DNA of 63,548 bases from a virus: IMG/VR virus record IMGVR_UViG_3300042691_028591, positions 1 through 63,548 of that record. One strand, 5' to 3'. Below are positions 1 to 63,548 of this stretch, piece by piece (the stretch's first letter is position 1; each line of letters opens with the position of its first letter). The position numbers and the translations under genes are program-made. The notes under the pieces were generated by a model that worked only from the letters and a program-made list of their open reading frames with translations, was not told the DNA's origin and ran no database searches.

Positions 1-21
1 ATCTCTACCAACAACTAAATA

Positions 22-588
22 ATGATTAAACAAGTTGAACAACTATTAGAATCTATAAAACAAATTAGATTAGCTAGTAATACTAAAGACAATGAAGAGT
101 TTGTATTTAAACAATCTTTATTGTCTTCTCTAAGAACTAAAGCTAAAAGCTTAAGTAGTTTAATTGATATAACTTCAATAGATGAGAATATCTTTTTGGA
201 GACGGTTAAACAAAGGTTTAATGTTGCAAGAAAGGCTGCAATAATTATTGTTAGTAAGAGTGATAAAGATGTTGGAGATTTAGTTGCTTTAGCAGAAGAT
301 AAAGTAAATGAGGAGGGTGAAAAAGTGCAAGTATCTTATACTTATAATCAACTAACCCTTGAACAAATACTGTCTCTAAATCCAACTAATAGTAATCTTC
401 AATCATTAATTAGAGAGTTAGACTATTTAAATAGCCTACTTCCTAAAGCCTTTACTAAAGAGTATATGTTAACTATTATTAAAGATAATAACTTAACTAA
501 TATTAAAGATGTCATGAATTACTTTAAGACAACATACCCCAATCAATATGACAATAAGTTATTAGCATCTGTTGCTAAGTCTTTATAG
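22..588 (+). CDS. hypothetical protein, 188 aa
   Basis: No family recognised. The product is lysine-rich and predicted largely helical, with an acidic stretch near residues 75-100. It starts at an ATG after an AT-rich leader with no Shine-Dalgarno sequence and ends at TAG, followed four codons later by TAA. The first 21 bases of the window belong to the previous intergenic space or gene end. Confidence 0.75.
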   Translation: MIKQVEQLLESIKQIRLASNTKDNEEFVFKQSLLSSLRTKAKSLSSLIDITSIDENIFLETVKQRFNVARKAAIIIVSKSDKDVGDLVALAEDKVNEEGEKVQVSYTYNQLTLEQILSLNPTNSNLQSLIRELDYLNSLLPKAFTKEYMLTIIKDNNLTNIKDVMNYFKTTYPNQYDNKLLASVAKSL

Positions 589-596
589 ACTACATA

Positions 597-638
597 TTAA
601 GTTTGTGTTTTAATAAAACATATTATATACAAACTTAA
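597..638. promoter_or_regulatory. inverted repeat TTAAGTTTG ... CAAACTTAA
   Basis: The motif TTAAGTTTG (597-605) is repeated in inverse at 630-638; the repeat can be read as 11 bp (596-606/629-639). TTAAGTTTG recurs before several other plus-strand genes (1595, 1606, 19024, 41143, 47302, 54583), so it may be a phage promoter or regulator site. It could also act as a terminator for the preceding gene. Function is inferred. Confidence 0.45.
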
Positions 639-644
639 TAAACA

Positions 645-965
645 ATGAATAGAAGAATAAAATTAGTAGGTATATATTGTATTACTTGTATACCTACTAA
701 TAAAAAATATATTGGCAGTTCTATTGATATGATGATTAGGTGGAATAGTCATTTAATCTCTTTATTAATTAATAAACACTCTAATAAAAAACTGCAAGCA
801 GACTTTAACAAATATGGACTAATTAACTTTAGTTTTAATGTTTTAGTAATGGCTGAGAGAAATATAACAAAACAAAGACTGTTAATACTAGAACAGTTAG
901 AAATTGATGCTGTTCCTAGAATGAATTTATATAACAATAAAAGAGCTATTGCAAAGCTAAAATGA
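645..965 (+). CDS. GIY-YIG homing endonuclease
   Basis: The N-terminus carries the GIY-YIG hallmark: GIYCI at residues 9-13 and KKYIGSS about 10 residues later, then a conserved Arg (MIRWNSH) and a helical region. At 106 aa it contains the catalytic domain and little DNA-recognition domain, so it is a short free-standing form or a truncated relic. No flanking intron was recognised. These enzymes cut one specific DNA site and spread their own gene. Confidence 0.8.
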   Translation: MNRRIKLVGIYCITCIPTNKKYIGSSIDMMIRWNSHLISLLINKHSNKKLQADFNKYGLINFSFNVLVMAERNITKQRLLILEQLEIDAVPRMNLYNNKRAIAKLK

Positions 966-1075
966 ATTGGACAATATACTAGTTTATAAAAGATCAATAA
1001 AATATGAAGAAGAATGTTATATTAAACTTAGTGCGTCAGACTTATTTTTTTAATATATGTACAAGATTATGATTT

Positions 1076-1270
1076 TTGGTAAAAATATTTACATCAATAG
1101 CAGTGTCTAAAGATTTTAGAATCTCTGGCCTACAAGATGTTCAATTCAATATTATTAAGTATAGTAAGATATCATATTTGGAGTTTAAAGAAATATACTT
1201 ATCTTTAATACCCTATTTAAATAAATATATTTTAGAGTTATTTGAATTTACTTTATTTAGTTGGGAATAA
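1076..1270 (+). CDS. small hypothetical protein, possibly truncated paralog of next gene
   Basis: 64 aa from a TTG start; no in-frame ATG exists. The C-terminal part aligns with the next gene: pattern SKDFRISGLQDVQFN here against IKDVSVCGRTIDVNFN there, similar spacing to a PYLNKYI/KYLNDYI segment, and both end FSW(E/D). An ATG at 1069 opens a different frame that closes after 13 codons, so the 5' end may be frameshifted. Function unknown. Confidence 0.45.
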   Translation: MVKIFTSIAVSKDFRISGLQDVQFNIIKYSKISYLEFKEIYLSLIPYLNKYILELFEFTLFSWE

Positions 1271-1274
1271 TATT

Positions 1275-1598
1275 TTGGCTTATAAATTATATTCAAGAAA
1301 AAGCTTAATAAATACACAACCTCTATTTTATTTAAAGAGTGATAACCCTCTACATAAATATAGAAGAAGTATATTTATAAATGATTTATCCTTTATAAAA
1401 GATGTAAGTGTATGTGGAAGAACAATTGATGTTAACTTTAATCTATATACTTCTGTTAATTATGATGTAGTTCATTCAACATATATTAAATTAATAAAGT
1501 ATTTAAATGATTATATTAATAACGTTAAATTATATACTTATAAAGAGACTGAAGAGCTTGTAGCTGATTTAGAGCTAATAATATTTAGTTGGGATTAA
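1275..1598 (+). CDS. hypothetical protein, tandem paralog of preceding gene
   Basis: There is no in-frame ATG. The open frame begins with TTG codons at 1242 (overlapping the preceding gene) and 1275; 1275 is preferred because it follows the preceding stop. It shares the C-terminal pattern of the gene at 1076-1270, ending IIFSWD, which suggests a tandem duplication. No known domain. Confidence 0.55.
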   Translation: MAYKLYSRKSLINTQPLFYLKSDNPLHKYRRSIFINDLSFIKDVSVCGRTIDVNFNLYTSVNYDVVHSTYIKLIKYLNDYINNVKLYTYKETEELVADLELIIFSWD

Positions 1599-1614
1599 GT
1601 TTGTGTTAAGTTTG
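1595..1614 (+). promoter_or_regulatory. tandem TTAAGTTTG motif
   Basis: Two overlapping-register copies of TTAAGTTTG (1595-1603 and 1606-1614) lie between the stop of the preceding gene and the ATG at 1655. An AAAACTTTAAG segment follows and can pair with the second copy. Candidate promoter or operator for the XRE gene; inference from recurrence only. Confidence 0.4.
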
Positions 1615-1654
1615 AAAACTTTAAGTATAAAAATATGACAAAAAATATGTAATT

Positions 1655-1999
1655 ATGATTAATTATCCTAGAAATGTTGTTGAGTTCAAATCTCTGAGAA
1701 AGGATTTATTAAGAGGTAATCTTAATAAACAAGATGTAAAGACTGCTGAAACTTATATAACCCACTGGCAGGTTGTTGTTGGTAGTTATAATTTGCAAGT
1801 GTTGGTAAAAATTAGTGGCAAAAGTCAAAAAGATATTTCAAATGATTTAGGTATTAAACCTAGACAACTAAATGAAATGCTTAGTGGTTTGAATGGTATT
1901 ACTCCTCATAAGAGGTTATTAGCAAATTACTTTAATGTAAGTGAGGAATTGTTTAATGATTATAGACAAATTGGGAAAACCAGTACAAACAAACAATAG
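1655..1999 (+). CDS. XRE-family helix-turn-helix protein
   Basis: Residues about 50-105 form an XRE/Cro-type helix-turn-helix: SGKSQKDISNDLGIKPRQLN is followed by a helix and the typical tail NYFNVSEELF. The N-terminal 45 residues are not recognised. It is probably a DNA-binding regulator. The next gene overlaps it by 44 nt in another frame, implying coupled expression. Ends at TAG. Confidence 0.7.
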   Translation: MINYPRNVVEFKSLRKDLLRGNLNKQDVKTAETYITHWQVVVGSYNLQVLVKISGKSQKDISNDLGIKPRQLNEMLSGLNGITPHKRLLANYFNVSEELFNDYRQIGKTSTNKQ

Positions 2000-2231
2000 A
2001 ATAGCAATTGCTGAGCTAAAACTAAATGATCAATTAGTTAAATCAGCTCATTTAGTTTTTGCTACAGTTATAAAAGTATTTATTGATTATTTAATCATTA
2101 GATATGATAATAATATGATAGATGATAATTTTATTTCTGAGGAGTTTATTATTATATCAACTCCAGAAGAAAAGATTACTTATATAGGTTCTAGTTTAGA
2201 AATGCCTCTTGGATATTCAAATGTCAGATAA
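1956..2231 (+). CDS. hypothetical protein overlapping XRE regulator
   Basis: ATG at 1956 gives 91 aa; a GTG at 1941 would add five. It overlaps the 3' end of the XRE gene and ends inside the first codons of the next gene. Isoleucine-rich and partly hydrophobic in the middle (residues 25-45). An antitoxin/toxin relation to the XRE gene was considered, but no toxin fold is recognisable. Confidence 0.6.
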   Translation: MIIDKLGKPVQTNNRIAIAELKLNDQLVKSAHLVFATVIKVFIDYLIIRYDNNMIDDNFISEEFIIISTPEEKITYIGSSLEMPLGYSNVR

Positions 2232-2475
2232 AATTCCTCTTATACATTTAGATGAAGATAAAAATAAACTCAGTATTTATGTCTCAGAAGAAAACATAAA
2301 TACTGAGTCCAATTGGAGAAATACCGTCTCTCATCATATGTTAGACTTCTTAAAATCTAATTCAACTGGAATCTGCCAAGTCAAAATTAAAATTGATGAT
2401 TATAAACCTTTTTTAGTTGATTTGTTGGATTATTTTGATTTTGCCTTTCCAAAAAGAATCTATATTAGATATTAA
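2221..2475 (+). CDS. hypothetical protein, 84 aa
   Basis: ATG at 2221 is preferred over the TTG at 2209. No family recognised. A 15-bp perfect inverted repeat (2268-2282/2294-2308) lies inside the coding region 47 nt after the start, one of several start-proximal hairpins in this genome. The stop overlaps the stop of the convergent minus-strand gene. Confidence 0.65.
   Translation: MSDKIPLIHLDEDKNKLSIYVSEENINTESNWRNTVSHHMLDFLKSNSTGICQVKIKIDDYKPFLVDLLDYFDFAFPKRIYIRY
2268..2308. terminator. perfect hairpin inside the 5' coding region
   Basis: ACTCAGTATTTATGT (2268-2282) is exactly complementary to 2294-2308, with an 11-nt loop. It lies 37 nt after the stop of the preceding gene but inside the next reading frame. 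It may be a transcription-end or mRNA-stability hairpin for the upstream gene; there is no strong T-tract. Confidence 0.4.
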
Positions 2476-3197
2476 ATATAAGTTATTTCTATTGTAAAGT
2501 TTAGATTTAAAGAGCTTGATGTTGATAAGACTTCAAGAACTAACTGCTCTCCAACTACCGTTGAAAAGGAACTAATGATGTTAGTTGATCTAGTAGTTGA
2601 CACGTTGAATGTTGTACTATTAGCTAAAGTTGCTCCTAAAGCATCTTGTTTAACTAATCTAACAGTTGCTGAACCACTAGTATTATTTAAATATAACTTA
2701 GTAATATTATATGCTTTAGTTATATAGTTTTCTAATACATATACTTTTACAGTTGGTATTTCAATAGATCCAATTATAGAATCTAAAGAGCTATTAACAC
2801 TAGAAGATATATTAATACTAGTGGTGTTATCAGTTACTACTATTCCAGAACTACCTGTTATTGTCTTTAAGGCGACATTAGGATTAGCAAAGGAATTAAG
2901 TAAAGAAACACCAGAACCTACATTAGTAATATTCAAATTATTATTAATAGTTATAGTATCTGAATTAACTGTAAATGTAGTTGCTGTTCCAGGAAGTAGG
3001 GTTTTTAATCTTAACTCTGCTCCTGTTATGCTGCCTATAGTAGAGCCACCTCCTAAGTTAGCTACTGTAATACCAATGGGTAGTTGATCTACTGTTGCTT
3101 TTTCTGTAACTCCTGAGACTGTATTAACTACTGCTAATAAACTGGCATTAGTTACAGAAGATGCAGGAGGTAATTGAGATATTTTCTTTGAAGCCAT
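2472..3197 (-). CDS. phage virion/tail protein, 241 aa
   Basis: The N-terminus MASKKISQLPPASSVTNASLL followed by a Gly/Thr/Ser-rich beta-strand sequence is typical of phage fibre or baseplate-decoration proteins. Valine-, serine- and threonine-rich repeats run throughout (for example SSGIVVTDNTTSINISSSVNS). It is alone on the minus strand between plus-strand genes and ends against the convergent gene at 2475. Role in host attachment is inferred. Confidence 0.7.
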   Translation of the reverse strand: MASKKISQLPPASSVTNASLLAVVNTVSGVTEKATVDQLPIGITVANLGGGSTIGSITGAELRLKTLLPGTATTFTVNSDTITINNNLNITNVGSGVSLLNSFANPNVALKTITGSSGIVVTDNTTSINISSSVNSSLDSIIGSIEIPTVKVYVLENYITKAYNITKLYLNNTSGSATVRLVKQDALGATLANSTTFNVSTTRSTNIISSFSTVVGEQLVLEVLSTSSSLNLNFTIEITYI

Positions 3198-3292
3198 ATA
3201 TTTGTAATAATTTTATAAGTTGAAATAATAATAATATTATATATAGGATATTAAGTATGTAATTAAGATAAAAAAATGTATTCAGGCTATTT

Positions 3293-3868
3293 ATGCAAGA
3301 CAATAATAAGGGTATTAATAAGGTTTCAGATTCATATGTATGTGGTGTATTTACAAGTTGGTCATATGTTAAAGTAGTTGATAATAAGAAAATGATCACA
3401 CTGCACTTTGCAATTAATAGGTTTGTGGGGGAAGATACAGTTCATTATGATTTACCATCTAATAACTTAGATAAAAATCATAAGAAAAGAGTTGCTCTAT
3501 ACTTAGAGTTAGAACTTGAAGATATGCCCTCAGATATGGATAACTTAAGTAACTTTAAATTTGTGGATAAAAGATTTAATAATATAACTCATAAAAAAAG
3601 TGAATATGTATTAGCCATATCTTATACAACCAAACCAGTTGCAGTTACCTCTAGAACTAAAGAAGGAAAGCCTAATATTGAATGTTATTATTTTTCTATG
3701 GGGGCAGATAGTATTATTAGTATTAGTGAAGAAGGTAATTATCTATGGACGGAAGATAATCAAAATACTAGAAAAATTGATATAGATAAAGCAGTTGACA
3801 TTATTAGTAATAATATTGTTAAAGTGCCTGATCATATTAGTAATAGAAGCACTGCATTTTTAATATAA
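3293..3868 (+). CDS. hypothetical protein, 191 aa
   Basis: No family recognised. A mixed alpha/beta soluble protein with no signal or membrane segment. It is divergent from the virion gene at 2472-3197, with about 95 bp between the starts that must hold both promoters. It leads into the AAA+/VWA gene group. Confidence 0.7.
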   Translation: MQDNNKGINKVSDSYVCGVFTSWSYVKVVDNKKMITLHFAINRFVGEDTVHYDLPSNNLDKNHKKRVALYLELELEDMPSDMDNLSNFKFVDKRFNNITHKKSEYVLAISYTTKPVAVTSRTKEGKPNIECYYFSMGADSIISISEEGNYLWTEDNQNTRKIDIDKAVDIISNNIVKVPDHISNRSTAFLI

Positions 3869-3881
3869 CATAACTGCTTTA

Positions 3882-4427
3882 ATGAATGTATTTCAGAATA
3901 ATTGTTTGAGGTTAGTAGGTGGAGAATATCCAATTAAACTATATAAACCAATAAAACAAACTATAAAATCTCATTATGATATTAATGAGCCTATAACATT
4001 ATATGGAAAAAATGGAAGTAGGTTAGATTTGGAAAAGTCAGTTCAAGAATTTTATCTATTCAATTCTTTATGTCTGTCTTATAAGAATATAAATAAAACA
4101 ACCCTTTATACAAAAGAAGAAGTGTCTTTACTATTTTTAGAAATAGTAGGCAGACTTACAAAATATTTAAAGTTTTATTATACTCTTATAAACTATAACT
4201 TACCTGATAAAGTATTGATAAAAGATATTATTTTATCTGAGCTTTTAATTATGTTTGATATATCTTTAGATGATTTAATTAAGGATGATCTTATATATTA
4301 TGAGACAGGTTCCTGGAAGTTAAAAGGGCAAAAATCTCTTTTAATATTTTTTAAATATATAAATTACTTAGATCTACTTATAGTAGATGCTAAACAACAA
4401 ATTCAAGATAGTTTTTCAATAATATAA
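3882..4427 (+). CDS. hypothetical protein, 181 aa
   Basis: Not recognised. Rich in Leu, Ile, Tyr and Lys and predicted mainly helical in its second half. It lies 13 bp after the preceding gene and 1 bp before the AAA+ gene, so it is probably co-transcribed with the MoxR/VWA pair. Confidence 0.7.
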   Translation: MNVFQNNCLRLVGGEYPIKLYKPIKQTIKSHYDINEPITLYGKNGSRLDLEKSVQEFYLFNSLCLSYKNINKTTLYTKEEVSLLFLEIVGRLTKYLKFYYTLINYNLPDKVLIKDIILSELLIMFDISLDDLIKDDLIYYETGSWKLKGQKSLLIFFKYINYLDLLIVDAKQQIQDSFSII

Positions 4428-4428
4428 T

Positions 4429-5709
4429 ATGGCATCAAATAATCTGTTAAATTTTAATGGTGGTTCTATTACCTTGGGACAAGTTCCTAAAGCTATAGAG
4501 TTTATGGAAGTAACTAAAAGAAGTTTGTTACTTCAGTCTGCTCCTGGTTATGGTAAGTCTGCAATGGTTTATCAATATGGAGAACAAAAAGGTTACAAAG
4601 TCTTTGCATTTACAGGTGGATTGATTACAAGATCAAATATTTATGGAGTTGATTTTATTGACTCTGATAGAAATAGATGCACCCATTATCCAGCAGAATG
4701 GTTCTCAGAAGCAATGGATTCTAAGAATAAATCAATCCTGTTTTTAGACGACTTTGGTAATGCTTCACCACAGGAGATGATGGTTCTCCAACAAATCCTG
4801 GGGGATAGAAAACTAGGTAACTATGATCTTCCAGTAGAAAAATTTCTTATTATTGGTGCAACTAATAGACAGAATGACAGAGCTAATGTTTATAATATTA
4901 GCTCTGCTATTCTTAATAGATGTTGTGTTTTAAATGTTAGATTAGATGCTAATGAATTTCTAATACATGCTAAACAAAAGTTTCATCCATCTGTTTATGC
5001 CTTTCTTGAAGCTAGAAAGTATGCAATTACTAATGATGAAGAATATATACAAGAAAACCAATTACCTAAAGATTTATTAGGTTTTTATTCAGCTAATAGT
5101 TCTTCTAATTCTATTAGACCCTCTCCTAGAACTTGGGAGGGTGTTAGTCATATGCTGTATAGACAACAAAGTAATGTCTTAAGTGATGATTATATTGGTG
5201 TTTTTAGTAGTGCTGTAAGTGGTTTAGTAGGTAAAGAAATTACACCTATGTTTATGAAATCACTGAAGGGAACTTTGAATATTCCATCAACTGAGACTTT
5301 AATACAAAATTGTAATGATAGTTTTGACTATGCAACTATTATTAGTTCTGATAATGAAGCTATTAGTACTGTCTTATCTACTCTCTATCAGGAGATTGGA
5401 AAAGAAGTTATTAAATATCAAGAAGCTTTAAGTAAAGGTCAAGTTGAAAAGGTTGCAGCGCCTAATAGTCAAAGATCTATGTATGTATATGAACCTCTAA
5501 ATAACTTAGCAAAAGTTATAAATAAACTTGGAAACACCAAATTTAAATCAATAAATGCTAATGTTTTAGTTGCTGATACGTGGGATTTAATTATTAGTAA
5601 TAAGAGTGATATAGCTAAGTATACATGCTTAGTTGACACCATTTTTCATCTACCTTTCTTAAAAGAAAGAATGAAGTTAAAGAGTAGTATAATTAATAGC
5701 CTATCATAA
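4429..5709 (+). CDS. MoxR-like AAA+ ATPase
   Basis: Walker A APGYGKS lies at residues 38-44 and Walker B ILFLDDFGNA near 101-110, followed by sensor-1-like IIGATNRQND and an arginine near NRCC. MoxR-type ATPases typically work with a VWA-domain partner as chaperones in assembling or activating complexes. Here the stop overlaps the start of just such a partner (5709), a classic MoxR-VWA pairing. Length (426 aa) fits. The substrate is unknown; a role in virion assembly or host takeover is inference. Confidence 0.85.
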   Translation: MASNNLLNFNGGSITLGQVPKAIEFMEVTKRSLLLQSAPGYGKSAMVYQYGEQKGYKVFAFTGGLITRSNIYGVDFIDSDRNRCTHYPAEWFSEAMDSKNKSILFLDDFGNASPQEMMVLQQILGDRKLGNYDLPVEKFLIIGATNRQNDRANVYNISSAILNRCCVLNVRLDANEFLIHAKQKFHPSVYAFLEARKYAITNDEEYIQENQLPKDLLGFYSANSSSNSIRPSPRTWEGVSHMLYRQQSNVLSDDYIGVFSSAVSGLVGKEITPMFMKSLKGTLNIPSTETLIQNCNDSFDYATIISSDNEAISTVLSTLYQEIGKEVIKYQEALSKGQVEKVAAPNSQRSMYVYEPLNNLAKVINKLGNTKFKSINANVLVADTWDLIISNKSDIAKYTCLVDTIFHLPFLKERMKLKSSIINSLS

Positions 5710-7121
5710 TGACACCCCTATCTTTTAACTTAAGAAGTGTAGATAATATATGTTTTTTGATCAATAACTATGAACCCTTTTTTTGCTACTTACTAAGTGG
5801 CATAAAAATTGAGTTTGGAAATTATGAAGACTTTGAATATATGGCTTGCACTTCTTCTTCTATCTCCATACAAGAGAAATTTATTGAAGAGGTGCAAAAA
5901 GATAAAAGTAAGTTAGATGAGTTTATTTTTATCTTTTTGCATGAGATATATCATATATATCTTCATCATAATTGGAGATATGGTTTTAATAATGATGCTC
6001 TATATTCTAAGTATAGAAATAGGCCTAATTTACCAAAATTAGTAAACTATGTTTTAGATGCAATTATTAATACTAATCTAATAAATGCTGGTTATTCTTT
6101 TGGCAGCTTAGAACCAACAGTATTAAACAATTTATTACCCCCAGATCATCCAAAATTAAATATTAATAGTTGGACTGAAGATGAATTATTACTTGAGGTA
6201 TTGTCAAAATCTACTTCAAATAATAATGATTCTGGTGGGGCTGGTGCTGGCGGAGAACTAAGTGATAACTGTATTAAACTTCCTAGTGGTAAAACAATTG
6301 ATCTTGATAATATTGATTGTGATTTAATACTGTCAAAAGATACTTCAGAAGCATTAGAAGCTGTTGAAGCTATACAAGAGATTGCTAAGAAAGCTGCAAA
6401 TAATCTAAGAAGTAGAGGTAAAAATCCAGGAAGTTTATCCTCTGGTATAATTCCCCCTGAGTTTGAAGAAACTAAATCTTCAAATATATCTTGGGAAGAT
6501 AGATTAAAACAGATTGCAATATCATCAGTTAATGATAGAGTTATAACTAATTACGACAGTCTTATACAAGATAACTTTTATGCTTATGATTTAGGCTTAA
6601 GTTCTTTTACTAGATGTCCTATTGAATATTCATATAAGCCTCTACCAAAACCAAATACTGTAGTTGTATATATAGATCTATCTGGTTCTATTTTCTCTTG
6701 CACTGAGACTTTATCTAAGTTCTTATTTCAAATAACAGAGATATCAAAGTATGTAGGTAATTTATTACTTATCACATTTGATGTGGGTATGACTGGTTGT
6801 CATTTGTTTGATATAAATGAGTTAGATAAACCTCTTGGTGATCTTCTAATAGAAGAAAAGAGTAAGTATTTAATTGGCGGCGGTGGTACTGATGTAATAC
6901 CTCTATTTGAAGAGTTTTTTAATAGCTATTCTAACTATGATATAGAAATTAATGTAGATAATATATCTATGTTGATTGTTCTAACTGATCTGTGGTTAGA
7001 GGCTGTTGATAAAAGATTAGAACCTGTCAATAGTAAGGGTTTTATTCCAACTCTATGGGTTGTACCAGAAGATCATTGTTCAAGTACTGTTAATTTTGGA
7101 GAAATTTTGTTAGTAAAATGA
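5709..7121 (+). CDS. metallopeptidase-like / VWA-domain protein
   Basis: The N-terminal half has a zincin motif HEIYHIYLHH at residues 78-87 (HExxH). A Gly-rich linker lies near 175-185. The C-terminal half (from about 315) has a VWA-like domain with the MIDAS motif YIDLSGSI and a later GGGTD. This architecture matches DUF2201-type proteins (peptidase-like plus VWA-like domains). It partners the AAA+ ATPase at 4429-5709, which it overlaps. Whether the peptidase is active is unknown; HExxH is intact. Confidence 0.8.
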   Translation: MTPLSFNLRSVDNICFLINNYEPFFCYLLSGIKIEFGNYEDFEYMACTSSSISIQEKFIEEVQKDKSKLDEFIFIFLHEIYHIYLHHNWRYGFNNDALYSKYRNRPNLPKLVNYVLDAIINTNLINAGYSFGSLEPTVLNNLLPPDHPKLNINSWTEDELLLEVLSKSTSNNNDSGGAGAGGELSDNCIKLPSGKTIDLDNIDCDLILSKDTSEALEAVEAIQEIAKKAANNLRSRGKNPGSLSSGIIPPEFEETKSSNISWEDRLKQIAISSVNDRVITNYDSLIQDNFYAYDLGLSSFTRCPIEYSYKPLPKPNTVVVYIDLSGSIFSCTETLSKFLFQITEISKYVGNLLLITFDVGMTGCHLFDINELDKPLGDLLIEEKSKYLIGGGGTDVIPLFEEFFNSYSNYDIEINVDNISMLIVLTDLWLEAVDKRLEPVNSKGFIPTLWVVPEDHCSSTVNFGEILLVK

Positions 7122-7291
7122 ATAAAAAATATTTGATTCTTTTGTCATTTGTTGGATGTTTATTTATTGGATCTTTAGGTAGTTGTGCAATAAGTACCAC
7201 TCCTGTTCCTACTTCTACTCCTACTGTATTTGAGCCTCCTTTAGATAATCCAGCACCAGCTCCACAAAAATTAATTAAGAAGCCTATATAG
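7118..7291 (+). CDS. small lipoprotein, 57 aa
   Basis: ATG overlaps the stop of the VWA gene. The N-terminus is MNKKY followed by a hydrophobic stretch and a lipobox LGSC (Cys at residue 23), then a Pro/Thr-rich tail with repeated Pro-Thr pairs. This predicts signal-peptidase II processing and anchoring to a membrane. Small phage lipoproteins may serve as spanins or superinfection-exclusion proteins; neither is established here. Ends at TAG. Confidence 0.65.
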   Translation: MNKKYLILLSFVGCLFIGSLGSCAISTTPVPTSTPTVFEPPLDNPAPAPQKLIKKPI

Positions 7292-7306
7292 AGATTTTAT
7301 AGCACA

Positions 7307-7375
7307 TTTATTAAGGCCATATGATATATAATTGTATTTACAAAATATATAAATATATCATATGGCCTTAATAAA
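7307..7375. promoter_or_regulatory. 23-bp inverted repeat enclosing the tail-collar start codon
   Basis: 7307-7329 and 7353-7375 are perfectly complementary over 23 bp, with a 23-nt loop. The ATG of the next gene (7362-7364) lies inside the right arm, so a transcript reading in from upstream would hide the start codon. The loop ends in TATAAATA (7348-7355), identical to the T4 late-promoter consensus. A transcript starting there would lack the left arm. This resembles the T4 gene e arrangement; the function is inferred. Confidence 0.6.
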
Positions 7376-8264
7376 AATCTCAACTAAAGGTACAAACTTA
7401 ACCTGTGATGAGTTAGATAATAACTTTGACTTTGTACTTGACTTAGCAAATGCAGTTGGTGAATTAAACTGTGCAAAGATTAATCAACTATCTTTATCAA
7501 CTTGCTTGTTACTTAATCAAGTAATAATTGATTTACAAGCAGACATTGATAATGTTGAGACAGCTATTGGAGAAGTGGCTCAAGATTTAATTGATGTTCA
7601 AACTACATTACAAGGAAATATAAATTCTTTAACTACTTTAATTAATAATCAAAATACTACTATAGCTGATTTAAACACTCAAATTGCAACTTTGATAGGA
7701 GGTTTCAATAGTTTAAGCGGTACAGTTGCTTCTTTTAATAGCAGATTATTATCTGTTGAAGGAAGACTAACTACTTTAGAAGAAGCTATTGCTAGTGGTA
7801 TTATTGTTGTTTGGGTAGGTCTTATTGCAAATATTCCTGTTGGTTGGCAACTTACAGATGGTACAAATGGTACACCTGATTTAAGAAATAGATTTATCAT
7901 TGGTGCAGGTTCTACTTATGCTGTTAATGCTATTGGTGGTTCTGGTAATCATACTCATACTATTACTGGAACAACTGGTGGTACAGCTTTAACTATTAAT
8001 CAAATGCCTGCTCATACTCATCCATTAAATGATCCAGGACATTATCACTTTCAAAATGCAGGAGATAATAATAGACCAGGCCCTTATTATGAAAATAGTA
8101 ATAATGGAAATGAAGGTCCCATTAATACAAATAGTGCATTTACTAATATTACTATTGGTTCAACAGGTGCTAATGAAGCACATACTCATACATATAGTGC
8201 AACTACTGCAACTACTACTAATTTACCTCCTTATTATGCTCTTGCTTATATTATGAAAGTATAG
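7362..8264 (+). CDS. phage tail collar domain protein
   Basis: The N-terminal half is a coiled-coil/trimer stalk with repeated Asn-, Leu- and Thr-rich heptads (residues 20-140). From about residue 147 comes a tail-collar domain: WVGLIANIPVGWQLTDG, PDLRNRFIIGAG, then His-rich GNHTHTITG and MPAHTHPL, ending YALAYIMKV. Such proteins are distal tail or receptor-binding parts. It is flanked by a start-blocking hairpin and a 72-bp palindromic terminator, so it is probably its own unit. Ends at TAG. Confidence 0.88.
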   Translation: MALIKISTKGTNLTCDELDNNFDFVLDLANAVGELNCAKINQLSLSTCLLLNQVIIDLQADIDNVETAIGEVAQDLIDVQTTLQGNINSLTTLINNQNTTIADLNTQIATLIGGFNSLSGTVASFNSRLLSVEGRLTTLEEAIASGIIVVWVGLIANIPVGWQLTDGTNGTPDLRNRFIIGAGSTYAVNAIGGSGNHTHTITGTTGGTALTINQMPAHTHPLNDPGHYHFQNAGDNNRPGPYYENSNNGNEGPINTNSAFTNITIGSTGANEAHTHTYSATTATTTNLPPYYALAYIMKV

Positions 8265-8275
8265 TTATTTATAAT

Positions 8276-8347
8276 TACAAAATAAACATTAAAAAACAAC
8301 TTAGCTATTAATTAATAGCTAAGTTGTTTTTTAATGTTTATTTTGTA
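8276..8347. terminator. 72-bp perfect palindrome, bidirectional terminator
   Basis: The sequence from 8276 to 8347 is perfectly palindromic (36-bp arms, centre at 8311/8312). On either strand it reads as a hairpin with T-rich flanks. It sits between convergent genes and contains the stop of the minus-strand one. Confidence 0.85.
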
Positions 8348-8867
8348 GTTTATTGGGTTTATTATTTATATCTGTGTTTATATTAGATGTAAATGACTCT
8401 GTAGCTGAACTAATTGTATTGTTTATAATATCTTTTGCAATATTACTTTGTATATTATTAGCAGGAATAATTGTATTTAAAGTATCAGTTGTAATATTAT
8501 TAATTGATTTGTTTATATCTGTATTTATATTATTATTATTAACAGCTTCTTTAACTGTTTCTAATACAACTTTTCTTACTTCATTTACTGTTGGAGATAA
8601 CAACTCATTTATATTATCTAATGCTTTATCTTTATTTCTACCAGGAATAAACTTAGGAGTGTATACATCTTTATCAAATACTTTTAAAGATGCCCCAACT
8701 ATAGTTACAATCAAAGCATTAAATAGTTTACCTATATCCTTTTTAGTCATATTTCCATCAATCCAACTATCTATTGCTGGATTTAATGTTGTCATATAAA
8801 ACACAGCCATTACAGCTAAAAAGTGTTTTGTACAGAATAAGTTTTGTGGTTTTTGCTCATTAATCAT
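8331..8867 (-). CDS. putative membrane protein, 178 aa
   Basis: ATG at 8867 is chosen over an upstream TTG. The N-terminal 70 residues contain two hydrophobic segments (FLAVMAVFYMTTL and LFNALIVTIVGASL) split by a short polar loop, then a long Asn/Ile/Asp-rich low-complexity tail. A holin-like or virion membrane role is possible but unproven. It is last in a minus-strand operon with three virion paralogs. Confidence 0.6.
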   Translation of the reverse strand: MINEQKPQNLFCTKHFLAVMAVFYMTTLNPAIDSWIDGNMTKKDIGKLFNALIVTIVGASLKVFDKDVYTPKFIPGRNKDKALDNINELLSPTVNEVRKVVLETVKEAVNNNNINTDINKSINNITTDTLNTIIPANNIQSNIAKDIINNTISSATESFTSNINTDINNKPNKLQNKH

Positions 8868-8875
8868 AATTTTAT

Positions 8876-9391
8876 TTAAGCCCAAATAAATCCTGTGCTT
8901 GTTCTATTTACATATAATTTTGTATTTGGAATAGGTGTTGGAAGAGTGTAAAGAGTAAGTATATTATTAACATATCCTCTAGTTATAGCAGTGCTGTCTT
9001 TATCTAAAATAGTTTTAAGGATTGGTCTAGTTAGAGGAGAATCAGCTAAAGCTTTATCATTAAGTATATTAATAAAAGATGCTTTAGTAGTTGTTAAACT
9101 ACTAATGTAATCATTACTTTCTAAGGTTATATCAGATAATACATCTATAAATGTATACTTGTTTTTTAATCTTGTGTCTTCTGACTGTAGTTTTGCAACA
9201 GTATTATTATCTGTTGTTATAGGTTCAGCTATTGTATTTTTCATAGCGTTTAAAGCTAATATTTCAGTAGTAATCATATTATTAAAAGGGTTTAGTAATG
9301 AATCCAGATAATCATCCAAATTATTTATAGTTGATGTATCTTGATCACCTACTAAACTTTGTCTTTCAAATATATTATTTAAGCTTTCCAT
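8876..9391 (-). CDS. coiled-coil virion protein, paralog 3 of 3
   Basis: 171 aa, mostly helical, ending in a short beta motif YVNRTSTGFIWA. The next two genes upstream end in the same pattern (Gly-x-Ile/Leu-x-Trp). The start overlaps the stop of the neighbouring paralog by 13 nt. Presumably a structural fibre or tail component; no database family named. Confidence 0.6.
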   Translation of the reverse strand: MESLNNIFERQSLVGDQDTSTINNLDDYLDSLLNPFNNMITTEILALNAMKNTIAEPITTDNNTVAKLQSEDTRLKNKYTFIDVLSDITLESNDYISSLTTTKASFINILNDKALADSPLTRPILKTILDKDSTAITRGYVNNILTLYTLPTPIPNTKLYVNRTSTGFIWA

Positions 9392-9930
9392 ATAAGGTTT
9401 CCTCCTTCATCTGTTGCTAAATACTTTAATGGCTGATATGGCTTTGGAGGCTGTTCTAGCTTTAATAATTCTTTGGTTAAGAATTCTCTATTTATAGCTC
9501 CTTTAACAGAGGTTGGTTTAATAACTTCTAAGGTTGTAAACTCTCCTTCAACTATACTAACCTTGTTATTATCATAAAGATCTTGTTTATGTAATAGATT
9601 GTTAGTTGTTATAAAATCTTTGTAGGATAAAATTATTGTTAGCTGTTTTAATACTTTATTGAAATCTTCTAATAAAGTATTAGCTTCTTCTTGATTAGAT
9701 AATATAGTTGTATATTTAACATCTGTTAAGAGTTGCTCTTTTAGTAGTGTATTAGTTGAATTAAGTGAGTTATATAAATCAAGCTTTTCTTGAATAAGTC
9801 TTTTCTTATCTCTTATTTGTTGAATCTTTGCCTGTATCTGTTGTAAGTAGTTAGTGTTTATAAACTGTTCTAACTCATTTATAGACTTTATGTTTTCATT
9901 GCCAATTCTTAGACTTCTTATTGTTGCCAC
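9379..9930 (-). CDS. coiled-coil virion protein, paralog 2 of 3
   Basis: 183 aa with a central coiled coil (residues 25-110) and C-terminal TDEGGNLIWKA. The segment INREFLTKELLKL before it corresponds to TRGYVNNIL and NKQWLSNYF in the sister genes, resembling the AYVD-type spacer of phage fibres. Overlaps both neighbours by 13 nt. Confidence 0.6.
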   Translation of the reverse strand: MATIRSLRIGNENIKSINELEQFINTNYLQQIQAKIQQIRDKKRLIQEKLDLYNSLNSTNTLLKEQLLTDVKYTTILSNQEEANTLLEDFNKVLKQLTIILSYKDFITTNNLLHKQDLYDNNKVSIVEGEFTTLEVIKPTSVKGAINREFLTKELLKLEQPPKPYQPLKYLATDEGGNLIWKA

Positions 9931-10478
9931 TGTATTTCTCCACTACTATTACATATAAGGGCTGCATTACTTGGTTTTATTTTAGGAATTAAAGATATAG
10001 AATTAAAATAGTTGCTTAACCATTGTTTATTAACTATTGAGTTAATTCCAGTTCCTACTTCATTTATAATAAGCTGACTAGTATAAACTGCTACATTAGA
10101 TTGGGTATCTAATAGTATTGAACCTAATATCTTATTACACTCTTCTACTAAAGTATTTATTTCATTAATTAAGTCAATATAATCTTGTTTATCTGGAATA
10201 GTATATGTATAAGTAGGTAATAAATCTAGTAGAAGTATCTGCTGTTTTATATTATTATAATTAGTTTGAGCTTCAGATATTAAACTGTCTAATTCTTCTA
10301 AAGTATTATTATAATTAGTCTCTAACATATTTAAAGAGTTCATTATGTTGTTATATGTTTTATTGTTTAATAATGCTTCATCAATATTAAACACATTTAT
10401 TGGATGTTTACCATAGTTAGTTGATCTATACTGAGAAGTACTATTAATGAGTAAATTTTGAGCTTTAGTGTATGTCAT
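9918..10478 (-). CDS. coiled-coil virion protein, paralog 1 of 3
   Basis: 186 aa, helical with long Asn/Leu/Glu-rich heptads, and C-terminal NSSGEIQWQQ. It is the first gene of the translationally overlapping four-gene minus-strand set (10478 to 8331). The shared tail motif suggests a common docking or trimerisation element. Confidence 0.6.
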   Translation of the reverse strand: MTYTKAQNLLINSTSQYRSTNYGKHPINVFNIDEALLNNKTYNNIMNSLNMLETNYNNTLEELDSLISEAQTNYNNIKQQILLLDLLPTYTYTIPDKQDYIDLINEINTLVEECNKILGSILLDTQSNVAVYTSQLIINEVGTGINSIVNKQWLSNYFNSISLIPKIKPSNAALICNSSGEIQWQQ

Positions 10479-10513
10479 TATTTATACTATTATTGTTTTA
10501 TTACTTATAAATT

Positions 10514-10969
10514 ATGACTAAATTACTAACAAAAACTGAGCTATTAAATTTACCAACACTATATATAATTAAGGATTTGGCTCCAATAATAACTAAATTC
10601 TTTAATCCTTTTTTAGGTCATTTAAATTTAAAAGATCCTGTTTTAACTTTATCAAGTATGGAAGTTAAAGTAGTGATGTCTAATAACTCTTTAACTGTAA
10701 GTATGCCTTATTCTAATACTTATGATTACTATAAAGTGTGGAATTGGGCAATATTATATTACAATAATTTACCTAATTTATTATTGGTAAATGATGAAGC
10801 TATTCAAGGGCCTCTTGTATATTTATTGGGAGATGTAGATATAACAAAAACCATCTTATATCTTCTGTCTCAAGAGATGGAAGTAGTACAAGATGGCTTT
10901 GCTTATAATAGTTTTGATGGTTATTTAAACTATCAAAATGATCCTAGTGATCTACTAGTCTTAAACTAG
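10514..10969 (+). CDS. hypothetical protein, 151 aa
   Basis: No recognised domain. Leu/Tyr-rich with an aromatic cluster near residues 70-95. It is divergent from the minus-strand virion operon, with 35 bp between the starts. Ends at TAG, after which the decayed minus-strand gene begins. Confidence 0.6.
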   Translation: MTKLLTKTELLNLPTLYIIKDLAPIITKFFNPFLGHLNLKDPVLTLSSMEVKVVMSNNSLTVSMPYSNTYDYYKVWNWAILYYNNLPNLLLVNDEAIQGPLVYLLGDVDITKTILYLLSQEMEVVQDGFAYNSFDGYLNYQNDPSDLLVLN

Positions 10970-11374
10970 ATTAAAGCAGGTATTTTCTTCATCTATTACT
11001 TCAATCTGTTCTTCTGTTAAAAATGATTTAAGTATATTATAAGCTGCTAAATAAGCTGGTACCAACTGTGGGTAAAGCTTGAACTATATCATTTAATAAT
11101 ATGTTACTATTTGTTTGTAGGGCTGTTGTTGCTGCTGCACCTATTAACAAAGTTGTAGATGTAACTATTACATTATTTGCAAGAGAAAGCGGTCCTAAAT
11201 CATTAAGATTAGGAGTTCTAATTACTGTATCATTGTTATAATATTAAGGAGGATTACTACCTATTTGTCTATGTTGTCTACTGTACCAATATTTTCAATT
11301 TGTAAGACTCCAGTATTGTTAGTTGGATATACTATATTAAATGCTGAACTTCTATTTCCTAAATCTGGTGTCAT
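10961..11374 (-). pseudogene. decayed virion/tail gene
   Basis: The minus strand carries consecutive protein-like pieces in changing frames. MTPDLGNRSSAFNIVYP... (from 11374) stops after 37 codons at TAG. A Thr/Leu/Asn-rich block containing NDTVIRTPNLNDLGPLSLAN follows, then a frame change near 11060 into VPAYLAAYNILKSFLTEEQ, ending at 10961. Composition matches the adjacent virion genes. At least one nonsense and one or two frameshift changes are needed, so it is a relic unless these are sequencing errors. Confidence 0.65.
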
Positions 11375-11437
11375 AATATCACTATATAGATTTTTTTTAA
11401 TATTTTCTTAAATACTATCTCAGATTAATATTTTATA

Positions 11438-11794
11438 ATGTGTAATAGTTTGTTTAAAGCTGCTAAGGCAGGCACATATCAAAGAGTTACCTATCCACAC
11501 TTAGTAAAAGTAATTCCTTTAAAAAATAGCTTGCAAGATTTAGATTTATTAGCCAAATCTATAGCATATACTCTAGTCACTCCATATAACCAAAGAGTAG
11601 ATTTTCACTGGAGATTACTTAGTAGATTTATATGTAATACAGAAGAAAATTATATATCACTTGTTTTTAAGTCGCCTAATAATCTGAAAGATTTAAAGGT
11701 AACCTATATACATAATTTAGATGATCTTAAGTTGTTTCCTTCTCTAAGAGATAAGGTTTTAAGTAATTTATTACAAATTATAAGAGATGAATAA
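11438..11794 (+). CDS. hypothetical protein, 118 aa
   Basis: No family recognised. Its TAA overlaps the next ATG (taATGa), so the two genes are coupled. Basic N-terminal half; no membrane segment. Confidence 0.6.
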   Translation: MCNSLFKAAKAGTYQRVTYPHLVKVIPLKNSLQDLDLLAKSIAYTLVTPYNQRVDFHWRLLSRFICNTEENYISLVFKSPNNLKDLKVTYIHNLDDLKLFPSLRDKVLSNLLQIIRDE

Positions 11795-12210
11795 TGAAAC
11801 AGACAGATGTAATCTTACCTATTAATTGTAAAGCTCAGGGAGGTGTTTTACAAGTGGCCGTTGTAAATACAACTAAGTTTGGAACACAAGTTATTAAACT
11901 TAGTAATGAGCATCCAATGTTTATTGTTGTAGCTGTGGAGCCTGATGAATGGGTTAAAGTTAGCATAGATGAAAGACAGACTATAAAAATGGACCCTACA
12001 CTTTCAACAGGGTTAACTAATCAGTTTAATTACATTACTTATAATATTACAGCAGAGAAAACAAGCAGTGCTGTAGATCCTAATTGTGATTATTTTATTA
12101 CTAAGTCTAATCAGTTAGATAAGAATAGTAAAACTAAGAAGCAAAGAGTTTTAAAGAATGCTAATAGTACAAGACAAACTAATAAAATAGAAAATAATAA
12201 AGTAGTTTAA
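11794..12210 (+). CDS. hypothetical protein, 138 aa
   Basis: The N-terminal 90 residues look like a beta-rich domain (VVAVEPDEWVKVSID); the C-terminal 40 are Lys/Asn/Thr-rich and probably disordered. Start overlaps the preceding stop. It is followed directly by a bidirectional terminator. Confidence 0.6.
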   Translation: MKQTDVILPINCKAQGGVLQVAVVNTTKFGTQVIKLSNEHPMFIVVAVEPDEWVKVSIDERQTIKMDPTLSTGLTNQFNYITYNITAEKTSSAVDPNCDYFITKSNQLDKNSKTKKQRVLKNANSTRQTNKIENNKVV

Positions 12211-12212
12211 AT

Positions 12213-12256
12213 AAATAATAAAAACCTATTAGATGTCTAATAGGTTTTTATTATTT
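12213..12256. terminator. bidirectional intrinsic terminator
   Basis: AATAATAAAAACCTATTAGA (12214-12233) pairs perfectly with 12236-12255 over a 2-nt loop and is flanked by T-rich sequence on both strands. It separates a plus-strand gene from the minus-strand virion operon end. Confidence 0.85.
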
Positions 12257-12276
12257 GTACTTTTTACTATATCTAT

Positions 12277-12552
12277 TTATACAGCTTCATATCCATATTT
12301 TGTTGCTGTATATTCTTCATAAAAGTTTATAATTAGATCTAATAACTGTTGAGGTATAGGTAATTCAATAGTGCCACTTTCAATTTGAACTGAGGTATCT
12401 ATTTGATTAGGTATATGTAATGGAATACTGTGATTAAATTCTACAAGTGCCATATTACTATTTAAATCTAATGTAATTTTTGGAATATCTACAATAACCT
12501 CAGGCAGCTTTGAACTGTAGTTTATTGATACACTGTTAAGAATCCTTTTCAT
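12277..12552 (-). CDS. hypothetical protein, last gene of virion operon, 91 aa
   Basis: No family recognised. Beta-rich first 60 residues with alternating Ile/Val and a short C-terminal helix (LLDLIINFYEEY). It is 7 bp downstream of the 942-aa virion gene on the same strand, so probably structural or a chaperone for that protein. Confidence 0.6.
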   Translation of the reverse strand: MKRILNSVSINYSSKLPEVIVDIPKITLDLNSNMALVEFNHSIPLHIPNQIDTSVQIESGTIELPIPQQLLDLIINFYEEYTATKYGYEAV

Positions 12553-12559
12553 ATTTTTT

Positions 12560-15388
12560 TTAAAAGAATAATGGTACTCTAAAGCACTGTGTATTTGAAC
12601 TTCTATTTATCCATAAATAAGAGCTTCCTTCTTCAGAGGTAAATACTTCCATTTTGTTACCAATAGTTGCAGTTGGTGCTGCAAATGGCATAAAGCCAGC
12701 TCCATGTATATTATTTGTTACTGTATCTAAATAATATAATCTTTGAGTTGCATCTTTATTAAAGTATATTCTATCTACATTATCATAAGCATACATTGAT
12801 CCAGTGGACAAAGTTTCAAATTGAGGTGTTACAGGCATCATTTCAAATTTATCATTAGTTATGTCTAAAGAGTCAAATCCAAATTGGGCACCGCCTCTTG
12901 CACAAATGATATATCTACCTCTTCTAGTTGCATTAGTACCTCCAAATGTAGGTATTAATTCAATACCAGTACCTCTAATTGGCTGTTGCAATATTACATA
13001 ACTTGTAACTAGAGTTACAGGTGCAGTTGTAGTACTAAATGTTAATGTGTTAGCTGTATTAGATGTAATTGCAACTTCAACAGATTGTCCAGTTCCACCA
13101 ATTAATTTAAGTCTTCTACCTGCAAAAAAGTTAACAACCCATCCAGTAGAAGTAATTGTAGTACTTACTAGTGTTTGACTAATAGATACTACATATGTAC
13201 CAATTCTTCCATTAGTATTTGGTCCATATCCAATAACAGTTGTCCCTGCTGTACCTCCAACAATTACAGAGCCAATAGTTAAATAACCTGCTGTTACAGC
13301 AGTAATTGTTAATATGTTTCCACTAATAGAACCCGTGCCAGAGAATGTAGATATATTAGTATCTTGTAATGTAGTAGTTGACTGTGTTCCAGTTGCTAGT
13401 CCATTAGCCATTTGTCCTTCAGCATCTCTAGGACATATAATATATCTGCTAATTCCATTAACAGGTGCACTTCCAGCTACAAATGTTAAGGTAGTTGCTG
13501 TATTAGAAACTATTTGTAAAGCTTGACCTGTAGCAACACCAGTAGCAGCAGTTACAGCCGTTGTATTCATATAAACTACATGACCAGCCCATTGATTAGT
13601 GGTCCAACTCTTGGTTGAATCAGATAATGTAGTAGTTGATTGTGTATTAGCTAATGTAGTAGAAGCTGGTGTACTACTCATTATATAAGTGAATGTAGTA
13701 ATACTTGGAACTGATGCAATTGTAAATGTCCCATTAAAGTTTGCATCTGTTGCTCCTCTAACTACAACTGACTGACCCACTTTAAAGTTATGTGCAATTG
13801 CAGTTGTTATTGTTGCTGTTGTAGTTGCATTGCTTAAAGAGGCAATACTAACTGGTCTGTTATCAGCAAATCTAACTGAAGCATTACTTGCTATACCAAA
13901 ATCAGCAACTCTACCATACGTAGCTAAGTCTTCATCAATGTTGTGATTTAATACAGCAGCTTGACCACCTAACATTAGATATAAGTTGTTGGAGTTACCT
14001 TGTATTTTGTAAATACTAGTAGAGTCTGGAGCAACAAATGGTTTGTAGAATGTAAGAGTAGTTGCAGTGTTGGAAAGAATAGGAATTAGTTGACCAGCGC
14101 CAGCACCACTAATTATTCTTAATGAGTAATTCTTCCATCTATTTATTGTCCAATTCTTACTACTATCAACAAGTGTTGTTGTAGTTCCACTAGATGCAAT
14201 ACCAGCATCATAACCATCAATAAAATATCTACTAGTTGAGTTAGGTATTGTTGTCCAAGTAGCAGAAGAACCAGAGATAGCATCTATAGTTAATGTATCT
14301 ACTGTATTAGATAAAATAGATCTAATTTGTTGAGCGCCTGTACCAGAGTAAATCCTTACTGAATATCCAGCCCATTGATTAGGTGACCACTTAGCATTAG
14401 TGTCTTGTAATGTACTAGTAGTTTGTGTACCTGTAGCTGTACCTCTATACCAAATAGATGCATGTTCTCCAACAGATGACATTGCAGAGTCAGTTGCAAC
14501 AGATGATACATTATTAGTGTTAGCTGTTTTAATATACCAAGTATCAGTTAGTACATCATATTGCTGTAATGTATAAAAAGGTGTTGCAGCAGCAGAAGAG
14601 AATAAATAAGCTGTTCCACCTTCTATTCTATATCTAGATGTTGAATCAGGTGTAATAGCCCAATTAGAATCAATAGATACTATGGCTGATTCTATCTGAT
14701 AAATTGATTGTGATCCAGCAGTAGATGATATTGCAGGAGAAAATGTCTGAGAATTACAGAAGGGTTCATAAGAAGATAATGTACTATCCGCAAAAACTAA
14801 TTGAGTAGCTGTATTAGATATAATTCTTCTTACTTGCCCTACTCCTGATCCAGATACAATTCTTGCAGAGTAATCTTTCCATTGATTAATAGCCCAAGTT
14901 TTTGTTGTATCAGTTATAGATATAGAACCAATTGTATTAGACACAGCAGTTGCTACACCTGTATCGGCAATGATTGGGTCTGATACATCACTAATTAATC
15001 TTCTTTGTCCTGAACCAGTACCACTAATTATCTTTATATCAAAAGTGTTGTAAGTTTTGCCAAAATAAGGAGCTATTTGTGCAGTAGATGATGTGGCTGA
15101 TATTAAGTTTGCTTCTATTCCAGCACCACCACTAAATCTTATATTGGTCCAAGTTGTAGGGGCAATAGGTGGAGAGGATAATTGTAAATAAGTATCTGTA
15201 ATTGTGTCATATTTCCAAAAATTAGTAGCATTTAACAAGTAGTAAATGTATCTACCAAATGTAGGATGAAACATTGAATTGTCTGAACTACAAGCACAAC
15301 TAATAGCACTAGAAACTACTGGAGCTTGTCTTAATGCTTCCCAAGGAGGTAAGTTTATATGTTTTTTTAGAGAGGATATAAATGCCAT
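12560..15388 (-). CDS. large repeat-containing virion protein, 942 aa
   Basis: At least five degenerate repeats follow the pattern W(A/K)-x-Y-S-x-R-I-x-S-G-x-G-x-G-Q-x-R-x-I-x-S-N-T-x-T-x-L-T-F (for example near residues 170, 335 and 415, and diverged copies further on). Between them are short Thr/Ser-rich strands (TTTLVDSSKNW). Composition is Thr/Ser/Ala-rich with few Lys. This fits an elongated beta-structured tail or virion surface protein. It sits in an eight-gene minus-strand virion operon (18036 to 12277). Exact position in the virion is unknown. Confidence 0.75.
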   Translation of the reverse strand: MAFISSLKKHINLPPWEALRQAPVVSSAISCACSSDNSMFHPTFGRYIYYLLNATNFWKYDTITDTYLQLSSPPIAPTTWTNIRFSGGAGIEANLISATSSTAQIAPYFGKTYNTFDIKIISGTGSGQRRLISDVSDPIIADTGVATAVSNTIGSISITDTTKTWAINQWKDYSARIVSGSGVGQVRRIISNTATQLVFADSTLSSYEPFCNSQTFSPAISSTAGSQSIYQIESAIVSIDSNWAITPDSTSRYRIEGGTAYLFSSAAATPFYTLQQYDVLTDTWYIKTANTNNVSSVATDSAMSSVGEHASIWYRGTATGTQTTSTLQDTNAKWSPNQWAGYSVRIYSGTGAQQIRSILSNTVDTLTIDAISGSSATWTTIPNSTSRYFIDGYDAGIASSGTTTTLVDSSKNWTINRWKNYSLRIISGAGAGQLIPILSNTATTLTFYKPFVAPDSTSIYKIQGNSNNLYLMLGGQAAVLNHNIDEDLATYGRVADFGIASNASVRFADNRPVSIASLSNATTTATITTAIAHNFKVGQSVVVRGATDANFNGTFTIASVPSITTFTYIMSSTPASTTLANTQSTTTLSDSTKSWTTNQWAGHVVYMNTTAVTAATGVATGQALQIVSNTATTLTFVAGSAPVNGISRYIICPRDAEGQMANGLATGTQSTTTLQDTNISTFSGTGSISGNILTITAVTAGYLTIGSVIVGGTAGTTVIGYGPNTNGRIGTYVVSISQTLVSTTITSTGWVVNFFAGRRLKLIGGTGQSVEVAITSNTANTLTFSTTTAPVTLVTSYVILQQPIRGTGIELIPTFGGTNATRRGRYIICARGGAQFGFDSLDITNDKFEMMPVTPQFETLSTGSMYAYDNVDRIYFNKDATQRLYYLDTVTNNIHGAGFMPFAAPTATIGNKMEVFTSEEGSSYLWINRSSNTQCFRVPLFF

Positions 15389-15394
15389 TTATTT

Positions 15395-15976
15395 TTATTT
15401 AGGTAATATTGCTGTATTATAAGCTGATCTGAGATTCATCATATATAAATCATAACCAACACCTAATCCATTAGCTCCAATAGCAGTATCAACTGGATTA
15501 GTTATTGTAGCTACTGTACCAACGTTAGTTATTGTAGCTACTGTACCAACGTTAGTAACTGTTGGTAATGTTACACCTGCACTAATTGAATCAACAGTTT
15601 GTAAAGTTCTTTGTGAAGAATCAGTGTTTGTTAGAGGTAATAAACTTGTTAATATTTTACTTAACATTGCAATATTATCCTCAGAGGTTACTCTAAGTTC
15701 ACCCTCATTATTAACTGTTAAGTCTCTTGATGAATCATCATAGTATATTTGTAATGTGTCAGAATCATTCATTACAGTTGTATCAAATTGTAATGTTAAT
15801 ACATTATTTAATACAGTTCCACCTTTACCACTAATTGCAAAATTGTATATTTGTGTATTAGTAACAAGATTAGTAATTATTAATATTGATTCTAAATCAA
15901 TATCAGTATAATCTAACAGTGTTACGGTTTTTGCTGATGCATTAAATGAATAGTTTTTTAAAGGTGCTAGTTTCAT
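15395..15976 (-). CDS. virion protein with short tandem repeat, 193 aa
   Basis: Beta-rich N-terminal 90 residues, then a region repeating TVTNVGTVATITN, encoded by a 27-bp tandem DNA repeat (15498-15551). The C-terminus is LYMMNLRSAYNTAILPK. Presumably a structural adaptor; the gene is packed 6-8 bp from both neighbours. Confidence 0.65.
   Translation of the reverse strand: MKLAPLKNYSFNASAKTVTLLDYTDIDLESILIITNLVTNTQIYNFAISGKGGTVLNNVLTLQFDTTVMNDSDTLQIYYDDSSRDLTVNNEGELRVTSEDNIAMLSKILTSLLPLTNTDSSQRTLQTVDSISAGVTLPTVTNVGTVATITNVGTVATITNPVDTAIGANGLGVGYDLYMMNLRSAYNTAILPK
15498..15551. repeat. 27-bp perfect tandem repeat (2 copies plus partial)
   Basis: The unit begins TTAGTTATTGTAGCTACTGT; copies are 15498-15524 and 15525-15551, with a partial third copy after 15552. 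It is in frame in the virion gene and encodes a nine-residue repeat. Confidence 0.9.
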
Positions 15977-15984
15977 TTTGTTTA

Positions 15985-16395
15985 TTAAAGTGCTATTGAA
16001 TAAGCTATTGCAAGTTCCTCTGATATTCCACTAGAACTGCTATTTGTTGGTTGAATTGAGCTGTTAATGTAATTCCATTTGTTATCAGTTGCATTATATA
16101 TAAAGAATAAATAGTCTTCTTTATTTAATCCTGTAGTTAGAGTTGGTATAGCATTATTGCTAGATGTTGAATAACCGCTATCAAATGATATTGATCTCTG
16201 TAAGGAACTAGTTATTCTTATTTGTAATGATTGACCCTCTGTAGGATTTCCAGTTGGTGTTTGAAAGGTACATGCTTGTGATAAAGATGGCAAAACTCCA
16301 ATGATAGTAGTATTAGAATCTATACTAATAATACTTGCATCTGTAAGAGTTGTTACTCTATTTAATTGACTAAATCTTGCAGTTGTTGGAGCCAT
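15985..16395 (-). CDS. virion protein, 136 aa
   Basis: Thr/Ser-rich beta sequence with the segment IRITSSLQRSISFDSGYS, resembling phage fibre or surface-decoration domains. In the minus-strand virion operon, 8 bp from both neighbours. Precise function not recognised. Confidence 0.6.
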   Translation of the reverse strand: MAPTTARFSQLNRVTTLTDASIISIDSNTTIIGVLPSLSQACTFQTPTGNPTEGQSLQIRITSSLQRSISFDSGYSTSSNNAIPTLTTGLNKEDYLFFIYNATDNKWNYINSSIQPTNSSSSGISEELAIAYSIAL

Positions 16396-16403
16396 TTATT
16401 TAA

Positions 16404-17234
16404 TTATTTTCTATATGATACTCTAATCTTGTCAGCAGCAGTTGGTGCAAATAAGGTAGTTATTACGGCGTTAGAAATTGTATAATCATTGCTAGCGCCA
16501 ACATCTAGTAATATACCATTGAAATACACATGTTCACTGCCAGCAACAGGTGTGGCAGTTAATGTGAATGTAGTATTAGACCCATTTAAAGCTCCTGTTG
16601 GTATCTCTTTATCAACAAAGTTACTACCTGTTAAACCAGCAGCATTAACTTGTATAAATGTAACAGGTGTTGTACCTAATGTACCACCACTAGCAACATT
16701 ACAAAGCCACATTGTATTTCCATAAACAGAACCACCAGATTCAACTGTAAATAAAGCGCCTGGGAATTCAGTCCAAACATCCATTTGAGTAATTCTAGTT
16801 AAAGGTGAACTAGATCCATTGAATGTATATAAACCATTTTCAGAGGGAGCTGTTTGTGCTCTTACAAATAGAATTTCAGTTGGATTTAAAGTAACTGTGT
16901 CAAATACTGCTGTAGCTGGATTGGTTAATGCAATATTACCTGTAGTAGCTGCTTTAGCACTTGGTTTAGAATCAAATAGGCTATTTAAATTAGATATTTG
17001 AGTGTCAACATAAGCTTGGTTTACAGCGTCTGTTGAGTTAGAAGGTGAAGCTAAATTAGTAATTCTTTGGCCACCTAAGTTAACAGCACCAGTAAATGTT
17101 ACTGTACCATCTCTTTTAACAAAGTCAGCACCTTCAGCTAACTTATTAGTTGTAATACCAGCACCTGCTCCAATCTTACTATTATTAATAGCGCCATCTT
17201 GAATTTGTCTTGTTGCAATTTGTGTTAATGCCAT
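16404..17234 (-). CDS. phage tail fibre protein, 276 aa
   Basis: N-terminal IATRQIQDGAINNSKIGAGAG and VNLGGQRITNLASPSNSTDA followed by VNQAYVD are typical modules of phage tail fibres. The C-terminal domain (about 205-276, EIPTGALNGSNTTFTL ... VYFNGILL ... KIRVSYRK) is repeated as the core of the next gene, suggesting a shared knob domain. Probably host-contacting. Confidence 0.78.
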   Translation of the reverse strand: MALTQIATRQIQDGAINNSKIGAGAGITTNKLAEGADFVKRDGTVTFTGAVNLGGQRITNLASPSNSTDAVNQAYVDTQISNLNSLFDSKPSAKAATTGNIALTNPATAVFDTVTLNPTEILFVRAQTAPSENGLYTFNGSSSPLTRITQMDVWTEFPGALFTVESGGSVYGNTMWLCNVASGGTLGTTPVTFIQVNAAGLTGSNFVDKEIPTGALNGSNTTFTLTATPVAGSEHVYFNGILLDVGASNDYTISNAVITTLFAPTAADKIRVSYRK

Positions 17235-17253
17235 TTACTTATACTTTATATAA

Positions 17254-17592
17254 TTATAATTTTATGTAGTCTATTGTTGTAATATCTGTTATTAATGGAG
17301 GACTTACAAATGTTATAGTATTATTTCCTGCTGTAATGTAATCATTTATAATAGTTTGTCTAAGACCATTAACATATACTATTAAAGTTGCTGGTATAAA
17401 GCTATTTATTGATGTAAATACAGGATTAATGCCATTAACTATACCTGCTGGTATCTCTGCATATACAAACTTATTAGCTAATTGTGCAGGGTTTATAGTC
17501 CATAAAGTACCTTCCAAAGATACTGTAATATCTCCTTTGTTACCGTCAGTCACATTATTTCTTTGTGTAATAGCGTTTATAGTAACTTGCAT
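17254..17592 (-). CDS. fibre-domain virion protein, 112 aa
   Basis: Residues 45-112 match the C-terminal domain of the adjacent tail-fibre gene: EIPAGIVNGINPVFTS, then VYVNGLRQ, then DYIKL. It therefore looks like a free-standing copy of that domain with a short N-terminal extension. Virion role inferred from family and operon. Confidence 0.68.
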   Translation of the reverse strand: MQVTINAITQRNNVTDGNKGDITVSLEGTLWTINPAQLANKFVYAEIPAGIVNGINPVFTSINSFIPATLIVYVNGLRQTIINDYITAGNNTITFVSPPLITDITTIDYIKL

Positions 17593-17616
17593 TGTAAATC
17601 TCTTTAATATTAATAA

Positions 17617-18036
17617 TTATCTTTTTTCTATTACTAATATATATTTGACTTCAATTATATTTGGATTTGTAAATTGAGCGCCCACAGGTCCAGAGAATCC
17701 TGTTGGATTAGTTATTAGTACTTCTTCAATTTCAGTTAGATTAGTAAAGCCTGTTCTACTTGGTCCAACATCTAACGTAAATGTATTAGTTAATAGTTCA
17801 AATGACTCATTTATATTGATTGTAAATGAGTTATTACTGTTAATTACTAAGTATCTTAAAGTGTATAAAGGATCTATGTTTACTGTTAATGTAAATGGAT
17901 CTCCTTTTGCTATTGCTACAGAGTTAAATTGATATAGGTGATCAGGTGTTAACTCAAATGTCTTAGGTAATACCCACTTTATATTTGTTGATACTCCATC
18001 TGTTATTTCACTAGCTATGTTATACTTTACAAGCAT
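17617..18036 (-). CDS. virion protein, 139 aa
   Basis: Beta-rich, with TLTVNIDPLYTLRYLVINS and PTGFSGPVGAQF; no named family. First gene of the minus-strand operon running to 12277, so its upstream gap (18037-18104) should hold the operon promoter, divergent from the resolvase gene. Confidence 0.62.
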   Translation of the reverse strand: MLVKYNIASEITDGVSTNIKWVLPKTFELTPDHLYQFNSVAIAKGDPFTLTVNIDPLYTLRYLVINSNNSFTININESFELLTNTFTLDVGPSRTGFTNLTEIEEVLITNPTGFSGPVGAQFTNPNIIEVKYILVIEKR

Positions 18037-18104
18037 TTATTTATCTAATATTTATCTACATTATTTACTACAAATAAAATAACTTTTTCAATCAATACAA
18101 ATGT

Positions 18105-18602
18105 ATGCTGCTTGTTAATTGTCCTTATATATATGAAATGAATTGCACTAATGCAGGAGAGAAATGCTCTGAATGTATTGCTGGTGTTGGTACTGGTAAA
18201 TTATATTATAAGCCCCTTAATAGAAAAATAAAGGACTTAAAAGATCATCCTGCTAAAGACATTAAAGCCAGTAATAGAGGTAAAGAATGTAATAAAAGAG
18301 GTAGAAAAGTAGAGGCTCAATTAGTAAAAGATTTTGGCTTAGAAGCCACTGAAGCTAGTGGAGCAAAGTTTAGAGATGGTGATGGTATATTACTACTTCC
18401 TAATGGTGATGAAATACATATATCTATTAAGAGTAGAACTACAGTAAATAAGTTAGCTATTACTCCAAAAGAATATAGAATAGATGAAATACATTTAATT
18501 AATAGTAAAGAATATGGAACTATTGTTATAATGTCTAAACTTGTATTTGATCAGTTGGAGAATGGATATGTCAGACAAGAACAAGAGACAATACAGCCTT
18601 AA
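18105..18602 (+). CDS. Holliday-junction resolvase-like PD-(D/E)XK nuclease
   Basis: N-terminal Cys residues (C13, C19, C22 region) may bind metal. From residue about 65, RGRKVEAQLVKDFGLEATEASGAKF, then DGD and ISIKSR match the archaeal Hjc/RecU-like nuclease core (E, then SGA, D, then E/S-x-K). It would cleave branched DNA made by RecA. It lies at the head of the replication-recombination block. Exact subfamily uncertain. An alternative ATG is at 18135. Confidence 0.65.
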   Translation: MLLVNCPYIYEMNCTNAGEKCSECIAGVGTGKLYYKPLNRKIKDLKDHPAKDIKASNRGKECNKRGRKVEAQLVKDFGLEATEASGAKFRDGDGILLLPNGDEIHISIKSRTTVNKLAITPKEYRIDEIHLINSKEYGTIVIMSKLVFDQLENGYVRQEQETIQP

Positions 18603-18906
18603 AGAGCTTTCTGGTAAGTATAAAAGAAAGTTAAAGAGAATAAATAAGAGAGTATTAAAAGCTCAACTAAATAGAGAAATAATTAAAGAACTAGATAAAA
18701 ATCCTGTTGATGATTTAGTTATGAGTGGGCGGATTACTGACGCTAATTATCAAGATTATAATACACTTGAACATGATGATTGGTTAAGGTATCTAGGAAG
18801 AACTTGGACATTAGAAGATGAGTTAGAATATTGTGATCAAGTGTATGAAGATTGCAACTTTGAACAAGAGGAGGATAAAATAATTAAAGCTATGGAAGCT
18901 CTTTAA
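18568..18906 (+). CDS. hypothetical protein with in-frame stop; frame continues to 19024
   Basis: ATG at 18568 (others at 18562 and TTG 18541). A basic N-terminus (KYKRKLKRINKR) precedes an acidic half. The TAA at 18904 is followed, without any frame change, by 38 more sense codons to 19024 (DVRDYQQAFIELSSEG...) with protein-like composition and no start codon. So either this gene acquired a nonsense codon or the stop is read through. Overlaps the resolvase gene by 35 nt. Confidence 0.55.
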   Translation: MSDKNKRQYSLKELSGKYKRKLKRINKRVLKAQLNREIIKELDKNPVDDLVMSGRITDANYQDYNTLEHDDWLRYLGRTWTLEDELEYCDQVYEDCNFEQEEDKIIKAMEAL

Positions 18907-19023
18907 GATGTTAGAGACTATCAACAAGCTTTTATAGAGTTGAGTAGTGAAGGAAGGGTTAATAAATACTTCAAGGGAGGTATTAATACTTTTATAGAAG
19001 ATTTTAATAATGCATTAGAATAA

Positions 19024-19032
19024 TTAAGTTTG
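19024..19032 (+). promoter_or_regulatory. TTAAGTTTG motif before recA
   Basis: A copy of the recurrent TTAAGTTTG motif, 34 nt upstream of the RecA start codon. Candidate phage promoter element. Confidence 0.4.
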
Positions 19033-19066
19033 CCTCTTAAGGTTAATCTTATTAGGTATTATGTAA

Positions 19067-20083
19067 GTGGATTTAAAAGAGTATGTAAAGCTAACTGAAA
19101 AGGTAGTTGGTAAAAAGCAAGTTTGTATTGGTAACCAAGTTGAAGTTGAAAGATTTAAACTTGAATCTCCTTCTATAAATCACTTGTTAGGTGGCGGCGT
19201 TCCACATGGTACTATTATTGAAATATATGGGCCAGAACAAACAACTAAGTCATTGTTAGCTATGTATATAGCAGCTCAACTACAAAAACAAACTGATAGA
19301 TTTGTTGGCTATGTACAGGCTGCAGAGTTTGGCTATACTTCTTGTCATGCTACTAATATAGGATTAGACCCAGATAAAGTATTATTAGTAGATGCAACAA
19401 GTGCTGAAGAAGCCTTACAATGTACTAGATCATTTCTTACTGAAGACTTCTGTGCTGTCATTATTGATAGTGTTGCTGGCTTAGTTCCAGAGAAGTTAAC
19501 AGATGAAAGTAAAGAGATTGGTGATGTATTTGTAATGGGTATTAGAGCTAGACTGTTAAGTGAAAATCTTCCACAGTTTAGTGTTAAATGTAAAAAGAAT
19601 GATGTAGTACTTATTCTTATTAATCAGGTTAGAAATACTAACTTAAGTGGATATGGTAATCCAGAAGGTAGTATGGGTGGTAAGGGTTTACCTTATTGGG
19701 CTTCTATTAGACTAATGACAACTAAGAAGGCTCTTAAATCACCAGATGAAGAAGGCATTAATAACTTTGATGTTCAGATTAAATGTATAAAATCTAAATA
19801 TGGTAAAGCACTAAGAAGCATTGAAATGCAAGTAGATCTTGAACAAGATAGTATTGATAAAACTATTACTAATACTAATTACAATAAGTATATAGATGTA
19901 ATTAGAATGGCCAAGAAGGAGGAACTAATAAAGGTTGCTGGTTCTTGGATCACATTAAGTTTGCCAAATTTAAGCTCTGAAGAGCCAATTAAAGTTCAAG
20001 GGGAAAACAACTTAGAAGCTAAACTAAGAGAAGATCCTGAACTATTTGAAGCTTTAAGAGATGCTGTTAATTCTAAATGTTAA
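19067..20083 (+). CDS. recA: RecA-family recombinase
   Basis: GTG start. Walker A is GPEQTTKS (around residue 54), where cellular RecA has GPESSGKT; the Gly before Lys is replaced by Thr. Later features fit RecA: INHLLGGGVPHG at the N-terminal strand, CAVIIDSVAGLVP (Walker B), ILINQVRN (loop and sensor region) and GGKGLPYWASIRL. Length 338 aa is normal. It catalyses strand exchange and may support replication restart. It is followed by two small genes and the DNA polymerase in the same direction. Confidence 0.85.
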   Translation: MDLKEYVKLTEKVVGKKQVCIGNQVEVERFKLESPSINHLLGGGVPHGTIIEIYGPEQTTKSLLAMYIAAQLQKQTDRFVGYVQAAEFGYTSCHATNIGLDPDKVLLVDATSAEEALQCTRSFLTEDFCAVIIDSVAGLVPEKLTDESKEIGDVFVMGIRARLLSENLPQFSVKCKKNDVVLILINQVRNTNLSGYGNPEGSMGGKGLPYWASIRLMTTKKALKSPDEEGINNFDVQIKCIKSKYGKALRSIEMQVDLEQDSIDKTITNTNYNKYIDVIRMAKKEELIKVAGSWITLSLPNLSSEEPIKVQGENNLEAKLREDPELFEALRDAVNSKC

Positions 20084-20112
20084 TTTAAAAAAATAAGGAC
20101 TGAAATTTAATT

Positions 20113-20376
20113 ATGGAACCTACTAATAATACTTCATTGGTTGATCTTATTCAAAATGACCCTGAGGTTATTACCGTTGCTGAAGCTAAATCTTCAAAGA
20201 CTAAATCTTCTAGACAAGTTAATCTAACTACTATTCTTGCTCAATTGTCAGAGTTTACTTCTGAGGAAATCATGAGTTATCCTATTAATACTATTAGAGG
20301 TATTAAAACTCAAGGTAATAGAATTTCTAGTGTTTATGCTAAAGGCGTTGAAGAGTTGAATAATTCTGATGGCTAA
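20113..20376 (+). CDS. hypothetical protein, 87 aa
   Basis: Small, Ser/Thr-rich with a basic patch (KSSKTKSSRQ). The stop overlaps the next start. It lies between recA and the polymerase, so a replication accessory role is possible. A purine-rich AATAAGGACTG element precedes it, better than most starts in this window. Confidence 0.6.
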   Translation: MEPTNNTSLVDLIQNDPEVITVAEAKSSKTKSSRQVNLTTILAQLSEFTSEEIMSYPINTIRGIKTQGNRISSVYAKGVEELNNSDG

Positions 20377-20818
20377 AACAAGCAATCCAATTCAAACAAC
20401 AATAAAAGATTTTAAAAATCTTTTTACTAAAGAAGGCTTGAAGAAGATTTCTATTGATGATTTACTTTTATTGAAAGCCACTTTAGATTATGGAAATGAA
20501 AGGCTGAATGAACTGTCAGAGATACTTTCTTCTGCATCTTTGGGTGTGTCTCCTAATAAGAATGCCAGAAATAACTATGCAAGGAATAATACTTCTTATG
20601 TAACTGGTTCTGTGCAGCCAATATTACCCTCAACAACTGGAAATGAGTTAGCACAAGTTAATTCAATAAGTAATTTTGATACTTCTGCAGTTGGTTTATA
20701 TGATGCAGAAGCAGAGGCTAGAGCACAAAATGAGTTGTTCTTACAAACGGTTTCAGAACAACTGCCAGATGAAGTTGAAGTATTAGAAGAAATCTTTGGC
20801 TCAGTAGAAGATGCATAA
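20369..20818 (+). CDS. hypothetical protein, 149 aa
   Basis: Helical N-terminus, a Ser/Asn-rich middle, and an acidic C-terminal segment (DEVEVLEEIFGSVED). The acidic tail with an aromatic residue could be an interaction tail, but no family is recognised. Overlaps the neighbouring genes by 8 nt on each side. Confidence 0.6.
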   Translation: MAKTSNPIQTTIKDFKNLFTKEGLKKISIDDLLLLKATLDYGNERLNELSEILSSASLGVSPNKNARNNYARNNTSYVTGSVQPILPSTTGNELAQVNSISNFDTSAVGLYDAEAEARAQNELFLQTVSEQLPDEVEVLEEIFGSVEDA

Positions 20819-22913
20819 TAGTAATATATATTCTTATATTACTACTCAAGAGTTGTTAGAACAAATAATAGATGTTCTAACAACTCTTTCAAAAGAAGAA
20901 GTGGTAAATGTTGGTATTGACTTTGAAGGCTATGTTAAAGATGAATATAGACTTGTAAGCTCAGGTTTAGATTGCTACTGTAATAAGCTAAGACTTATAA
21001 GTATTAATTGGATTGGTAATGATGGCCCAACAGTTGTAGTTGAATTAAATACTGTTGATATACTGCCCTTCTTAAATCTAATAAAGAATAATAATAGATT
21101 TATTGTATGGGCGCATAATGCAACCTTTGAAATAAGACAGATTAAACATCACTATAATATTGAAATGAACAATATATACTGTTCAATGGTTATGTTTAAT
21201 ACTTTATATGTATCTATTGGATGGAGACAAAGTAAGTTGGCAATTGGTAGTAGTTTAGGCTCTATCATGAGACACTTTGCAGGAGTTGTAATGGATAAAA
21301 CATTACAAACATCTGATTGGTCTAGCCCTATTCTTAGTAAAGCTCAGTTGGAATATTCAGCAATGGATGTTAATACTAAGTGGTTAGAATTATGTATAAA
21401 TGTTAAAGAAAGTCTTATAAGTTATTATGAACAAGAGTATGCATTTAATCTAGATCAAGATGCAATGAGAATCTTAGCTATTGTTGAGTATGTTGGTTTT
21501 AATATTGATAAAGTTAAGATGAATAGCTTTATTAAAGAATTAGAACAACTATCTAATGATACTAAGATTAAGTTAGCAAGACAATTAGATCAGCCATTAT
21601 CAGTGTCTTTAGTTGAAGATGAGGATGGTATCTTACAACAATCTTTAACAGTATCTCCTATAGTAACAACTATTTTTAATAATCCTAAGAAGTTAGGTAC
21701 TATTATTAATAGTAAGTTCAAAGTTAATTTAACTGCTTTGAACGCTGCTATTATGAAAGAGTTTCTTTCTAATCAAGATGATGATGAAGATGAGGAAGAC
21801 ACTGATGATGTAGATTTAGAAATGATATCTAATAAGCAAGATGCAAAGGAGGTTATAAATACTTTTATTGTATATAAAAGACAGGAAAAACTAATAACAG
21901 AGATTAGTAAATATAACTCTATTGTTAGTCCAATAACTGGTGCTTTACATGCTACTACTAATCCTGTGGGGGCTGGAACTGGTAGAATGTCATCTTCTTC
22001 TAGTATTATTGTTGGTGATAAAAAGTTTAAGATGAATTTACAACAGGTAATTGCTAGAGGCAATTATGACATTAGAAGCGGTTTTATAGCTAGACAAGAT
22101 TATGTTATTGCTGGCATTGACTTTAGTTCACAAGAAGTATTAACTGCAATGGCTTATGCTAAAGATGAAGCGGGTTTAGCACCCTTTTATCAAAAGAAAA
22201 AACAGTTATATCTATTAGATAATAATGGAAATCAAATACTTAATAAGAAAGGTAAACCTGTAGAAGATCCTTATACTGATCCTCATACTGTAGCTGCTAT
22301 GGGCTTATGTCCAGCTTTAAAGAATTATCCAGCAGAACTTATTAGAGAAATGGCTGAGGGTAATCATAAGAATTTTAAATATACTTATAATAATAAAGAT
22401 CTATTATATTTAGATGTATATAATAAATCTATAAATGATCTACAAACCTATTTAGGATGTAGTATTGAAGAAGCTACTAATATTATTAATATATTAAGTA
22501 GTATACCTTCTTCTACAGACTTCAGATTTCAAGGGAAGATTTTAAACTTTAGTGTTATTTATGGTAAGACTGAACAAGGTTTATCTGAAGACTTAAAATG
22601 TTCTGTTGAAGATGCAGCTAAAGTATTACATAGTTATTTTAGTCAATTCTTTAAGCTTAAAGAGTGGCTTGATAATAGTGCTAAAGAAGCAATTAGATGT
22701 AAAAGAATAAGGCTACCAACTGGCAGATGGTTATGGGTAGATGAATCTAATTCAAAGGGAAATGATGCTTCAGCTCAAAGAAAGGGTCCAAATGGATATG
22801 TTCAAGGATTTTGTGCTGATCAACTAAAAGTAACCCTGCCATATGTTAGAAAGTATTTAGAAGAAGTAAATAATAGATACAAAGTTAGAAATTGTATTGT
22901 AGCTTTAGTGCAT
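20811..22913 (+). CDS. polA: DNA polymerase I (family A), exon 1
   Basis: Exon 1 codes for 701 residues. The 3'-5' exonuclease domain has DFEG (motif I, near residue 42), HNATFEIRQ (II) and YSAMDVNT (III). The polymerase domain has motif A GIDFSSQE and motif B ILNFSVIYGKT. Motif C is cut: exon 1 ends after the His of VH and exon 2 resumes with DEIVYE. An acidic loop (DDDEDEEDTDD) follows residue 320. No 5'-3' nuclease domain, as in phage T7-type enzymes. It replicates the phage genome with the clamp and loader encoded downstream. Confidence 0.93.
20848..20888. terminator. 16-bp perfect hairpin in polA 5' coding region
   Basis: 20848-20863 pairs perfectly with 20873-20888, loop of 9 nt. It starts 37 nt after the polA start codon and 30 nt after the preceding stop. 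Candidate attenuator or end-processing signal for the upstream transcript. Confidence 0.45.
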
Positions 22914-23946
22914 AGCCCTTATCATTGTGCACTTTAAACCCTGTTATGCTATAATTAAAATATAGTTTTAGTTTAATGTAATGGAAACAATTTATTTGCG
23001 TGGAAAAGAAGTTTTATTAGACAAGTCAACAGTAGATTTACTTGACTTATTAAATGTCAAATTATTTATTGCACCTTCAGAAGATTATGTAGGATGCTAC
23101 TTTAATAGACGAAGTATGTATTTACATCAATTTTTGATGTGTCCTTTAAAAGGATATGTTGTTGATCATCTTGATAGAAATAAATTAAATAACTGTCTTT
23201 CTAATTTGAAAGTAGTTACATATTCTGTAAACATACATAACAGATTAAGGGCTAAACCTTTAAGTGGTTATTATGGAATTAGAGAAAAGATTCTTAAAGA
23301 TGGTACTACTTCATATGCAGTATTAATAGCTAATTCAGGAATTACTTATCATAGAACCTTCTCAAATATTGAATCAGCAATAAAGTATTATGACTTAAAA
23401 GCTTTAGAATTATTTGAGAGCAGTGCTGTTTTAAACAACCCAGATACAATATTTTCTTTAGAAGAATTAAATTCTTTAGAAGAAGAAAGTAGAATTACTT
23501 CTCTAAGAGGTAAAAACTCTAGAAAGTTAAATGGGGATAAAAAGGGTGGCTTTTCTTTTAAAACTGAAAGAAATAGATGGGAAGTAAGAACCTGGAATGG
23601 AAACAAAATGAAGCGTAAATATTTTCATACCAAACAAGAAGCAGAAGATTATTTTAAAGTGGCTTTGCTGGAAACCCCTTAGAGCTTCTTAACTACAAAG
23701 CAATTAGGAATAATATACTTGATAGTTATAAAAACTAAGAAGATTGGGCAATCAGCAGGGGGATATAAAGATCTTGTATCTCCTTCAACGACTATCAAAA
23801 AGGTACATAATTATTATGTATAACTGAGTAGAGTAAGGTACAGTGTATCTGAAAAGCAGGGAGTATAGAAATATACTATGATATAGTCTGATCTTATATG
23901 AAAGTATAAGAGTGTTAAAGGAAACGTTTAGCATGTAACATAAATG
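22914..23946 (+). other. group I intron in polA
   Basis: The 5' splice site follows U22913: exon AGTGCAT pairs with intron GTGCACT (about 22927-22933), leaving the canonical U.G pair at the cleavage site. The 3' end is G23946. Core signatures downstream of the nuclease ORF are GGGCAATCAGCAGGG, TTCAACGACTATC (23784 on) and GATATAGTC (23880 on), typical of a group I P7 and neighbouring elements. Removal joins VH to DEIVYE, restoring polymerase motif C. Length 1033 nt with an internal HNH gene. Confidence 0.92.
22981..23682 (+). CDS. intron-encoded HNH homing endonuclease
   Basis: 233 aa. Residues about 58-84 hold an HNH motif (VVDHLDRNKLNNCLSNLKVV, then N-x-HNR), followed by two AP2-like DNA-binding segments (SGYYGIREKILKDG ... 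YYDLKALELF and KKGGFSFKTERNRWEVRTW ... AEDYF). This layout is common in phage group I intron nucleases. It is wholly inside the polA intron and presumably cuts intronless polA at motif C to spread the intron. Confidence 0.9.
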   Translation: METIYLRGKEVLLDKSTVDLLDLLNVKLFIAPSEDYVGCYFNRRSMYLHQFLMCPLKGYVVDHLDRNKLNNCLSNLKVVTYSVNIHNRLRAKPLSGYYGIREKILKDGTTSYAVLIANSGITYHRTFSNIESAIKYYDLKALELFESSAVLNNPDTIFSLEELNSLEEESRITSLRGKNSRKLNGDKKGGFSFKTERNRWEVRTWNGNKMKRKYFHTKQEAEDYFKVALLETP

Positions 23947-24108
23947 GATGAAATTGTATATGAGTTGCATAAAGACTCAGCAGAAGAAGTGGGAAATAAA
24001 CTAAGAGATATGATGGAAACAATACAAGGTGATATGTTAAAGCAATACTTTGATTGTGAGACTGGTGGTTTTAGTAGTTTAACAATTGCTCCTTGTTGGA
24101 AGAAATAA
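23947..24108 (+). CDS. polA: DNA polymerase I, exon 2
   Basis: 53 codons in the frame continued from exon 1: DEIVYELHKDSAEEVGNKLR ... CWKK then TAA. DE is the catalytic pair of motif C. An ATG at 23944 (intron end) could mimic a start, but the sequence only makes sense as the polymerase C-terminus. Spliced product about 754 aa. Confidence 0.92.
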   Translation, partial: DEIVYELHKDSAEEVGNKLRDMMETIQGDMLKQYFDCETGGFSSLTIAPCWKK

Positions 24109-24109
24109 T

Positions 24110-24403
24110 ATGACAGAAGATATAAGTATTAAGAAACTATATAAGTTTAACTTAAACCATCTTTATGGTATCTTAGAAGGTTTATTTGTCTCAACATAGG
24201 TAGAAGTTAAAAATATTATTGGTTCTACTTTATATTTAGGAGAAGTTGCTGGTAAACATAGTGAGGTTATAAAAGTCTTAGAATAGGACCATTTAATAGA
24301 GTTAGATGTAAGTCAACTTACTATTGAAAACTTATTAAATGCTAATAATAGAGAGACTAATATTTGTGGTTGTAATCCTTTTGACTATTTAGAAGAAAGA
24401 TAA
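24110..24403 (+). pseudogene. small gene with two in-frame TAG codons
   Basis: An ATG one base after the polA stop opens a 98-codon frame closed by TAA, interrupted by TAG at 24197-24199 (...FVST-x-VEVKN...) and 24284-24286 (...KVLE-x-DHLIEL...). The sequence between and after the TAGs stays protein-like (LDVSQLTIENLLNANNRE). Gln would fit both positions (CAG to TAG). Either a decayed gene or amber suppression. No known family. Confidence 0.5.
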
Positions 24404-24449
24404 GTTATACTTTAAGTCTGTATTTAATGAAAAATACTTGAAATAAATT

Positions 24450-25019
24450 ATGACAAATTTAAATAAAATTACTAGCTTAGATTATATTAGAGATACAATT
24501 TATAACTCTAAGTTTTCTACTTGGCTGATTAATAATTATTTGACCAGTCTTTTAACTAAAGATGATTGGAAATTAAAAACAGTTGATAGTAATATATTCT
24601 TTGATTTAAATGTTTCTACTGGTGTTAGTTTTATAAGAACTAAGTTTAATGTAGGAGTTATTCATATTGCAACTGAATCTGACTTAGATCAGGTGATTGA
24701 AAAGATTATGGAATATGGAGAAAGACCTGATTTAATAGCTAATCTTTTTTCAGAGACTATTAACTCAAATGGTGTTGTGTTTTTACAGCTAACTTATGAG
24801 ACAAACATATATCAAGGTATGGACTTAGTTCCTTTCTTTAATCTTATCTTTGATCAAATTGAAATAATTAAAGAAGATGTTAGATATATGCTTAACTTAA
24901 AGATTGTAGATCCTAAGAACTTAGCTAGAAGTGATGAGTATGAAGATGATGATAGTGAAGATGATGATGGCTTAAGTGATGATCTTATAAGTCCTTATGA
25001 CGTAAAAGGAGATTCTTAA
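24450..25019 (+). CDS. hypothetical protein with acidic C-terminus, 189 aa
   Basis: Soluble alpha/beta protein whose last 30 residues are a run of Asp/Glu with Ser (YEDDDSEDDDG), then SPYDVKGDS. Acidic tails are common in phage DNA-binding and polymerase-accessory proteins. The stop overlaps the ATG of the sliding clamp, so they are translated together. Function unknown. Confidence 0.62.
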   Translation: MTNLNKITSLDYIRDTIYNSKFSTWLINNYLTSLLTKDDWKLKTVDSNIFFDLNVSTGVSFIRTKFNVGVIHIATESDLDQVIEKIMEYGERPDLIANLFSETINSNGVVFLQLTYETNIYQGMDLVPFFNLIFDQIEIIKEDVRYMLNLKIVDPKNLARSDEYEDDDSEDDDGLSDDLISPYDVKGDS

Positions 25020-26146
25020 TGTTATTTACAATTACAGATATCACTAGATTCAAAAATACTGCTAAACAGGCAATAAGCTTAGCAAATAATAAAACTGCAT
25101 CCTCCTTAGAACAATGTGTAGAAGTAACTGTCATAGGTGATCAGTTAAGCTTTACTGCTGTTAATAGTAATTATGGTGCTAAGTTCTTATATCCCTTAGA
25201 AGGTAATAGCAATGTAGATGGAACCTGCTTAATTCACTTTACCAAGTTGTCATTGTTACTAAGTAAAATACCAACAAAAGCATCTTACTTAAAAGTTAGT
25301 TTAAAGAATAATGTATTAAACTTTAGTCTTTTAAATATGGGTTCTATTGGTGAATCTATTTGGATTGATAATACTAGTCTGCATAATTCAGACTTCTTAG
25401 ATGAGAATAAATATATTGTATTAGATGAAGACAATACTACTCTTATTCCTCATTTATTATCTGTTAGTGATATTGCTAAGACTTGTGATAGCAGTGTTAT
25501 TGGCTTTAAAGGTGACAGCAAAGAGTTAGTCATTAGTGGCAAGTTTGGCATAACAGGTAATAACTTGTTTATGTCTAAATTAGACTCTATTGGAAATATA
25601 ACTTTTGCTATTAAACCTGTTCTATTAAATAGTAGTTTATCCTTTCTAGGCAGCTCTGTAACTATAGGTTATAACAATAATAATAAGTGGCTAATGTTTA
25701 GCTCTGATAAAGGAGTTGTATGTTATAAGAGTCTTAGTTCTATAGTTAATATAGAAAAGACTATTAATAATATATATGCATTAGAAGCTGGTGGATGTAT
25801 TACAGTTAAGAGATCAGAGTTAGACTTGGCTATTGGTTTTCACACTGAAGGTGATTATATTTGTTTAAATAGTGATAAAAGTAATACTTTACTAGAGGTT
25901 TTTAGTACCACTAGTAAAGAGCCAGCAAAGTTAAAGCCAGAGTTATATGATGGTAATTTTGTTGATGTTAGATTAGAAGTTAATCACATTAAACAAGCAC
26001 TTAGCCTTACTAATAATAACTGTCCAGGAGTTACTATTAATCAAAGAGTTACAGCTCTAGTTGATACAGATATTACTATTTTAGTAATAAATAGTCCTGA
26101 TAGTGGGGCTATTGAAACAACAACAATTGTATATACATGTATATAA
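25019..26146 (+). CDS. DNA polymerase sliding clamp (beta/DnaN-like)
   Basis: 375 aa, close to the usual 366-380 of bacterial beta clamps, and built of repeated alternating beta segments (LSFTAVNSNYGAKFLYPLEG, LVISGKFGITGNN, ITVKRSELDLAIGF). The C-terminal QRVTALVDTDITILVINSP resembles the last clamp domain. Sequence identity is low, so the call leans on architecture plus a clamp-loader gene 1.2 kb downstream. AAGGAG with 7-nt spacing precedes the ATG, one of few good ribosome sites here. Confidence 0.7.
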   Translation: MLFTITDITRFKNTAKQAISLANNKTASSLEQCVEVTVIGDQLSFTAVNSNYGAKFLYPLEGNSNVDGTCLIHFTKLSLLLSKIPTKASYLKVSLKNNVLNFSLLNMGSIGESIWIDNTSLHNSDFLDENKYIVLDEDNTTLIPHLLSVSDIAKTCDSSVIGFKGDSKELVISGKFGITGNNLFMSKLDSIGNITFAIKPVLLNSSLSFLGSSVTIGYNNNNKWLMFSSDKGVVCYKSLSSIVNIEKTINNIYALEAGGCITVKRSELDLAIGFHTEGDYICLNSDKSNTLLEVFSTTSKEPAKLKPELYDGNFVDVRLEVNHIKQALSLTNNNCPGVTINQRVTALVDTDITILVINSPDSGAIETTTIVYTCI

Positions 26147-26150
26147 ATTT

Positions 26151-26324
26151 ATGTTAAGTCCAGAACAAAGAGCTTTGTATAGATCTCAGTTAATTGCTTA
26201 TTACTTTAATAAGCAAAAGAATAAAGATGAAAATACTATGGCTAAAATTAGAAGGCAGATTGTTAATCAAGATGATAAAGCATTAACTGATAATTATAAT
26301 TTAATTCCTGACATGCCTAAATGA
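26151..26324 (+). CDS. small hypothetical protein, 57 aa
   Basis: ATG at 26151, 4 nt after the clamp stop. Helical and charged (KNKDENTMAKIRRQI). The stop overlaps the next ATG (aTGAaaaATG), continuing a tightly packed run of genes. Confidence 0.55.
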   Translation: MLSPEQRALYRSQLIAYYFNKQKNKDENTMAKIRRQIVNQDDKALTDNYNLIPDMPK

Positions 26325-26536
26325 AAAATGAATTATTAGTTCAACTATTAGACTCTAAATTGCATACAGATCAAGCAGCAATAGTTGAACAAGCTTTACT
26401 AGATATCTTAATTAATGAGAGAGCAGAAACTGCCCTTGTTAGAATAAAAGATGAAGTATATAGAGAAGTAGAAGATATGTCTAGACAAGATATTATTAAC
26501 TTGTTAAAGGAAAAATTAGAATGTCATGATGAATAA
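26321..26536 (+). CDS. small helical protein, 71 aa, paralog of next
   Basis: Leu-rich amphipathic helices. Layout parallels the following gene: LLDSKLHTDQAAIVEQALLD here, LLNTDLTSEQLKLLDTFLID there, and both end in a short LIKYL/LLKEKL helix. Likely a duplicated pair. Unknown role within the replication cluster. Confidence 0.58.
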   Translation: MKNELLVQLLDSKLHTDQAAIVEQALLDILINERAETALVRIKDEVYREVEDMSRQDIINLLKEKLECHDE

Positions 26537-26750
26537 TACAACATTAAGTATTAACTTGCTTAAAGAATTATTAAATACTGATTTAACTTCAGAGCAGCTT
26601 AAATTATTAGATACATTTTTAATTGATAATCTAGTTAAAGATGCAGTAGATCCTTTTAAACAAAGGATTGAAAAAAGTGTTATAACTGGCGCTAGAGCAA
26701 TGACACATGATATTAAAACTGATGAACTAATAAAATATTTAGGTATTTAA
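26526..26750 (+). CDS. small helical protein, 74 aa, paralog of previous
   Basis: Starts MMNNTTLS, overlapping the previous stop by 11 nt. Shares the helical pattern described for its neighbour. The TTG start of the UDG gene follows after 1 nt. Confidence 0.58.
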   Translation: MMNNTTLSINLLKELLNTDLTSEQLKLLDTFLIDNLVKDAVDPFKQRIEKSVITGARAMTHDIKTDELIKYLGI

Positions 26751-26751
26751 A

Positions 26752-27381
26752 TTGACTTATAGAGCTATAGGATTACCTAATACTTGTTCTAATTGTCATT
26801 TATCTAATCCCAGAATACCACCAATTTGGGGGCAAGCAGAAATACCTCTTAGTAATATAAGAGGTATTATTATATCTGCTTATAGTGGCAAAGAAGAAGA
26901 GAAAGAAAAGAAAGTATTAGTTGAAGCGCCTGGATATTTGAATGCTGGTGGATTTCTTAGAAGAGTTATTAGAAGTATTACAGATGATATTGATATAGAT
27001 AATAACTTCTTTTTTACAAATGCTCTTAGTTGTAGTGTTAAAAACAATAAGAAGGAAACAAAAACTTGTATAGAGAAGTGTGGTAATTGGACACAGTTTG
27101 AAATATCTAAATGTAATAGTAAAGCTCCAATATTAGTGGCTTCTTCAGAGGCTGTTACTCAATTATTTGGTAGTAAAGCTAGTATAAGTAAGCTAAGAAA
27201 TGAAGTAGGATTGACATATGCTGGCAGACCATGTGTGGTTACTTGGAATCCAATTACTCCTCTTAGATACTTGCCAAAGAATGAAGATGAAACTCCTGTT
27301 TTACCAGTGCCAATATATAGTCATACTTGGTTATTTAAACAGGATATGATAAGATTTTTAACTTTGGCTGGAGTTATATGA
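26752..27381 (+). CDS. uracil-DNA glycosylase (family 4-like)
   Basis: TTG start. Cys-x-x-Cys at residues 12-15 (CSNC) and two later Cys (KTCIEKCGNW) match the four-Cys iron-sulfur type. VLVEAPGYLNAGGFLRRVI parallels the GEAPGxxE...G motif and NNFFFTNALSC the conserved strand. Enzymes of this family remove uracil from DNA, protecting AT-rich phage DNA or removing deaminated bases. Overlaps the clamp-loader gene by 4 nt. Confidence 0.8.
   Translation: MTYRAIGLPNTCSNCHLSNPRIPPIWGQAEIPLSNIRGIIISAYSGKEEEKEKKVLVEAPGYLNAGGFLRRVIRSITDDIDIDNNFFFTNALSCSVKNNKKETKTCIEKCGNWTQFEISKCNSKAPILVASSEAVTQLFGSKASISKLRNEVGLTYAGRPCVVTWNPITPLRYLPKNEDETPVLPVPIYSHTWLFKQDMIRFLTLAGVI
26841..26868. terminator. 10-bp hairpin in UDG coding region
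   Basis: AATACCTCTT (26841-26850) pairs with AAGAGGTATT (26859-26868), loop 8 nt, about 90 nt downstream of the preceding stop. One of the recurrent start-proximal hairpins. Confidence 0.35.
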
Positions 27382-28430
27382 TTAATTGGAATGATTATAA
27401 GGGACAATCTAATGCTGTTTCTTATATGAAGAAATGTGTTAGTAAGAATAGGTTTCCTTCTGCATTGCTTATTACTGGGCCACCAGGGGTGGGTAAAAGT
27501 TTATTAACAGAGTTAAGTATTAGATCTTTATTGTGTTCTAGTAAGGAAGAAAAGCCTTGTGGAGAATGTGTTTATTGTAATACTAATATTAGAGAGTTAG
27601 ATAATGTTAAATGGAGACAGATATCTAACTTAGATGGCATGACAGACTTATTGGGTGAAATAAACCTCTGGGCTAAAGAAGCACCTTTATATTTAAATGA
27701 TATTGGCTTTACCAGAAAGTTTGTTGTGTTAGATGAAATACAGTTGTTAAATAGTACTCACATACAAAGTCTGTTAGGTTATATAGATACAACTCCTGAA
27801 ACAACCACTTGGATTCTTATATCAATGGATCTAAGTAAGCTATCTAATACAATCTTAGATGCTTTATCTAGTAGATGTAAGGAGCTAGAATTAAATAGTC
27901 ATACAACTAAAGACTGTATTGATTATGTGTTGGATAACTGGCCATATAACTACAAAGATGCAAAACTATTAGCTCTATTATCTGATGGTAATATGAGAAA
28001 AATTAGTAGTCTGATAGAGTATTGTGCAGGAGTTGATAGTACTAGAAGTATTAGCAACATCCTTATTGGTGGAGCTACAGATAGACAATCTTTTTGGCAC
28101 GCTTTATATAATAAAAACTATAAAGCCGCAATTAATATTTGTGAATTGTGGTTGAGAAATACAAATCCAACAGTGCTGCTTAAGATATTAATAGATGATA
28201 TAATAGAACAAATTACTAATAATCCTTCAGTAGATTTAATACATGATTTAGATCTATTAATTAAATATAATTCAAACAATATTAAAGTCTCTTTACCAAA
28301 CTATATAAGTTTGTTAAGAGGTTTCAAACAACAAGAAAATAGAGAAGTTATCCAAAAGATAAGAACTTTAGATAGCTTTTATAGTTTTAAATCGTTGGAG
28401 GATTATTATATTGAGCATTGTATATATTAA
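27378..28430 (+). CDS. clamp loader AAA+ subunit (DnaX/delta-prime-like)
   Basis: Walker A GPPGVGKS at residues 34-41, then a Cys cluster CSSKEEKPCGECVYC typical of the DnaX zinc finger, Walker B FVVLDEIQLLN and sensor 1 SMDLSKLSNTI followed by SSRC. Length 350 aa, lacking the tau extension. It loads the clamp at 25019-26146 onto DNA for the family A polymerase. Overlaps the next gene by 20 nt. Confidence 0.9.
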   Translation: MINWNDYKGQSNAVSYMKKCVSKNRFPSALLITGPPGVGKSLLTELSIRSLLCSSKEEKPCGECVYCNTNIRELDNVKWRQISNLDGMTDLLGEINLWAKEAPLYLNDIGFTRKFVVLDEIQLLNSTHIQSLLGYIDTTPETTTWILISMDLSKLSNTILDALSSRCKELELNSHTTKDCIDYVLDNWPYNYKDAKLLALLSDGNMRKISSLIEYCAGVDSTRSISNILIGGATDRQSFWHALYNKNYKAAINICELWLRNTNPTVLLKILIDDIIEQITNNPSVDLIHDLDLLIKYNSNNIKVSLPNYISLLRGFKQQENREVIQKIRTLDSFYSFKSLEDYYIEHCIY

Positions 28431-29103
28431 ATCCTCTGAGGATTTATACTTTTGCTATAAGTATAATCCTATTATAATTACTACTACTGTTGAAGCTAAT
28501 TATATTGATAATATAAATAGAAGCAGCCCTTCTTATAATGATGAAGGGCTTATAAATTATAGTTGCTATTTAATAAGAAAGTATAAAGGAAAGCTTGTAC
28601 AACATAAATCAAATAATCTAATATTTGTTGTTGATGATAAGCTATCTAAAAGTAGGTTGGGCTTTAGTGACTTTAATTATTTATTGCAAGATAAGTTAGA
28701 ACTATTTGATTTGGCAGGGTTTAACTTTTTTACTGATCTATGTAAAAAATGGTCTAACCCTAAAAAATGGGTAGAAGAATTAGAATATTTGGAGTCTTTA
28801 AATGAAGTAATAACTGTTAAGACTTTAAATATTTTATATGTTAATAGTAGAGTAGATGTGTGGAAATATCTCAATTCTATTGGTAGAGATGGTAATAATT
28901 ATAGCCTTATTTTAAGTTTGGAATCTAATACTTTGTGGTATTTATTTATGATAAAAGGTGTACTAAGCACCGTTAGAAATATAGATCCACAGGTTTTATC
29001 TTATTTTGAGTTGTTAAAACTAAGAGTGTTAGATAATAATTTGAGTCTTAAGTTTGCATTAATTTACTTAGAAATATATGCACAAACAAGAGAACAATTT
29101 TAA
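28411..29103 (+). CDS. hypothetical protein, possible clamp-loader partner
   Basis: TTG start inside the clamp-loader 3' end. 230 aa, no motif recognised; the C-terminal 80 residues are helical and Leu-rich. Position directly after the AAA+ subunit makes a delta-like clamp-loader partner conceivable, but nothing in the sequence proves it. A hairpin 28525-28550 (8 bp) lies within. Confidence 0.55.
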   Translation: MSIVYIKSSEDLYFCYKYNPIIITTTVEANYIDNINRSSPSYNDEGLINYSCYLIRKYKGKLVQHKSNNLIFVVDDKLSKSRLGFSDFNYLLQDKLELFDLAGFNFFTDLCKKWSNPKKWVEELEYLESLNEVITVKTLNILYVNSRVDVWKYLNSIGRDGNNYSLILSLESNTLWYLFMIKGVLSTVRNIDPQVLSYFELLKLRVLDNNLSLKFALIYLEIYAQTREQF

Positions 29104-29105
29104 TA

Positions 29106-30257
29106 ATGGCTGAAACTATTGCACAAGTAGATGAATTTATGAGACTAGCTGCTGAGCTAGGTATTGAAGATACATCTAGTAAGACTAATATTAGTACTGG
29201 AAAGAAGGATTTTGGTGGAATTACACCTTATAATATAGTTCCTAAAGATTTCTATAAGGTTACAAAGCAAAAAGTATTTACCTTTGAATATCCCTATGTT
29301 AAGGCTTCTACACCTGAACAAGAAGCTAGTGGTAAGAATTTACTAACAGCCTTCTATGATAAAGAGTTAGATAGAGAAATTGTGCCAACTTCTATCAAAG
29401 GTTATGCTGTAGAGTTTAATGATAGACATAGTTTGAGTGAGTTTAGTGATGGAAAATATACTAACTATTGTTCTGTTATTGGACAAAAGGTAGGAGATAT
29501 GGTTACCAATGAACCAATCATTGTTCCAGTTAAATGGATGTATAGCAAGGGAAGTACTACTGGACATAGAATTCCTAGTGATTCATTTGCTAATCAAAAT
29601 GCAGTTGGTTCTAATGGCATGTTATGTGTTGATTGTATTAAACAAGGATGCAATCAAAACTTGGCAAAAGATGGTAAGCCAAACTGGTGTAAAGAAAAGG
29701 GTGTAGTAGTTATGTATATAACACACCTTGGAGTATTTAATAAGAAGTCTCAGTCAGTTGTTTATACTGCAGTCTCTGATATTTTCTTTGCAAGTAGTTG
29801 GGATTTAGCTGCAAAGAATCAAACAGCTATTAGAATGAACTTTATTCCTACTTATATTGATTTGAGTGGTTCTCATATTCAAGGCTCCTTTGCTGATCCT
29901 GCTACAAATCAAGAAGCAATTGATGGCTTTGGTGGCTTCTTTGAAAAGGTAAAGAAAGCATCTGCTGCTTCTAACTTCTTTAACTTGATTCAATGGAAAT
30001 TAGAAGTTAATGTATTTAATAAGCCTGGTCAAAGCTATTCAACTCTGTCTTTTAATTCAGATGGTGGATATGATACTGCTGAATTAGGTCTTATTGTACA
30101 ACACTGGAAAGCTAATAAGCCTGAGTTTGTATTACAAGAAGTACCATTTAATAAGTTTACTACAGAGTTAAGAGGAAACTATGCACCTCCTTCTGAAGAA
30201 GAAGTTAAAGAACAAAAAGAACAAACAGAAGCTAAGTTAGACATAAGTAATTTTTAA
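29106..30257 (+). CDS. putative single-stranded DNA-binding protein
   Basis: 383 aa. Central four-Cys cluster CVDCIKQGCNQNL ... WC (residues about 177-196), a beta-rich core with aromatic residues, and an acidic, Glu/Gln-rich C-terminal tail ending KLDISNF. A zinc-containing core plus acidic tail with a terminal aromatic residue is the layout of phage SSBs such as T4 gp32. It lies between clamp loader and helicase. Family identity not certain; it could be another structural zinc protein. Confidence 0.5.
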   Translation: MAETIAQVDEFMRLAAELGIEDTSSKTNISTGKKDFGGITPYNIVPKDFYKVTKQKVFTFEYPYVKASTPEQEASGKNLLTAFYDKELDREIVPTSIKGYAVEFNDRHSLSEFSDGKYTNYCSVIGQKVGDMVTNEPIIVPVKWMYSKGSTTGHRIPSDSFANQNAVGSNGMLCVDCIKQGCNQNLAKDGKPNWCKEKGVVVMYITHLGVFNKKSQSVVYTAVSDIFFASSWDLAAKNQTAIRMNFIPTYIDLSGSHIQGSFADPATNQEAIDGFGGFFEKVKKASAASNFFNLIQWKLEVNVFNKPGQSYSTLSFNSDGGYDTAELGLIVQHWKANKPEFVLQEVPFNKFTTELRGNYAPPSEEEVKEQKEQTEAKLDISNF

Positions 30258-31447
30258 TGAATAATAAAGTATTAGATTTATCTAATACTTCTTTTAAGGG
30301 GGAGCTATTAAACTCCCCCTTACCTTTTATAAAAGGTTGGACTTCTAACTTATATTTACATCAAATGGAGTCTATAGTAGAAGTATTAACTAAGGGTAGT
30401 GGTGTTTTAAAACTAACAACTGGTACAGGCAAAACTAGAATAATTGCAGAACTGTGTAGAAAAACACAAGTAAAACATATATTAGTTGTTGTTAGTAAGA
30501 TAGACTTATTAGTTCAAATAAATGATGTCTTGGTTGACTATCTAAAAGATACAAACTTAACTATAACAACTATTGGTGATGGTAATAAATATCCTATATG
30601 GGCTAATATTACTGTGGGTTTAGTTGGTACTTTAACTAAGATTAATAATTTAGATTTAATTGATTATGTCATATATGATGAGTGTCATAAATATATAAAT
30701 CAGTCTGGCATTGATTTATATAATATGTTAGTTAATGTTAAATGTATTACAGCTTTATCAGCTACTCCATATACAGAAGATGTAGAAACTAATAACTTAA
30801 TTACTAAGTTATATGGTCCTTTATTATATGAACTAACGGAGAAACAAGCTATTGCATTAGGTTGTATATCTACTCCAAAAATTAATATATATAAGGCTCC
30901 AATTGGTTATTGTAGTCGTAAGTTTATTAACTGTACCTTTAGTAATTTTGCTTATAATAAACAAATAGATAGTCTAATTATAAATAATAAGGGCAGAAAT
31001 GATCTTATTGTTGAACTAGTTCAACTTGATAAGTCTACTGTTATTATTGTTAATAAGGTTAATACTGAAAAGAATAATCATGCGGTAATATTAAAAGATT
31101 TAATAGAAAAAGCTTATCCACATAAACTTGTATACATTGTTAAAGGTGGAGATACAAAAGGACTTAGTAGTATAAGCAACCCTAATTGTATATTAATTGC
31201 AGGCCCTAATATAATAACTGAAGGAACAGACATGCCTTCATTAGAAGTAGTTGTATTAGCTGCAGCTAACTCTTCTCCAACATTGTTATTACAAAGAGTT
31301 GGTAGAGTTTTAAGAAAGAGTTTTACTAAAACATATGGGGAAGTTATAGACTTTATAGATCCTATTGGCTGGCCTGCAAGCCAAAGTAAAAAGAGAATAG
31401 ATACATATACTGAAGTATATGGTAAAGAAAATATAGTATTTCATTAG
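30257..31447 (+). CDS. SF2 DNA helicase (UvsW-like)
   Basis: Walker A LTTGTGKTRI near residue 55, DECH box (VIYDECHKY), motif III ALSATPY and motif VI LLQRVGRVLR. 396 aa is compact for the family. SF2 enzymes of this type unwind branched DNA or R-loops in phage recombination. Start overlaps the stop of the SSB-like gene. Ends at TAG. Confidence 0.88.
   Translation: MNNKVLDLSNTSFKGELLNSPLPFIKGWTSNLYLHQMESIVEVLTKGSGVLKLTTGTGKTRIIAELCRKTQVKHILVVVSKIDLLVQINDVLVDYLKDTNLTITTIGDGNKYPIWANITVGLVGTLTKINNLDLIDYVIYDECHKYINQSGIDLYNMLVNVKCITALSATPYTEDVETNNLITKLYGPLLYELTEKQAIALGCISTPKINIYKAPIGYCSRKFINCTFSNFAYNKQIDSLIINNKGRNDLIVELVQLDKSTVIIVNKVNTEKNNHAVILKDLIEKAYPHKLVYIVKGGDTKGLSSISNPNCILIAGPNIITEGTDMPSLEVVVLAAANSSPTLLLQRVGRVLRKSFTKTYGEVIDFIDPIGWPASQSKKRIDTYTEVYGKENIVFH
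30296..30321. terminator. GC-rich 9-bp hairpin in helicase 5' coding region
   Basis: AAGGGGGAG (30296-30304) pairs with CTCCCCCTT (30313-30321). The strongest GC stem in this AT-rich region, 40 nt after the helicase start. Confidence 0.45.
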
Positions 31448-31512
31448 AAGATTTATTATAAAAATATTAAGTGGTTATTAAGGATGTTAAATATTTAAAT
31501 ATAAAAGTACTA

Positions 31513-32697
31513 ATGAATACTACAATAAAGGTTGTAACTGGTCCTAGTGGCAGTGGTAAAAGTTTTAAGCTTAAGCAAGAGATGAGTATTAATAATCTTA
31601 GATTGACAGCTAGTACTGGAATTGCTAGTGTAAATTTAAGTGAAAGTGCTTGTACTATTCATTCTTTGTTAGGTGCCATTGATTCAACAAATCTACTTAA
31701 GTCTTTTGTTTCAGGTAAGCTAACAAAAAGATTAAACAACTTATTTGAAGATTATAATGGTATTGCAATTGATGAGTTTGGCATGTTACCTAGGGACTAT
31801 ATTGATACTTTGATTAAAGTATTAGATATGTATGGAGGTACAACACATAGAAGTCTAGAGTTATACTTGACTGGAGATATTGCTCAACTACCACCTGTTA
31901 AAGGAGAGCCATACTTTAAAAGTATGTATAAAGATAGATTCAATACTGAAGTACTAACAGTTATACATAGACAAACAAATAAAGATTTTCAAGACGCTTT
32001 AAATGATCTAAGACTCGGAAAGACACAGAAGATAAAACAAATGTTATTAGATAATAATTGTTTTGTTAAAGACATTGAATCAGATTTTTTAGGCATAACT
32101 TTATTTAGTACTAAAGCTAAAGTTGAAGCCTATAACTTAGCTAGACTAAAGGCGATTGATAACTATCAAGAGTATACTTATAAAGGATATAAGTTAGGTA
32201 AGGTTGATAATAGTTGGAATTCTTTTCTAGATCCTGTTGTGTTAAAGGTTGGAGTATTAGTTAGATGTATTACAAATACTGTAACTGATGGGGGCCTTAT
32301 AGCTAATGGAGATATGGGGGTTGTTGAAGAGTTATTTAAGGATAGTGTTCTTGTTAATTTACTTAGAACTGGCAAATCTATATTAGTTAAATATGTAAAG
32401 AAGAAGGTGTTAAATCCTGATACTATGTTAGAAGAAGGTAGTATTAACTATATCCCTCTAAGACTAAGTTTTGCTTGTACCATTCATAGTACACAAGGAA
32501 TAACTACAGATGCTTTACAAATTAGTATGGGCCAACAAGATACCTTTATGGGTAGAACAAGTGGCATGGCATATGTAGGGCTTTCTAGAAATACTAATAT
32601 AGAAAATATTAGAGTTATTGGTAATCCAGATTATTTTGAGAGCTGCTGTTTCATTGATCCAGAATACTTAAGGTTTATAAGTGGGAAATCTAATTAA
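31513..32697 (+). CDS. SF1 DNA helicase (Dda/RecD-like)
   Basis: ATG at 31513 places Walker A GPSGSGKS at residues 9-17; a GTG at 31471 would add 14 residues and is less likely. Further motifs: IAIDEFGMLP (II), LTGDIAQLPPVKG (III), CTIHSTQGIT (V) and YVGLSRNTN (VI). Length about 394 aa, like T4 Dda. A 5'-3' helicase likely acting at forks or in recombination. Its last 17 nt overlap the primase gene. Confidence 0.88.
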   Translation: MNTTIKVVTGPSGSGKSFKLKQEMSINNLRLTASTGIASVNLSESACTIHSLLGAIDSTNLLKSFVSGKLTKRLNNLFEDYNGIAIDEFGMLPRDYIDTLIKVLDMYGGTTHRSLELYLTGDIAQLPPVKGEPYFKSMYKDRFNTEVLTVIHRQTNKDFQDALNDLRLGKTQKIKQMLLDNNCFVKDIESDFLGITLFSTKAKVEAYNLARLKAIDNYQEYTYKGYKLGKVDNSWNSFLDPVVLKVGVLVRCITNTVTDGGLIANGDMGVVEELFKDSVLVNLLRTGKSILVKYVKKKVLNPDTMLEEGSINYIPLRLSFACTIHSTQGITTDALQISMGQQDTFMGRTSGMAYVGLSRNTNIENIRVIGNPDYFESCCFIDPEYLRFISGKSN

Positions 32698-33850
32698 TGA
32701 TATTAAAAATAAGGTAAAAATAAGTGATCTATTATCAACAGGATATAGTAAAAGAATAGACTGTCCTTGCTGTAAAAGGATTAAATCTGCCTCTGTAATA
32801 AATAATGAGTTTGTATACTGTTATAGTGCTTCTTGTAACTTTAAAGCAGATGTAATTGCTCTAAATGCTCTTCTAACTTTTGGTGATAAAGATAGACTTA
32901 AAGACTCTATAAAAGATTTAACAACTAAGTTTAATATAGCAAGAAGAAACTCTTTATCAGAAGAAGATAAGCAAAAGAATTTATTTTATACAAGCATAAA
33001 CAGTATTTATATTAATGATCTAAAAGGGCCCTCTTTAAACTATTTAGTTAATAGAGGTCTTACAAAAGATGTAATAGATATAATAGGTATTGGTTATGCT
33101 ACTGGCACTTCTCTTAGAGGTGAATTTAATAGATCAGATTTAATTAAATATGGTTTATTCAAAAACAATAAAGAGTTTTTTATTGATAGGATAATCTTCC
33201 CTTTAATGTCAAATAAGATTGAATCTTTTGTTGGTAGATATGTTGGACCAGAAAATGATTTTATACCTAGATATAAGAACCTTCAAACTAGTATAAGTAC
33301 ATTAATATTAGAACAATTTATAGATCTATATAATAGTAATAGTATTTACATTGCTGAAGGTTTTATGGATACTATTTCTTTATATCAATTAGGTATGCAG
33401 TCTGTAGGAATATTAGGTGTTCAAGGTTTATTAAATCATATTAGTAAACTTAAAAAATTTAATAATATATGCTTTTGTTTTGATAGTGATAAAGATGAAA
33501 GAGGTAACTATAAATCTTATAATTGTTTAATTCCTCAAATAATAAATCTGATTATACTAAATCCTAAAAATAACTATTATGTATTTTTACCTGATGGAGC
33601 AAAGGATATTAATGAGTTATTATGTAAGGGGCTTTTAACAAAAGAGCTAGTTGAATCTAAAAAGATTAGATTTAATGACTTTCTTGTTCAGTTGTATATT
33701 GATGATTTATCTAAGCATGTTGAACTTATTAAATTAATAGAAGTAACTAATGACGAGGCTAATAGAGAAGTAATGTATAATAGTGTAGGAAAAACTAACT
33801 ATCAATATGCTACTAAAATATTAGACTTTTATGACTCCAAACATTATTAA
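32681..33850 (+). CDS. DnaG-type primase
   Basis: GTG start. N-terminal zinc-binding domain: CPCC at residues 28-31 and C-x4-C (CYSASC) some 15 residues on. The Toprim domain follows near residue 225: IYIAEGFMDTISLYQLG, then CFCFDSDKDERG with the acidic DxD pair. 389 aa lacks the usual helicase-interaction C-terminal domain. It makes RNA primers for PolA. No replicative DnaB-type helicase is seen in the window. Confidence 0.9.
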   Translation: MGNLINDIKNKVKISDLLSTGYSKRIDCPCCKRIKSASVINNEFVYCYSASCNFKADVIALNALLTFGDKDRLKDSIKDLTTKFNIARRNSLSEEDKQKNLFYTSINSIYINDLKGPSLNYLVNRGLTKDVIDIIGIGYATGTSLRGEFNRSDLIKYGLFKNNKEFFIDRIIFPLMSNKIESFVGRYVGPENDFIPRYKNLQTSISTLILEQFIDLYNSNSIYIAEGFMDTISLYQLGMQSVGILGVQGLLNHISKLKKFNNICFCFDSDKDERGNYKSYNCLIPQIINLIILNPKNNYYVFLPDGAKDINELLCKGLLTKELVESKKIRFNDFLVQLYIDDLSKHVELIKLIEVTNDEANREVMYNSVGKTNYQYATKILDFYDSKHY

Positions 33851-34514
33851 TTGTATATCAGTTCAGTGTGGATCTGCTGATGATTTATATATACCTTTTG
33901 TATTAATTGCAGTGTCTATTAAAGAAGATGAACATGTAATAAACTTAATTAATAATCTATTAAGACCAAGATTACAAAAGATGTGCGTCTATGAACATAG
34001 AGTATTACATAGGTTATATCCTCACTACTTAATTATAATAAATGAGATTATAAGTAGAAATTTATTAACTCACTCTTGTGTTGATCTAGTATTTGATGAT
34101 GAAGTTTCTTTTTACAGTAATATGTGGGAAGTTACTTTTAAAAGGTTTAATAGATTAAAAAAGACTTTAAATAAAGAAGGTTTAAACTATTATTATTTTA
34201 GTGTTAAGAATGAACATATAGTTAAAGATAGTTATAGCTTTACTCAAATAATAAATGGAGATACACATCCTTATATGTTATTTACATATTTCTGGTCTTT
34301 ATTACTTAGACTAGAAAAGATAAGATTAGATTGTGTTTTATTAGGTGTTCCTAGATTTACCATAAATGAAGTATCAAAGCTTGGCTTATTTCCCAAATGT
34401 ATAATGAAAGAAAGAACTAAAGTTGTTCTGATTAATGCTTCTATAAAGAATAGATTAAAACAATGTCCCTTGTGGATGGCTAATAATTATTTAAGGAATA
34501 GTAGAAATAAATGA
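33831..34514 (+). CDS. hypothetical protein, 227 aa
   Basis: Overlaps the primase by 20 nt. Basic and aromatic, no motif recognised. Stop overlaps the next start (atGATGaac type junction). Probably co-expressed with primase. Confidence 0.6.
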   Translation: MTPNIINCISVQCGSADDLYIPFVLIAVSIKEDEHVINLINNLLRPRLQKMCVYEHRVLHRLYPHYLIIINEIISRNLLTHSCVDLVFDDEVSFYSNMWEVTFKRFNRLKKTLNKEGLNYYYFSVKNEHIVKDSYSFTQIINGDTHPYMLFTYFWSLLLRLEKIRLDCVLLGVPRFTINEVSKLGLFPKCIMKERTKVVLINASIKNRLKQCPLWMANNYLRNSRNK

Positions 34515-34894
34515 ACCCAAAAGTTAATAAGCTACTAAGTTTTTTAACACTGCAGCCTAGAACCAATGCATTAAATTGTTTTATTGGTTATGTAAATTTA
34601 TTAAATTTTGTAGACGAAGAGATAACATGGGATTATGTTATTGATCATATAATCAAAATTGATAAAGCAGTTCTTGATATATTTGAAAAGGATATAAATA
34701 AGGATCTTCTAAAGCAATATGGTGTTATATTTAATGATTGTTATAATTTTATTAATGAAGAAGAACCTATAAGCTTTATAAAAGAAGCGGCATTTAATAA
34801 TGTTAGGGTTGCTAATATACAAGATTACATAGCATATTTAGTAGCTCGGAGACTGTTATTAAATGAGTATGAAAAAGATAAAGCAGTTGGTTGA
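34511..34894 (+). CDS. hypothetical protein, 127 aa
   Basis: Helical and acidic; no family recognised. Overlaps both neighbours (4 nt and 32 nt), so translation is likely coupled. Ends TGA. Confidence 0.58.
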   Translation: MNPKVNKLLSFLTLQPRTNALNCFIGYVNLLNFVDEEITWDYVIDHIIKIDKAVLDIFEKDINKDLLKQYGVIFNDCYNFINEEEPISFIKEAAFNNVRVANIQDYIAYLVARRLLLNEYEKDKAVG

Positions 34895-35210
34895 CAAAGA
34901 TAAACTAATAAAAGAAAATTGTTTAGTTAATCAGGCTGAGTTTGGAGGTGTTCCTAAAGATGTAGAACACGCTCAAAGAAGAAGTGATTTGAGAGCAATC
35001 CCAATTGAATATATTTGGATTGCTATTGTATATGGCACTAAAAAGAGGGCTATAAAGGCCCTCTCTTTTACTATTTATGATAAGGATTTAATAAATACTA
35101 AATATATTAAATATATAAGTACATTGAGAGGAGTGTGTGTAATTATTGATTATGATAATTATATTATTACTACTTATTGGTTATTTAAAGCTAAAAGAAG
35201 ATTTAATTAA
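34863..35210 (+). CDS. hypothetical protein, 115 aa
   Basis: Basic N-terminus (MKKIKQLVDKDK) and a beta-rich second half. Contains a terminator-like hairpin AGAGGGC ... GCCCTCT (35044-35064) inside the frame. Ends tail-to-tail with the minus-strand virion gene, the two stop codons overlapping. Confidence 0.58.
   Translation: MSMKKIKQLVDKDKLIKENCLVNQAEFGGVPKDVEHAQRRSDLRAIPIEYIWIAIVYGTKKRAIKALSFTIYDKDLINTKYIKYISTLRGVCVIIDYDNYIITTYWLFKAKRRFN
35044..35064. terminator. GC-rich intragenic hairpin
   Basis: AGAGGGC (35044-35050), loop of 7, GCCCTCT (35058-35064), then CTTTTA. Looks like an intrinsic terminator although it is in coding sequence, about 150 nt before the end of the plus-strand replication block. 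Confidence 0.45.
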
Positions 35211-38065
35211 TCACTCCTAGCTACATAACTGAAATAACCAGCTAATGTTTTACCTACATCAGCAGTAGAACATAATATTAAACCATTTCTATATACAATT
35301 ACTTGTCCAGTTGTAAGAGATGCTTGAGTAGGAATTGTTTCTACAGTTTCTCTAAAAATACCTGTAATAGGTGTTCCATCTATAGTAAATCTCATTAAGT
35401 TTGGAGCATATTCTGGTAATATTGAATGCCATAAAGCATTTTCTGTTGTAGCAGAAACTGCACTACTTAATCCTAAGTTTCCTGGTGCTCCATCAACTAC
35501 TACTCCATAATTATTAGGGGCTGTAATTATAGTTGGAGTTAATGTTACTTTTTCAAAATAGGGTTGTATATATGCTGTTATATTCTCAATATATAAAGAT
35601 GTATCATTTGTTTTCATAAAACCTTGACATACATATTGATCATATACTTCATTAGCTACAAATGATGTTCCAGTTGCAGTATTTTCAAATCTAACATTTA
35701 TTCCATCAATTAAATCTATAAAAGAACTACTAGTAGTTCTAGTATCACTTCCAGTTGTATCAGTGAAATCTCCTGTATTATTGTTATAAGTTACAGAAGG
35801 AATCCAGTTAGTACCATTCCATTTATACCAAATCCAACTAGATAAAGTATTACTACTTCCAGTTGTAAGATAATTTGAACTAACTGTATCTGCTAAAACT
35901 ATACCATTAGGTAATGACACTCTTTTAATATGCATTCTAGGATATTTTGTATTTTCATTATAACTTCCAACAGAAGCTCCTGTACTACTTAACTGTATGT
36001 TTCCATTAGCATTATTAGATACAAAATTACCCCAATAATCCTGTGCAACACAAGCATTTCCAAATAAGTTAGTCGTATTTATTGTTCCATCTAATTGTCT
36101 ATATGATTCAGTTCCATACTGAGGTAATAAATTTAATTGTGATAAATCTCCTGGATTCTGTCTAATAATAGTACTACTGTTAAAGGATAATAAAGTGCCA
36201 TCACCACTCCATAATCTATTATCACTTCCTTTAGACCAAGCATAATTAGCTTGATGTTCTCCCACATATATTTGTACTGTTGTTATATTATTAGCACTTG
36301 AGCCCCCAGCTAAACTCCACCAATATACTCTAGCTCCTCTTAATCCATTAGTAACTGTATTATCTCTAACACAGATAGCCATCCTAGTATCAGCATGTAT
36401 TTTATTAATATGTATATTAAGCCAATTAGAAGTTGTTAAAGCAACAGTTGTAAAGTTTAAATTAGTAGTATAACTACTAGCAGAACTAGTTAAAGTTAGA
36501 GCAGTTGTAGCTAAATTCATAAAAGCATAAACTACTCCATTAACATTAACATCAACTGCATATGTAGGGGTTGTTGATTCTTGTGTTATAACAGGACTGT
36601 TTATGTTTGTTATATTAATTTTCCATAATCCAGTAACAGAATCAGCAACATAAATTAAGTTTCTTGCTTGATCTAATGCAAACTGTCTAAATTGTGTAAT
36701 AGATAATGTAAATGGAGAAGGTCTTGTACTGTCAAAATCCCAATGTTGACCTGTAAATTGATTAATTATACTAAGTCCATTTTGATCTGCTTGTACTGTT
36801 AAATAGTTATCCCAAGCAATAATAGGTGCTACATATTGCCAACCATGACAATTAGGATAAGGTTGTAATGCAGCATATATATATGGATGAAATGATGTAC
36901 CAGATCCACTATAAGTAAAATTTGCATCAGCAGAATGTCCTCCAAATCTTTTAACTCCAAGTACAAATTTTGCAGTTCCAACAGGGCCTCCTTCAGTTAT
37001 TCTTATTCTATATATAGAAGGCCATTTTTCAGTCCATGGATCTTCTGAAAACTGTAAAACACCTGTTCCACTAGGATTATTATCAGGTATAAACATGCCA
37101 GCTAAATCATCTCTAGGATTTGCACTATAAGCAAAAGCTGACTGCAAATTAGAACTGGAAGTTACATTATTTAAAGTTGTATGTTTATGAGCTGAAAAAG
37201 TATTTCCAGGATCTGATTCTGGTCTGTTTCCTGTTGCAGTTTTTGTTGTAAAATTATTTCCACATAAATAACCATTAAATATTCTTCCATTTGAAAATCT
37301 AGAATTATTATTGTCTCTTGGTATAGTCCAATATTGTTTACATCTATAAAATAAAGTATTTTGATTCTGACCTGATATAAAAGTTCCAGATGCTGGTTGG
37401 CTAAAACCATCTGTGCTTCCTGTTCTACTAAGCCTATTACTTACAAACAACAACTGCCAGTTATATTCATCTAAAGAAGCTGGAACTACTGTGTTATATA
37501 AGAAGTTATATCTTTCAAATGTAGTATTAACTAATGCATCACAAACATCATTTATCCATCTTGGATATTTAATTATAGAAACTCCAGGAACTGTTGCATT
37601 TTGTACTGTTACTCTATAAGTTAAATTTATAATTTGTTCTGCCTGTTGAGTACAAGGAGTATTAAGTAACAAATATGCCCAAGGAGCTACTGTTGTATTT
37701 GCAACTTGACCTACACTAGATTGAGTTAATCCAACTGTTTGAAATGTTCTAGGAGTTACTACTGCATCTAACCTTTGTGTTATTACAAAATAAGGTGGAT
37801 TAGCATTTTGAAAAGCTTGAATTGCAGGTTGTCCAGAACCTTGATAAGCGGTTCCACTACATTGAATTGATGTTTTAGATCTCACAGGAGTAGCAGTTTC
37901 TGTGCTTATAAATATATTTCTTCCTGCCCACTGAAATATATTATCATTCTTTACCATTTCAGTATAAGCAAAATTAGTAATTATATTATCTTGCTCTCTT
38001 TTTTCTATTACTTTGCCAGTAATTTCATCTACTATTTCTAAAGTTAAATGGCCTGATAATTTCAT
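35207..38065 (-). CDS. large virion/tail protein, 952 aa
   Basis: N-terminus MKLSGHLTLEIVDEITGKVI resembles phage structural proteins that begin with a beta domain. The rest is Asn/Thr/Ser/Gly-rich with repeated aromatic beta segments, ending in a short domain (about 885-952) with VYRNGLIL and YFSYVARSD. That end resembles the C-terminal domains of the genes at 16404 and 17254 (VYFNGILL, VYVNGLRQ). Likely a tail fibre or adhesin. It follows the gene at 38075 by 9 bp. Confidence 0.72.
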   Translation of the reverse strand: MKLSGHLTLEIVDEITGKVIEKREQDNIITNFAYTEMVKNDNIFQWAGRNIFISTETATPVRSKTSIQCSGTAYQGSGQPAIQAFQNANPPYFVITQRLDAVVTPRTFQTVGLTQSSVGQVANTTVAPWAYLLLNTPCTQQAEQIINLTYRVTVQNATVPGVSIIKYPRWINDVCDALVNTTFERYNFLYNTVVPASLDEYNWQLLFVSNRLSRTGSTDGFSQPASGTFISGQNQNTLFYRCKQYWTIPRDNNNSRFSNGRIFNGYLCGNNFTTKTATGNRPESDPGNTFSAHKHTTLNNVTSSSNLQSAFAYSANPRDDLAGMFIPDNNPSGTGVLQFSEDPWTEKWPSIYRIRITEGGPVGTAKFVLGVKRFGGHSADANFTYSGSGTSFHPYIYAALQPYPNCHGWQYVAPIIAWDNYLTVQADQNGLSIINQFTGQHWDFDSTRPSPFTLSITQFRQFALDQARNLIYVADSVTGLWKINITNINSPVITQESTTPTYAVDVNVNGVVYAFMNLATTALTLTSSASSYTTNLNFTTVALTTSNWLNIHINKIHADTRMAICVRDNTVTNGLRGARVYWWSLAGGSSANNITTVQIYVGEHQANYAWSKGSDNRLWSGDGTLLSFNSSTIIRQNPGDLSQLNLLPQYGTESYRQLDGTINTTNLFGNACVAQDYWGNFVSNNANGNIQLSSTGASVGSYNENTKYPRMHIKRVSLPNGIVLADTVSSNYLTTGSSNTLSSWIWYKWNGTNWIPSVTYNNNTGDFTDTTGSDTRTTSSSFIDLIDGINVRFENTATGTSFVANEVYDQYVCQGFMKTNDTSLYIENITAYIQPYFEKVTLTPTIITAPNNYGVVVDGAPGNLGLSSAVSATTENALWHSILPEYAPNLMRFTIDGTPITGIFRETVETIPTQASLTTGQVIVYRNGLILCSTADVGKTLAGYFSYVARSD

Positions 38066-38074
38066 TTATTTGTT

Positions 38075-39046
38075 TTATCCTATAATTATTGAAGTGAAAG
38101 GTATCCTATTAAATGATAAATAAGAAGCGCCTTTATTAAAATTACTACTGCTTATATTATCATTATTATCTGATAAGTTTTGTACTGTAAAAGGTACCCT
38201 ATTAAATGATAATAAAGAGCCACCTTTATTAAAATTACTACTACTACTTATATCTTCTAAGTTAAATATGTTTTGTACTGTAAAAGGTACTCTATTAAAT
38301 GTTAATAAAGAAGCGCCCTTATTAAAAGTTTTAGCATATTCATCAGCTATATAATTAGGGTAAGACATTAATATTTGCTGATTACTGCCTTCTAATTCTT
38401 GAGATAATACTTTAATGTCTAACCATCTTTTTATAAAAGTATAGTTAGTATTAACATTTAAATTAAGTCTAGTGTCAGGCGTTGTTAAGTCTGTTATTGA
38501 TTTAAATACTGATACAGAAGTTGTATTGTTATTTGAGTCTATTACATCAATAAATTGTGCAAATGTATTTCTATAAGTGTAATTTACACTGTTTAATCTA
38601 ATTCCTGTTGTTTGATTATTATTAGTATATTGTATAACTTGAGGACCATCTGGAGGATAGGGTGCTAAAGTTATAGTGATAGGATCATTTAATGTATTGT
38701 TATAAGCTAATAAAGAACCTCCTTTACTAAAATTATTAATGTTATCAACTAATAAAGGAACGATATCTACAAATTTGTAATTATTAGTGTCTCCATTTAA
38801 AGTTACTCTAAGTCTAATATTACTTTGTATATTATTTGGAATAATAATAATTACATTTTTACTTGTGTTATTTGGAATTATAGTTACAGGATCTGTTAGG
38901 GGATTAGGCTCTATTTGCTCCCATAAATAAGTAGTTGCATTAGATACAGGAGATAAAGTAGCCGTTATGGGACTGCCACATAATACATACTGTGGTTCTA
39001 AAAACCAATCAGATTGATATGTTGGAAAGAATAAATATCTTTTCAC
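38075..39046 (-). CDS. virion protein with C-terminal repeats, 323 aa
   Basis: GTG start. Residues 25-110 look like an Ig/PKD-type domain (TTYLWEQIEPNP ... IRLRVTLNG). At least three near-identical repeats of FNKG(A/G)SLL(T/S)FNRVPFTVQ lie in the C-terminal 90 residues, with a diverged copy FSKGGSLLAYN near residue 107. Repeats may be binding or trimerisation elements. First gene of the two-gene minus-strand unit. Confidence 0.68.
   Translation of the reverse strand: MKRYLFFPTYQSDWFLEPQYVLCGSPITATLSPVSNATTYLWEQIEPNPLTDPVTIIPNNTSKNVIIIIPNNIQSNIRLRVTLNGDTNNYKFVDIVPLLVDNINNFSKGGSLLAYNNTLNDPITITLAPYPPDGPQVIQYTNNNQTTGIRLNSVNYTYRNTFAQFIDVIDSNNNTTSVSVFKSITDLTTPDTRLNLNVNTNYTFIKRWLDIKVLSQELEGSNQQILMSYPNYIADEYAKTFNKGASLLTFNRVPFTVQNIFNLEDISSSSNFNKGGSLLSFNRVPFTVQNLSDNNDNISSSNFNKGASYLSFNRIPFTSIIIG
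38084..38342. repeat. coding repeats FNKGxSLLxFNRVPFT
   Basis: Three copies of a roughly 57-bp coding unit (minus strand) separated by short variable Asp/Ser/Asn linkers. The DNA stays similar between copies, so they are recent duplications or under gene conversion. Confidence 0.7.
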
Positions 39047-39101
39047 TTTTGTTCTAATTTAATATATACTCTACAGTATTAACAATATGTAAAGTATTTG
39101 T

Positions 39102-39623
39102 ATGCAATCTAGTAATAAAATTGTTAAAGATAATAACAAGTATGTAATAAGTTTAGATCCTGGTTTAGAAGGTGCCTTGTGCCTTTATAATTTGACTACA
39201 GATAAAGTAATAGAAGTTCTTAATACTCCTACTTATAAAAAAGATAAAAAGACTTGGCTACATGGTAAAAACATATATACTAAACTACAAGAATGGAGTT
39301 TATTAACTAATAAAGTTATTATTGAAACTCAAACTATAATGAGTGGTAGAGATGGTACTAAATCAGCAAAAACCACTATGAAAAACTTTGGAATGTTGTT
39401 GGGAATATTGTCTACATTAGATTTTGAAATAATTGAAGTTGAACCTAGAGTTTGGCAATCAATAGTTCTTAAAAATGTTATTGATCCAGGATTGCCTCTT
39501 AAACTTAAACCAACAAAAAGAAAGAGTATGGTATTAACAAGAGATTTTAATCCTAAAAATGATGGGCAAGCAGATGCAATAGCAATTGCTCTATACTATA
39601 AAACTCTTTTAACTAAAAATTAA
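39102..39623 (+). CDS. RuvC-like Holliday-junction resolvase
   Basis: RNase H-fold motifs: YVISLDPGLEGALCLY (first Asp about residue 19), VIIETQ (second acidic), EVEPRVWQ and, near the C-terminus, NDGQADAIAIALYY with the last acidic residues. 173 aa is the usual RuvC length. It resolves four-way junctions before packaging. A second, unrelated resolvase-like gene lies at 18105, so recombination intermediates may be handled by two enzymes. Confidence 0.85.
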   Translation: MQSSNKIVKDNNKYVISLDPGLEGALCLYNLTTDKVIEVLNTPTYKKDKKTWLHGKNIYTKLQEWSLLTNKVIIETQTIMSGRDGTKSAKTTMKNFGMLLGILSTLDFEIIEVEPRVWQSIVLKNVIDPGLPLKLKPTKRKSMVLTRDFNPKNDGQADAIAIALYYKTLLTKN

Positions 39624-39632
39624 AAGAGTTTT
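39600..39632. terminator. intrinsic terminator
   Basis: AAAACTCTTTTAA (39600-39612) pairs with 39620-39632 over a 7-nt loop, ending in a T-run; it spans the RuvC stop codon. Confidence 0.75.
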
Positions 39633-39680
39633 ATATTAATAGTTATAGACATAAAATAACCTTATAAATCCTTATAAATA

Positions 39681-40475
39681 ATGAAGTTAATAAGACTAGA
39701 TACAATAAAAAATAAAATTAATCAGTTTCCTATTAAAGCATCTGTTTTTTTACGTCTGAAAAAACAAATAACTTTAGAAGAAATTGATGGAGTTTTATTT
39801 TGTCTCAATGTAAAATTAAAGGATCATGTTTTAGATCATGATTTTTGTAGAGATGTTTATAATGTATTGCTAAAAGTAAGATTAGATAATAATTATTATT
39901 TTATGCAAAACTCAGAGGCTCAATATTATACATATTCAGCTCCTTTTACAATGTCTATAGAAGAGTATATAAAAATAACTAGCAAGTCATTTTATAAAGG
40001 ACTTGTTACAAAGGATCAAGTTAAAGTGTTAGATTATCTTCTACCTGATTCTATTTTTAATAACATATATACAGCAGATGGTGACTTGACATTTGAAATA
40101 AATAAAGAATGTCTTTATTTATTTGTTAGATTAATGCCATATTCTGAATCAGATTTAACTGGCTTAATTATGTTTCTTAATACTGATCTAGTATATATGA
40201 TCAGTGAAAGAAATAATAAGGAGAAATGTTCTAGTCTAGGCTTTATAATTAAATTAAAAGATAGATATCTCTTAAAAGATTTTAAATATAGCCCTGAGGA
40301 TACTTGGTCACCCTTAAACTTAAATCCACATATTAGATATAAAATTAAAAAACAATTTATAAATGATAAGTTGTTTGACAATGTATCTTTTAAATACAGT
40401 GTAGAGTATAGTTTATTATATATAAATGACAATACTTTGTTAGATAAATATGATTTAAAAGTATTAGACATTTAA
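39681..40475 (+). CDS. hypothetical protein, 264 aa
   Basis: No family recognised; alternating hydrophobic and charged, with frequent Tyr and Leu. Lies between the RuvC terminator and a broken small gene. Soluble. Confidence 0.62.
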   Translation: MKLIRLDTIKNKINQFPIKASVFLRLKKQITLEEIDGVLFCLNVKLKDHVLDHDFCRDVYNVLLKVRLDNNYYFMQNSEAQYYTYSAPFTMSIEEYIKITSKSFYKGLVTKDQVKVLDYLLPDSIFNNIYTADGDLTFEINKECLYLFVRLMPYSESDLTGLIMFLNTDLVYMISERNNKEKCSSLGFIIKLKDRYLLKDFKYSPEDTWSPLNLNPHIRYKIKKQFINDKLFDNVSFKYSVEYSLLYINDNTLLDKYDLKVLDI

Positions 40476-40529
40476 TATGCTTTTTAAGTTTTATTAGTTA
40501 AGTAGCAAATTACTATATTTACTATAACA

Positions 40530-40694
40530 ATGTGACTAGAAAAAGATTTTATTTATTTGGCAAATCATATATGTCAGATAAGCAATGAGAAGGAAAGACA
40601 AATCATTTTAGACTTTTGTTTGTCAGTTTTACCTAATACAACTAAAAGTTTTAATAGTGTAACCTTTAAAAAATATATAGCTCAAAGAACATAA
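40530..40694 (+). pseudogene. small ORF with TGA as second codon
   Basis: ATG TGA is followed in frame by LEKDFIYLANHICQISNEKE ... YIAQRT and TAA, a protein-like helical sequence. A TTG at 40557 could start an intact 45-aa product. Either that TTG is used or the native start is damaged. Confidence 0.45.
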
Positions 40695-40723
40695 TTTAAT
40701 AAAAATAATAGGAAATACATATC

Positions 40724-41074
40724 ATGGCTAAACCAGTAAAAGGTAATAAAAATAAAAGACCAGCTTCTGATGAGAGAAGACTTAAGTCGGCACATCTTAA
40801 TAATCTAAAGAGAAATGTTGCTATTATTTCTAGTAGAGAGTCTACTCCTGATGGGTTTAAAGTAACCTTTGTTAGTAAAGAAAAGATCAGAATTAAAGGG
40901 CCAGGTGCTCAGGCTATTAAACTAGCAACTCATAAGAATAGAGAAGATGTAATTGAAGCGGTAGCTCAAAGAAATTGGACAAGAGTAGTAACACTTATTC
41001 CAATGGAAGCTGCAGCTTCCATTGACTATAAAAATACACAAGAACAAGAAGTAACTACAAAGAAAGTAAAATAG
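40724..41074 (+). CDS. small basic protein, 116 aa
   Basis: Lys/Arg-rich N-terminus (MAKPVKGNKNKRPASDERR), suggesting nucleic-acid binding; central beta segment. AATAGGAAATACAT precedes the ATG. No named family. Possibly regulated with the RNR gene, whose leader begins just downstream. Confidence 0.6.
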   Translation: MAKPVKGNKNKRPASDERRLKSAHLNNLKRNVAIISSRESTPDGFKVTFVSKEKIRIKGPGAQAIKLATHKNREDVIEAVAQRNWTRVVTLIPMEAAASIDYKNTQEQEVTTKKVK

Positions 41075-41081
41075 TGATCTA

Positions 41082-41138
41082 ATTGATAAGTTAACACATT
41101 ACATAAAATTGTAATAAAAGCTGTGTTAACTTATCAAT
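41082..41138. promoter_or_regulatory. 17-bp inverted repeat upstream of RNR
   Basis: ATTGATAAGTTAACACA (41082-41098) pairs perfectly with 41122-41138; a small inner stem ATTAC/GTAAT lies in the loop. May be a terminator for the preceding gene or an operator for the RNR gene 48 nt downstream. No T-run follows, so an operator or mRNA structure is as likely. Confidence 0.5.
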
Positions 41139-41142
41139 ACAT

Positions 41143-41151
41143 TTAAGTTTG
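41143..41151 (+). promoter_or_regulatory. TTAAGTTTG motif before RNR
   Basis: Recurrent TTAAGTTTG motif, 34 nt upstream of the RNR ATG, with an AT-rich GATAAAATTATT segment in between. The same 34-nt spacing separates the motif from the RecA start. Confidence 0.42.
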
Positions 41152-41185
41152 TCTTTAAAAGATAAAATTATTATTACTTATTTAT

Positions 41186-44100
41186 ATGTTAGTTGAATTT
41201 GAGTTAAATAAAGAAGAACAAGATATTAAACCTGACTTTGGTCCTGTAGGTTCTATTGTTGATATTAGAACATATAGAAGATGGCTGCCAAATAAAAAAA
41301 GAAGAGAGACATTTGTAGAAAGAAATGCAAGAGTAGTAGATGCTAATTTAGACCTTGTTAAAGATATTATTAGTGATCAAGAGTATGAGTTAGAAAGATC
41401 TACTATGATGGATCATATGAATAAATTACTAGCTCTGCCTTCTGGTAGAAGTATGTGGATTGCAGGCACTGAAGCTAATAAAAAACATCCTGCTTCATCC
41501 TTCAATTGTTCAGCTTTAGCTATTAATAGAATAGAAGCTTTTACAACTGTATTTGAACTGTTAATGCTTGGTACTGGTGTTGGATTTAGAGTGTTTGGCT
41601 CTGATATTAATGAGCTGTCAAATATTAAGAAGTTTGATATATTGTTTGATTCTTATAACCCAAAGCCTAAACATGAGAGAATTGAAAGTACCATTGTAAG
41701 TTATTCTAAGAATGCAACTATTGTACAGGTTGGGGATAGTAGAGAAGGATGGATACATGCTTTACACGCTCTCTTAGAAATAGCTTTTTGTATAAATAAA
41801 GATACGTCTATCTCATTTAATTTTGATTCTGTTAGACCATTAGGTGAGAGAATTAATGGTTTTGGTGGCACGGCTAGTGGTCATGAAGCATTAAAGAATT
41901 TGCTTAAAGATGTCTTTGATATCTTTAATGAATGTCCGGATAGTAAGCTTAGAAGTATTGATTGTTTAGATATTTGTTGTGCTATTGCTAAGGGTGTTGT
42001 AGCTGGTAATACTAGAAGATCTGCATTACTTTGTCTCTTTGAAGAAGGTGATGACCTAATGGCCAATGCTAAGGTAAACCTATTTGATGATCCTACTTTA
42101 AAGGGTAAGTATTATAGAATTCAAAGTAATAATACTGAAGCATTAGGCACCCCTTATTTATCTGAATTAAGAGAGTTTCTAGAAGCCAATCCAGATGTTT
42201 CTAAAGAAGATTTATTCAAGTTTATTGATAAGTACAAACCTTCTGTTGAATGGTTAAAAGAAAGATTTAAAGTAATTGCTAATGCTGGTGATCCAGGCTT
42301 TGCTAACTATTTGAAGATGGTTGGTAAGAAGTGGTTAGCTGTTAGAAAGCACAGACCTGATTTTGATGTTAAGAAAATCTGGGAATATTTTTGTGATATT
42401 TGTACGAACCCATGCCACGAAATAATTTTGTCTGTAGGTTATAAAGATGGTAAAGGAACTGGATTTTGCAATTTAACAACTCTTCCAATTAATAAATTTG
42501 TTATTAAAAAATGTAATAATAATGATTTATGTGCAGTTACTGGTTATAAGCTAGATGAGAAAGCTTTAGAACAAGCTATTAAACTTACAGTTAGAATAGC
42601 TACAAGACAAACCTTTGTTACTATGCCTAGAGCTGAACTAGATGATACTCAGAAAGCTGAAAGATTGTTGGGAGTGTCAGTCACTGGTTGGATTCAATTA
42701 TTTAATAAACTAGATTTGTCTTATACAGAACAAGAAGACTTAATGACTAAGTTAAATGACTGGGCTAATGATGAAGCAACTACATATGCTAATAAGTTAG
42801 GTATTGAAAGACCCTTAATGGTGTGTTGTATTAAACCAGAGGGGTGCGGAAAAATTTCACATATAAGAACAACAACTGAAGGTTTATTAAGAGTTGATGA
42901 GATCGGAGATGTATCTAAATTAGGTTTTAATAAAGTTGATACAAACAATACAACAACTAAAGGATTTTCTATTAGAAGTGTATATAATAACGGCTTATCT
43001 AAAGTTGTAAAAATTAAACTAAACAATGGAAGAGAATTAGTATTTACACTCCAACATCCTTTTAGTGTAAATGGTTTATGGAAAAATGCTGTTAATTTAA
43101 AGAAAGGCGATGTATTAGATATTGAATTAGATACTTATAATAAAGTAACTAATGAATTACTAGCAAATTACAGTGCTAAATATAATCATTTAAGAAAAGA
43201 AGATTTATTATTTCCTAAAGAAATAACTAATGATTTATCTTGGTGGGTTGCTAGTGTATTTGCTAATGGTAGTGTAACTAATCATGCAATTAGTTTCTAT
43301 TCAGGATATATAGAAGTAGTACAAAAGTTTGTTGATTTAAGCAATAGTTTATTTAATATTTCTACTGTTGCTACAAAAGATAAAATAAAAGATATGTATA
43401 GGGTAAATATTAATTCTACAGATTTAGTTGAATATTTAAAGCTTAATGGTTTATTAAAGACAAAAAACTTTACTATTCCTCTTATTATTAGAAGATCTAG
43501 TAGAGAAGCTTTACTATCTTTTATTTGTGGTTATTTAGATAATGATGGCTGCTTTAAAAACAAAGGATGTAGTATTACTACAAAGAATGAAAACTTTGCA
43601 AGAATGTTACAAGAAGTTGGAGAAGCAGTAGGGCTATCATTTAGTTGTTATGATTATACAAGAGAAACAACTAAAAGTATTGGCATTTATTATGACTTAC
43701 AGTTAAGTAGAACTTATTCAACTAATAGAGCTATTGATTTTATTAACAGTAATAGTATTAAAGCTAAATTAAATGGCTTTATTATTTCAAGTGATAAGAG
43801 TCATAAAAATCCTTATAAGGTTGATAGTGTTGAAGTATTAGAAGAGTTAATTAACACTTATGATATAGAAGTAGATGATCCTCATTGGTATTATCAAGGT
43901 GGTATTAAATCGCATAATACTGGCTCTAAAGTATTAGGCTCTTCTAGTGGAGTTCATTGGGATTGGGCACCTTATTATATTAATAGAATTCAAATGGGCG
44001 CTAATGATGCTCTTGCTAAGACATTAAAAGATCAGGGCTTTAGCTGGATTCCAACTCCTTATGATTTACTTAAACTATATAATGATCAAGTTGAAGTGTT

Positions 44101-44707
44101 TAGTAATAATAATGTTATTAGATTATTTCAAAGGTTATTAGTTAGGTTTAATATTACTAAATCAAAATATGAGCCAAAGTTTAAAGATGTTTGGAGTAGA
44201 ATTGAACACTTTAGATCTCTAACTGATAAGGATAAACAAGAAGCCTTTAACAATTCTAATGCAGTTTTATTTGAGTTTCCTGTTAACTCTGGTATGGTTG
44301 AATCTCAAGGTAGTGTAAGTGCTAGTAGACAGTTGCAAAATGTACTTAGATTTACTGATTGTTATGTTGATCATATGGTGTCTTCTACTATTACAGCTAA
44401 AGAAGATGAATGGGATAACTTAGCAGAAGAGTTACATCAAGAAAAGAATTGGTTTAGATTTATTAATGCGGCCTTCTTATCTTATTACAGTGGTAATCAT
44501 CCTCTTCTTCCTAATGAAGAAATAACAGAAGAAGTCTATAACAAGATGATGTCTTCTTTCAAGCAGTCTGAGTGGGTTAAAGATGGCAAGTTCTATGTCA
44601 ATGAAGATCTATTAGCTAAATTAGAACAAGCAGCTTTAAGAGCTAATGTTGATATTGATGATGTTGATTTAGGTGCTTCTTGTCAAGGGGCATGTCCCGT
44701 CCGTTAA
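41186..44707 (+). CDS. nrdJ: class II (B12-dependent) ribonucleotide reductase with intein
   Basis: 1173 aa, of which 358 are an intein (residues 554-911). The mature enzyme has FNCSALAI (first redox Cys), MLGTGVGFRV, the active-site NPCHEI (about residue 410), then KPEG joined to TGSKVLGSSSGVH, and a C-terminal redox pair SCQGACPVR. No NrdB gene is near, consistent with an adenosylcobalamin-dependent, single-chain enzyme of the RTPR type. It makes deoxynucleotides for phage replication and needs host-made B12, fitting a cobalamin- or pseudocobalamin-producing host. Confidence 0.92.
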   Translation: MLVEFELNKEEQDIKPDFGPVGSIVDIRTYRRWLPNKKRRETFVERNARVVDANLDLVKDIISDQEYELERSTMMDHMNKLLALPSGRSMWIAGTEANKKHPASSFNCSALAINRIEAFTTVFELLMLGTGVGFRVFGSDINELSNIKKFDILFDSYNPKPKHERIESTIVSYSKNATIVQVGDSREGWIHALHALLEIAFCINKDTSISFNFDSVRPLGERINGFGGTASGHEALKNLLKDVFDIFNECPDSKLRSIDCLDICCAIAKGVVAGNTRRSALLCLFEEGDDLMANAKVNLFDDPTLKGKYYRIQSNNTEALGTPYLSELREFLEANPDVSKEDLFKFIDKYKPSVEWLKERFKVIANAGDPGFANYLKMVGKKWLAVRKHRPDFDVKKIWEYFCDICTNPCHEIILSVGYKDGKGTGFCNLTTLPINKFVIKKCNNNDLCAVTGYKLDEKALEQAIKLTVRIATRQTFVTMPRAELDDTQKAERLLGVSVTGWIQLFNKLDLSYTEQEDLMTKLNDWANDEATTYANKLGIERPLMVCCIKPEGCGKISHIRTTTEGLLRVDEIGDVSKLGFNKVDTNNTTTKGFSIRSVYNNGLSKVVKIKLNNGRELVFTLQHPFSVNGLWKNAVNLKKGDVLDIELDTYNKVTNELLANYSAKYNHLRKEDLLFPKEITNDLSWWVASVFANGSVTNHAISFYSGYIEVVQKFVDLSNSLFNISTVATKDKIKDMYRVNINSTDLVEYLKLNGLLKTKNFTIPLIIRRSSREALLSFICGYLDNDGCFKNKGCSITTKNENFARMLQEVGEAVGLSFSCYDYTRETTKSIGIYYDLQLSRTYSTNRAIDFINSNSIKAKLNGFIISSDKSHKNPYKVDSVEVLEELINTYDIEVDDPHWYYQGGIKSHNTGSKVLGSSSGVHWDWAPYYINRIQMGANDALAKTLKDQGFSWIPTPYDLLKLYNDQVEVFSNNNVIRLFQRLLVRFNITKSKYEPKFKDVWSRIEHFRSLTDKDKQEAFNNSNAVLFEFPVNSGMVESQGSVSASRQLQNVLRFTDCYVDHMVSSTITAKEDEWDNLAEELHQEKNWFRFINAAFLSYYSGNHPLLPNEEITEEVYNKMMSSFKQSEWVKDGKFYVNEDLLAKLEQAALRANVDIDDVDLGASCQGACPVR
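42845..43918 (+). mobile_element. intein with LAGLIDADG-type endonuclease in RNR
   Basis: Begins at Cys 554 (CGKISHIRTTTEG) and ends at His-Asn (residues 910-911, GGIKSHN) before Thr +1. Block B is TLQHPFSVNG; block F is YDIEVDDPHWYYQGGIKSHN. Endonuclease motifs are SWWVASVFANGSV (degenerate) and SFICGYLDNDGCF. The insertion splits KPEG/TGSKVLGSSSG, a strongly conserved nucleotide-binding segment. The first motif lacks the usual Gly-Asp, so nuclease activity is uncertain; splicing residues are intact. Confidence 0.93.
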
Positions 44708-44728
44708 GCATAAATACTTAATAACTTA

Positions 44729-45136
44729 ATGAAGACATATTATATGGTTACAGCAAATCTTACCTTCTTTATAAATATAGAAGAAGGTAAGATTCCTTTT
44801 TATCAAGAGTTGGCAGAAAATCTAATGAATAATAGAGGCTTTGGTTCAGATCAATATAACTTTACTATGATTAATAAAAAGAGAAGTCAGGGTATTGATC
44901 TAACTCAGGCTTATATTAATTTATATTTAGAGTTCTATAATGAATCTGCTTTAGAGATTAGAGTCTATCAAGTAAAAGAAGATACTTCATGGAGTAAAAA
45001 AGGTAGTTGGTGCTTTGAGAATATATTAACTAATATATTTCCAGACAGTTGTGATACATATCAATTTAATGCTTCTAAAGAGAGTGCTTGGAATAGCTTT
45101 ATAAAATATTTAAATAGTTCTACTCTAATACATTAA
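44729..45136 (+). CDS. hypothetical protein, 135 aa
   Basis: No family recognised; acidic, with many aromatic residues. Its first 70 nt contain a 12-bp hairpin (44756-44794) followed by CCTTTTT, possibly ending the RNR transcript. Confidence 0.55.
   Translation: MKTYYMVTANLTFFINIEEGKIPFYQELAENLMNNRGFGSDQYNFTMINKKRSQGIDLTQAYINLYLEFYNESALEIRVYQVKEDTSWSKKGSWCFENILTNIFPDSCDTYQFNASKESAWNSFIKYLNSSTLIH
44756..44794. terminator. terminator-like hairpin after RNR, inside next gene
   Basis: AATCTTACCTTC (44756-44767) pairs with GAAGGTAAGATT (44783-44794), then CCTTTTT. It lies 49 nt after the RNR stop and 27 nt into the next reading frame. Confidence 0.55.
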
Positions 45137-45137
45137 A

Positions 45138-45284
45138 ATGAGAATAATTAAAGCTAGAAGATTAGATAATATTGTTATTGATTTACCAGATAACTTAGAA
45201 AGTTTGAAGTATATTATTAATAATAAATTCTATTTTTCTAGCTTTTGGTATGAGATAAATGAAGTTAATAAGAAACAAGCATAA
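45138..45284 (+). CDS. small hypothetical protein, 48 aa
   Basis: ATG shortly after the preceding stop. Ile/Leu/Tyr-rich, ending NKKQA then TAA. Protein-like codon use; no family. Confidence 0.45.
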   Translation: MRIIKARRLDNIVIDLPDNLESLKYIINNKFYFSSFWYEINEVNKKQA

Positions 45285-45319
45285 AGCAAAAATAAAAAAA
45301 ATATAAGCCACTACATTAC

Positions 45320-45528
45320 ATGACTCATAAAGATTGTATTAGTGAAAGTGGCTGTCTTTATACAGAGGTAATATATTAGTAGATATTCTTTGTAGATTAA
45401 ATATTCATAGTTGGATATTTGGCTATAGATATGGATGGGTGGTTGCTAAGAAGTGTGTTAGATGTGATAAAACACACTTCTTTTATTATGATGTAATTGA
45501 TAATATAATGTTTTACAATGACAAATAA
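45320..45528 (+). pseudogene. frameshifted small gene with Cys pair
   Basis: ATG at 45320 reads MTHKDCISESGCLYTE then stops; shifting frame near 45365 gives GNILVDILCRLNIHSWIFGY ... KKCVRCDKTHFFYYD to TAA at 45526. The join reads as one protein with a CxxC pair. One indel has broken it, unless the frameshift is programmed or an error. Confidence 0.5.
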
Positions 45529-45531
45529 ATA

Positions 45532-45723
45532 ATGGAAGAACTACAAACTATAGATGATATTGTTAAATATTTGTTAGATATTAAAAGTAAGTATGGAAAC
45601 TTACAAGTTGCAGATATAATTTGGGAAACTGCTGATAGACAAATGAATGAGCTAATTGCTATTAAACCTTGTGTAGTTACTAATCCTATAACTAAAAAAG
45701 ATTATTTGGTAATATTTGATTGA
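45532..45723 (+). CDS. small hypothetical protein, 63 aa
   Basis: Acidic N-terminal helix (MEELQTIDDIVKYLLDIKSK) followed by a beta-strand region ending YLVIFD. Resembles many small phage proteins but no family is named. The next gene overlaps its end. Confidence 0.55.
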   Translation: MEELQTIDDIVKYLLDIKSKYGNLQVADIIWETADRQMNELIAIKPCVVTNPITKKDYLVIFD

Positions 45724-45724
45724 T

Positions 45725-46048
45725 ATGAAAGATACTAAATTATTAATTACATATAGTTCAAGTTGGGCTGATGAAATAAATATTCAATGCTCTTTACTTA
45801 TGCTTTTAAATGAATGGATTGAAATATGTAGAGATGCTAAGTTGGCATTTGCAAAGTATAAAAGCTGTTGTCATAGAGTTGGTAGTAATCAAGAGATTGA
45901 TTATTATAGCTATCAACAATGGTTAGATTGTTACTCAATTAAAGAATTAACTAATGCTGAGTATAAAGTGTTTAAGAAGTTTGAAAGAGTGATTGATAAC
46001 AATAAATTCTTTATACCAGAGTACTATGAAGAGGATGTTTATATATAA
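45725..46048 (+). CDS. hypothetical protein, 107 aa
   Basis: ATG at 45725 (a TTG at 45716 would overlap the previous gene). Trp- and Tyr-rich soluble protein, no recognised motif. Confidence 0.55.
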   Translation: MKDTKLLITYSSSWADEINIQCSLLMLLNEWIEICRDAKLAFAKYKSCCHRVGSNQEIDYYSYQQWLDCYSIKELTNAEYKVFKKFERVIDNNKFFIPEYYEEDVYI

Positions 46049-46074
46049 GGACTAAAGAAGAGTGTTTAGAAGAT

Positions 46075-46332
46075 TTGCTAACTCTTGATGAAGTAATTGA
46101 TAGTTTCTTACATAGAGAACTTGTAGATGGTCAAACCTTAATTGACTTTCTTAAAGAGGGTACTAAGGTACCTCTTGTTGATTTTCATAAAAATATAAAG
46201 TTTCTTAATGCACTTAAAACAATGGCGGATAAAGAAGCTGCCACAAGAAGAATGAGTAAAGGTAGTGGCAAAAACTTAAGGTCTTTACAAAATGTTTTTA
46301 GTGAGTTTAGTACACCAATAAATTATGACTAA
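46075..46332 (+). CDS. small hypothetical protein, 85 aa
   Basis: TTG start is tentative; the frame is open further upstream without any ATG. N-terminal acidic helix, then a Lys/Arg/Ser-rich segment (RRMSKGSGKNLRSL). Its stop overlaps the RNA ligase ATG, implying co-expression. Confidence 0.5.
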   Translation: MLTLDEVIDSFLHRELVDGQTLIDFLKEGTKVPLVDFHKNIKFLNALKTMADKEAATRRMSKGSGKNLRSLQNVFSEFSTPINYD

Positions 46333-46990
46333 GTTAAAAGCGCCAAGAATATATCATCTACCTTGGTCTGAAGTATTAAGTAAGGATGATAAGTTTATTA
46401 GATCAACTAATATATTTAAAGATAAAGAGGTTATTGTTACTTTAAAATTTGATGGTGAGAATACTTCTTTGTACAACGATGGAACATTTCATGCTAAGTC
46501 TTTAGATAGTAAAGCACATGAGTCTAGAGACTGGTTACATATTTGGTGGAGAGAAAAACTATATACTAGTAATTATTTGTTGTTGCATGGTAAGTTGCCT
46601 GATTTAAGATTAGTTGGTGAAAATATGAAAGGCTTTCATACAATCCAATATAATAACTTAGAAGCTTTGTTTCTATTACATAGCGCATGGAATGGCACCA
46701 CATGTTTGTCATGGGAAGAAACACTTAATATAGCTTTTATATTAAATATAAAAACTCCACCTGTATTGTATAAAGGTGTTTATAATGAAGCAGCTATAAA
46801 GGAATTAAACAACTTAGAAAAGTATAATGATGATTTAGTTGAAGGCTATGTCATTAGAAATGCTGGTGAATTTGACTATAAAGATTCAATAAACAATGTT
46901 GCTAAATTTGTATCTAGCAGGTTTGAAATTAAAGGCGATCACTGGTCTAAAGGTAAAATAACTTTTAATAAAACTAAATATGAAATATAG
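46325..46990 (+). CDS. RNA ligase (Rnl2-like nucleotidyltransferase)
   Basis: 221 aa. Motif I VTLKFDGEN with nucleophilic Lys at residue 41, RLVGENMKG (motif III-like), LVEGYVIRN (motif IV) and VAKFVSSRF (motif V): the order of the covalent nucleotidyltransferase core. No OB-fold DNA-ligase domain is present, so RNA ligase is favoured. Rnl enzymes seal broken RNA, such as tRNAs cut by host defence, using ATP. Its 3 kb distance from the tmRNA and tRNA genes with inserts makes a role in RNA repair or splicing attractive but unproven. Confidence 0.82.
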   Translation: MTKLKAPRIYHLPWSEVLSKDDKFIRSTNIFKDKEVIVTLKFDGENTSLYNDGTFHAKSLDSKAHESRDWLHIWWREKLYTSNYLLLHGKLPDLRLVGENMKGFHTIQYNNLEALFLLHSAWNGTTCLSWEETLNIAFILNIKTPPVLYKGVYNEAAIKELNNLEKYNDDLVEGYVIRNAGEFDYKDSINNVAKFVSSRFEIKGDHWSKGKITFNKTKYEI

Positions 46991-47273
46991 ATATAATTGT
47001 TATACAAGAAAGATTGGAGATAGAGAAGAAAAATATTACTGTATTGAGTACAATAAAACTGATGGAGACTATGACTCAGATTGGTTTGAATTAGAAGACT
47101 TTACTGAGGACATGTGTAAAGATGTAGCTGAACTATTAAATGCTAAATATGCTTCAGAGCCTTATTATAAATATAAAAAGTCTAATAATGCTTATGTTTA
47201 TGTAAAGGGTATATGTAAAGGTATAAATGAAAGAATAGCAGCTTTAGATCCTATAGATCCTAAAGATTTATAA
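46980..47273 (+). CDS. hypothetical protein, 97 aa
   Basis: Overlaps the RNA ligase by 11 nt. Tyr/Asp/Lys-rich, beta N-terminal half; no family. Ends before the TTAAGTTTG motif at 47302. Confidence 0.58.
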   Translation: MKYRYNCYTRKIGDREEKYYCIEYNKTDGDYDSDWFELEDFTEDMCKDVAELLNAKYASEPYYKYKKSNNAYVYVKGICKGINERIAALDPIDPKDL

Positions 47274-47301
47274 GTCTTAATTAATTTGCTGTTTATATTA
47301 T

Positions 47302-47310
47302 TTAAGTTTG
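47302..47310 (+). promoter_or_regulatory. TTAAGTTTG motif
   Basis: Recurrent motif 41 nt before the ATG at 47352, with TAATAT/TATAAATA (47329-47338) in between as a possible -10-like element. Confidence 0.42.
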
Positions 47311-47351
47311 TTTATTTAAGAAATTAAATAATATAAATAGTGAGTTAAAAA

Positions 47352-47945
47352 ATGGCTAAAAGAGTTACAAGTAAAGTAGTAGGACTTGGTAGTAAAGGAT
47401 TTACTCATGCTCACAATGGTGAAGATAATGAACCTATTACTCTTAGAAAAGATCATATTACTTGTATAGTACAAGCTCAAGTAGATTTAACTAATGCTTG
47501 GTTAGGTAATGTTAAAAGATTTTATAAGGCTGATGATTTTGAATATTTTCTATTAGATACTTTACAAGACTGTATGATGAACATAGGAGCAATGATTTTT
47601 ACTCCTAAATATGCTTGTTATGAGGTTAATACAGAAAATGTTATTAATACTCTATTAGAAAGACTAACTGTAATAAATAATAATTTATTACCTACAGAAT
47701 TCATTAAATATGGTGCTGATGAGATAAGTTCTTTTTGGGGCCTCTTAACAACTCAAGTTAGATTGTTAGAGACTCAATGGGTAAAATGGATGAATGAAGC
47801 TTCTATTGTTGATAGTAAAAGAGATCAATATGAACTACAAGAAGAACTAATAAACTTAATTAGTAAGTGGTCTTATAGTGAATGTAGATATTATTGTAAA
47901 ATGAAAGGTTTACTAGTTAATACTTGGGAATCCAAACATGATTAG
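47352..47945 (+). CDS. hypothetical protein, 197 aa
   Basis: Helical, with Trp and Leu repeats; a Gly-rich N-terminus (KRVTSKVVGLGSKGF). No known domain. Stop overlaps the next ATG. Confidence 0.6.
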   Translation: MAKRVTSKVVGLGSKGFTHAHNGEDNEPITLRKDHITCIVQAQVDLTNAWLGNVKRFYKADDFEYFLLDTLQDCMMNIGAMIFTPKYACYEVNTENVINTLLERLTVINNNLLPTEFIKYGADEISSFWGLLTTQVRLLETQWVKWMNEASIVDSKRDQYELQEELINLISKWSYSECRYYCKMKGLLVNTWESKHD

Positions 47946-48237
47946 AATGCATAATAGCAATAACATTGCAGGTAAAGGACAGCTAATGAATACAGGTTTT
48001 GAAGATCTAAAAGAAAAAATGGACAAACAAGAAATATCTAATAAACAAATAATTACAATACTTTATAAAAATTGGAAGGGTAATTTAGGTATTAGACATA
48101 TTATTCCTTGCGGTCCTTTAAGATGGGGTACAACAGAGTATCACAAAGAAGAGCAATGGCTTATGGAAGTATATGACTTAGATAAAGGCGATATTAGAAC
48201 TTATGCATTTAAAGATATTAAATATGTAGAGGATTAG
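47938..48237 (+). CDS. hypothetical protein, 99 aa
   Basis: Charged N-terminal half and a beta C-terminal half (IRHIIPCGPLRWG); no family recognised. Ends in TAG immediately before a GTG start (tagaGTG). Confidence 0.55.
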   Translation: MIRMHNSNNIAGKGQLMNTGFEDLKEKMDKQEISNKQIITILYKNWKGNLGIRHIIPCGPLRWGTTEYHKEEQWLMEVYDLDKGDIRTYAFKDIKYVED

Positions 48238-48238
48238 A

Positions 48239-48394
48239 GTGTTAGGATCATTACTTCCAGGAACTGATAAGAATATAATAAACTCATTAGAAGCTTATAT
48301 AGCATATCAAAAAAGATTGATATCTAAATTGTCTAAAGAAGTTCAGCAGCAAAAGAATATGGTTAAAGAACTTAAAGCATATATTAATAGTTAA
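48239..48394 (+). CDS. small coiled-coil protein, 51 aa
   Basis: GTG start 2 nt after the preceding stop; product MLGSLLPGTDKN followed by a continuous amphipathic helix (YQKRLISKLSKEVQQQKNMV). Likely an interaction peptide. Too short to assign. Confidence 0.5.
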   Translation: MLGSLLPGTDKNIINSLEAYIAYQKRLISKLSKEVQQQKNMVKELKAYINS

Positions 48395-48400
48395 TAATAA

Positions 48401-48707
48401 ATGAAAAGGTCTAAAGAGATTAAGAGTATTTTTAGAAAAAGCTAAGATAGAATGTTATTACTTTACAAGAGAAGACTTAAAAGCTTTATTTGAATTGTAT
48501 TATAAAGTTAAGGATATACATATCGGCTTTGAATGGGAATATAGTGGTATATATAAAATGGATATACCTTCAATAAATAACTGTCCATCAAAGCCAGATA
48601 AGTATGATGAATGGTCTGATAGATTAAATGACATGTTTAATGCTGGTGCAATTCCAAAAGGTATATATTTAATAGAATCAGATTATTATTGTGATTGTAT
48701 TGGTTAA
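48401..48707 (+). CDS. small gene with start-proximal frameshift
   Basis: From ATG 48401 the frame closes after 14 codons. Dropping one A from the run ATGAAAAGG gives MKGLKRLRVFLEKAKIECYY ... running through KDIHIGFEWEYSGIYKMDI to TGA/TAA at 48707. The intact downstream frame otherwise begins only at TTG 48495. A homopolymer indel or programmed slip is likely. Product unknown. Confidence 0.5.
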
Positions 48708-48717
48708 TAAAAAAAAT

Positions 48718-48927
48718 ATGACTACTAATAAGAATATTGTTTCTATACATAGTCCAACATATGATGAGGTTATATACACATATGTTATGTCTGATGAGCA
48801 GTTAGAAGAATATAACCATATAACTAGAAATGGCACTTTAATGAATCTTAGAGTCTTTGGTGAGTTGAATATGAAGGGCCTTTTAAATAAAAGAATTAAA
48901 CAAAATGTTAGTAGTATAAAACTATGA
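48718..48927 (+). CDS. small hypothetical protein, 69 aa
   Basis: ATG at 48718 after an A-run; the reading frame extends upstream without a better start. Thr/Asn-rich N-terminus; no family. Stop overlaps the next ATG. Confidence 0.5.
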   Translation: MTTNKNIVSIHSPTYDEVIYTYVMSDEQLEEYNHITRNGTLMNLRVFGELNMKGLLNKRIKQNVSSIKL

Positions 48928-49250
48928 ATGGTGTACTTACAATTGATGCTAGCTATAATGATGTAGCTGGTCTTATTTTTAGGGATAAAGAAGTAAAAGC
49001 ATTTTGTATATCTCATTTAAATGCATTACAAATGGGTGAGAGTAATACAGTATATACTGCTCAAGAGCTAGTATTATACATGTTTAGAGCTTTACTTTAT
49101 AAAGATTATAAGCATTTACAAAGTCAAGTTGTGTTTAAATTTGATGGTGTTGAAGTAAAGTTTGATAAGAATATGAGAACAAGGGCTGAGTATCCTTATT
49201 CAGTTTATGATGAATGTTTATGTATATTAGTTGGTGGCGCTGATGGATAG
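48924..49250 (+). CDS. hypothetical protein, 108 aa
   Basis: Alpha/beta pattern beginning LTIDASYNDVAGLIF; basic C-terminal half. Ends at TAG. No family. Confidence 0.55.
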   Translation: MNGVLTIDASYNDVAGLIFRDKEVKAFCISHLNALQMGESNTVYTAQELVLYMFRALLYKDYKHLQSQVVFKFDGVEVKFDKNMRTRAEYPYSVYDECLCILVGGADG

Positions 49251-49323
49251 ACTGCTTACTTATTAATTTGACATACTCACTACTTCCATTATATAATTTG
49301 TATTAGTTAATTAAAATACTAAT

Positions 49324-49914
49324 ATGAATTATATAAAAATACTATGTCAATGTTGTGGAAATCCTAAAGATATAGTCAAAGGAGAATACAACAGAAAATT
49401 GAGATTAGGAACTAAGTTTTATTGTTCTAAGAAATGTTCCTATGAAGATAATAAACATTTACTTATAGAAGGATCTATAGAATATTCAAAGTCTGAAAAA
49501 GGTATTAAACATCTAAATAACATAAGACCTATAAGACCTGCTGAACCCTTTAATTATTTCTTAAGAATAAAAACTAGAAGGACTAAACAAGAATTTAAGA
49601 TTTCAATTGAATATCTAAAGGAGTTATGGGCTAAACAGAATGGTCTGTGTGCTATATCTAATTTACCTTTAGAATTACCTCATGGTGTTGAGGGATTTAG
49701 CACCGTAAAACCTTTTAATGGTGCTTCTTTAGACAGAATTAATTCTAATTATGGTTACATTGAAGGTAATGTACAATTTGTTTGTATGGGTATTAATTTT
49801 ATGAAAAATGATTGGAATCAAGATTATATTAAAGATTGGATATTAGCAATGTCTAAGTCAGTACTTGACAAATATAAAGAAGTATTAGATAATAATAAAG
49901 TTATTGAAGTCTAA
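49324..49914 (+). CDS. HNH-type endonuclease next to tmRNA
   Basis: N-terminal zinc-finger-like Cys pairs (CQCCGNP ... FYCSKKCSYED). The C-terminal half has the pattern GLCAISNLPLEL ... ASLDRINSNYGYIEGNVQFV, typical of HNH nucleases of the phage/cyanobacterial type. Its last codons (GTCTAA) also form one strand of the proposed tmRNA P2 helix, so coding and RNA gene overlap. A TTGACA-17-GATAAT promoter for the RNA lies within its 3' end. Confidence 0.78.
   Translation: MNYIKILCQCCGNPKDIVKGEYNRKLRLGTKFYCSKKCSYEDNKHLLIEGSIEYSKSEKGIKHLNNIRPIRPAEPFNYFLRIKTRRTKQEFKISIEYLKELWAKQNGLCAISNLPLELPHGVEGFSTVKPFNGASLDRINSNYGYIEGNVQFVCMGINFMKNDWNQDYIKDWILAMSKSVLDKYKEVLDNNKVIEV
49865..49893 (+). promoter_or_regulatory. 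sigma-70 promoter for tmRNA/tRNA-Trp
   Basis: TTGACA (49865-49870), 17-bp spacer, GATAAT (49888-49893) inside the HNH coding sequence, about 12 nt before the tmRNA acceptor piece. Confidence 0.7.
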
Positions 49915-49959
49915 AAAGTAGTCTGGTACACGGCGGCTTCAATGCCCCCAGATCCACTT
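49905..49959 (+). ncRNA. ssrA: permuted tmRNA, acceptor (3') piece
   Basis: The sequence ends GGCTTCAATGCCCC (T-arm region) followed by CAGATCC-A, whose CAGATCC (49949-49955) pairs with GGGTCTG at 50035-50041, the 5' end of the coding piece. GTCTAA (49909-49914) pairs with TTAGAC (50069-50074) as a P2-like helix. The 3' half precedes the 5' half, so the gene is circularly permuted as in some cyanobacteria and alphaproteobacteria. The T stem has a mismatch; CCA is not encoded. Confidence 0.75.
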
Positions 49960-50033
49960 ATTTCAGTAGTGTAACGGTAGCATAAGAGTCTCCAAAACTT
50001 TTGGTAATAGTTCAAATCTATTCTGATTTGCCA
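49960..50033 (+). tRNA. tRNA-Trp (CCA)
   Basis: Anticodon arm AGAGT-CTCCAAA-ACTTT gives anticodon CCA. T arm AATAG-TTCAAAT-CTATT, D arm GTGT...GCAT, encoded 3' GCCA with the Trp discriminator G. The acceptor stem has two T.T mismatches (ATTTCAG/CTGATTT). It fills the intervening segment between the two tmRNA pieces: its 3' CCA ends 1 nt before the tmRNA 5' end. Confidence 0.8.
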
Positions 50034-50034
50034 A

Positions 50035-50176
50035 GGGTCTGAAAGGTTTCGATGCTAGAAATAACTAATTAGACATGCTTAGTAGTTTTATGAATGAAAA
50101 GCTAGGTGACAGAAAAATAAATGGCAACGTTAAAAATAATATTGTTAGCTTCTCTAAAGCACCTGTTTTAGCCTAA
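50035..50176 (+). ncRNA. ssrA: permuted tmRNA, coding (5') piece with tag
   Basis: The start GGGTCTGAAAGGTTTCGAT is the tmRNA 5' signature (acceptor strand plus TTCGAY D-loop). The tag frame runs through GTT AAA AAT AAT to GCC TAA (50174-50176), encoding VKNNIVSFSKAPVLA; the resume codon is probably GGC 50123 or AAC 50126. The tag core recalls marine cyanobacterial tags such as ANKIVSFSRQTAPVAA (from memory). tmRNA with SmpB rescues stalled ribosomes and tags products for proteolysis. Confidence 0.82.
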
Positions 50177-50188
50177 CAATAAATGAAA

Positions 50189-50216
50189 GGAGTAGTAGAA
50201 AATACTACTCCTTTTT
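50189..50216 (+). terminator. intrinsic terminator of tmRNA operon
   Basis: GGAGTAGTA (50189-50197), 5-nt loop, TACTACTCC (50203-50211), then TTTTT. Confidence 0.88.
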
Positions 50217-50243
50217 AAGTCTTAAATTATTTAAAAGAAATTA

Positions 50244-50546
50244 ATGAATAATAAAAAACTAAAGAAAAGACATTTTAGTAAAGAAATAAGACTCTGCTTT
50301 GTTAATAATAAAGCAGACTTAATTAGTAAACTTATTGAAATTTTAACTCAAGAGTTACCAGAAGATATTGATAGTATAAAAAAGTTTGGTTTTAATTTAG
50401 ATAATAGTTTGCCTCTTTTAAATTGTGATTTTCATGTTGATTATTCAGGCTTTGAAACCTCAGAAGAATATAGAGAAAGACTAAAACTATTAACTGAATT
50501 AGCTGATGAGTTTAATTATTTAGAGAAAAATCATGGCCAGAACTAA
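50244..50546 (+). CDS. hypothetical protein, 100 aa
   Basis: Basic N-terminus then helical, acidic C-terminus; no family. Overlaps the next gene by 14 nt. Confidence 0.55.
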   Translation: MNNKKLKKRHFSKEIRLCFVNNKADLISKLIEILTQELPEDIDSIKKFGFNLDNSLPLLNCDFHVDYSGFETSEEYRERLKLLTELADEFNYLEKNHGQN

Positions 50547-50910
50547 AAAAGTAAAAGATATTATAGTTGAACCAACTATTGAACAAAGTGAATATATATC
50601 TATTTCTAGTATGTTTGCTGGTAAAGATTTACTTAAGGATAGTTCTAATTTAAATACAAAATTAAATCCTGAGAATCACTACTTTCAGGACATTCATAGA
50701 CTAGATCCAGAAGGAGACTTGCCCTTTTATTATGTAATTCATTTTGATAATTTACAATATAAGGGTGGTCCTTATAAAACTATCTATCAAGCTAATAGAG
50801 ATTGTGCAATTAAGTTATATGAGTTATATAACTTAGAAGAAACCCCTATCATTGAATGTGAAAAAAAGGTTATTAAGAAAGATGAAAACAATACAGAAAT
50901 GGATATATAG
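50533..50910 (+). CDS. hypothetical protein, 125 aa
   Basis: N-terminal Lys-rich segment (MARTKKVKD), then an aromatic beta core (GDLPFYYVIHFDNLQY) and acidic C-terminus. Ends at TAG inside the next gene. No family recognised. Confidence 0.55.
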   Translation: MARTKKVKDIIVEPTIEQSEYISISSMFAGKDLLKDSSNLNTKLNPENHYFQDIHRLDPEGDLPFYYVIHFDNLQYKGGPYKTIYQANRDCAIKLYELYNLEETPIIECEKKVIKKDENNTEMDI

Positions 50911-51229
50911 TCTATTATTTGCACTAAGCTTAAATGTTTATGCTTTTCCTGCACTATCTACTAATGTAAGAGAAGTAAGAGAAGTAATAGAAGTATCACA
51001 AAAGAAGCATATACAAGCAGAACATATTAAAGGCTTTGATACATATGATCATCCAATTGATTATCATATAGAAGAACAATATATCTTAAGATTTAAAGAT
51101 AGAAATGGTTTTTTTGTTGTTCCAAAAAGAGTATATGATAAAACAGAAGTTGGAGATATGTTCACAACAGAAGATGACCAATTGTATTATTGTAGATATA
51201 TAGATAACTGTTATGATTCAACTCTCTAA
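50882..51229 (+). CDS. secreted protein, 115 aa
   Basis: ATG at 50882 starts a clear signal peptide (KTIQKWIYSLLFALSLNVYA, cleavage likely after VYA). The mature part is beta-rich with two Cys near the end (YYCRYIDNCYD) that may form a disulfide. It would act in the periplasm or membrane. Overlaps the gene before by 29 nt and the next by 17 nt. Confidence 0.62.
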   Translation: MKTIQKWIYSLLFALSLNVYAFPALSTNVREVREVIEVSQKKHIQAEHIKGFDTYDHPIDYHIEEQYILRFKDRNGFFVVPKRVYDKTEVGDMFTTEDDQLYYCRYIDNCYDSTL

Positions 51230-52208
51230 ACTAAGAGATATTAAAAAGGTAATATCTCTTAGTTTCTATGAAAATAGAATTGATCTTTTTAGAATACTAT
51301 ATAACTTGAATAAGTTATTAGAAAAGGTAGAACAAGATTTAAACTATATGCTTCCTAATATTTATATAGATAGTCCTCAAGCTAACTGTATTTCTATAAA
51401 AGCGTTTAAAGATCATATTGAATTAAAGTTTTTTAAGTCAGTTGCAACTTCTAATTATATATATATATACAATGTAAGATTTTATAAAGGTGGTTATTTC
51501 ATTAATAACAACAAACATAAAGCATCTTATAAAGATTTACTAAAGTTTATTGATTCCTTTTACAACATTAAACAAAGATCTTTGGCTTATAGTTTAGACA
51601 CATTATGTCCAGGCTTATACATTTGGTTTTTTAATACATATATTATACTTGGCGGTGACATATGCCCTGCTAACTATAACTATGTTATACCTACTAAATT
51701 AGGCTTTGGATTTGTATTTCCTAGTCTTGATCATTGGCACACACCATTTAAACAATTTAAAAAAAATATGACGTTAGAAGAGTTACTTAAATATAATAAT
51801 CCTTTAGATGGTTTAGAAGCTATTTATAAAGAATATAATTTATTAGGTGTAGAAGAAGAGAATGATCCTAATGCACCTAATATAAGTCAAGAAGAAAAAG
51901 AGCTTAGACAACAAAATCTAATTATGAAAAAGAAATATGGATGGGCTTTCTCTGATCTTTGGAACTTAGATGACGTTATATTTAAGTTTATTCTTCCCAG
52001 ATTATATGTGTTTTATAAAGAAGATGTTGAAGGTAGACAGGATGTTTATCTTGATGAAGGAAGTTGGGCAGACATTGTTAAAGATATCTTAAGAATGATT
52101 CTACTTAATCTAGAACATGATGGTAGTGGCTTTACTCCTAAAGAAAGTATGATTCATATTAATGGTATGACTTTATTAGCAAGGTATATTAGAAGACTAT
52201 GGATTTAA
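51213..52208 (+). CDS. hypothetical protein, 331 aa, contains domain of next gene
   Basis: The C-terminal 130 residues (LEAIYKEYNLL ... YGWAFSDLWNLDD ... PRLYVFYKEDVE ... EGSWADIVKDIL ... YIRRLW) match the whole of the next gene, a tandem domain duplication. The N-terminal 200 residues are specific to this copy. Its start holds a 15-bp hairpin (51228-51265). No known family. Confidence 0.62.
   Translation: MIQLSKLRDIKKVISLSFYENRIDLFRILYNLNKLLEKVEQDLNYMLPNIYIDSPQANCISIKAFKDHIELKFFKSVATSNYIYIYNVRFYKGGYFINNNKHKASYKDLLKFIDSFYNIKQRSLAYSLDTLCPGLYIWFFNTYIILGGDICPANYNYVIPTKLGFGFVFPSLDHWHTPFKQFKKNMTLEELLKYNNPLDGLEAIYKEYNLLGVEEENDPNAPNISQEEKELRQQNLIMKKKYGWAFSDLWNLDDVIFKFILPRLYVFYKEDVEGRQDVYLDEGSWADIVKDILRMILLNLEHDGSGFTPKESMIHINGMTLLARYIRRLWI
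51228..51265. terminator. 15-bp perfect hairpin at gene junction
   Basis: AAACTAAGAGATATT (51228-51242) pairs with 51251-51265, loop 8, spanning the stop of the secreted-protein gene and the beginning of the next reading frame. Confidence 0.5.
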
Positions 52209-52606
52209 CAACTTTATTAGCCTTTGAGGATTATAAAGAAGGATTAAAAGCCCTCTATGAAAGATATGATTTAACATTAGGATATAAGGATTATGATGCC
52301 TCTGAAGAAGAAACTATACAATATCTAAATAGTAATTATGGTTGGAATACAACTGAACTGTGGAATTTGGATGATACAATAACTAGATTTCTTGTTTCTA
52401 GATTATATGTATTTTATAAGTTAGATGACAGTACTTCTCAAGAGTTTGAAGAAGGTAGTTGGGGTGATATTTTAAAAAGTATATTAGAAGGATTATTAAT
52501 GATGTTGTATACCAAAGAAGGGTTTGAACAACCTAATAGAGATGAAAAGATTATTAATGATGCAACTATGCTATTAGGTAAATATTTTAGAAGATTATGG
52601 AATTAA
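52199..52606 (+). CDS. hypothetical protein, 135 aa, paralog of preceding C-terminal domain
   Basis: Single-domain copy: KALYERYDLTLG, YGWNTTELWNLDD, SRLYVFYKLDD, EGSWGDILKSIL, YFRRLWN correspond segment by segment to the neighbour. Start overlaps the preceding stop. Function unknown. Confidence 0.62.
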   Translation: MDLTTLLAFEDYKEGLKALYERYDLTLGYKDYDASEEETIQYLNSNYGWNTTELWNLDDTITRFLVSRLYVFYKLDDSTSQEFEEGSWGDILKSILEGLLMMLYTKEGFEQPNRDEKIINDATMLLGKYFRRLWN

Positions 52607-52609
52607 ATA

Positions 52610-53383
52610 ATGAGATTTCAACCTCTTAGTGATATTCATTTAGAGTTTTATAAAGATAGTAGTACTGTAAAAATAAAAGATACTGATAGTGACTGTATTA
52701 TTTTAGCTGGTGATATACATACTAAAACAAGAGCTATTAAATGGTTGTTAGATCAAAAGATTAATAAGCCAATATTTTATATATGTGGTAATCATGAGTT
52801 TTATGGAACTAACTGGCCTAGAAATATAGATAAGTTAAAAGAAGCTGCCAAAGACACAAATATACATGTATTAGAAAATGATTATTATATTTTTAAAGAT
52901 TGGATAATCTTAGGCTGTACTTTGTGGACAGATTATAAATTATTAGAACCTATTGTTCCTCAACAATTAGCAATGTCTGCTTGTTTTAAAGGAATGAATG
53001 ATTTTTATAAAATTAGAAATAGTAATTTTGGCTATAAAAAGATTATACCCTCTGATTTATTACATGCTCATTATGAATCTGTTGATTTTTTAAAGACATA
53101 CTTAGAAGTATTTAATGGATGTAATATAGCTGTATTAACACATCATACTCCTTCTATAAAATGTATTGATCCTACATATCATAAAGATATTTTAAGTGCC
53201 GCTTATGCTTCTAACTTAGATGAGTTTGTTGCTTATAGTGGGGCTAAGATTTGGTTTACAGGTCATACTCATTATAAGTATAAAAAGTTTATGCTTGGAG
53301 ACACATTATTGGTATCTAATCCAATGGGTTATTTAAATTATATTAATGAAGATTTTGATCCTAAACAAGTAGAAGAAGTGTAA
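52610..53383 (+). CDS. calcineurin-like metallophosphoesterase
   Basis: Motifs in order: LSDIHLE (D-x-H, residue about 8), ILAGDIHTK (GD), YICGNHEFYG (GNHE), VLTHHTPS (H) and FTGHTHYKYK (GHTH). A complete binuclear metal site. Such enzymes hydrolyse phosphodiesters or phosphomonoesters; substrate unknown. Because an RNA ligase is encoded nearby, a role in RNA end processing is conceivable. 257 aa, normal length. Confidence 0.87.
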   Translation: MRFQPLSDIHLEFYKDSSTVKIKDTDSDCIILAGDIHTKTRAIKWLLDQKINKPIFYICGNHEFYGTNWPRNIDKLKEAAKDTNIHVLENDYYIFKDWIILGCTLWTDYKLLEPIVPQQLAMSACFKGMNDFYKIRNSNFGYKKIIPSDLLHAHYESVDFLKTYLEVFNGCNIAVLTHHTPSIKCIDPTYHKDILSAAYASNLDEFVAYSGAKIWFTGHTHYKYKKFMLGDTLLVSNPMGYLNYINEDFDPKQVEEV

Positions 53384-53730
53384 TGAGTAATCATTTAGAA
53401 GAAGAAACAAAAGATAATATTATAAGACATTTAATAATAAAGATTGATGTTTTAAAAGAAGATAAAAGAGCACTCTATAAAGTAATTGAAGATGCACAAC
53501 AAAAGATTTATAAATTAAAACATATTATTAATGATTTTACAAATCTTACTGTTAAGCCTAAATTTGAAATTGGAGATAAAGTAAATATATTTCTTGATAG
53601 TGATACTACTTATGTAATTCAAGACTATATGTATGAACAGTCTTACCCAGTCTATAATATAATTCCTCTTGGTAGCACAAGTGAAGATGATATTGAAACA
53701 GTCTCAGAAATGGACTTAATAAAAATATAA
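53383..53730 (+). CDS. coiled-coil protein, 115 aa, paralog of 55070
   Basis: N-terminal coiled coil (about 1-55) and a beta tail PKFEIGDKVNIF ... TYVIQDY ... YPVYNI. The gene at 55070-55390 has the same two-part pattern. The start overlaps the phosphoesterase stop. Unknown role. Confidence 0.58.
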   Translation: MSNHLEEETKDNIIRHLIIKIDVLKEDKRALYKVIEDAQQKIYKLKHIINDFTNLTVKPKFEIGDKVNIFLDSDTTYVIQDYMYEQSYPVYNIIPLGSTSEDDIETVSEMDLIKI

Positions 53731-53753
53731 ATACAATAGAAAGTCATTAATAT

Positions 53754-53927
53754 ATGAATAAAAAAGATGTTTTTATGATAAGTATAAATAAAGAAGATGT
53801 AAGACAAATTGTAAATGAGCAGATTGAATTACATGAAAGCAAAGGAAGAAAGTATGGATATCTAGGCTTATGTATATTTCTTTCTACATATATGTTTCTT
53901 TTATATCTAATTGTGGCTAAACAATGA
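53754..53927 (+). CDS. small single-pass membrane protein, 57 aa
   Basis: A charged N-terminal helix (INKEDVRQIVNEQIELHESKG) is followed by one transmembrane segment (YLGLCIFLSTYMFLLYLIVA) at the C-terminus. The topology resembles small phage membrane proteins such as holins or spanin partners, but no call is possible. TGA overlaps the next ATG. Confidence 0.6.
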   Translation: MNKKDVFMISINKEDVRQIVNEQIELHESKGRKYGYLGLCIFLSTYMFLLYLIVAKQ

Positions 53928-54577
53928 AGGATCTTATAATTAATGCATATCCTTGTAAATATCTAATTGCAGTTCAAGATAGTTCTGAGAACTATGTAAT
54001 TGAGTCTAAAAGTATATTTAATTGGGTAATTACTAAGAAGGATGATACTAATAATGTATTAGAAAAGGATCTTTCTTGGGTCAACTATTTATCAGCAAAG
54101 GACAAAAATAATTACTTATTTAACACTTTTGAAGATGCTTTTGCCTTTCTTAAGTTATATATACATCATCAAGAAATAATAAATCATCAATTAGAGATGC
54201 ATAAAAAAGAACTACACTTACTAAAACAAGAGTTTGATGTAGATCCTATTTATGCTGTTGGTGATCTTTATTTAGATCTTGATGTTTGTATATCTCCAAC
54301 AGATATTGAAGATATATTAAAAAGATATTCAGTCTTTATTAGTGGCATTGTAAATAAAAGTGGTAATCCTTTTGGTGGTGTGCAAATTACAATTAGATCC
54401 CTCTCTGAGTTGTTATTTATTGAAGATACTTTAAAAAAGATTCAAAAAGATAACAACTATGAGATTGTAAATTACTTTAATTTTAGTCAACCCTCAATAT
54501 CAAAGACAGCCCCTTTATGTTATTATTGGCAGGTTTGTGACACTTATACTAGACATTTTACTTTTATTAAAAAGTAA
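53924..54577 (+). CDS. hypothetical protein, 217 aa
   Basis: Alpha/beta soluble protein with Trp-containing motifs near the N-terminus (FNWVITKKDD) and a mixed C-terminal half; no family recognised. Ends before a TTAAGTTTG motif. Confidence 0.6.
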   Translation: MKDLIINAYPCKYLIAVQDSSENYVIESKSIFNWVITKKDDTNNVLEKDLSWVNYLSAKDKNNYLFNTFEDAFAFLKLYIHHQEIINHQLEMHKKELHLLKQEFDVDPIYAVGDLYLDLDVCISPTDIEDILKRYSVFISGIVNKSGNPFGGVQITIRSLSELLFIEDTLKKIQKDNNYEIVNYFNFSQPSISKTAPLCYYWQVCDTYTRHFTFIKK

Positions 54578-54582
54578 AAAAA

Positions 54583-54591
54583 TTAAGTTTG
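54583..54591 (+). promoter_or_regulatory. TTAAGTTTG motif
   Basis: Recurrent motif 38 nt upstream of the ATG at 54630, followed by TTTTAATATAAATA. Confidence 0.42.
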
Positions 54592-54629
54592 ATTTTAATA
54601 TAAATAAATAATTTACTTAATAAAAAATC

Positions 54630-55058
54630 ATGTCTAGAAAAATAACTGTTACTCAAGATCAAATCAATAACATTTTAGATACTGCTGAAACACAAGAAAC
54701 TATTTTTTGGAATAAAGAACTATTAATAAGTTATAGAATTTATAATGGCTTTACTATTACAGGAAGGGGAGCTTGTGTTGATCCTAATTACTTTGATATA
54801 CAATTAGGTAGAAAGTATGCTAGAGAAGATGCTGCTAATCAACTATGGCAGTTAGAAGGTTATTTATTACAGAATAAAATGCATAATGAAAAAGCATCTA
54901 ACTGTAATAATGAGTGTAAGTGTTCTTCTAAAAAAGAACCTAGAACAAGAGAAGAATGGACTGCTCTATTTAGTTCTTATGACTTTGTAGATGAGCAAGG
55001 ACATTCTTTAACTATGTGTACAGACTTTATTGATCTTGTTGAATTAGCTGTTAGATAA
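54630..55058 (+). CDS. phage Gp49/66-family protein, 142 aa
   Basis: The central stretch ITGRGACVDPNYFDIQLGRK, then YAREDAANQLWQLEGYLL is the hallmark of the Phage_gp49_66 family, small proteins of unknown function found in many phages. A Cys-rich segment (CNNECKCSSK) follows. The C-terminal half is less conserved. Confidence 0.72.
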   Translation: MSRKITVTQDQINNILDTAETQETIFWNKELLISYRIYNGFTITGRGACVDPNYFDIQLGRKYAREDAANQLWQLEGYLLQNKMHNEKASNCNNECKCSSKKEPRTREEWTALFSSYDFVDEQGHSLTMCTDFIDLVELAVR

Positions 55059-55069
55059 AAAGTTATTAT

Positions 55070-55390
55070 ATGAAAGATGTAAGCCTTCAAAGAGAGATGT
55101 TGACTCTTTTAAATAATAAAATAGAAGATTTAAAAGAGCAAATTAGATTAAAAGATGTAATAAATAAAGAATTAACAAAGATAATAGAACAACAAGAGAC
55201 TATAATAAAGTCTCTTGTTTTAACAATAAAAACTCCTAAATATAAAAGAAAGGATATTGTTTCTATTGTAGGAGAAGGTGATGAAAGATATACTGTTGAA
55301 GGTTGTTCTTCTTATTTTCCTGTTTATACTTTAACTAGTATTATAGATAATTCTGTAAGAGAATCTATATTAGAATGTGAAATAGTTTGA
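55070..55390 (+). CDS. coiled-coil protein, 106 aa, paralog of 53383
   Basis: N-terminal coiled coil rich in Lys/Glu/Leu, then PKYKRKDIVSIV ... RYTVEGC ... FPVYTL. Contains an 11-bp hairpin (55191-55201/55209-55219) followed by TT. Its last codons overlap a TTGACA promoter. Confidence 0.58.
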   Translation: MKDVSLQREMLTLLNNKIEDLKEQIRLKDVINKELTKIIEQQETIIKSLVLTIKTPKYKRKDIVSIVGEGDERYTVEGCSSYFPVYTLTSIIDNSVRESILECEIV

Positions 55391-55415
55391 CATGTTAATG
55401 TAAATGTGTTATAAG
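55387..55415 (+). promoter_or_regulatory. sigma-70 promoter for tRNA-Pro unit
   Basis: TTGACA (55387-55392), 17-bp spacer, TATAAG (55410-55415). The expected start is near 55422, at the left arm of the adjoining inverted-repeat cassette. Confidence 0.72.
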
Positions 55416-55417
55416 TA

Positions 55418-55524
55418 TATTAATACTATATTAGTAAAGTAGAAGCTAATTAAGTTTAGTGCCAGAAGTTAATATCTGGTACAAGTAAAAATCTTGTTGC
55501 TTGCGATGATATATAGTATTAATA
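55418..55524 (+). ncRNA. inverted-repeat-bounded RNA cassette upstream of tRNA-Pro
   Basis: 55418-55431 (TATTAATACTATAT) pairs perfectly with 55511-55524. The enclosed 79 nt include an 8-bp stem GTGCCAGA/TCTGGTAC. It would be the 5' leader of the tRNA-Pro transcript. Not recognisable as a tRNA. Four similar cassettes with different stem sequences lie in the window. Confidence 0.5.
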
Positions 55525-55528
55525 ATAA

Positions 55529-55602
55529 GTGGGTATAGCTCAGAAGAAAAGAGTGCTGGCTTTGGGAGCCAGAGGCCGCAGGTTTAAGCCCTGCTACCCG
55601 CA
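55529..55602 (+). tRNA. tRNA-Pro (UGG)
   Basis: Acceptor GTGGGTA/TACCCGC, D arm GCTC...GAGT, anticodon arm CTGGC-TTTGGGA-GCCAG (UGG), T arm GCAGG-TTTAAGC-CCTGC. CCA not encoded. A complete cloverleaf, followed by a terminator. Confidence 0.93.
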
Positions 55603-55615
55603 TTTATTAAAAAAA

Positions 55616-55648
55616 AGAGAGTTGTTAAACACTAACTCTCTTTTTTTT
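55616..55648. terminator. bidirectional terminator
   Basis: AGAGAGTT (55616-55623) pairs with AACTCTCT (55634-55641), flanked by A-run and T8. Serves the tRNA-Pro unit and the convergent HNH gene. Confidence 0.85.
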
Positions 55649-55652
55649 GTAT

Positions 55653-56384
55653 TTACTTTTTCTTTTTATAATCAACTTCTAATTTAATACATCTTTTTTT
55701 TACAGCATTATCACTTACATCAAATATCTTTCCTATATAAACCATAGGATATTTATCTACTAATTCTTGTAGTTCTTCTTTTGTAACTTCAAATTTTAAA
55801 GGACGTGAAAAGTTTACTTTATTATTTATCTTAGAGCATTTACCACATCTTGTAGATTTTATATGTATATTACAGTTACAATCTACACATTTGTTTTGAA
55901 TGATCTCTTTTCTTCTTCCTCTACCAGCATAAGTTTCTGTTTGAGTGTGACAGTTAGGACATAAGAATCTAAGATTTTCTAATCTATTATCACTATTAAT
56001 TCCATTAATATGATCTAATTGAAGAACTAATTCTTGATTATTCCAATGTCCAGGGTTATTACAAATAGAACATTTATATTTTAATAGATTTTCTTTTACT
56101 AATCTTCTTTTTAGATCTTGTCTGCTATATGTGGAATTTTCTACTAATATTTTATCTAAATCAAGAGCATTAATCCCTCCAAAAGATTTTGCTTTTCTAT
56201 TTTTATTTAACTTGTCTAAAGATAAACTATCTTCTTTTATTCTATTGTTTAATTCTTTGTAATTATTTCCATGAAGAGACATATCAATTTTTAAAAGAAC
56301 TTCAGCTAAAGTATTACAGCTATTTAATATATCTTGTAATTTATCTTTATCTAATTTCCAAATTGTATTATGCATACTTTTCAT
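55653..56384 (-). CDS. HNH endonuclease, 243 aa
   Basis: Zinc/HNH core KCSICNNPGHW ... LDHINGINSDNRLENLRFLC, then PNCHTQTETYAGRG (residues about 105-155), then a second Cys4 cluster (CVDCNCNI ... RCGKC) and a C-terminal helix-turn-helix (GKIFDVSDNAVKKR). A free-standing nuclease among tRNA genes. It has its own TTGACA-18-TATAAT promoter. It may target nearby tRNA or phage DNA for self-spread. Confidence 0.87.
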   Translation of the reverse strand: MKSMHNTIWKLDKDKLQDILNSCNTLAEVLLKIDMSLHGNNYKELNNRIKEDSLSLDKLNKNRKAKSFGGINALDLDKILVENSTYSRQDLKRRLVKENLLKYKCSICNNPGHWNNQELVLQLDHINGINSDNRLENLRFLCPNCHTQTETYAGRGRRKEIIQNKCVDCNCNIHIKSTRCGKCSKINNKVNFSRPLKFEVTKEELQELVDKYPMVYIGKIFDVSDNAVKKRCIKLEVDYKKKK

Positions 56385-56414
56385 AATAATTGAATCTTGT
56401 AGTAATTAACAGCA

Positions 56415-56444
56415 ATTATACTACAAGGTTTAATAACTTGTCAA
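56415..56444 (-). promoter_or_regulatory. sigma-70 promoter for HNH gene
   Basis: On the minus strand TTGACA (56439-56444), 18-bp spacer, TATAAT (56415-56420), about 30 nt upstream of the HNH start. Divergent from the tRNA promoter 12 bp away. Confidence 0.78.
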
Positions 56445-56455
56445 ATAATATTAAC

Positions 56456-56484
56456 TTGACAAACATATTACTTTAATGTATTAT
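56456..56484 (+). promoter_or_regulatory. sigma-70 promoter for tRNA-Met/tRNA-Ile unit
   Basis: TTGACA (56456-56461), 17-bp spacer, TATTAT (56479-56484); tRNA-Met begins at 56496. Confidence 0.82.
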
Positions 56485-56495
56485 ATTAAAATATG

Positions 56496-56568
56496 GCGGG
56501 GTGTGGTAGTAGTAACCAATCACTCTCATAAGGTGAAATCAAGGCAGTGTGCAAATCCTGCCCCCGCA
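56496..56568 (+). tRNA. tRNA with CAU anticodon (Met or Ile2), atypical
   Basis: Anticodon arm TCACT-CTCATAA-GGTGA. Acceptor GCGGGG/CCCCGC is 6 bp plus A. T arm GCAG(T)G-TGCAAAT-CCTGC has a bulged U and a TGCAAAT loop. The next tRNA shares these oddities. CAU could be elongator Met or lysidine-modified Ile2. Confidence 0.72.
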
Positions 56569-56606
56569 ATTTAACTATATTACTAATATTAATTTAGTTA
56601 TTCTTA

Positions 56607-56698
56607 GTAAGATGTGGTAGTAGAATATGTAGTAATACATTAACCAGTCTCCGCTTATATTGGAGAGATCAAGGCATGGTGCAAATCCTGTTCTTACA
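56607..56698 (+). tRNA. tRNA-Ile (UAU), with D-loop hairpin insert
   Basis: Anticodon arm CTCCG-CTTATAT-TGGAG, anticodon UAU. Acceptor GTAAGA/TCTTAC (6 bp). T arm GCA(T)GG-TGCAAAT-CCTGT with the same bulge as its neighbour. The D loop carries an extra hairpin ATGTA-GTAA-TACAT. 92 nt in all. Confidence 0.6.
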
Positions 56699-56751
56699 AT
56701 TAACTATAGTAAAATATAGTTAAACTTATACTTAATAAATTATGGCTAAAT

Positions 56752-56800
56752 GAGATTTATACTGCTATTAGAAATAATAATGAGGCCAAATCTCTTTTTT
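56752..56800 (+). terminator. terminator-like hairpin
   Basis: GAGATTT (56752-56758) pairs with AAATCTC (56788-56794), then T6. The 29-nt loop is large for a terminator. Follows the two-tRNA unit. Confidence 0.5.
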
Positions 56801-56814
56801 ATTAGGTATATTTA

Positions 56815-56900
56815 ATATTATTACTGAACCTATAATTTATAGATACTTGGGAGAAGAACCCATGTAGGAAACATTAGTTGTCTATAATGTGTAATAATAT
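56815..56900 (+). ncRNA. inverted-repeat-bounded RNA cassette upstream of class II tRNA
   Basis: ATATTATTAC (56815-56824) pairs with 56891-56900, enclosing 66 nt with an inner TTGGG...CCCA stem. Ends 12 nt before the next tRNA. Confidence 0.45.
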
Positions 56901-56911
56901 AAAACATATAA

Positions 56912-57017
56912 ATAAAGTTGACTGAGTTTGGTTGAAAGTTGATACTAACTAGATTGCTTAAGTGAGGTTAGATACTCTATACTTAAGCAACCAAGGGTTC
57001 AAATCCCTTACTTTATT
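56912..57017 (+). tRNA. class II tRNA-like gene (Ser or Leu), anticodon not assigned
   Basis: Acceptor ATAAAGT/ACTTTAT (7 bp), D arm ACT...AGT with a Ser/Leu-type GAGT..GGTTGAA loop, T arm AAGGG-TTCAAAT-CCCTT. Between D and T arms are 53 nt holding a 5-bp stem CTAAC/GTTAG and a 10-bp stem TTGCTTAAGT/ACTTAAGCAA that overlap, so a standard anticodon arm cannot be drawn. An insertion or oversized variable arm is likely. Confidence 0.6.
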
Positions 57018-57026
57018 TATATAAAA

Positions 57027-57134
57027 ATATCTTTATCAGATCCAACGCTAGTGCAAGACTAGGGGTTTAGTAAAGTGGATGGTTTACTTGTAATTTGTCA
57101 GCCATAAAGTCCGGCCCTATTGGTATAAAGATAT
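57027..57134 (+). ncRNA. inverted-repeat-bounded RNA cassette
   Basis: ATATCTTTAT (57027-57036) pairs with 57125-57134, enclosing 88 nt that include a D-arm-like hairpin AGTAAA...TTTACT and a T-arm-like CTAG-TGCAAGA-CTAG. tRNA-like, but no complete cloverleaf. Confidence 0.45.
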
Positions 57135-57192
57135 ATGAAGTACAGCAAAGGTTTAGGGTTTTAACAAAGTATATTTGTGGCCTGTTAATGTG

Positions 57193-57333
57193 ATGGCTGG
57201 AACTTCTAAAACTAGAACCTATAAAGAATAGGAACAGCTATTAGATGGTGAACTTGGCAAGCCTTTTGTATTTAAACAGAATAAAACTGTTTGTAATGCA
57301 GAAGAAAGATTTACATCTGTTTGGAATTATTAA
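57193..57333 (+). pseudogene. small gene with in-frame TAG
   Basis: ATG opens MAGTSKTRTYKE, TAG at 57229-57231, then EQLLDGELGKPFVFKQNKT ... VWNY and TAA. The sequence is protein-like on both sides of the TAG; Gln would fit. Same situation as the gene at 24110. 57135-57192 shows nothing else recognisable. Confidence 0.48.
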
Positions 57334-57336
57334 TAT

Positions 57337-57546
57337 ATGGACCCAATCTCTATAGGAGTTGCTATGTTTATTGGTTGTTTGTTTTTTAAAACACAGCAAG
57401 ATATGTTTATTGAGGAACAAAAGAAGTCTGCTTCTAAACCACAACAACAGACTTCTTCTCAACAACAAAGAAAACCACCACAAACAAATAAGACTATTAC
57501 TAAATGTCCTCATTGTGGTGGTAGTTTAGATAATGAAAAAGATTAA
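57337..57546 (+). CDS. membrane-anchored zinc-ribbon protein, 69 aa
   Basis: An N-terminal hydrophobic segment (ISIGVAMFIGCLFF), a Gln/Pro/Ser-rich linker and a C-terminal CPHCGGSL half zinc ribbon. A 10-bp inverted repeat (57421-57430/57448-57457) lies in the linker. Ends tail-to-tail with the HNH gene. Unknown function. Confidence 0.6.
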   Translation: MDPISIGVAMFIGCLFFKTQQDMFIEEQKKSASKPQQQTSSQQQRKPPQTNKTITKCPHCGGSLDNEKD

Positions 57547-57547
57547 T

Positions 57548-58090
57548 TTAAGGGCTTAGTTTTTTAAGATATTTGGCTACTGTTTTATCTGAAACACCTA
57601 AATATTCTGCAACTGCTAATTTAGTTTTTAATTTAGAATATAAATCTAATAAATCAATAGATTCCCAATCTAATTTCTTTTTACTTTGTTGAGAACATTT
57701 TGTAGAACAATATTTATGAGATTTTAATTTTGTATTATTACATAAAGGACATTTATCATAATATTGCTTAAACTTATAATCCGCAAATTCTTCATTGAAT
57801 GAAGTAAATATATTAGGTAAAATAGCTTTATCATTATGTATTTCTCTATGACAATTAGAACAAAGCAATATGCATTTTCTAAGTTCTTTTATAACTGTTT
57901 CCCAGGAACCACAGTTTGCTCTAAGTTTACTTAAACTATGTTCTTTTTCATTTGGATCTATATGATGTAATTCTAAAGCCTCATGACATTTATTGTAACT
58001 ACATATTTGACAACAGCCTCCCATAGATTCTACAATTCTAGATTTAGAATTCTTTCTCCAGTTTTTTACTTGTTCAGATTTTATAGTCAT
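57548..58090 (-). CDS. HNH endonuclease, 180 aa
   Basis: HNH core CCQICSYNKCHEALELHHID then CILLCSNCHREIH (residues about 26-90), then a second zinc cluster (CPLCNNTKL ... KYCSTKCSQ) and a C-terminal helix-turn-helix (KLAVAEYLGVSDKTVAKYL). Another free-standing homing-type nuclease between tRNA groups, on the minus strand like its neighbour at 55653. Confidence 0.87.
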   Translation of the reverse strand: MTIKSEQVKNWRKNSKSRIVESMGGCCQICSYNKCHEALELHHIDPNEKEHSLSKLRANCGSWETVIKELRKCILLCSNCHREIHNDKAILPNIFTSFNEEFADYKFKQYYDKCPLCNNTKLKSHKYCSTKCSQQSKKKLDWESIDLLDLYSKLKTKLAVAEYLGVSDKTVAKYLKKLSP

Positions 58091-58167
58091 ATATTTATCT
58101 GTACTTGTATTAATACAATAACAAATAATGTTATTAAAATGTATTCAGATTCATATAATACAAATCT

Positions 58168-58196
58168 TTGACAAGTGTTTATTATTAATATATAAT
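58168..58196 (+). promoter_or_regulatory. perfect consensus sigma-70 promoter
   Basis: TTGACA (58168-58173), 17-bp spacer, TATAAT (58191-58196), 18 nt before tRNA-His. Confidence 0.9.
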
Positions 58197-58213
58197 AAAC
58201 ACTATAAATATAA

Positions 58214-58350
58214 TGTTTAGTAGCTCAGTTGGTAGAGCGTCTGACTGTGGCTTTTTAGTTTAATGTAAAACTATAGTTAACTATATTATAGGTTCAATTC
58301 CTATAAAGGTCTTAATCAGAATGTCCCTGGTTCGATTCCAGGCTAGACAG
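58214..58350 (+). tRNA. tRNA-His (GUG) with 64-nt insertion at 37/38
   Basis: Removing 58251-58314 leaves a normal tRNA: acceptor TGTTTAG/CTAGACA, D arm GCTC...GAGC, anticodon arm TCTGA-CTGTGGA-TCAGA (GUG), T arm CCTGG-TTCGATT-CCAGG. The insert begins after G37. It itself has a T-arm-like ATAGG-TTCAATT-CCTAT, a 7-bp acceptor-like pairing (GGCTTTT/AAAGGTC, starting at tRNA G37) and a short D-arm-like stem, but no usable anticodon arm. Too short for a group I intron. Confidence 0.85.
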
Positions 58351-58387
58351 TTGCTATTAAAACAATAGCAAACAAACAACTAACTAT

Positions 58388-58427
58388 AAAGGAGGTAACT
58401 GTGTTACTAGATATTATAATTGGTTAA
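58388..58427 (+). other. strong Shine-Dalgarno with 8-codon mini-ORF
   Basis: AAAGGAGGT (58388-58396), 4 nt, GTG, seven codons, TAA (58425-58427). A near-perfect ribosome site in a genome that mostly lacks them. It may be a leader peptide or chance; it lies between tRNA-His and the tRNA-Leu-like gene. Confidence 0.35.
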
Positions 58428-58433
58428 AACAAA

Positions 58434-58589
58434 TAGTAGTGGTGGAAAGATATACACTCATATCATGCGTTAGGTTGTGGTCCTAAAGAAGCAGTAAAAT
58501 GAAAGATGATTGACAAGTGTACATAGTTAATTAGATCGCATGTGGTATGGATTGGGCACAAGTATAGGGTTAAATTCCCTACCTACTAT
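58434..58589 (+). tRNA. tRNA-Leu-like (UAG) with 62-nt insertion at 37/38
   Basis: Acceptor TAGTAG/CTACTA (6 of 7 bp), Leu-type D region (GGTGGAAAGATATACAC), anticodon stem CATGC/GCATG, loop GTTAGG, T arm TAGGG-TTAAATT-CCCTA. The anticodon TAG (58471-58473) is followed after G37 by a 62-nt insert (58475-58536). TTAGG of the loop can pair with CCTAA inside the insert, as anticodon-intron pairing does in archaeal and eukaryal pre-tRNAs. Confidence 0.6.
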
Positions 58590-58596
58590 TTCTCTT

Positions 58597-58790
58597 AAAC
58601 ATGTAGTAATAGATATACAAATATATATATATATGATTTTATAGAAGCTTCTATGAGTATGGCTGACTATAACATTGAGTATTATACTATTAACTCTCAT
58701 AGAGTATAATGCAGATTCAATAAGAAAGTGTTAACTATACCATATTTAGTCCTCTTTCTTATATATCCCTTTGTATATTACTACATGTTT
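58597..58790 (+). ncRNA. large inverted-repeat-bounded RNA cassette upstream of tRNA-Gln
   Basis: AAACATGTAGTAATA (58597-58611) pairs perfectly with 58776-58790, then a further TACAAA/TTTGTA after a small bulge. The inside has nested stems CTATGAG/CTCATAG and AAGAAAG/CTTTCTT and a Ser/Leu-tRNA-like TATGGCTGACT. Ends 13 nt before tRNA-Gln. Confidence 0.5.
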
Positions 58791-58802
58791 ATTTTTCTAC
58801 AA

Positions 58803-58875
58803 TCTGGAAACGTCTAACGGTCTGACAGCACACTTTGACTGTGTACAATTGGAGGTTCAAATCCTTCTTCCAGAG
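58803..58875 (+). tRNA. tRNA-Gln (UUG)
   Basis: Acceptor TCTGGAA/TTCCAGA (7 bp), discriminator G, anticodon arm GCACA-CTTTGAC-TGTGT (UUG), T arm GGAGG-TTCAAAT-CCTTC. Complete cloverleaf. UUG reads CAA and CAG, not TAG. Confidence 0.9.
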
Positions 58876-58893
58876 TAGTTATTTATATATAAC

Positions 58894-58926
58894 AAGGAGG
58901 TTATTATGTCAGATATGGAATATTAA
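58894..58926 (+). other. strong Shine-Dalgarno with 6-codon mini-ORF
   Basis: AAGGAGG (58894-58900), 5 nt, ATG TCA GAT ATG GAA TAT TAA. The next real gene starts 8 nt later at 58934, so this could be a leader ORF that couples its translation. Confidence 0.45.
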
Positions 58927-58933
58927 TAAAACT

Positions 58934-59167
58934 ATGATAAAAGTAGATCTTAAATTTAATAAAGAGAGTGACGGTCAACATAGTTATATACTATCTTTTA
59001 CTTCTGATAAGAATAAAGATAAATATGCTGACATTGAGTTTGTTAATGATGGTGAAATATTAACAGGTAAAACAGATAGGATTAATCCTTCTGAAATTAA
59101 AACTATTACAACAGAATCTTTGTTTGATGTATTAGAAGATTTAATTAAATTTATGAATAAAGATTAA
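58934..59167 (+). CDS. hypothetical protein, 77 aa
   Basis: ATG at 58934; the longer open frame overlaps tRNA-Gln and is not plausible. Lys/Asp/Glu-rich beta protein; no family. Start lies just after the leader mini-ORF; stop overlaps the next start. Confidence 0.62.
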   Translation: MIKVDLKFNKESDGQHSYILSFTSDKNKDKYADIEFVNDGEILTGKTDRINPSEIKTITTESLFDVLEDLIKFMNKD

Positions 59168-59412
59168 TGAAATTAAAGTATTTTTTTATTCTCTTTATCC
59201 GACTCTTTATAGTAGTCGGATTTTTAATGACTATTATTTATTTGTTAGCCCTTGCAACTAAATTGATAATAGGTAGTAATTTAATGATTATTGCTGGCAT
59301 ATGTTTATATGTTGTATGTGTAGGGTTGATAGTTATCTTTTTAGAGGTAGCTAAAGACTTTTGGGTATTCTTGTGTAAATTTATTAGGCGGATGTTTAAC
59401 TTGTATGATTAA
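59167..59412 (+). CDS. two-pass membrane protein, 81 aa
   Basis: Two hydrophobic segments (residues about 5-32 and 37-60; FIVVGFLMTIIYLLALA and LMIIAGICLYVVCVGLIVIF) with a basic C-terminus. A terminator-like hairpin (59197-59221 plus T5) lies 30 nt into the gene. Overlaps the SPFH gene by 8 nt, so the two membrane proteins are probably made together. Confidence 0.65.
   Translation: MKLKYFFILFIRLFIVVGFLMTIIYLLALATKLIIGSNLMIIAGICLYVVCVGLIVIFLEVAKDFWVFLCKFIRRMFNLYD
59197..59226. terminator. terminator-like hairpin inside membrane-protein gene
   Basis: ATCCGACT (59197-59204) pairs with AGTCGGAT (59214-59221), followed by T5. Classic intrinsic-terminator form, yet 30 nt inside a reading frame. 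Confidence 0.6.
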
Positions 59413-60268
59413 TAAAAAAGTAGTTATTCCTTTTTTTGCTGGTCTTGTTGGAGTTGTTAGTGTTGCTTGTGGTTCAGTTCCTGAACCTGGAGAAACAGTA
59501 TTAAAAGTATATAAAGCTGGTGATAATGCTGGGTTTGAAAAAGCAGAAATTGTTACTGGAAACTATGGAAATGACTTGAATGTAGTATATTACAAAATTA
59601 ATAATAAGATTGTTAATTATGTTTATACTAATAGTATGACAGAAGGTAGAGCAGCAGATGAATCTATTAAATTTAGAACATCTGATGGTTTTGTAATGAG
59701 TTCTAATATAGGCATCTCTTATATTATTGTAGATCCTAAAAAGTTTCTATCTGTGCAGAAGATGGAAGATGAAAGCTTAACATTAGGGCCTCTATATATC
59801 CTACTTAGAGATAAAGTAAATAGTATTGGTAATACTTATTCCTTGAATGATCTAATTGCTATTCCTGGTCAAACTAATAAGCTTAATAACACTTCAAAAA
59901 CTCTTGCTGATTTCCAAGCAAATGTTCTAAAACAATTGAATGAAGAAACAGCTAAATATGGTGTTAAGGTACTTAGTGTTACTTTTGTAAATGGTTTTAC
60001 TCCTCCTAAAGAAATTGCTGAGCAGGTTCTAAATAGTCAAATGCAGCTCATTGAGACTCAAAAACAGACTAGCCTTTCTCAAACTAAAGCAACTCAGTAT
60101 GAAAGTGAATTGAGGGCTGCTAATGCTAAACTTCAACTAGCAAAGATTGAGGCGGAAACAAGAAAGCTTGATTCAGTTGGTGTAACTAATGAATATGTAA
60201 CTCTGCAAGTCATTGCTCTTCTTAAAGAGAAGTGGAATGGCAGCTTTGTTATTATTGATGGTAAGTAA
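59405..60268 (+). CDS. SPFH/band-7 domain lipoprotein
   Basis: N-terminal signal with lipobox VSVACG (Cys near residue 22). Then an SPFH/prohibitin-like domain: IKFRTSDGFVMSSNIGISYIIVD ... KYGVKVLSVTFVNG, and a Gln/Ala/Lys-rich coiled coil (QKQTSLSQTKATQ ... KLQLAKIEAETRKLDS). This layout is that of HflK/HflC/stomatin proteins that form membrane rings and modulate proteases or membrane microdomains. As a lipoprotein it would be periplasmic-facing or outer-leaflet. Could alter host membrane physiology or block superinfection; inferred. Confidence 0.8.
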   Translation: MINKKVVIPFFAGLVGVVSVACGSVPEPGETVLKVYKAGDNAGFEKAEIVTGNYGNDLNVVYYKINNKIVNYVYTNSMTEGRAADESIKFRTSDGFVMSSNIGISYIIVDPKKFLSVQKMEDESLTLGPLYILLRDKVNSIGNTYSLNDLIAIPGQTNKLNNTSKTLADFQANVLKQLNEETAKYGVKVLSVTFVNGFTPPKEIAEQVLNSQMQLIETQKQTSLSQTKATQYESELRAANAKLQLAKIEAETRKLDSVGVTNEYVTLQVIALLKEKWNGSFVIIDGK

Positions 60269-60274
60269 TTAGTT

Positions 60275-60317
60275 TAATATTAACTCTGTTAGTATATAAT
60301 TAACAGAGTTAATATTA
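60275..60317. terminator. 17-bp perfect hairpin
   Basis: TAATATTAACTCTGTTA (60275-60291) pairs with 60301-60317 over 9 nt, between the SPFH gene and the next start. No T-run; likely mRNA end protection or termination. Confidence 0.65.
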
Positions 60318-60324
60318 TAATAAT

Positions 60325-60534
60325 ATGATTGATACTATTGCTTCAAGTGAAGAATATGGATACATATATAAAAGAATTAGAATTACAAATATAAGCTCTT
60401 TACCTCTTACTATATCTTTTAAATATAATATAGAAGTTGAAAAGAAAAAGGTTAAAAACTTATTAGCCAATAGACATGAATACAAAGCAAGTAGGACTGA
60501 TTTAGATATATATGGAAACCAAATATTTCATTGA
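60325..60534 (+). CDS. small hypothetical protein, 69 aa
   Basis: Basic with beta pattern (IRITNISSLPLTISFKYNIEV); no family. Overlaps the next gene by 23 nt. Confidence 0.55.
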   Translation: MIDTIASSEEYGYIYKRIRITNISSLPLTISFKYNIEVEKKKVKNLLANRHEYKASRTDLDIYGNQIFH

Positions 60535-61198
60535 TGACTTAGAAAAGTATAAAGAATGGCAAGAGGGTAAAGCTTCTGTATTTGAAGAGATAGAAAAAGA
60601 ACTTGAAAATGAGGCTTTATCTCCATGTGGTAAATATAAATTAACTATTTATAAATATGTTACTGGGCCTAATACTTGGACTTATACAGAAGGTATTGTA
60701 ACTAGACTTAGTGATAATAAAGAGATAGTATCAGTTAAAAGAAACTACTCCTCTTTTTATCATTTCTTCTTTGATAAGTATCTTATTGCTGGTGAGGATT
60801 ATCAGGGTTATACTGTTGTTAATTTAGAGACAGAAACATCTAATGTTTACTTTCCAGAAGCTGCTTTTAAAGGACATGGTTTTTGTTGGGCGGCTATCTA
60901 TGGAGTTGTTAATAACAAACTAATAGTAGAAGGTTGTTATTGGGGTGGCCCCTATGAAGTTGTTATTTATGACTTTAGTAATCCAGAAGTGTTACCTCTA
61001 ACAGAACTAAATAGATTTGATGTTGATGGTTATGTTAGAGTAGAAGGTGATACAATAATCATTGAACAAGAATTAGAATATAGAAAGTCTGATGGTAAAT
61101 TCTATAATGATTTATCAGATGATGAACAAAAGACATTAGATAATAACTTTCCTAAACTAAGTGCCTATAAAATAGTTCCATTAAGTATAAAGATATAA
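60512..61198 (+). CDS. hypothetical beta-rich protein, 228 aa
   Basis: Segments LSPCGKYKLTIYKYVTGPNT, YLIAGEDYQGYTVVNLE, KGHGFCWAAIYGVV and GCYWGGPYEVVIYDFS look like a small beta-propeller-like family found in many bacteria and phages, but no name can be given. Ends just before tRNA-Tyr. Confidence 0.6.
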   Translation: METKYFIDDLEKYKEWQEGKASVFEEIEKELENEALSPCGKYKLTIYKYVTGPNTWTYTEGIVTRLSDNKEIVSVKRNYSSFYHFFFDKYLIAGEDYQGYTVVNLETETSNVYFPEAAFKGHGFCWAAIYGVVNNKLIVEGCYWGGPYEVVIYDFSNPEVLPLTELNRFDVDGYVRVEGDTIIIEQELEYRKSDGKFYNDLSDDEQKTLDNNFPKLSAYKIVPLSIKI

Positions 61199-61206
61199 TA
61201 TAATAA

Positions 61207-61290
61207 GGGTGAGTATCCAAGTGGCTAAAGGGCGCTAACTGTAAAATCAGTTGATTTTTATCTTCATAGGTTTGACTCCTATCTTGCCCA
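61207..61290 (+). tRNA. tRNA-Tyr (GUA), imperfect anticodon stem
   Basis: Acceptor GGGTGAG/CTTGCCC, Tyr/Leu-type D arm (CCAAGTGGCTAAAGG), variable arm with GAT..ATC, T arm ATAGG-TTTGACT-CCTAT. The loop CTGTAAA gives GUA. The anticodon stem is poorly paired (CTAA/TCAG, one mismatch, 8-nt loop); AACTG/CAGTT could compete. Confidence 0.75.
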
Positions 61291-61320
61291 TTTTTAAGTC
61301 TGTTTAATATTAAGTATAAT

Positions 61321-61382
61321 GCCCTAGTAGCATAGTGGTCAAATGCGCCTACCTTGTAAGTAGGAGATATCTGATCTAGGGC
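61321..61382 (+). tRNA. tRNA-Thr (UGU) lacking a T arm
   Basis: Acceptor GCCCTAG/CTAGGGC is a perfect 7 bp and the anticodon arm CCTAC-CTTGTAA-GTAGG is perfect, anticodon UGU. D arm TAGCATAGTGGTCAAATGC. Between anticodon arm and acceptor only 11 nt (AGATATCTGAT) replace variable loop plus T arm. Total 62 nt, then T6. Resembles nematode mitochondrial T-armless tRNAs or a deletion relic. Confidence 0.6.
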
Positions 61383-61415
61383 TTTTTTATTTAAATAAAT
61401 AAGAATAAATTTAAT

Positions 61416-61730
61416 ATGATTGTAAAGACATTTGAACAAGAATTAAAAGATCTTCTTGCTAGATATATAGCTAGAATAGTATTTGAATATGATGTTAATT
61501 ATAAGTATCACAATGTTAAAGTGATTAATGATAATGAAGAAGTATTATTTGAATCTGAGAACTCAAAAGAAAGAATTACTATATTTAATGATATTGATAT
61601 AAAAGATTATACAGACAAAGAAAAAGAAGTTATATTAAAAGACTTTAGTAATAAGCTATTATCTAATATAAAGGATATTCCACCTGAATTTGCTAAAATA
61701 CTTTATGATAACTTTTGGGAATTAATATGA
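61416..61730 (+). CDS. hypothetical protein, 104 aa
   Basis: Acidic, Lys/Glu/Asp-rich, helical with a central beta part; no family. Stop overlaps the next ATG. Confidence 0.55.
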   Translation: MIVKTFEQELKDLLARYIARIVFEYDVNYKYHNVKVINDNEEVLFESENSKERITIFNDIDIKDYTDKEKEVILKDFSNKLLSNIKDIPPEFAKILYDNFWELI

Positions 61731-62206
61731 CAACATTTACACTTATAGCCTATAGACCTAATCATAATTCTTGGGATGAATATAATGATTCTTCTAATTC
61801 TGATTTACAAATAAATATATCTGAATCATTAGATGAAATTGTTAAGCATATTGTTAATTATGAATTTAGTACTGAATGTAGAAAATATAATTATAGATAT
61901 GATGATTGGGAATTAACTTTACTTATAGATGGTAAAGAAGAATATTGGGATGAAGAAGATGAGACTAATATTCAACATATGGCTCTTAGAGAAATATGTA
62001 ATGATAAAGTTGCAGAAGGGATTGCTGCTACAAAACAACAAATAATAGAAAACAAAAGAAAGGCCGAAGAACAAAGAATTATAAATGAACAGAGAAGAGC
62101 TGAAGAACAGAGGCTTTTACAAATTCAAATACAAGAAGAGAATAAAAGAAAAGAGTATGAGCTGTTTTTAAAGCTAAAAGAGAAATATAAAGATGTTAAT
62201 TCCTAA
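61727..62206 (+). CDS. coiled-coil protein, 159 aa
   Basis: ATG at 61727 (upstream TTG 61715 not needed). N-terminal beta-rich part with Trp/Tyr/Asp, C-terminal half (residues about 95-159) a Glu/Arg/Lys/Gln coiled coil (NKRKAEEQRIINEQRRAEEQ). Unknown function. Confidence 0.58.
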   Translation: MTTFTLIAYRPNHNSWDEYNDSSNSDLQINISESLDEIVKHIVNYEFSTECRKYNYRYDDWELTLLIDGKEEYWDEEDETNIQHMALREICNDKVAEGIAATKQQIIENKRKAEEQRIINEQRRAEEQRLLQIQIQEENKRKEYELFLKLKEKYKDVNS

Positions 62207-62420
62207 TGAAACTATAAGAAGATATATTAATATTAATAAAGGCGTTGTTAATGCTAAAAGAGATAGAGTTTATATATTTATAAATGGTGTGCCAATTGGC
62301 ACAGTTATAAATCATTCAATTGAAGAAGTATTTGAGCCTATATATAATACTAAGTTAGTCTGGAAGGTTAAAGTTGAAAAGTGGGCAAATGATGCAACTT
62401 TAAGAATTACATTAAAATAA
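62193..62420 (+). CDS. hypothetical protein, 75 aa
   Basis: ATG overlaps the previous gene by 14 nt. Beta-rich (RVYIFINGVPIGTVINHS), no family. Last gene before the second tRNA cluster. Confidence 0.55.
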   Translation: MLIPNETIRRYININKGVVNAKRDRVYIFINGVPIGTVINHSIEEVFEPIYNTKLVWKVKVEKWANDATLRITLK

Positions 62421-62424
62421 TTAA

Positions 62425-62453
62425 TTGACTTAGTTTATTATATATGCTATAAG
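62425..62453 (+). promoter_or_regulatory. sigma-70-like promoter for tRNA-Gly cluster
   Basis: TTGACT (62425-62430), 17-bp spacer, TATAAG (62448-62453); tRNA-Gly starts at 62467. Confidence 0.72.
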
Positions 62454-62466
62454 TAATATAATATTT

Positions 62467-62537
62467 GCGGGTGTAATTTAATGGTAAAATTATGGACTTC
62501 CACTCCATTTTTGCAAGTTCAAGTCTTGTCATCCGCT
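62467..62537 (+). tRNA. tRNA-Gly (UCC)
   Basis: Acceptor GCGGGTG/CATCCGC, D arm AATT...AATT, anticodon arm ATGGA-CTTCCAC-TCCAT (UCC), T arm GCAAG-TTCAAGT-CTTGT. Complete, CCA not encoded. Confidence 0.92.
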
Positions 62538-62539
62538 TA

Positions 62540-62630
62540 GGAGTTATGTACTCATGTATCTTGTAACTCAGTGGGTAGAGGAAATTGTGTCAATAGTTCA
62601 AGTCTCTTCATTATACATATACATAACTCC
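62540..62630 (+). ncRNA. inverted-repeat-bounded tRNA-like cassette
   Basis: GGAGTTATGTA (62540-62550) pairs perfectly with 62620-62630, then an inner ATGTAT/ATACAT. Inside are a D-arm-like TAACTCAGTGGGTAGAGG and a T-loop-like AGTTCAAGTCT with only about 14 nt between them, so no full anticodon arm fits. Lies between tRNA-Gly and tRNA-Ser. Confidence 0.55.
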
Positions 62631-62663
62631 ATAATTATATTATTTAGAAATAAGTAATATAAT

Positions 62664-62748
62664 GGAAGGCTGACCGAGTGGACTATGGTGCTTGTCTTGA
62701 AAACAAGTAAAGGTAAAACTTTCTAGGGTTCAAATCCCTAGCCTTCCT
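62664..62748 (+). tRNA. tRNA-Ser (UGA)
   Basis: Acceptor GGAAGGC/GCCTTCC, Ser-type D arm (TGACCGAGTGGACTATGG), anticodon arm CTTGT-CTTGAAA-ACAAG (UGA), variable arm AAAGGTAAAACTTT, T arm TAGGG-TTCAAAT-CCCTA. A T-run follows. Normal class II tRNA. Confidence 0.92.
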
Positions 62749-62760
62749 TTTTTTAAGTTG

Positions 62761-63206
62761 TAGAGATATGGCTGAGTGGCTGAGGTTCTTAATGTATAAT
62801 TAAGGTTATATATAATAAAAATCTTAACTCAATGTCTAATAGAAAAACCTAATACTGTTTGCAGTATGTGTAATACTGCAATTTACAGAAGACCATCATC
62901 CTTAATTAATTCAGAAGGTAAAGCTTATTGTAGCAGAGAATGTTATGGTAAATCTTGTCAAAAAGATAGTATTTTGTATTGTATGTAATAAAGAAATGCT
63001 TTCTAGTAAACATTCAAAAACTTGTTCTAAAGAATGTTTTAATATATCTCTTGCAGATCCCAATAGAAAGTTTTGCAAAGGAAGAAAGCCATATGCTTCA
63101 AATAAATATGGAAGTCGTTCTTTTAAGTATGCTTTTGTCATATTATTTGAACCATTGCTTTATATTATATTATAAATAGGTTCAATTATAAAACTTTAAA
63201 CCTCTA
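62761..63206 (+). other. interrupted tRNA-like gene enclosing HNH relic
   Basis: A Ser/Leu-like 5' half (TAGAGAT, then ATGGCTGAGTGGCTGAGG, then the hairpin CTTAA-TGTATAA-TTAAG) begins at 62761. A T-arm-like ATAGGTTCAATT occurs only at about 63176-63187, and ACCTCTA (63200-63206) can pair with TAGAGAT (6 of 7). Between lies a broken HNH-type ORF. This suggests a tRNA gene interrupted by a homing element; the exact intron borders cannot be drawn. Confidence 0.42.
62832..63175 (+). pseudogene. frameshifted zinc-finger/HNH-type homing endonuclease
   Basis: ATG 62832 reads MSNRK, then a frame shift gives KPNTVCSMCNTAIYRRPSSL ... YCSRECYGKSCQK. A second shift near 62960 gives KIVFCIVCNKEMLSSKHSKT ... 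ECFN ... KFCKGRKPYASNKYG. Together they match the two-zinc-finger N-terminal part of phage HNH nucleases; the catalytic HNH domain is absent. At least two frameshifts and a truncation. Confidence 0.65.
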
Positions 63207-63253
63207 AGTTTTATAGTTTTTGGTTATCACTAGTTCAAATCTAGTTAGAGGTA
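63200..63253 (+). tRNA. tRNA-like, lacking a D arm (UUU)
   Basis: Acceptor ACCTCTA/TAGAGGT pairs 7 of 7; T arm ACTAG-TTCAAAT-CTAGT is perfect. Only 22 nt lie between acceptor and T arm, forming ATAG-TTTTTGG-TTAT with anticodon UUU (Lys) but no D arm. The segment 63192-63215 can instead fold as a 9-bp stem. Tentative. Confidence 0.4.
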
Positions 63254-63287
63254 CTCATTACATATATAACTTTATACAATAATTAAG

Positions 63288-63548
63288 ATGAACAAATTTA
63301 ATGCTACACTTGATGCCACACAATTTGAAGATGGATATTCTAGAATAAAAAATAGTTATAGAACTGCTATTTTTCCTTCTGAACCTGCTAAACCAAATCT
63401 AGAAGATCTAGAGTCAGTTAAATCTTGGGTCCTAGAACAAACAAATTATCTAGAAGATTTAAAGCTTGCAAGAACTACTCAGTCTCTTTATGATAATTAT
63501 AACAGTGCACTTGATGATGAACTAGATTTGTTAAAAGAACAGTTTATA
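63288..63548 (+). CDS. hypothetical protein, partial (window edge)
   Basis: ATG at 63288; 87 codons remain open to the end of the window. Acidic, Leu/Glu/Asp-rich helical sequence (EDLESVKSWVLEQ ... LDDELDLLKEQF), possibly coiled coil. No family identified from this part. Confidence 0.6.
   Translation, partial: MNKFNATLDATQFEDGYSRIKNSYRTAIFPSEPAKPNLEDLESVKSWVLEQTNYLEDLKLARTTQSLYDNYNSALDDELDLLKEQFI

What the first reader, a model, noticed from the sequence alone, without database searches (positions are those of the whole stretch)
49905..50216. Phage-encoded circularly permuted tmRNA with a tRNA-Trp inside its intervening segment
Seen: the acceptor-strand CAGATCC (49949-49955) precedes and pairs with GGGTCTG (50035-50041); GTCTAA/TTAGAC forms a P2-like helix; the tag frame encodes VKNNIVSFSKAPVLA; a promoter and a terminator bracket the unit. 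A tRNA-Trp with encoded CCA occupies the gap, ending 1 nt before the tmRNA 5' end. Known: permuted two-piece tmRNAs occur in some cyanobacteria and alphaproteobacteria. Inferred: tRNA processing by RNase P/RNase Z could free the tmRNA ends, and the phage may use tmRNA to manage ribosome stalling. I know of no description of a tRNA nested in a permuted tmRNA.
Basis: partly seen in the sequence, partly recalled or inferred. Interest (0 to 1): 0.92.

Follow-up and report, generated by a model that had tools for sequence, protein, structure and literature searches.

The report
tRNA gene nested inside split tmRNA
A virus that probably infects cyanobacteria carries a ribosome-rescue RNA gene written in two swapped pieces, with a complete transfer-RNA gene filling the gap between them, and the same arrangement, with other transfer RNAs, turns up in other viral DNA akin to cyanobacterial viruses.

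Summary
49960-50033 is tRNA-Trp(CCA). Its flanks form a circularly permuted tmRNA: 49949-49955 pairs 7/7 with 50035-50041, P2 is present, and the tag frame 50123-50176 is open. Rfam RF04321 aligns over its whole model across the tRNA, but at 31.8 bits, below its curated 47. A model trained without the window has its only match in the window here. This copy is divergent: T-loop of 6, one C·C mismatch.

The nesting recurs. Of 60 permuted cyanobacterial-type tmRNAs on virus contigs, collected without selecting for tRNA, 48 have a 6-10 nt gap and 12 have 82-91 nt; each of the 12 holds one sense tRNA, Asn or Tyr. Others hold Trp, or Trp+Met. Isolate S-CAM1 is a natural empty site, 95.1% identical in the core. 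The tree needs at least nine changes of state.

One precedent is in print: tRNA-Ala in a nominally archaeal permuted tmRNA (PMC11915505). Most likely, processing of the tRNA also frees the tmRNA ends; this is inferred.

The parts
49865..49893 (+). promoter-like site TTGACA-17-GATAAT, inside the 3' end of the upstream HNH gene
   Evidence: 11 of 12 consensus; the scan as a whole finds no excess over shuffles
49907..49956 (+). tmRNA acceptor piece: P2 strand, T-arm (6-nt loop, 4 of 5 pairs), acceptor 3' strand and discriminator A49956; true 5' end not known
   Evidence: RF04321 alignment, model R1, reading of the sequence
49909..49914 (+). P2 strand GTCTAA; overlaps the stop codon (49912-49914) of the HNH gene
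49949..49955 (+). acceptor stem 3' strand CAGATCC, pairs 7/7 with 50035-50041
49957..49959 (+). CTT in the place of the CCA tail; directly followed by the tRNA
49960..50033 (+). tRNA-Trp, anticodon CCA, discriminator G50030, encoded CCA 50031-50033; two U-U mismatches in its acceptor stem
   Evidence: ARAGORN; Rfam tRNA 50.0 bits, gathering 29
50035..50041 (+). acceptor stem 5' strand GGGTCTG = predicted 5' end of the tmRNA coding piece
50035..50185 (+). tmRNA coding piece: acceptor 5' strand, D-loop GGTTTCGA (50045-50052), P2 strand, pseudoknot-like segment, tag frame; 3' end not known
   Evidence: RF04321 to 50176; 82.5% identical over 57 aligned columns to phage Pam2; sequence
50069..50074 (+). 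P2 strand TTAGAC
50123..50176 (+). tag reading frame GNVKNNIVSFSKAPVLA and stop TAA; likely resume codon GGC
50186..50214 (+). terminator-like hairpin, 12 pairs, then T run
   Evidence: listed on the minus strand; the hairpin is symmetric and CCTTTTT ends it on the plus strand

Best explanation
This is a divergent, cyanobacterial-type, circularly permuted tmRNA gene of a cyanophage-like virus whose short intervening sequence has been replaced by a whole tRNA-Trp gene. Shown by sequence: order acceptor piece, tRNA, coding piece; pairing of the two tmRNA pieces across the tRNA; an open tag frame; the same architecture with other tRNAs in related phages; natural empty sites in relatives. Inferred: one transcript is made. 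RNase P cuts at the tRNA 5' end (before 49960), which also leaves the tmRNA acceptor piece with only a 3-nt 3' tail to be trimmed before CCA is added. RNase P cuts again at the coding-piece 5' end (before 50035), which leaves the tRNA with its encoded CCA plus one nucleotide. The two tmRNA pieces stay joined by the acceptor stem and P2 and work in ribosome rescue with host SmpB. The gap of a permuted tmRNA is thus a permissive site where a tRNA costs no extra promoter and no extra processing signal, and tRNAs come and go there.
For: RF04321 31.8 bits, E = 7.5e-5, full model 1-213. R1, trained on 31 cyanophage-type units (eight of them nested) without the window, has its single hit in 63.5 kb at 49907-50118. 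tRNA. Of 77 cyano-tag stretches, 60 are permuted by my criterion: 48 with gaps of 6-10 nt and 12 (8 distinct gap sequences) with 82-91 nt, all 12 with one sense tRNA. Other nested units: L174 (Asn), L267 (Trp+Met), L293 (Trp, after an 87-nt spacer). RF01851 or RF04321 or both pass gathering in all eight other nested loci given: L353, L400, L174, L386, L393, L436, L293, L267. Helices on 35 loci chosen by me, 32 distinct rows, window included: 99.2% of cells paired, 19 of 24 pairs changed on both sides, 0 of 500 shuffles. S-CAM1 lacks the tRNA-Tyr in an otherwise 95.1% identical core. At least 9 changes of state on the tree, 6 forced by starred branches. The PA-SR01 tmRNA has a homologous tag AKNNICQFSRKAAPVAA and a near-identical Rfam score, 31.9 bits. 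Two further contigs differ from the window's unit by one base.
Against: The window copy is below Rfam's gathering score. The T-loop is 6 nt with a C-C mismatch in the stem. Isolated pieces give no hit. Model R1 also gave 23.1 bits to another, tRNA-like stretch of Pam2 (L002 1280-1403) and 24.2 and 24.0 bits to partial matches in L203 and L123, which hold other tmRNAs, so 24.5 bits alone is not decisive. Pam2, the best BLAST relative of the coding piece, has no tmRNA hit at its own site: not at gathering, not in Rfam up to E = 0.1, not with R1, not by ARAGORN; its tmRNA rests on my reading and the homology of its tag. The tRNA acceptor stem has two U-U mismatches. There are no RNA data, and the host is inferred only. 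In the tree the window row is on a very long branch (2.46), so its place is unsure.
Confidence: 0.78

Rival explanations
1. The tmRNA is a decaying relic: only the tRNA-Trp works, and the tmRNA pieces persist around it as flanking remains.
For: Score below gathering, 6-nt T-loop, C-C mismatch, unusual resume codon GGC, no hit on isolated pieces.
Against: Acceptor stem is 7/7 with its own base combination, the tag frame is open and ends in VLA with a stop, the pseudoknot-like segment is shared with Pam2 and PA-SR01; two further contigs differ by one base. PA-SR01 scores equally low (31.9 bits) yet keeps a tag ending in VAA. Pam2 does not score at all, so decay in this whole group is not excluded.
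Confidence: 0.15
2. The tRNA copy is the dead part: a tRNA gene that landed in the gap and now serves only as a spacer.
For: Two U-U mismatches in the tRNA acceptor stem. Many other phages have gaps of 59 nt and more without a tRNA call, so a spacer as such is tolerated.
Against: No other non-standard pair is marked in the Rfam alignment; anticodon CCA, G73 and the CCA tail are present. In the cyano-tag set each of the 12 long gaps is a tRNA and none is another sequence of that length.
Confidence: 0.12
3. Chance: a tRNA-Trp with flanks that happen to resemble tmRNA ends.
For: 7/7 acceptor complementarity plus T-arm without the D-loop motif occurs by chance about once in three Markov windows (7 in 20); R1 gave 23-24 bits elsewhere.
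Against: With the D-loop motif 0 in 200; RF04321 E = 7.5e-5; homologous tag and 82.5% identity to Pam2 over 57 columns of the coding piece.
Confidence: 0.03

Closest known systems
Permuted two-piece tmRNA, cyanobacterial type (Rfam RF01851, RF04321)
   Same: Order of pieces, acceptor and P2 pairing, D-loop, tag of the NNIV type; eight relatives with nested tRNA pass the gathering score of one or both
   Different: The intervening sequence is a tRNA gene; the window copy itself is below the curated scores and has a 6-nt T-loop
tRNA-Ala in the intervening sequence of permuted tmRNA GCA-2688965__sp002688965.2 (PMC11915505)
   Same: An intact tRNA gene inside the intervening sequence of a permuted tmRNA; the paper calls it a unique feature (passage read)
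   Different: A nominally archaeal metagenome bin, one case, tRNA-Ala; here viruses, several tRNA kinds, 18 contigs, with empty sites
Phage two-piece tmRNAs, e.g. of phage Melnitz (PMC9004378)
   Same: Phage-encoded permuted tmRNA; 53 two-piece cases by ARAGORN, 50 of them from aquatic samples (passages read)
   Different: No tRNA in the gap is mentioned in the passages read; Melnitz's is of alphaproteobacterial type
tmRNA of cyanophages S-CAM1, S-CAM3, S-SSM7, Sf-FS3 and of Pseudanabaena phages PA-SR01 and Pam2 (no tmRNA in the annotation shown)
   Same: Permuted form and tag type; PA-SR01 and Pam2 are the nearest named relatives found for the window's coding piece
   Different: Short gap without a tRNA; Pam2 and PA-SR01 by reading only
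tRNA punctuation in organelle transcripts (recalled, from no call)
   Same: tRNA processing would free the neighbouring RNAs
   Different: Here the neighbours are the two halves of one RNA

Membership tests
permuted two-piece tmRNA | 3' tRNA-like half upstream of the 5' half, with 7-bp acceptor stem | tested here: met
   49949-49955 with 50035-50041, 7/7
permuted two-piece tmRNA | T-arm with TTC loop next to the acceptor strand | tested here: inconclusive
   TTCAAT loop of 6 instead of 7 and 4 of 5 stem pairs
permuted two-piece tmRNA | D-loop GGTTTCGA after the 5' acceptor strand and P2 helix joining the pieces | tested here: met
   P2 covaries in the aligned relatives
permuted two-piece tmRNA | tag reading frame with stop, downstream of a resume codon | tested here: met
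   GNVKNNIVSFSKAPVLA; homologous to PA-SR01 and Pam2 tags; resume codon GGC where the Rfam consensus has GCA
permuted two-piece tmRNA | transcript matures into two RNAs that act in trans-translation | not testable with these tools
   needs RNA from infected cells
Rfam RF04321 as curated | score at or above the gathering score of 47 bits | tested here: not met
   31.8 bits for the window; met by all eight other nested loci tested
tRNA-Trp | cloverleaf above the Rfam gathering score, anticodon CCA, G73 | tested here: met
   50.0 bits against 29, ARAGORN, G50030; two U-U mismatches in the acceptor stem
group I intron form of tmRNA | group I intron in the T-loop | tested here: not met
   no group I intron listed for 49850-50260 up to E = 10

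The most novel reading that the evidence does not exclude
tRNA-punctuated tmRNA is a recurrent viral gene form. In cyanophages the intervening sequence of the permuted tmRNA is a docking site for tRNA genes (Trp, Asn, Tyr, Trp+Met). They are gained and lost repeatedly and stand in sense in every case found (12 distinct gap sequences). The nested tRNA supplies the cleavage sites that make both tmRNA ends, so that ribosome rescue RNA and a translation tRNA are made one-to-one from one transcript.
Probability: 0.45. Interest if true: 0.75.

Novelty: new variant of a known kind. Interest (0 to 1): 0.62.

Why it matters
It gives the gap of permuted tmRNA genes, so far treated as discarded RNA, a content and a possible role. 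It shows on 18 virus contigs (12 distinct gap sequences) what was printed as a unique oddity of one metagenome bin. Near-identical units with and without the tRNA make processing directly testable. [quoted passage not shown]

Tried and rejected
L215 first looked like a nested tRNA-Ile. Reading it showed a tRNA-Thr whose end mimics an acceptor strand, followed by a short tmRNA-like RNA without tag; it was dropped. L158 and L199 were flagged by the loose criterion and dropped: L158 has a 6/7 acceptor 435 nt away, and L199 has a standard tmRNA downstream. The strict criterion (7/7 pairs, T-arm at least 4/5, no downstream acceptor) removed them.

An alphaproteobacterial origin was rejected for the cyanobacterial type by tag and relatives. 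Chromosomal cases: the one genome-contig scan gave 42 stretches, 0 nested; it required a tRNA with CCA and the D-loop motif, so it does not show absence. Single-sequence folding was uninformative. A group I intron in PA-SR01's split T-arm was suspected, but Rfam found none up to E = 0.1. Microcystis 'phage' MaAM05 and Microcoleus phage My-WqHQDG were looked at for a nested unit: only the annotation was seen, and it lists no tmRNA beside the tRNAs.

Counts and drops: the scan was complete (77 stretches); 17 of the 77 are not permuted by my criterion and were not sorted further (contig ends, mismatches or other forms). L059 starts inside the unit and is not counted; its contig is counted through L376. 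In one search identical rows were merged and two rows were too short and dropped (L383, L426), leaving 48. The S-SSM7 row that I meant to add to the alignment was not included. One search used 35 loci chosen by me.

Full report
What is there. The window is an IMG/VR virus record of 63,548 bases. At 49907-50185 lies a permuted tmRNA gene with a tRNA in its gap. The acceptor strand CAGATCC (49949-49955) pairs 7/7 with GGGTCTG (50035-50041). A P2 helix joins 49909-49914 and 50069-50074, and GGTTTCGA (50045-50052) follows the 5' acceptor strand. The frame 50123-50176 reads GNVKNNIVSFSKAPVLA and a stop. Between the two pieces ARAGORN and Rfam find tRNA-Trp, 49960-50033, anticodon CCA, 50.0 bits. 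The tRNA starts 4 nt after the acceptor strand (discriminator A and CTT) and ends 1 nt before the coding piece.

How sure is the tmRNA. Rfam's permuted model RF04321 aligns over its whole length, 49907-50176, with part of the tRNA as an insertion: 31.8 bits, E = 7.5e-5 in 411 nt, below its curated 47 bits. Isolated pieces give no tmRNA hit. I built model R1 from 31 cyanophage-type units, eight of them nested, that do not include the window. In the whole window it finds one place, 49907-50118, 24.5 bits, rough E = 9.5e-4. This is not decisive alone: R1 also gave 23.1 bits to another, tRNA-like stretch of phage Pam2, and 24.2 and 24.0 bits to partial matches in loci that hold other tmRNAs. The combined anatomical signature occurs once in the window and in 0 of 200 Markov copies; without the D-loop motif it occurs 7 times in 20 copies. 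The window's weak points are a 6-nt T-loop, a C-C mismatch in the T-stem and two U-U mismatches in the tRNA acceptor stem. Single-strand folding is uninformative, z = -0.84.

Relatives of the window. Two further contigs of 86 and 129 kb are 99.9% or more identical over the stretches compared; each differs from the window's unit by one base. A fourth contig, of 108 kb, encodes a 100% identical neighbour protein over the part it holds but has no match to the unit; it starts inside that gene. The DNA polymerase is nearest to Microcystis phages, about 28% identity. The coding piece matches Pseudanabaena phage Pam2, 82.5% over 57 columns. Pam2 and PA-SR01 encode homologous tags, AKNQIVKFARKSTPVAVAV and AKNNICQFSRKAAPVAA, where no tmRNA is annotated; the window has six extra bases at the start of the tag. 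PA-SR01 scores 31.9 bits with RF04321, nearly the same as the window, so a low score is not peculiar to the nested copy. Pam2's own site gives no hit with Rfam, R1 or ARAGORN; its tmRNA rests on reading and on the tag.

The arrangement recurs. A scan of viral contigs for cyanobacterial-type tags, with no tRNA in the pattern, gave 77 stretches. By the strict criterion 60 of these are permuted. In 48 the gap is 6-10 nt; in 12 it is 82-91 nt. Each of the 12 long gaps (8 distinct sequences) holds exactly one tRNA in sense, Asn(GTT) in six contigs and Tyr(GTA) in six; the 48 short ones have no room for one. Outside that scan: L174 (Asn), L267 (Trp and Met side by side, 216 kb contig) and L293 (Trp after an 87-nt spacer, 105 kb contig). 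With the three contigs of the window's species that makes 18 contigs and 12 distinct gap sequences. Of eight other nested loci given to Rfam, all pass the gathering score of RF01851 or RF04321 or both with the tRNA in place. L300 and L293 have Synechococcus phages as their nearest named relatives. For L267 the 12 listed of 15 matches lie on tRNA genes only.

Empty sites. A tRNA-Tyr unit (L386) aligns to the isolates S-CAM1 and S-CAM3 on both sides of the tRNA, which is missing there. The cores of L386 and S-CAM1 are 95.1% identical. S-SSM7, S-SSM6a, Sf-FS3 and S-CAM3 carry tmRNAs with no tRNA call in the gap. On a tree of 48 cores without the gap, filled and empty units are mixed: at least 9 changes, 6 forced by well supported branches. 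The four helices, including the acceptor stem that spans the tRNA, covary on 32 distinct rows: 99.2% of cells paired, 19 of 24 pairs changed on both sides, 0 of 500 shuffles as high; slid versions reach 43.6-61.3% paired. The alignment was fitted to the model, which leans it towards the structure.

How it probably works. [quoted passage not shown] PMC3978253 names RNase P and tRNase Z for the gap of permuted tRNAs (passages read). With a tRNA in the gap, RNase P at the tRNA's 5' end would at the same time release the acceptor piece with a 3-nt tail, and RNase P at the coding piece would release the tRNA with CCA plus one nucleotide. This is inference. So is use in ribosome rescue, and so is the host, a cyanobacterium. 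A promoter-like and a terminator-like element flank the unit, without statistical weight for the promoter.

Novelty. Phage two-piece tmRNAs are known (PMC9004378, passages read). A tRNA-Ala in the gap of a permuted tmRNA of a nominally archaeal bin is described as a unique feature (PMC11915505, passage read). My six searches of the paper library (listings; passages of five papers) showed no other report; subscription papers and preprints are not covered. The recurrence in viruses, the several tRNA kinds, the empty sites and the all-or-none gap lengths in the cyano-tag set appear to be new.

Noticed in passing
L215, minus strand, about 8308 of the reverse complement (IMGVR_UViG_3300006149_000023): A roughly 80-nt tmRNA-like RNA without tag region directly after tRNA-Thr and tRNA-Ile; resembles the tag-less form that PMC11915505 mentions for phage DS6A.
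   Followed up: partly
L002:1280-1403 (Pseudanabaena phage Pam2, ON014754.1): T-arm and acceptor strand CTCGCCC precede GGGCGAG and a D-arm-like stretch after about a dozen nt: looks like a circularly permuted tRNA or tag-less permuted tmRNA, some 0.5 kb before Pam2's unannotated tmRNA.
   Followed up: partly
L447 (Pseudanabaena phage PA-SR01, MT234670.1), coding piece from 463: The T-arm halves GAGGGTTCGATT and CCCTC of its permuted tmRNA appear to lie some hundreds of nt apart, as if an insert sat in the T-loop; no group I intron hit up to E = 0.1.
   Followed up: partly
L363, L351, L197, L157 and others: Gaps of permuted tmRNAs in phages with other tags hold a tRNA T-arm-like motif, in L363 nearly a whole tRNA without a proper anticodon arm; possible tRNA relics. 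Most were selected by the pattern.
   Followed up: no
window 49324-49914: Gene matching phage endonuclease families (endonuclease VII and HNH types) whose stop codon overlaps the P2 strand of the tmRNA; perhaps a homing endonuclease beside the tmRNA.
   Followed up: no
window 41186-44707 and 47352-47945: B12-dependent ribonucleotide reductase with intein-like and LAGLIDADG-like domains, and a cobalamin adenosyltransferase-like gene.
   Followed up: no
MW495066.1 37690-38865: Record named Microcystis phage MaAM05 shows tRNA-Trp, secE, nusG in an order known from bacteria (recalled); the record may be bacterial.
   Followed up: no
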